Shown here: one piece after another, positions 1-15,000 of the stretch
How the letters are laid out: every line of letters begins with the position of its first letter
Numbering within the stretch: the stretch's first letter is position 1
Origin: Limosilactobacillus reuteri
Lineage (GTDB): Bacteria; Bacillota; Bacilli; Lactobacillales; Lactobacillaceae
Reading direction: 5' to 3'
DNA: 15,000 nt
Assembly (NCBI RefSeq): GCF_034259105.1
Contig: NZ_CP139478.1
Span: 700,001-715,000 of the forward strand
Made by a program: the position numbers and the translations under genes
The notes under the pieces: generated by a model
The model's database searches: none
The model's input: the letters and a program-made list of their open reading frames with translations, nothing else
What the model was told of the DNA's origin: nothing

Positions 1-41
1 TCATAACCCGGAGGTCGTTGGTTCAAATCCAGCCCCCGCAA
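1..41 (+). tRNA. Initiator tRNA-Met (CAT), 3' part only
   Basis: The window opens inside the anticodon loop of a tRNA. The CAT anticodon is at 2-4, followed by a CCC-type 3' anticodon stem, a T arm (stem 17-21 with 29-33, loop TTCAAAT at 22-28) and the 3' acceptor strand CCCCGCA with discriminator A at 41. The three C residues following the loop and an acceptor end that would leave an unpaired position 72 A are typical of bacterial initiator tRNA, which starts translation as formyl-Met-tRNA. The 5' half lies upstream of the window. CCA is not encoded. It is 4 bases from tRNA-Asp, so the two are cotranscribed. Confidence 0.88.
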
Positions 42-45
42 TTTT

Positions 46-120
46 GGTCCGTTGGTCTAGTTGGTTTAGGACGCATCCCTGTCACGGATGAGATCACGAG
101 TTCGAGTCTCGTACGGACCG
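46..120 (+). tRNA. tRNA-Asp (GTC)
   Basis: This is a complete cloverleaf. The 7-bp acceptor pairs GGTCCGT with ACGGACC, the anticodon stem CATCC (74-78) pairs with GGATG (86-90), and the anticodon GTC is at 81-83. The T loop is TTCGAGT and the discriminator is G. It decodes GAC and GAU as aspartate. It is the last gene of the tRNA cluster and is followed within 20 bases by a terminator. CCA is not encoded in the DNA. Confidence 0.97.
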
Positions 121-139
121 TATTAATTAGTGATAGATA

Positions 140-172
140 AAAACTTCCTACGTATAGGTAGGGAGTTTTTTT
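140..172 (+). terminator. Terminator of the tRNA cluster
   Basis: A 12-bp stem (140-151 with 158-169, one G-U pair) with a 6-base loop runs into a T-tract at 166-172. It ends the tRNA-fMet/tRNA-Asp transcript. An ISL3 element has inserted exactly in the T-tract, and the target duplication TTTTTTTA leaves seven T residues on the hairpin side, so the terminator should still work. Confidence 0.85.
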
Positions 173-180
173 AGGCTCTA

Positions 181-186
181 CGTCAA
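181..186 (-). promoter_or_regulatory. Outward -35 half-promoter at ISL3 right end, copy 1
   Basis: TTGACG (minus strand) lies 7 bases inside the right end of the element and points outward. No matching -10 lies at the proper distance in the present flank (the tRNA terminator). It becomes meaningful only if the two ends of the element are joined, when it would pair with TACAAT at the left end. The motif is seen; the role is inferred. Confidence 0.45.
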
Positions 187-236
187 GTAGTGTTGATACG
201 CAAATATGAATTTTCGCCAATTAAATTGGTCTAGTT

Positions 237-264
237 AGAATCGTCATTCGTGGCGGTTCTTTTT
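237..264 (+). terminator. Inward-facing terminator hairpin at ISL3 right end, copy 1
   Basis: On the plus strand a 10-bp stem (237-246 with 251-260) is closed by the stable tetraloop TTCG and followed by a run of five T residues. Two of its pairs are G-U, so the same DNA read on the transposase strand has two C-A mismatches and no T-tract. The hairpin should stop transcription entering the element from the tRNA side, which would be antisense to the transposase, while affecting the transposase mRNA little. Confidence 0.7.
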
Positions 265-1549
265 AGTTAGTTTGAATTTGGTGGCCAATAATTAAATAAA
301 TCCGCGTTTTAAATGCCGTAAAGTAACGATAACCACAGGCAACTCGTTTGATAGTTTTAATTCGATTATTAATCCCTTCGGTTCGACCATTTGAGAACTT
401 CGTCTCAAAGCCACGCTTAATTCCCTTTTTATAGCGTGCTAAAACTTGACAACGGCGGATTGTATAATGGCTGACACTGTCTGGCCGGAGTTTAAGTAAT
501 TGAAAGAAAGTTGTAAAATCACGTTGATTGTAAGCACGCTTCAAGGATTGAATAAAATTATAGGTGGCTCTTAACTCTTGGTCATACGCTAACATTAAGT
601 CTAAGATCATAATGGAATTAACAACGCGATTAAAATAACGTCCTTCGTAATAAACTTTTGTACTTAAATTTTCCCGATCTTGAAGAAATAGCCGCCGATA
701 ACGTTTAAGGCGCCGAGCTTGTTTCTGCTCCGCAGAATCACCTTTTCGCAAACGATTGAAGACATGAATTTGCACATGATTCATCGTATCATTAAGGTGT
801 TTGGCAATATGAAAGCGATCATAGATGATTTGAGCACAAGGAAAAACGGTTTTAACTAGTTGATCATAAGCAGCGTTCATATCCATTACCAGATATTTTA
901 CCCGGCAACGGGCAGCACGTGTAAACTGTTGATAATGCTTAAATAAACTACGTAATCGCCGATCTTCAAGGAGTTCAAATAAGCAACTCCGATCACCATC
1001 AACGGCGATGAAACTCATCTTACCTTTAGCGCTCCGCATTGATTTAAATTCATCAATACATAGTGTTTCCGGTAGATAGTTTAAATTCGGCTTGTATTGA
1101 TCAGCGAGGTCCAAAAGGACCCGCTGGACCGAAGCTTCACTGATAAACAAATCATGGGCAATATCTTTAATTGTTTGAATTCGCGTTAACCGAAGAATAA
1201 TTTTACGCCTTAAATCACGACTAATTGTTCGTTGCTTTTCAAAAAGATAACTAGTCGCATTAAATGTTGTATGGCAGTCAGGACATTGAAAACGTTGAGT
1301 ATTAACAAGCAATATTAATGGTTGAGCCCTAAATTGTCCATATTTGTATTTAGCTTGATAAAAACCATATTTTAAGATTTGTCCACGATTAATAACGCCA
1401 CAATTGGGACAAGCACGCGGGATATAAGAAAGGGTACAGGATATTTGTGCCACCCGAACGTTTTTAATTGATTTATATTTAAGCCAATGATGAGGAAAAT
1501 TTAAATGAGGGTCTGTTAAATCGAGGAGAGTCCTTGTATCATTATCCAT
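263..1549 (-). CDS. ISL3-family transposase, copy 1
   Basis: This DDE transposase moves the ISL3 element. The N-terminal part has two zinc-binding CxxC pairs (CPNC and CPDC) and then a helix-turn-helix-like segment (the region around IKDIAHDLFISEASVQRVLL). Catalytic acidic residues are seen in LCIDEFKS, LVMDMNAAY and the C-terminal RTEGINNRIK block. I chose the start at 1549 because AAGG lies 8 bases upstream and the family's proteins usually begin near this point; an in-frame ATG at 1603 would add 18 residues but has no usable ribosome site. This gives 428 residues. It differs from copy 2 at seven positions (for example D28N and an R-to-W change, in extended numbering). The frame is intact, but the IS30 element sits 68 bases upstream of the start in the same orientation, so expression would depend on read-through from IS30 or a weak local promoter. 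Confidence 0.93.
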   Translation of the reverse strand: MDNDTRTLLDLTDPHLNFPHHWLKYKSIKNVRVAQISCTLSYIPRACPNCGVINRGQILKYGFYQAKYKYGQFRAQPLILLVNTQRFQCPDCHTTFNATSYLFEKQRTISRDLRRKIILRLTRIQTIKDIAHDLFISEASVQRVLLDLADQYKPNLNYLPETLCIDEFKSMRSAKGKMSFIAVDGDRSCLFELLEDRRLRSLFKHYQQFTRAARCRVKYLVMDMNAAYDQLVKTVFPCAQIIYDRFHIAKHLNDTMNHVQIHVFNRLRKGDSAEQKQARRLKRYRRLFLQDRENLSTKVYYEGRYFNRVVNSIMILDLMLAYDQELRATYNFIQSLKRAYNQRDFTTFFQLLKLRPDSVSHYTIRRCQVLARYKKGIKRGFETKFSNGRTEGINNRIKTIKRVACGYRYFTAFKTRIYLIIGHQIQTN

Positions 1550-1624
1550 GGAGGTTACCTTCTTTACTATGTGATTTGGCGATTTCATTGTATCAGAGGG
1601 CATGCCTCTTTTTTAGTCCCGAAA

Positions 1625-1630
1625 TGTCAA
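1625..1630 (-). promoter_or_regulatory. Outward -35 half-promoter in IS30 right end
   Basis: A perfect TTGACA (minus strand) lies 7 bases inside the transposase-3' end and points outward. No good -10 sits 16-18 bases beyond it in the ISL3 flank. Joined to the other end of the element it would form a promoter with TAAAAT at 2676-2681. IS30 itself is known to make such a junction promoter when its ends are brought together; for this element it is an inference. Confidence 0.5.
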
Positions 1631-1636
1631 TTTAAG

Positions 1637-2602
1637 TTAGAAAGAAAATAGTTGCTCATCAGTGACGTAAGACATGAATACTTCATATGGAGTTCGATAG
1701 CCTAGTGATTTACGGGGCAGGTTATTTCGCTTACTCATCAGTTGGGTTACCAATTCATCAGGAAGATTGCGGAAATCTAGCTGTTTCGTTAAGCCATCCC
1801 GGCGTAAAAGACCGTTGTTGTTTTCGTTCAGCCCTCGTTGATTGGGAGCACCAACCTCGGCAAAGTAAGTGTGAAGGTCAAATTGATTGGCAATCTCGCG
1901 CCAGCCGGCGAATTCTTTTCCGTTGTCAAAGGTAATCGATTTGAAGAAGTGCCGCGGGAATTTCCGAAGCCACTGACTTAAGTGTTGGTTAATCGCATTA
2001 GCCGTCTTTTCGTGCACATTGAGTACAATTTCGACCTTCGATTGGCGTTCGGTCAGGGTCATTACCGCCCCTTGGTGCTTTTTGCCTTGGACGGTATCAG
2101 CTTCAAGGTGCCCAAATTCAGTGGCATAGTGCGGAAAGTCCTTGGCACGCTCGTGAATACTTCGCCCCAATTGGCCAGCCTTCCCACGGCGCTCGACATA
2201 GCCATTCGGGTGCCGCTTACCTCGCATCGGCAAGGAACGGACATCGAAGCCGAACTGGCCACGTTCAAACATCCGGTAAAGAGTTCGCCGGTTACAACTA
2301 ATTGGGCGCTCAGCGCGCCCAATAATGGTATCAGGCGTCCACCTCTGGGCAATTTTGTCGTTGATATAAGTGAGTTCAGCCAGTGACAACTGAGTACGTT
2401 TTCGGCCACAACGTTGCTTATTGCGCATATAGTGATCTTGATAATCAGCAATTGAGGCACCGGTTTCCAGGTAACGATAAACGCGATAAACGGTTTCGGC
2501 GCAACGTTTGATCATTTGGGCCACTCGGTACGCTTTAAGCTTTTGCACGAAAGAATGGGCGATGATTGTCAGCTCGTTTGTGGTAAGATGGGTGTAAGTC
2601 AT
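1637..2602 (-). CDS. IS30-family transposase
   Basis: This 321-residue DDE transposase acts on the IS30-like element. The N-terminal quarter is a helix-turn-helix DNA-binding region (KLKAYRVAQMIKRCAETVYRVYRY). The catalytic core shows the three family blocks: HLEADTVQG (first Asp), ITFDNGKEF (second Asp) and the NQRGLNENNNGLLRRDG block that carries the Glu. The family length is about 310-350 residues, so it appears complete. The ATG is preceded by AAAGGAA at a normal distance, but the start codon itself is part of a 10-bp inverted repeat described separately. No terminator hairpin is seen between its stop and the ISL3 transposase downstream. Confidence 0.96.
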   Translation of the reverse strand: MTYTHLTTNELTIIAHSFVQKLKAYRVAQMIKRCAETVYRVYRYLETGASIADYQDHYMRNKQRCGRKRTQLSLAELTYINDKIAQRWTPDTIIGRAERPISCNRRTLYRMFERGQFGFDVRSLPMRGKRHPNGYVERRGKAGQLGRSIHERAKDFPHYATEFGHLEADTVQGKKHQGAVMTLTERQSKVEIVLNVHEKTANAINQHLSQWLRKFPRHFFKSITFDNGKEFAGWREIANQFDLHTYFAEVGAPNQRGLNENNNGLLRRDGLTKQLDFRNLPDELVTQLMSKRNNLPRKSLGYRTPYEVFMSYVTDEQLFSF

Positions 2603-2653
2603 TTGTGGTTTCCTTTCTTTTGTTTAGGGGTATTCAAAAGTCTACCACAAATG
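2600..2653 (-). promoter_or_regulatory. Hairpin covering the IS30 transposase start codon
   Basis: On the transposase mRNA, CATTTGTGGT near the 5' end (2644-2653) is perfectly complementary to ACCACAAATG, which contains the ATG start (2600-2609). The 34-base loop holds the ribosome-binding site AAAGGAA directly against the stem. Folding would hide the start codon and limit transposase synthesis, as other insertion sequences do with transcripts that enter from outside. The repeat is seen; the regulatory role is inferred. Confidence 0.6.
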
Positions 2654-2675
2654 GCTTTTCTATTTTTCTAACTTA

Positions 2676-2681
2676 ATTTTA
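2676..2681 (-). promoter_or_regulatory. -10 half-promoter in IS30 left end
   Basis: TAAAAT (minus strand) starts 9 bases after the outer tip of the transposase-5' end and has no good -35 in the present flank. In a joined-end form with a 2-bp joint, the spacing from TTGACA of the other end would be 7+2+9 = 18 bases, giving a transposase promoter. Confidence 0.5.
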
Positions 2682-2701
2682 CAAACGGCGAGTTTAAAAA
2701 C

Positions 2702-2752
2702 AAAAAATCTGGTATTGGTATAGAAAGTGATATTTCTATATCAACACCAGAT
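2702..2752 (-). terminator. Inward-facing terminator hairpin at ISL3 left end, copy 1
   Basis: Read on the minus strand, a 20-bp stem (arms at 2707-2726 and 2733-2752, one mismatch and one G-U pair) with a 6-base loop is followed by a run of T residues. It faces into the element and should stop transcription coming from outside towards the transposase. It starts immediately after the TACAAT -10 half-promoter. In this copy it is now separated from the ISL3 transposase by the IS30 element. Confidence 0.7.
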
Positions 2753-2758
2753 ATTGTA
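2753..2758 (-). promoter_or_regulatory. -10 half-promoter at ISL3 left end, copy 1
   Basis: TACAAT (minus strand) begins 5 bases inside the left end of the element. No matching -35 is visible in the flank at 2764-2790. Joined to the right end (TTGACG, 7 bases from the tip) with a 5-bp joint it would give 17-bp spacing. The motif is seen; the function is inferred. Confidence 0.45.
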
Positions 2759-2806
2759 GAGCCTTTTTTTATTGGCCAAAGTAAACAGTTAATAAAAATA
2801 CAGATC

Positions 2807-2853
2807 AAAAAACAGGACCATGAATTATCGAAAATGATAATTCATGGTCCTGT
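2807..2853 (-). terminator. Terminator of the TRAP/HmoB-like gene
   Basis: A perfect 18-bp stem (2812-2829 with 2836-2853) with a 6-base loop is followed on the minus strand by six T residues. It ends the minus-strand gene at 2906-3397. It also lies between that gene and the ISL3 copy, and would stop transcription from reaching the element's left end. Confidence 0.9.
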
Positions 2854-2905
2854 CGTAGGTATCAGTTAAATACCATTGGCAAATGCCCTTATATTATTCT
2901 ACTTA

Positions 2906-3397
2906 TTAAAAAATGGGTTTGTAAATTTCATCATAGTAACTATTGTCTGACCCCATACTAGTGAAGTTCTTTAAGGATGTAAAAGTTTCGCTTTCCTTCC
3001 ATGCAGTTAAAGCTTCAAAATCAGCCCAAGCAGTTAGTAAAACTAAAGTAGTAGCTTCCGCTTTATTATCAACGCTAAGCATATAACCACCATTCATGTC
3101 AGCTGGTTCAGTTAATACCTTTTGAAGTGTATTATAAAGTAGCTTTTGACGGTCACCGTTTACTTGAAATGATTGGTAGTAAAACATTCCATTTAATTGA
3201 GCATCTAGCGTTGAATCAAGAGTTGTTAATTTTACTGGTGATTGAAAAATAGTATCTTTTCCAGAAAGGTCAAATAATGCTAATTTTCTTGTGTGAGTAG
3301 TTGCCTGCATTAATTTAAAATGACGTTCGGGATATTTATCAATGATTGATTGTAAAATTTGTCGTGAACCAAATGTTAAGCTAATTTTTGTTAACAT
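2906..3397 (-). CDS. Monooxygenase-fold protein (TRAP/HmoB-like)
   Basis: The product has 163 residues. The C-terminal half (about 70-163) resembles the antibiotic-biosynthesis-monooxygenase (ABM) fold of Gram-positive TRAP and HmoB proteins. The recognisable signature is LVLLTAWADFEALTAWKES, a strand followed by a Trp-rich segment and a helix, with the terminal DEIYKPIF tail. HmoB-type proteins degrade haem, and TRAP-type proteins have been linked to stress and signalling; which applies here cannot be told from sequence. There is no signal peptide or membrane segment, so it is likely cytoplasmic. AGGAGG precedes the ATG at normal spacing. It is a single-gene unit with its own -10 (TATAAT) and a strong terminator, divergent from spx across a 247-bp gap. 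Confidence 0.75.
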   Translation of the reverse strand: MLTKISLTFGSRQILQSIIDKYPERHFKLMQATTHTRKLALFDLSGKDTIFQSPVKLTTLDSTLDAQLNGMFYYQSFQVNGDRQKLLYNTLQKVLTEPADMNGGYMLSVDNKAEATTLVLLTAWADFEALTAWKESETFTSLKNFTSMGSDNSYYDEIYKPIF

Positions 3398-3431
3398 ATT
3401 AATTCCTCCTCAGAAGTTAGTAGTCATACTT

Positions 3432-3437
3432 ATTATA
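3432..3437 (-). promoter_or_regulatory. -10 element for the TRAP/HmoB-like gene
   Basis: A perfect TATAAT on the minus strand lies 34 bases upstream of the ATG, leaving a short leader that contains AGGAGG. I see no convincing -35 at 16-18 bases, so this may be a weak or activator-dependent promoter. Confidence 0.5.
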
Positions 3438-3487
3438 GTACAACTTAATGTAAAATAATTAAATTGTAAATTTTATCTACTTTATTT

Positions 3488-3515
3488 TTGATAAGACATA
3501 AATGGAAAATATAAT
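3488..3515 (+). promoter_or_regulatory. spx upstream promoter
   Basis: TTGATA (3488-3493) and TATAAT (3510-3515) are separated by 16 bases, close to the sigma-A consensus. This gives a leader of over 100 bases before spx. With the nearer promoter at 3559-3587 it makes a two-promoter arrangement; spx genes in other Firmicutes are also known to have several promoters. Confidence 0.6.
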
Positions 3516-3558
3516 AGCAATAGAACTTACAAAAAGTCAATAATTTTTGTTATATATC

Positions 3559-3587
3559 TTTAATATTAATTGAATAGGGAGTATAAT
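3559..3587 (+). promoter_or_regulatory. spx proximal promoter
   Basis: A perfect TATAAT at 3582-3587 has a weak TTTAAT 17 bases upstream. It would give a leader of about 50 bases carrying AAAGGAGG before the spx ATG. Confidence 0.5.
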
Positions 3588-3644
3588 AAACAATGTATTA
3601 ATAAATGTTCTAGTTTAACTTAATAAAGGAGGCCACTAAACAAA

Positions 3645-4046
3645 ATGGTTACACTATATACGTCTCCAAGTTGCACGTCTTGTCGTAAAGCATGTGCCTG
3701 GCTAAAAGAACATGATATTGCTTTTAAGGAACGGAATATTTTTTCTGAACCATTGTCTCTAAATGAAATTAAGAATATTTTACGGATGACTGAAGATGGT
3801 ACTGAAGACATTATTTCAAAGCGGTCTAAAGCTTACCAAAAGTTGAGCGTAGATCTTAATGACTTGTCAATGAAGGCTCTATTTAAGTTAATTAGTAAAA
3901 ATCCAGGATTGTTACGACGTCCGATTATTATTGATGATAAACGGCTTCAAGTTGGTTACAACGAAGATGAAATTCGTCGCTTCTTACCTCGAAAGGTTCG
4001 TGAACTTGAACTAGTAGAAGCTCAAGAAAAAGCAAATATGATTTAA
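3645..4046 (+). CDS. spx: Transcriptional regulator Spx
   Basis: Spx is an ArsC-like protein that binds the alpha C-terminal domain of RNA polymerase. It redirects transcription during thiol and disulfide stress and is degraded by ClpXP with help from YjbH. The 133-residue product has the redox switch CTSC at 10-13, Gly52 and the LLRRP motif with Arg92, all conserved in Bacillus Spx, and matches its usual length of about 131. AAAGGAGG lies 12 bases upstream of the ATG, a slightly long spacing. It has its own promoters and terminator, so it is a single-gene unit. The C-terminal tail (after about residue 120), which in Bacillus is the ClpXP degradation signal, ends in AQEKANMI and so keeps the AQ-x(3)-AN pattern. 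An spxH/yjbH-like gene is about 6.7 kb downstream. Confidence 0.97.
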
Positions 4047-4058
4047 CTGATAGAATAT

Positions 4059-4085
4059 GGAAAGTGATATGCTTTCCTTTTTTTA
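4059..4085 (+). terminator. spx terminator
   Basis: GGAAAG pairs with CTTTCC (4059-4064 with 4072-4077) around a 7-base loop and is followed by a T-tract, starting 12 bases after the spx stop. Confidence 0.75.
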
Positions 4086-4103
4086 TTCTTTTAACCGAGT
4101 AAC

Positions 4104-4131
4104 TTTACTTTTAAGCGAAAATCCTTACAAT
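4104..4131 (+). promoter_or_regulatory. mecA promoter
   Basis: TTTACT (4104-4109) and TACAAT (4126-4131) are 16 bases apart, about 40 bases before the mecA start. They lie after the spx terminator, so mecA has its own promoter. Confidence 0.6.
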
Positions 4132-4171
4132 AGAAGTAACATCTAGTTTTGGTAAAAGGAGGTGCTGCTCA

Positions 4172-4843
4172 ATGGAGATGGAACGCATTAATGAAAATAC
4201 TATTCGCGTTTTGGTAGATAATGATGATTTATCTGATCGGGGTATCACTATTCTAGACTTACTTGGCGATCATCAGCAAATTGAGGATTTCTTTTATAGT
4301 ATCCTGAAAGAAGTAGATACTGATCACCAATTCCAAAACAACGATGCGGTTACTTTTCAGGTGATGCCCACTAATAATGGCTTAGAGTTATTTATTAGTA
4401 AAAATGATTCTAATTTTGCTGGGAATGAACAGCATGGACCAATTAATGACCAGGTGTCCAAATATATTAAGCAACATTTGATTCAAAAAAATAGTCCGGA
4501 TCAAGATCAAAGGAAAACAGCGATTAATGATTCAGAGGATAATGAGATTCAACATACTAACTGGCAAGTAATTACATTTGATTCTTTTGAAGATTTGATT
4601 GATTTTGCGAAAATTGCTGAGAGTGATGATGTTTCATCATATTTATATAAATACAATGATTTGTATTATTTAGCAATTGCTTATTCTGATTCTATTTTGA
4701 ACAGTAATGATGTTAAAGATCAACTTGCTCTTGCTTATGAATATGGAAACCCCACGGCAACAACGGTTGATTTTCTAAGTGAACATGGAAAGAAAATAAT
4801 GTCAGTATCTGCCTTGCATTTAATTCGACACTATTTTGAATAA
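4172..4843 (+). CDS. mecA: ClpC adaptor protein MecA
   Basis: MecA hands substrates such as competence regulators to the ClpCP protease and helps assemble the ClpC hexamer. The 223-residue product has the family start MERINENTIRVLVDNDDLSDRGITILDLL, which is the substrate-binding N-domain (about 3-80). An acidic, low-complexity linker follows (about 105-130), then the C-terminal ClpC-binding domain (about 130-223) with FDSFEDLIDFA and SALHLIRHYF. AGGAGG lies 8-9 bases before the first ATG; the second ATG, two codons on, is a possible alternative. It sits between spx and coiA as in many Firmicutes. It appears complete and is followed by a terminator. Confidence 0.95.
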   Translation: MEMERINENTIRVLVDNDDLSDRGITILDLLGDHQQIEDFFYSILKEVDTDHQFQNNDAVTFQVMPTNNGLELFISKNDSNFAGNEQHGPINDQVSKYIKQHLIQKNSPDQDQRKTAINDSEDNEIQHTNWQVITFDSFEDLIDFAKIAESDDVSSYLYKYNDLYYLAIAYSDSILNSNDVKDQLALAYEYGNPTATTVDFLSEHGKKIMSVSALHLIRHYFE

Positions 4844-4879
4844 GCTGCGTTTGAGTTCATACTCAACGTAGCTTTTTTT
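4843..4879 (+). terminator. mecA terminator
   Basis: A 13-bp stem with one bulged T and one G-U pair (4843-4856 with 4861-4873) overlaps the mecA stop codon and runs into seven T residues. Confidence 0.85.
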
Positions 4880-4926
4880 CGTGCAAAATTGATTAATTTC
4901 CGTATATAAATATATAGGGGGATTAA

Positions 4927-5961
4927 ATGTTAATTGCAGTTCATAACGATCAATTAGTGTTAGCTGAAAATGCAAAAAGCGATATGGCGTATTATTGTCC
5001 AGGATGCGGGCAGGGAGTGATCTTACGACGAGGAAAGCATAAGATTACTCATTATGCCCATAAGAAGGGAAATGACTGTGGCTTTAGCGAGGGTGAAACA
5101 TTAGAACATTTAAAAGGAAAAAAGCAGATTTATCAATGGGCACAAAAGCATCATTGGAATCCGCAATTAGAAGTCTATTTTCCAACAATTGCTCAGCGGC
5201 CAGATATTCTTTTAGAAATTAATGGGCATACTGTAGCAGTTGAATTTCAATGTAGTCCCTTGAGCCTTGAAAAGTTATTAGCACGTAATGAGGGGTATCG
5301 CCAGTTAAAAATTCCGGTTTGGTGGATATTAGGATCACCTTATTTGCGTAACTTGAGAAATAAAAAAATCGTTCAGTTTACGCAAATTTTTAGAAAACAG
5401 TTTGTTCTCTTATTTTGGGATGTGAAAAGGGCGCAATTAGTTATTAATCAGAAATACTGGCGTTGCTCCTATAGCCGGTTAAAGTATGATAAAAAGACTA
5501 TTTTAATGGAGCAGATTGAAATGTTGAAGAAGAAACAGTATCATTTTCCAAGTAAAGAAATAAGAGAACTATCATTAACTACTTTAAGACTTACTGGTCA
5601 CGCTTTGTCTGAATGTCCGCTGGTATGTCATGATCTTGTTGCAAGTTGGCCGGCAATGTCTATTCCAATAATTATTTGGCGAATTGGTGTAATATTAGAG
5701 ATAGAGAAATTCCCTTTATTTTATTCTTGGGGGAATAAGGAATGGAAAAACTTATTAATGAAGGTAAACAAAAGCGACTGGCTATTCCCCGGTTGTTTAC
5801 CTCCAGAAACAATTCGCAATATTATTATCAACCAATATACAAACGAATTAATTGCCTTTAAAGTAATTTGTAGGGAGGATAATCATCTTATTTTAATTCA
5901 TCGTCCAAGATGGTTTAATGATTCACAGTTAAAACTACAGCTGGTTAAAAGGAGATCATAA
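4927..5961 (+). CDS. coiA: Competence protein CoiA
   Basis: CoiA is a late competence protein in Firmicutes that acts on incoming single-stranded DNA or its recombination. The 344-residue product begins with a zinc-ribbon-like region (C24, C27, H42, H45 and C51). A nuclease-like domain follows with E57, E60 and H61, D93 in QRPDILLEI and E106-F-Q108 in VAVEFQCSPLS, the PD-(D/E)XK pattern. The rest is the variable C-terminal part. GGGGG lies 6 bases before the ATG. AT-rich TATAAA-like sequence lies just upstream, but no convincing -35 and -10 pair leaves a normal leader. The dipeptidase gene starts 1 base after its stop, with its ribosome site inside the coiA end, so the two were an operon. The IS1182 insertion now cuts that operon. 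Confidence 0.93.
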   Translation: MLIAVHNDQLVLAENAKSDMAYYCPGCGQGVILRRGKHKITHYAHKKGNDCGFSEGETLEHLKGKKQIYQWAQKHHWNPQLEVYFPTIAQRPDILLEINGHTVAVEFQCSPLSLEKLLARNEGYRQLKIPVWWILGSPYLRNLRNKKIVQFTQIFRKQFVLLFWDVKRAQLVINQKYWRCSYSRLKYDKKTILMEQIEMLKKKQYHFPSKEIRELSLTTLRLTGHALSECPLVCHDLVASWPAMSIPIIIWRIGVILEIEKFPLFYSWGNKEWKNLLMKVNKSDWLFPGCLPPETIRNIIINQYTNELIAFKVICREDNHLILIHRPRWFNDSQLKLQLVKRRS

Positions 5962-5962
5962 T

Positions 5963-6903
5963 ATGCAACATACATGTACAATGTTTTTAGCAGGAAAGAA
6001 TGCAACGATTGACGGGTCAACTATAGTTTGTCGTGAGGAAGATTATGGTAATGCGTTTGATCCTCAAAAATTTGTATTAGTAAAACCAGAAAGACAGCCA
6101 CGTAAATATCAAAGCAAAACAACTGACTTTAAAATTGATTTACCAGTTCCTAAGCTAAAATATACTTCTACGCCTGATGCTGACGATAAAGATGGAGTTT
6201 TTGGTGCGGGCGGTATCAATGGTCTGAATGTTGCTATGAGTGCGACTAAAACTATTACTACTAATGCCCGGATATTAGCAATAGATCCTTATAACACTTT
6301 ATCTGGAATTGGCGAAGAAGATTTTGTAACATTAGTTCTTCCCTATATTAGGAGTGCGCAAGATGGTGTTAAGAAGCTAGGAAGCTTATTAGAAAAGTAT
6401 GGTACTTATGAGGCTAATGCGATAGCTTTTAGTGATAATAATGAAGTATGGTATATGGAAACAATTGGCGGTCATCATTGGGCAGCTGTTAAAATCCCTG
6501 ATAACGCCTATGTGATTGCTCCTAATCGATTTAACATTACTAATTTTGATTTTGACAGTCCCAACACAATGAGTTCACCAAATTTGAAACAGTGGATTGA
6601 TCAAAATAAGTTGAATCCTAGCGAGAACGAATACAATTTACGACATATTTGTGGAAGTGCAACTGCTACTGATACTGTTTATAACAACCCACGAGCATGG
6701 TATGTTCAGCAGCAATTAGGGACGATAAATGCTAATCCGCAAAGTAATAACCTTCCATTCATCTGTTATGCAAAAGAAAAGCTTACTGTAACTACAATCA
6801 AGAAGTTAATGAGCTCTCATTATCAAGGAACAGCTTTTGATCCGTATCATTTAGAAAGAGATAAAGCACCATTTAGGTCAATTGCATTAAACCGAAATTT
6901 AGA
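5963..6903 (+). pseudogene. C69-family dipeptidase, 5' fragment (disrupted by IS1182)
   Basis: This is the first two thirds of a family C69 dipeptidase (PepD type), a cytoplasmic N-terminal-nucleophile peptidase that cleaves dipeptides. It keeps the expected nucleophile Cys5 in MQHTCTMFLAGKNATIDGSTI and the blocks YMETIGGHHWAAVKIPD and APNRFNI. The sequence is dipeptidase up to ALNRNLE (residue 314) and then enters the IS1182 end, adding only RLGINY before a stop at 6925. The 3' remainder is at 10259-10669. AAAGGAG inside the coiA end serves as ribosome site. Without the C-terminal domain the product is probably inactive or unstable. Confidence 0.92.
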
Positions 6904-6944
6904 GAGGCTGGGAATTAACTATTAAATTCCTTCCTCTGAATATT

Positions 6945-6994
6945 AAAATCCGAACCATAATTTCTGGAAAATCAAAAATTATGGTTCGGATTTT
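6945..6994. terminator. IS1182 left-end hairpin
   Basis: A perfect 19-bp stem (6945-6963 with 6976-6994) with a 12-base loop is flanked by A-rich and T-rich tracts, so it may terminate in both directions. It lies downstream of the transposase frame. Before the ISL3 insertion that frame appears to have run through this hairpin to the end of the element. Confidence 0.7.
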
Positions 6995-7018
6995 TCCTTT
7001 TTCAATTAATTTTGGCTC

Positions 7019-7024
7019 TACAAT
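7019..7024 (+). promoter_or_regulatory. -10 half-promoter at ISL3 left end, copy 2
   Basis: TACAAT starts 5 bases inside the element. The flank at 6996-7001, where a -35 would sit, reads CCTTTT and is not a match. A transcript from it would start about 7031, inside the 5' arm of the hairpin that begins at 7025. Confidence 0.45.
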
Positions 7025-7075
7025 ATCTGGTGTTGATATAGAAATATCACTTTCTATACCAATACTAGATTTTTT
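7025..7075 (+). terminator. Inward-facing terminator hairpin at ISL3 left end, copy 2
   Basis: A 20-bp stem (7025-7044 with 7051-7070; two G-U pairs and one mismatch) with a 6-base loop is followed by TTTTT at 7071-7075. It should stop transcripts that enter the element from the dipeptidase/coiA side before they reach the transposase. On the opposite strand the G-U pairs become C-A mismatches, so it favours the inward direction. Confidence 0.72.
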
Positions 7076-7151
7076 GTTTTTAAACTAAAAAAGAGGCATG
7101 CCCTCTGATACAATGAAATCGCCAAATCACATAGTAAAGAAGGTAACCTCC

Positions 7152-8438
7152 ATGGATAATGATACAAGGACTCTCCTCAATTTAACAGACCCTCATTTAA
7201 ATTTTCCTCATCATTGGCTTAAATATAAATCAATTAAAAACGTTCGGGTGGCACAAATATCCTGTACCCTTTCTTATATCCCGCGTGCTTGTCCAAATTG
7301 TGGCGTTATTAATCGTGGACAAATCTTAAAATATGGTTTTTATCAAGCTAAATACAAATATGGACAATTTAGGGCTCAACCATTAATGTTGCTTGTTAAT
7401 ACTCAACGTTTTCAATGTCCTGACTGCCATACAACATTTAATGCGACTAGTTATCTTTTTGAAAAGCAACGAACAATTAGTCGTGATTTAAGGCGTGAAA
7501 TTATTCTTCGGTTAACGCGAATTCAAACAATTAAAGATATTGCCCATGATTTGTTTATCAGTGAAGCTTCGGTCCAGCGGGTCCTTTTGGACCTCGCTGA
7601 TCAATACAAGCCGAATTTAAACTATCTACCGGAAACACTATGTATTGATGAATTTAAATCAATGCGGAGCGCTAAAGGTAAGATGAGTTTCATCGCTGTT
7701 GATGGTGATCGGAGTTGCTTATTTGAACTCCTTGAAGATCGGCGATTACGTAGTTTATTTAAGCATTATCAACAGTTTACACGTGCTGCCCGTTGCCGGG
7801 TAAAATATCTGGTAATGGATATGAACGCTGCTTATGATCAACTAGTTAAAACCGTTTTTCCTTGTGCTCAAATCATCTATGATCGCTTTCATATTGCCAA
7901 ACACCTTAATGATACGATGAATCATGTGCGAATTCATGTCTTCAATCGTTTGCGAAAAGGTGATTCTGCGGAGCAGAAACAAGCTCGGCGCCTTAAACGT
8001 TATTGGCGGCTATTTCTTCAAGATCGGGAAAATTTAAGTACAAAAGTTTATTACGAAGGACGTTATTTTAATCGCGTTGTTAATTCCATTATGATCTTAG
8101 ACTTAATGTTAGCGTATGACCAAGAGTTAAGAGCCACCTATAATTTTATTCAATCCTTGAAGCGTGCTTACAATCAACGTGATTTTACAACTTTCTTTCA
8201 ATTACTTAAACTCCGGCCAGACAGTGTCAGCCATTATACAATCCACCGTTGTCAAGTTTTAGCGCGCTATAAAGAGGGAATTAAGCGTGGCTTTGAGACG
8301 AAGTTCTCAAATGGTCGAACCGAAGGGATTAATAATCGAATTAAAACTATCAAACGAGTTGCCTGTGGTTATCGTTACTTTACGGCATTTAAAACGCGGA
8401 TTTATTTAATTATTGGCCACCAAATTCAAACTAACTAA
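7152..8438 (+). CDS. ISL3-family transposase, copy 2
   Basis: This 428-residue DDE transposase is nearly identical to copy 1. It carries the CPNC and CPDC zinc-binding pairs, a helix-turn-helix-like region, and acidic residues in CIDEFKS, VMDMNAAY and RTEGINN. I chose ATG 7152 because AAGG lies 8 bases upstream; the in-frame ATG at 7098 has AAGAGG only one base before it. A short inverted repeat AGAGG-CATGC-CCTCT and a lone TACAAT (7109-7114, no -35) precede the gene, so in its integrated state it seems to have only a weak promoter of its own. With intact frame and ends, this copy could be active. Confidence 0.95.
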   Translation: MDNDTRTLLNLTDPHLNFPHHWLKYKSIKNVRVAQISCTLSYIPRACPNCGVINRGQILKYGFYQAKYKYGQFRAQPLMLLVNTQRFQCPDCHTTFNATSYLFEKQRTISRDLRREIILRLTRIQTIKDIAHDLFISEASVQRVLLDLADQYKPNLNYLPETLCIDEFKSMRSAKGKMSFIAVDGDRSCLFELLEDRRLRSLFKHYQQFTRAARCRVKYLVMDMNAAYDQLVKTVFPCAQIIYDRFHIAKHLNDTMNHVRIHVFNRLRKGDSAEQKQARRLKRYWRLFLQDRENLSTKVYYEGRYFNRVVNSIMILDLMLAYDQELRATYNFIQSLKRAYNQRDFTTFFQLLKLRPDSVSHYTIHRCQVLARYKEGIKRGFETKFSNGRTEGINNRIKTIKRVACGYRYFTAFKTRIYLIIGHQIQTN

Positions 8439-8464
8439 AAAGAACCGCCACGAATGACGATTCT
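8437..8464 (-). terminator. Inward-facing terminator hairpin at ISL3 right end, copy 2
   Basis: This is the same 10-bp, TTCG-loop hairpin as in copy 1, read on the minus strand with its T-tract at 8437-8441, directly after the transposase stop. It should stop antisense transcription entering from the IS1182 side. Confidence 0.7.
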
Positions 8465-8510
8465 AACTAGACCAATTTAATTGGCGAAAATTCATATTTG
8501 CGTATCAACA

Positions 8511-10112
8511 CTACTTGACGTAGAGCCTTAATTTTGTCCCTGCTTGAGCTACTAACTTTCCCAATTTTGTTAAATTCATAGCCATTAGTGTAAATCCGGT
8601 GTCATTTTCCACAGCGCGTTGCCCACGTAAATGTGTTCGGCGTACGCCAAAATCCCTCTTCATGTGACCGAAAACGGGTTCAACGTCGTACTTACGTCGA
8701 CGATAAATTGCCTTACCTTCGTCACTTGAGAGGGTTGCTTTAACTTTAGCTTTATAGTAATTCCAAGTTGGATTAACTTGCATATAGCGTTGACGTCCAC
8801 TTGGTGTTTTCGCTAATTGATCTAATTGTACTGATAATTGATGTTTATCTGCCCGATAAAGTTTAAAATCACGTTTAAATCCATATTTATCAATTCTTCG
8901 ACTGTAACGATAAAAACTAAAACGAACTCCTAGATGGTCAATATAATAATCATCTTCGGCATTATATTGCCAGTTTTGTGATTTAGTTGGATCAGTTTTG
9001 TATTCTCGTTTCTGTTCCTTTTGGTAAGTCGTATATGGAATAACAGGCTGTTTTTCAAACTGATCAATAATTGTCGTGTAATTATATTCACTACCATACC
9101 CTGCATCAGCCACGATATGATCAAAGAAATCTAAAGAATGAAATTGAGCAAGAAATGGTACTAATGTTCTAGTATCTGTCGGATTAGAATATAAGGCATA
9201 ATCAAGAACAAATTGATTGTGGGTAGCGATTTGTAAGTTGTATCCAGGTTTCAATTCTCGGTTTTTCATTGGATCTTCTTTCATACACATGAATGTGGCA
9301 TCATGATCTGTTTTTGAAAAGCTATTGCGGCCCTTAAAAATATCTTCTGCTTCTTCATACTTATTAGCACGAGGTATAAAGTCTTCTTTTAATTGTCGAT
9401 GAATCTTTTTTAAGAAACGGCGTCGTCGTTTCTTAACTGAACCACCCTTGATTACTTTAGGTTCTTGAGCTATTTCTTCATTCAATTCACTGATTTTATC
9501 ATCAATATTTTCAGCCATAAGAGCCATTCCATTAGCGGTTTCCACTAGTTCTGGACTCATCGCTTTAACTACCCGTTTTTCGACTAAATCTTCGTAAAGT
9601 TTGATTGTTTTTTCTTTTAATTTTGCATGATATTTTTCAACAGCTCGACGCCAAGTAAATGAATACTTATTGGCATCTGCCTCAAGCTTTGTCCCATCAA
9701 TAAAGAAAGCATCACCTTGAATTAGTCCGTGATCCTTTAATGCCATCGTAAAGTACACAAAAGAACGTTTGATTAAATTATTAGCTTGTTGACTTTGGCG
9801 AAAATTATTAATTGTATGGTAACTATAGGTATGATCACGTGCCAACCAACGCATTGGTAAATTCCCTTCAAGCATCAACTCAATTTTCCGACCAGAATAA
9901 GTTTGACGTGAATAGGCAAATAATAAAATTTTAAGCATAATCGCTGGATGAGAAAGTGGGCGACCGGTAGTCGCTACTTTGTCATCCAATAAAATTTCTT
10001 GTGGAATCGAATCTACAAAAGCATCAATCATACGTACAATATGTCTTGATGGAACATTATAATCATAATTTAGTACGAATTCTGTTTGCCCTGTGATATA
10101 ATTTTGATACAT
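8511..10112 (-). CDS. IS1182-family transposase, C-terminus replaced by ISL3
   Basis: This DDE transposase of IS1182 type is 533 residues long. It begins with the family N-terminal region (RPLSHPAIMLKILLFAYSRQ and the RDHTYSYHTINNFR block). The catalytic residues lie in FFIDGTKLEADANKYSF (Asp139), HIVADAGYGSE (second Asp, about 340) and DVEPVFGHMKRDFGVRRTH (Glu, about 480). AGAGGAG precedes the ATG at normal spacing. The last five codons, RLYVK, and the stop lie inside ISL3. Removing ISL3 and one target copy restores an open frame for 35 more codons, through the terminal hairpin and inverted repeat, ending ...VNSQPL. The catalytic core is intact, so activity may be reduced rather than lost. 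Confidence 0.92.
   Translation of the reverse strand: MYQNYITGQTEFVLNYDYNVPSRHIVRMIDAFVDSIPQEILLDDKVATTGRPLSHPAIMLKILLFAYSRQTYSGRKIELMLEGNLPMRWLARDHTYSYHTINNFRQSQQANNLIKRSFVYFTMALKDHGLIQGDAFFIDGTKLEADANKYSFTWRRAVEKYHAKLKEKTIKLYEDLVEKRVVKAMSPELVETANGMALMAENIDDKISELNEEIAQEPKVIKGGSVKKRRRRFLKKIHRQLKEDFIPRANKYEEAEDIFKGRNSFSKTDHDATFMCMKEDPMKNRELKPGYNLQIATHNQFVLDYALYSNPTDTRTLVPFLAQFHSLDFFDHIVADAGYGSEYNYTTIIDQFEKQPVIPYTTYQKEQKREYKTDPTKSQNWQYNAEDDYYIDHLGVRFSFYRYSRRIDKYGFKRDFKLYRADKHQLSVQLDQLAKTPSGRQRYMQVNPTWNYYKAKVKATLSSDEGKAIYRRRKYDVEPVFGHMKRDFGVRRTHLRGQRAVENDTGFTLMAMNLTKLGKLVAQAGTKLRLYVK
8515..8520 (+). promoter_or_regulatory. Outward -35 half-promoter at ISL3 right end, copy 2
   Basis: TTGACG lies 7 bases inside the right end and points out of the element. 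The sequence 17 bases on reads CCCTGC, so no promoter is formed with the present flank. Confidence 0.45.
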
Positions 10113-10151
10113 GAAAATCGCTCCTCTTTGTTTGTTTTTAGGGGTAATTAC

Positions 10152-10180
10152 ATCATATCAGGAACGATTTCCTGTGTACA
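10152..10180 (-). promoter_or_regulatory. IS1182 transposase promoter with inverted repeat in the spacer
   Basis: On the minus strand TGTACA (10175-10180) and TATGAT (10152-10157) are 17 bases apart, about 40 bases before the transposase ATG. The spacer contains the perfect inverted repeat CAGGAA-ATCG-TTCCTG (10159-10174), which could be an operator. No regulator for it is known to me. Confidence 0.5.
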
Positions 10181-10181
10181 T

Positions 10182-10228
10182 AAAAATCCGTACAATGAAT
10201 CTTTGTAGAATTCATTGTACGGATTTTT
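10182..10228. terminator. IS1182 right-end hairpin
   Basis: A perfect 19-bp stem (10182-10200 with 10210-10228) with a 9-base loop has A-tracts and T-tracts on the two sides. It stands between the element's end and its transposase promoter. It is therefore placed to stop transcription coming from the dipeptidase remnant side, as well as plus-strand transcription leaving the element. Confidence 0.78.
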
Positions 10229-10258
10229 ATTTTCAACTAGGAGTTTTTTCCCGGCCTC

Positions 10259-10669
10259 AATGTTCCGGCAAGTATTGCTGGTGTCCATTGGTTGGCATTT
10301 GGCCCTAATACTTTTAATGCAGTGGTTCCCTTTTATGCAAATATTGACGATACACCAATCCCTTATCGAAACACTAGTACTGAATATTCAATAGACGATA
10401 TGTATTGGCTCACTCATACAATTGCTGCGCTTGGGGACCAAAATTATCGGCAAGCACAGAGTATTGAAGAAAACTTTGAATTACAAGTAATGGCAAAAAC
10501 AATGAATGTTCAAAAGAATACGGATAAGGAAATAGCACAACACCGTGATGTTAGTGCATTTTTAACCACAGTCAATAATCAGATGGCCGAAATTGCGGTA
10601 GCTGAGAGTAAGAAATTGCTGGGGAAGCTAGTTAAACTTGCCTTTTCAAAAGAACGATTGCAATTCTAG
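10259..10669 (+). pseudogene. C69-family dipeptidase, 3' fragment
   Basis: The open frame resumes after the IS1182 end with NVPASIAGVHWLAFGPNTFNA, a conserved block of C69 dipeptidases. It continues through VPFYANIDDTP and DDMYWLTHTIAALG to the natural end KLAFSKERLQF. It is 136 codons long and in frame from a stop at 10238. No start codon or ribosome site of its own is evident, although TTG 10292 is in frame. It is probably not translated, because the hairpin at 10182-10228 and the element separate it from the coiA promoter. Confidence 0.92.
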
Positions 10670-10678
10670 ATCGAAAAT

Positions 10679-10710
10679 AAAAAAGAGGTTGGAATTCCAA
10701 TCTCTTTTTT
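10679..10710. terminator. Bidirectional terminator between dipeptidase remnant and spxH-like gene
   Basis: A 14-bp stem (one G-U pair) around AATT has A6 on one side and T6 on the other, and is placed between two converging genes. It would end plus-strand transcription of the dipeptidase and minus-strand transcription of the spxH-like gene. Confidence 0.88.
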
Positions 10711-10711
10711 A

Positions 10712-11350
10712 TTAATTATTACTTTGTATAATTTGTAGTTTAGGCGGACGGTATTGGTTTACAAATTCATCTAGTGATGTAGGTCGAGCCAATTTTCCGC
10801 TTTTAAATGCGTTTATTAAAGTATTATAGTCAAAATTTGGAATCATTAGGCCGTAATCAGAATCTTCGGTGTTAAGAACGACTGCGGTAGCCGTTTCTGA
10901 TATGCCTAGATCACTTGCGATTTTTTGATCTTGACGGAAAGCCTGCTTGGCAAGTTGACTTTGCCGATCCTCAAAAAACATTTCTAAGTCAAGGTGTGAA
11001 TCATGTGCAATTTTATTAATTAATTCATCGTTGTAATCCAAGCCTTGGTTAATCAGTGCGGATTGTAATTGTAATAGATAATGCCGTCCACGTTTTCGTC
11101 CTTGGAAGAGGGCTGCTTTATAATCTAATATTACTTGGTTAAGGGTTTTTGATACTTGTTGTCTTATAGCAAGATCATGGGGATTAAGATGATAATATTT
11201 AAGTGTGTTATCGATCGTTTTCATATTGAATAGTGGTATAAACTGATAACTAATTTTTGTATTTAAATCACGATCAATTTTTAACACGTCTTTTTCACAC
11301 CGTAAACAGCGCATTCCTAATGGATTCACAAAAAGATGAAGTTCGAGCAT
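10712..11350 (-). CDS. spxH: SpxH/YjbH-like ClpXP adaptor (DsbA/thioredoxin fold)
   Basis: The product has 212 residues and resembles Bacillus YjbH (SpxH), the adaptor that presents Spx to ClpXP. The matching parts are LHLFVNPL near the N-terminus, AALFQGRKRGRHYLLQLQSALI in the middle and the LDLEMFFEDRQSQLAKQAFRQDQKIASDLGI region. In Bacillus the N-terminal motif is PLCPEC; here it reads PLGMRCLRCE. The first cysteine is Gly, and a CLRC pair (C15, C18) lies three residues later. GGAGGGG lies 6 bases upstream of the ATG. It is divergent from relQ and convergent with the dipeptidase. Spx is encoded in the same neighbourhood, which supports the role. The identification rests on remembered similarity. 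Confidence 0.82.
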   Translation of the reverse strand: MLELHLFVNPLGMRCLRCEKDVLKIDRDLNTKISYQFIPLFNMKTIDNTLKYYHLNPHDLAIRQQVSKTLNQVILDYKAALFQGRKRGRHYLLQLQSALINQGLDYNDELINKIAHDSHLDLEMFFEDRQSQLAKQAFRQDQKIASDLGISETATAVVLNTEDSDYGLMIPNFDYNTLINAFKSGKLARPTSLDEFVNQYRPPKLQIIQSNN

Positions 11351-11370
11351 AATTAACCCCTCCGATCATT

Positions 11371-11398
11371 TGTATACTCAAAATCCTAATCCTGTGAA
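11371..11398 (-). promoter_or_regulatory. Promoter of the spxH-like gene
   Basis: On the minus strand TTCACA (11393-11398) and TATACA (11371-11376) are 16 bases apart. The start point would leave a leader of only about 15 bases holding GGAGGGG. Confidence 0.45.
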
Positions 11399-11514
11399 CA
11401 TAATTATTTTTGCAAATATCTAACTATTTGTAAAGAATTTAGTTTTAAGATAATTACAAGAGTTATTATTATAAATGTGCTAAAATATACGGAGATTTAA
11501 CAGGAGGCTGAATT

Positions 11515-12168
11515 ATGATTGAAGATTGGCAGCATTTTTTATTGCCATATCAGCAAGCCGTAAATGAACTAAAAGTCAAATTACGGGGGATGCGAAAGCA
11601 ATTTCAAGACCAAACGCAACATTCTCCGATTGAATTTGTAACTGGACGAGTAAAGCCAGTTGATAGTATTAAAGAAAAAATGATTAGACGACATGTGCAA
11701 GAGGACCGCCTTGAACAAGATATGCAAGATATTGCCGGTTTACGGATCATGTGTCAATTTGTAGAAGACATTTATAAGGTAGTTGACTTATTACGGCAGC
11801 GAAGTGATATGACTATTTTAGAGGAACGAGATTACGTCACCAACGTTAAACCGAGTGGATATCGTTCATATCATATTGTTATTGAATATCCGGTCCAATT
11901 GATTACTGGAGAAAAAAGAATATTAGCTGAAATTCAGGTGCGAACCCTTGCAATGAACTTTTGGGCAACGGTAGAACATTCCTTAAATTATAAATATCAA
12001 GGTGAGTTTCCTGAGGAGCTATCTGCAAGGTTGCAAAGAGCCGCAGAGGCAGCATTTAAGCTTGATAATGAAATGTCAGAGATTCGGGAAGAAATAAAGG
12101 AAGCACAGACATTGTTTTCTAAGCGGAGGTCAACTAATTCTATTAATGAAGATGAGTTAAAGGAGTAA
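11515..12168 (+). CDS. relQ: Small alarmone synthetase RelQ (YjbM)
   Basis: This single-domain (p)ppGpp synthetase transfers pyrophosphate from ATP to GDP or GTP and adjusts growth to stress. The 217 residues match the family length. Visible motifs are RVKPVDSIKEKM (45-56), DIAGLRIMC (72-80), YVTNVKPSGYRSYH (107-120) with the substrate-binding Tyr116, and AEIQVRTLAMNFWATVEHSLNYKY (138-161) with the Mg-binding Glu139. There is no hydrolase, TGS or ACT domain, which separates it from RelA/SpoT. AGGAGG is 7 bases before the ATG. A TAAAAT about 30 bases upstream may be the -10, but no good -35 is seen. It is the first gene of a relQ-nadK-rluD operon, 3 bases ahead of nadK. Confidence 0.96.
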   Translation: MIEDWQHFLLPYQQAVNELKVKLRGMRKQFQDQTQHSPIEFVTGRVKPVDSIKEKMIRRHVQEDRLEQDMQDIAGLRIMCQFVEDIYKVVDLLRQRSDMTILEERDYVTNVKPSGYRSYHIVIEYPVQLITGEKRILAEIQVRTLAMNFWATVEHSLNYKYQGEFPEELSARLQRAAEAAFKLDNEMSEIREEIKEAQTLFSKRRSTNSINEDELKE

Positions 12169-12171
12169 GTT

Positions 12172-12984
12172 ATGAGAATTGGAATATATAATAATGAAAC
12201 AGCAGAATCTCAACGAGTGACAAAGGTTTTAAAAACCGAAATGAAACGGGCGGGTTTAACTTATGTCGAAAAAAATCCAGAAGTTGTAATAACAATCGGT
12301 GGTGATGGCACTTTGTTATCAGCTTTTCATCATTATCAAAAAGATTTAAATAACATTCGCTTTGTTGGAATTCATACTGGGCATTTAGGATTTTATACGG
12401 ATTGGCGGAGTTTTGAAATTGATGATTTAGTTGATAGTTTAGTAAAAGATAGCGGACAGGCAGTTTCGTATCCCTTACTTGACATGAAAGCTACTTATTC
12501 TGATGGACAGATAGAGAATTATATTGCACTTAATGAATCAACAATTCGGAATGTTACACGAACAATGGTATGTGATGTGTTTATTAATAATCATCTGTTT
12601 GAAAACTTTCGGGGGGATGGGTTATGTATTTCAACTCCAACCGGTTCAACTGCTTATAATAAATCAGTCGGTGGTGCCATTGTCGATCCAAATAGTGTTG
12701 GCTTTCAGTTAGCAGAAATGGCTTCACTTAACAACCGGGTTTTTCGGACCCTAGGCTCACCGATTATTTTTGGTGCTGATGCTGAGTTAATCTTGCGTTT
12801 GCGTGATGAAAATGGTCATGTGCTTACATACGATCGTGATCAATGGATGCTTAAAAGCGAGAAAGAACGGTATCTGACTGAATTATCTTATAAAGTATCC
12901 AAGCAACGAATATATTTTGCTCAATATCGGCATAATAATTTCTGGAATCGAGTAAAAGATTCATTTATTGGTGGAGTGCATTAA
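12172..12984 (+). CDS. nadK: NAD kinase
   Basis: It phosphorylates NAD to NADP with ATP or polyphosphate and is usually essential. The 270-residue product has the catalytic GGDGTLL motif at 43-49 (Asp45), NES (121-123) and the [20 protein letters not shown] block (148-167) that binds NAD. AAGGAG sits in the last codons of relQ, 3 bases before the start region, and the gene overlaps rluD by one base. Both arrangements indicate translational coupling in one operon, the same order as yjbM-ppnK-yjbO in Bacillus. It appears complete. Confidence 0.97.
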
Positions 12985-13889
12985 TGGAATTTAATTGGAT
13001 ATACGATCATCACACACCACGGAAATTACGATCGGCATTAAAAATGTATGGGGTTTCTTCTTCGTTATTAAAAGTAGCCATATACCATGGAGGAAAAATG
13101 CAAATAAACGGGGTAGATAAGTGGGCCGTTGATACTGTTAATTACCACGATAAGGTAACCTTAATCCTCCCTCCAGAAACTGCTAATGATAATGTGGATG
13201 TCAGTGAGGCACCTATCGATATTATTTATGAAGACCAGGATTTTTTAATAATGAATAAGCCCGCAGGAGTAGCGACAGTTCCAGCTCATAACGTTCCGGT
13301 AGCTGATAGTTTGGTGAATCGGGTGAAAGGCTACTATAAGCGCCAAAATTATGAAAATCAGGTTACCCATGTTGCGACACGTTTAGACCGTGATACCAGC
13401 GGCTTAGTTGTTTTTCCTAAACACCGATTCGCTCACGCTGTCCTCGATGAACAGTTAAAAAAACATTTAGTTAAGAAAAACTATCTTGCTCTAATTAAAG
13501 GAAAAGTTCCTGCAGAGCATGGTTATATTGATGCGCCGATTCAACGCGATCCCAATTCATTTGTAAAAAGAATGGTAGGGAAGGAAGGGAAGGCGTCTGT
13601 AACTGAATACTGGCGCCAAGAATGGAATGTTCAAGCAAGCCTTATCAAAATTAGGTTGCATACAGGTCGGACACACCAAATTCGCGTTCATTTTGCTAGT
13701 CTTGGTTTTCCATTAATTGGCGATAAAATGTATGGTGAAGAATCAGGATTAATTGCTAGACAAGCGCTCCATTGTTATTGGCTAAGCTTTTATAGTCCAT
13801 TTAAAGGTGAAAATATTACTGTTTCGGCACCATTGCCAAGTGATTTCAAAAACGCTAAAGATGATCTTTTAAGTACAAAAAATTATTAG
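12984..13889 (+). CDS. rluD: RluA/RluD-family 23S rRNA pseudouridine synthase
   Basis: It converts specific uridines in large rRNA to pseudouridine. Of the 301 residues, the first 65 or so form an S4-like RNA-binding region (RKLRSALKMYGVSSSLLK). The catalytic domain follows with NKPAGVATVP (91-100), RLDRDTSG (133-140; catalytic Asp135) and HTGRTHQIRVHFASLGFPLIGDKMYGE (226-252). The ATG overlaps the nadK stop by one base (TAATG). The family call is firm, but which uridines it modifies (RluD- or RluA/YjbO-like) cannot be decided here. It is the last gene of the operon, followed by a terminator and then the rRNA promoters. Confidence 0.9.
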   Translation: MEFNWIYDHHTPRKLRSALKMYGVSSSLLKVAIYHGGKMQINGVDKWAVDTVNYHDKVTLILPPETANDNVDVSEAPIDIIYEDQDFLIMNKPAGVATVPAHNVPVADSLVNRVKGYYKRQNYENQVTHVATRLDRDTSGLVVFPKHRFAHAVLDEQLKKHLVKKNYLALIKGKVPAEHGYIDAPIQRDPNSFVKRMVGKEGKASVTEYWRQEWNVQASLIKIRLHTGRTHQIRVHFASLGFPLIGDKMYGEESGLIARQALHCYWLSFYSPFKGENITVSAPLPSDFKNAKDDLLSTKNY

Positions 13890-13909
13890 TAATTGAACTA
13901 ATTAATAGA

Positions 13910-13954
13910 AAATTACCAGGAGATAAAATTAATTTGCTTACTGGTGATTTTTTT
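13910..13954 (+). terminator. Terminator of the relQ-nadK-rluD operon
   Basis: A 10-bp stem (13910-13919 with 13941-13950, one G-U pair) around a 21-base AT-rich loop runs into seven T residues. It separates the operon from the rRNA promoters, which begin 12 bases later. Confidence 0.75.
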
Positions 13955-13965
13955 ATAAAAAAGTA

Positions 13966-13994
13966 TTGCAAATAATAAAAATATAGGGTAAAAT
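13966..13994 (+). promoter_or_regulatory. rRNA operon promoter, first of three
   Basis: TTGCAA and TAAAAT are separated by 17 bases, followed by a long AT-rich stretch. This is the farthest upstream of three tandem promoters for the 16S gene that starts about 14401. Confidence 0.6.
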
Positions 13995-14104
13995 ATAGTT
14001 CCTGTCATCGATAAGGCATGAATAAATGATCATATCTCTTAAGATTATTAAGAGTAAATATGGTTGTAAAGTCAATGATTTTTGAAATGTATTCTAAATA
14101 ACTG

Positions 14105-14133
14105 TTGACATCTGCTTGATGACATGATATATT
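14105..14133 (+). promoter_or_regulatory. rRNA operon promoter, second of three
   Basis: A consensus TTGACA (14105-14110) and TATATT (14128-14133) are 17 bases apart, with TG one base before the -10 (extended -10). I see no protein gene in this interval; the only open frame, on the minus strand, has no ribosome site. Confidence 0.65.
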
Positions 14134-14193
14134 AATAAAGTCGCTGATTGAGTTATCAATCAAAAGGGATTCAAAAATAATTAAAATTTCTTC

Positions 14194-14223
14194 TTGACAA
14201 GTTAATTCAATACATGTTATAAT
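14194..14223 (+). promoter_or_regulatory. rRNA operon promoter, proximal and strongest
   Basis: TTGACA (14194-14199) and TATAAT (14218-14223), both perfect consensus, are 18 bases apart, with TG one base before the -10. This is the expected main promoter of the rrn operon, about 175 bases before the mature 16S end. Confidence 0.85.
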
Positions 14224-14400
14224 GAATATGTTGATTGGATGCTTGATTAGCCAACAGGTAGACCTTTGAAAACTGAACAAAGTTTCGACGAATCAAATGT
14301 GTAGGGTCTTCAATCACGATGTGATTTGAAGCAAAACATTTGCGAAGTCAATTCGCTTAATAACAAAGATAATTGAGAGCTATTCAAGTTCTTATATATT
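14224..14400 (+). other. rRNA leader with processing stems
   Basis: This transcribed leader has no gene. It holds the conserved-looking CCTTTGAAAACTGAACAAAG stretch at about 14262-14281. An extended hairpin follows, with outer pair CAAATGT/ACATTTG at 14294-14300 and 14336-14342 and inner pair CTTCAATCAC/GTGATTTGAAG at 14308-14331. A small hairpin GCGAA-GTCAA-TTCGC is at 14342-14356. Such leaders take part in antitermination and in pairing around 16S for RNase III cleavage; the partner strand lies beyond the window. Confidence 0.65.

Positions 14401-15000
<600 letters not shown>

Follow-up and report, generated by a model that had tools for sequence, protein, structure and literature searches.

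Copy 2 of an ISL3-family insertion sequence in the window, by which we mean the whole 15,000-nucleotide stretch of Limosilactobacillus reuteri DNA analyzed here (contig NZ_CP139478.1, positions 700,001 to 715,000), raises the question of how an element whose left end carries a -10 hexamer and a terminator-like hairpin would transcribe its transposase gene. The answer considered here is a two-state switch. When the element is integrated, the left-end -10 would be without a -35, hence there would be no strong transposase promoter, and polymerase entering from a neighboring gene would copy the whole hairpin and halt before the transposase gene. When the ends are joined, in a circle or a tandem, TTGACG and TACAAT would lie 17 bp apart with a 5-bp joint and form a strong promoter; the junction RNA would begin inside the 5′ arm of the hairpin, the stem base next to the T-tract would be absent from it, and polymerase would enter the transposase gene. 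Three roles would then fall to the left inverted repeat: transposase site, carrier of the -10 and 5′ arm of the terminator.

The element and its relatives

Copy 2 (7014..8527, + strand) is 1514 bp long and is delimited by its tips, its inverted ends and an 8-bp target duplication, TTAATTTT, which is identical on the left (7006..7013) and on the right (8528..8535). Its transposase gene (7152..8438, + strand, with an inferred start at 7152) matches DDE_Tnp_ISL3 (PF01610, E 2.4e-47), and the reading frame is open from 7098. The genome contains eight full-length copies, 8/8 with an 8-bp duplication, and ISL3 target duplications are AT-rich (mean A+T 0.84 over 93 sites). Terminal inverted repeats in the ISL3 family generally start with GG, and those of copy 2 do so and match at 18/24 bp. 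Copy 2 thus belongs to the ISL3 family by its DDE transposase, its 8-bp AT-rich duplications and its GG ends. Copy 1 (174..2763, − strand) shares the -10, the -35 and the hairpin of copy 2 but is interrupted, after its left T-tract, by an IS30-type element; the transposase of the latter (1637..2602, − strand) gave an rve match below the Pfam cut-off, and its assignment to IS30 is tentative. PF01610 matched 97/246 genomes of the host's order at the cut used.

For the comparison, element ends were set by an inverted repeat together with a target duplication of at least 7/8 bp, a procedure blind to promoter and hairpin. The wide set consists of 60 element types; the narrower one has 43 types whose transposases are close to that of copy 2. 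Left out of the counts were 116/212 ISL3 frames for which no ends with a duplication of at least 7/8 bp were found; the 212 include repeats, since some loci overlap. Re-inspection of 22 left-out loci gave 13 (L090, L093, L120, L124, L138, L146, L150, L155, L173, L197, L204, L211 and L232) whose leading candidate ends match at least 5/6 in both hexamers and one (L116) with hexamer matches of 6 and 4; good ends were not seen at 8/22 (L118, L122, L159, L161, L174, L176, L184 and L199). At L173, a 23/24 repeat around the region resembles IS6-type ends and was rejected as ISL3 ends; the next candidate end pair carries TATAAT and TTGACA. One type, L221, stays in the 60-type set although its ends look spurious.

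Both half-promoters, counted as present at 4/6 or more matches each, occur in 50/60 types, 46 of which also have the hairpin. The others comprise four types with the promoter only, one with the hairpin only (L115) and nine with neither, one of the nine having spurious ends. On the transposase tree, the promoter-plus-hairpin label changes 4 times versus 11.9 when shuffled, and the promoter-only label is not clustered (3 changes versus a shuffled mean of 3.9).

The left-end hairpin and the predicted start site

The preliminary description had placed a hairpin and T5 directly after TACAAT at 7025-7075, and both were confirmed: the 5′ arm of the hairpin (7025..7070, + strand) is the inner left inverted repeat, and the T-tract (7071..7075, + strand) can be read directly. 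As RNA, 7025-7075 folds at -19.6 kcal/mol with 19 pairs and one A-C mismatch (z -7.2, 0/200 shuffles as good), a stable stem abutting a T-tract that matches an intrinsic terminator and for which termination is predicted. Scored with a version of the d'Aubenton Carafa formula, where positive means >0, the full hairpin of the copy 2 type (L001) reaches 21.4, and the RNA from the predicted start reaches -69. Full-hairpin scores are >0 in 39/47 hairpin types and ≤0 in 8/47.

Across the 47 types, G-U wobbles outnumber A-C mismatches (97 versus 10), with G-U in excess in 40/47, below A-C in 3 and equal in 4. Because a raw count of 92 versus 10 could reflect a G/T-rich 5′ arm, a recount was made per eligible site, and the bias stayed (G-U 20.7% versus A-C 3.9%, Fisher 1.8e-11, 43 types). 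The excess of wobbles argues that the hairpin acts in sense-strand RNA. Native arms fold at -20.5 kcal/mol compared with -7.6 kcal/mol when arms are exchanged between types; the own 3′ arm is the best partner in 39/47 types, and all 1254 exchanges between dissimilar 5′ arms are worse than native. The antisense strand also folds (z < -2 in 39/43 types), with the sense strand more stable in 37 types and less so in 5. Overall, the predicted role of the hairpin as a stop for RNA reading in from outside, as had been proposed, is well supported by its terminator scores and by the strand bias.

The predicted start of the junction transcript lies at 7030..7032 (+ strand). The start near 7031 given earlier is a prediction from the -10, and the nearest purines are at 7030 and 7032. 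RNA folded from 7031 retains -9.1 kcal/mol (z -3.75), with a gap of about 6 unpaired nt between stem and T-tract. The stem starts upstream of the predicted start in 47/47 types. For RNA taken from the predicted start, the terminator score is positive in 0/47 types at any place in the first 200 nt, and a scoring terminator beginning at position 18 or later was found in 0/47 left ends. At positions 14-17, upstream of the predicted +1, standard pairs make up 32/32, 33/38, 46/46 and 47/47, in a register that favors Watson-Crick pairs; several pair types occur there, in bases that would be exclusive to read-through RNA. The stem starts at position 16 or 17 in 14/47 types, however, so that only 1-3 nt would be missing from the junction RNA and few pairs lost. 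The claim that junction RNA would escape the terminator is supported only by position, through where the stems begin and the lack of scoring terminators farther in, and less so for these 14 types.

These observations bear on an alternative that we regard as unlikely, if by no means negligible, in which the split promoter and the read-through terminator are real but the start-site overlap has no function. Here the repeat would simply be the nearest available 5′ arm, and the junction RNA would also be attenuated, or would escape merely because termination near a start is poor. The 14 stems that begin at 16-17 fit this reading, as do the five types in which hairpin and promoter are found apart and the agreement of 147/180 paired stem bases at positions 12-17 with the right-end repeat. 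When right-end letters 12-17 were put into the left end, the hairpin was destabilized by >1 kcal/mol in 19/46 types and stabilized in 10/46, and together with the right-end identity this suggests that the needs of the transposase site may set much of the sequence at the stem base. Against a functionless overlap, at 33 paired stem-base positions unlike the right end, the right-end base would not pair in 30. The comparison of terminator positions at the two ends speaks against it as well. One scan of the first 200 nt, applied to both ends, found left-end terminators in 36/45 types with starts at 11-17 and in 0/45 at 18 or later, whereas inbound terminators near the right tip, found in 39/45 types, start 34-76 nt inside; earlier limits (left 8-26, right from 13) gave the same contrast. 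The copy 2 type is not among the 39: its right end has a terminator-like hairpin facing inward (8441..8464, − strand) that scores at the threshold (-0.0).

It is very improbable that the hairpin is instead a feature of the DNA, an inverted second transposase site or a cruciform beside an incidental T-tract. Its 5′ arm is indeed the inner inverted repeat, but the T-tract sits at the stem base, G-U is favored over A-C in the sense strand, and the right end folds more weakly (mean z -1.7 versus -6.5 at the left end; inward reading gives z < -2 in 20/43 types), all left/right and sense/antisense z values being relative to single-letter (mononucleotide) shuffles. Equally hard to sustain is the reading that the shortened hairpin of the junction RNA chiefly shields the transposase mRNA against RNase J, a 5′ exonuclease. 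A stem of -9.1 kcal/mol would remain near the 5′ end, but this reading leaves unexplained the T-tract and the pairs retained on the upstream side of the start. As a second role of the shortened hairpin, such shielding could coexist with termination.

Half-promoters at the two ends

As the preliminary description had it, TACAAT (7019..7024, + strand) lies 5 nt from the left tip and the outward TTGACG (8515..8520, + strand) 7 nt from the right tip; direct reading confirmed both coordinates. Comparison of ISL3 elements showed the positions to be conserved. Among the 43 types, a search of the last 40 nt placed the best -35 at exactly 7 nt from the right tip in 43/43, and a search of the first 40 nt placed the best -10 at exactly 5 nt from the left tip in 41/43. 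Both hexamers match at 5/6 or better in 35/43 types, and at the same positions of the opposite ends 5/6 matches are reached in 0/43 and 0/43. The layout, with a -35 outward in the right end and a -10 in the left end, is that of insertion sequences with junction promoters, and promoter activity is predicted from it.

Integrated copies find no -35 next to their -10. In 84 copies carrying both half-promoters, the flanks score a mean of 2.4/6, compared with 2.5 for shuffled flanks; the joined-end -35 of the same copies scores 5.6/6, a value that is high by selection of the copies. A plain promoter scan of 6900-8600 returned 5 promoters versus a mean of 5.8 in shuffles, and the lack of excess is expected if the promoter is split. 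Conservation in 50/60 types and flanks that supply no -35 strongly support the split promoter.

Junction promoters call for a spacing of 16-18 bp in the joined form. In copy 2, the spacing across joined ends equals 12 bp plus the joint and would be 17 bp only with a 5-bp joint. Joined ends with such a joint were found in 0/397 genomes of the host's family and 0/246 of its order (overlapping sets), using degenerate patterns that miss end types unlike GGNTCTA or TTGACNNAGANCC. The patterns matched 2/246 genomes of the order, with joints of 8 and 9 bp, and one viral contig. By eye, none was a 5-bp joint: at L169 two unlike ends are separated by 9 bp, L170 is a head-to-tail remnant with 8 bp, and the viral match has a 1-nt gap and nothing like ISL3 ends around it in 1044 bases.

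That the hexamers are only asymmetric transposase contacts and no promoter at all is extremely improbable: both lie within the inverted repeats and the 5-bp joint was missing from the 397 and 246 genomes searched, but an exact consensus hexamer stands at a single fixed distance in 19/43 left and 32/43 right ends, and ISL3 members from Proteobacteria and from elsewhere in the host's phylum lack such motifs at these positions.

Known systems and the proposed switch

Start-dependent hairpins have precedents. In IS10 and IS50, transcription starts within the 5′ arm of a fold-back, so that only RNA from outside makes the hairpin, which hides the ribosome site of the transposase, and the elements' own promoter is resident. 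The predicted start of ISL3 copy 2 likewise falls within the 5′ arm, but its hairpin is terminator-like and ends at 7070, some 80 nt before the inferred start codon at 7152, so that sequestering of the ribosome site as in IS10/IS50 does not apply, and its promoter would exist only with joined ends. In leaders of the pyrC type, a host gene, the choice of start, governed by nucleotide pools, decides hairpin formation, as proposed here for ISL3, but acts on translation.

A junction promoter is described for the IS911 minicircle, in which an outward -35 in the right repeat and a -10 in the left repeat, joined by a 3-4 bp spacer, drive the transposase, the same layout as in ISL3 copy 2; IS2, ISLC3, IS21, IS30, IS256 and IS1111 are called analogous (PMC9330008 section 4.2). 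ISL3 is absent from that list, and section 4.2 mentions no start-site terminator; in section 4.4, ISL3 is named only for complete outward promoters, with IS1411 cited. The fosB ISL3-like transposon of Enterococcus faecium shares the ISL3-type transposase and 8-bp duplications (PMC5559704, PMC3812183), and it forms circles with 5-bp joints (ATTTT, TATTT and TTATC; PMC5559704), a length that would give 17-bp spacing in the layout of copy 2. Compared with copy 2 by its description, it differs in its perfect 25-bp inverted repeats, which, as described, would not allow the left/right asymmetry proposed for copy 2; the passages of PMC5559704 and PMC3812183 drawn on here do not discuss a joint promoter or terminator. 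Its printed primer was not found first in 170 and later in 177 loci, nor in a further search of the loci that allowed up to 4 mismatches. By analogy, the ISL3 switch would work like an IS911-type junction promoter joined with an IS10/IS50-style start-dependent hairpin.

On the strength of the conserved arrangement, we consider it likely that copy 2 carries a two-state transcription switch, with a terminator and separate half-promoters when integrated, and a promoter and escape when its ends are joined in a predicted circle. The earlier wording that the integrated element is silent is too strong, because basal transposase has to come from some source. A candidate weak internal promoter, the extended -10 look-alike TGATACAAT (7106..7114, + strand; a motif match from a scan without control), sits between the hairpin and the transposase gene and argues against complete silence.

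For the broader proposal, the chances seem to us evenly divided: a Bacillota clade of ISL3 would possess a terminator that reads the origin of a transcript, halting RNA started outside and invisible to RNA from joined ends, and, given inward-facing terminators at either end and a tendency to insert into host terminators, its members would be insulated when integrated and on when joined. Overall, the analysis offers a concrete, testable control logic for an insertion sequence family widespread in lactic acid bacteria. It would extend junction promoters to ISL3, provide a compact natural terminator that would distinguish transcripts by origin, and predict when ISL3 elements respond, or not, to neighboring transcription.

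Copy 2 and its host genome

Copy 2, an ISL3-family insertion sequence on the plus strand (7014-8527), is flanked on both sides by TTAATTTT and encodes a DDE_Tnp_ISL3 transposase. Direct reading recovered, letter by letter, the elements that the preliminary description had placed in it: a -10 half, TACAAT (7019-7024), a hairpin (7025-7070), a T5 tract (7071-7075) and a -35 half, TTGACG (8515-8520). The ideal spacing claimed for the two halves also holds as arithmetic for copy 2, given a 5-bp joint (the bases between the right and left ends once joined), because 7 + 5 + 5 gives 17. Folding energy is -19.6 kcal/mol (z -7.2) for the full hairpin and -9.1 kcal/mol (z -3.75) for RNA from 7031, in which ∼6 nt separate the remaining stem from the T-tract.

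The host genome (2.27 Mb, three contigs) contains eight full-length copies, with 8-bp duplications flanking 8/8, in addition to fragments and three copies interrupted by an IS30-type element. Transposases from two loci of L. reuteri WF-AA1-C share 100% (L077) and 97% (L078) identity with the copy 2 enzyme. A minus-strand DDE_Tnp_1/DUF772 transposase frame (8511-10112) enters the right end of copy 2 and stops there, and copy 2 therefore seems to have inserted at the 3' end of this frame. The minus-strand frames at 14448-14980 are presumably chance frames opposite ribosomal RNA genes.

Putative split promoter and hairpin among ISL3 relatives

ISL3 relatives were drawn from the genus, family, order, class, phylum, plasmids and a genome collection, and their ends were set by the inverted repeat and 8-bp duplication (at least 7/8) alone, promoter and hairpin not being used. 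The first set of 146 frames gave 75 passing elements in 45 types (<85% end identity), 43 of them near the window transposase (E below 1e-16). The best TTGACA match within the last 40 nt lay 7 nt from the tip in 43/43 types, and the best TATAAT match within the first 40 nt lay 5 nt from the tip in 41/43; the exact consensus was present in 32/43 types for the -35 and 19/43 for the -10. At the same positions of the opposite end, 5/6 matches occurred in 0/43 and 0/43 types. Thus, ends that are otherwise inverted repeats differ exactly where a split promoter requires, and we regard the split promoter as very likely. Further, in 84 integrated copies carrying both half-promoters, mean matches to the -35 (of 6) at the -35 distance were 2.4 for the flank, 2.5 for shuffled flanks and 5.6 for the joined right end; the flank of one copy (L117) contains a complete TTGACA with 16-bp spacing.

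A strict hairpin-plus-T rule was satisfied by 39/43 types, and the rule for the wider set by 47/60. Pairing is far better between the two arms of one element than between arms swapped across elements. Non-Watson-Crick positions in the sense RNA are G-U in 97 cases versus A-C in 10 (47 types), or 20.7% versus 3.9% per eligible site (first 43 types). Although the antisense strand also folds, departures that are G-U and not A-C say that the selected form is the RNA transcribed toward the transposase gene. A terminator against read-through at the left end is, in our judgment, highly probable.

The wider set (212 frames, 96 elements, 60 types) was labeled for the promoter at ≥4/6 matches per hexamer; at least 5/6 in both hexamers was found in 42/60 types. 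Promoter and hairpin occur together in 46/60 types, and the rest comprise four with promoter only (L142, L182, L189 and L231), one with hairpin only (L115) and nine with neither, including L221, whose ends are spurious, and L190 (5/6 and 3/6). In L115 (genome G537), a natural exception, the hairpin is kept, TTCGAC stands where the -10 is expected, and the right end reads TTGTCG. In a 59-transposase tree, the eight remaining types with neither share one nine-row part with L231; this part includes all four sampled proteobacterial elements, together with several members of the phylum's other families. The promoter-plus-hairpin label required 4 changes on the tree versus 11.9 with shuffled labels; the promoter-only label showed no clustering on it. 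Together, type counts and tree indicate that the promoter has a wider reach than the hairpin, which a few branches have either lost or never acquired. In one element (L131), a segment of about 53 nt from the left tip, hairpin included, is repeated in tandem (total length 1578 bp versus 1525 in its relative L151).

The hairpin over the predicted start

The stem starts 8-17 nt from the tip in 47/47 types, upstream of the predicted +1 (18-19). Pairs at positions 14-17 differ in kind with pairing kept, and are present only in RNA from outside; 14 types with the stem start at 16-17 lose just 1-3 nt. A standard terminator score exceeded 0 in 39/47 types for the full hairpin and in 0/47 from the predicted start, a zero that is partly definitional because no terminator lacking its base can pass the score. 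What is informative is the position of the predicted start, within the stem base in every type.

When the first 200 nt at the two ends were scanned in the same way, terminators inbound from flanking DNA appeared in 36/45 types on the left, starting at 11-17, and in 39/45 on the right, starting at 34-76. No left terminator started at ≥18 in these 200 nt (0/45 types; 0/47 among hairpin types). A transcript started at the joint would thus meet no scoring terminator there. Minus-strand terminators no more than 200 nt from the right tip were counted in 39/45 types, the window's own type (8441-8464, minus strand, in copy 2) being just at threshold and uncounted. Three control gene stretches gave 0, 0 and 0 of 45 types, and plus-strand terminators near the right end 0/45. 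An inbound terminator thus appears free to sit further in on the right, and on the left, at the predicted junction start, it lies over the start. We take this difference between the ends as the strongest point in favor of a putative coupling. Against coupling, the transposase repeat shares the place, 147/180 paired stem-base letters being those of the right-end repeat. Right-end letters in the stem base weakened the hairpin by >1 kcal/mol in 19/46 types and strengthened it in 10/46. On balance, we lean toward start-site coupling as a selected function; the full switch is probably a working mechanism, whether or not selection acted on the coupling itself.

Insertion sites, circles and known systems

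Of 93 distinct insertion sites among the loci collected, 34 fall on T-tails of intrinsic host terminators, in both orientations (18 plus, 15 minus, 1 both), compared with 6/731 fixed-offset and 17/650 composition-matched positions in the same flanks. A C69 peptidase gene and its terminator precede copy 2 (upstream flank, 6945-7013). Read-through past host terminators would be the RNA that the left terminator meets. In three ISL3 copies (L238, L239 and L240; 1618-2690 in the window), an IS30-type element sits at the same base just past the left T-tract with a 3-bp ACT duplication; in the outer 8-bp duplications, 7/8, 8/8 and 8/8 positions agree. Because the ISL3 parts are 0 (L238), 1 (L240) and 11 (L239) letters off copy 2 and the inserts differ, repeated targeting of this base is suggested.

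A pattern search of assembled genomes, with patterns covering most, not all, end types, found no 5-bp joint. In E. faecium, an ISL3-like transposon is reported to form circles, detected by inverse PCR, with three 5-bp joints and 8-bp duplications, but with perfect 25-bp repeats that would not fit the asymmetric ends seen here (PMC5559704). Section 4.2 of a fusion-promoter review names IS3, IS21, IS30, IS256 and IS1111 elements, not ISL3 (PMC9330008). In the literature searched, which covers few subscription papers, we found no match for ISL3 with a junction promoter, or with the combination of promoter, inverted repeat, hairpin and terminator, and nothing related for impinging transcription with transposase; the ISL3 arrangement may be new. 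IS10 and IS50 apply the same logic at the translation level. Because this logic is shared, the ISL3 arrangement is, on our analysis, best viewed as a variant of it rather than a new principle.
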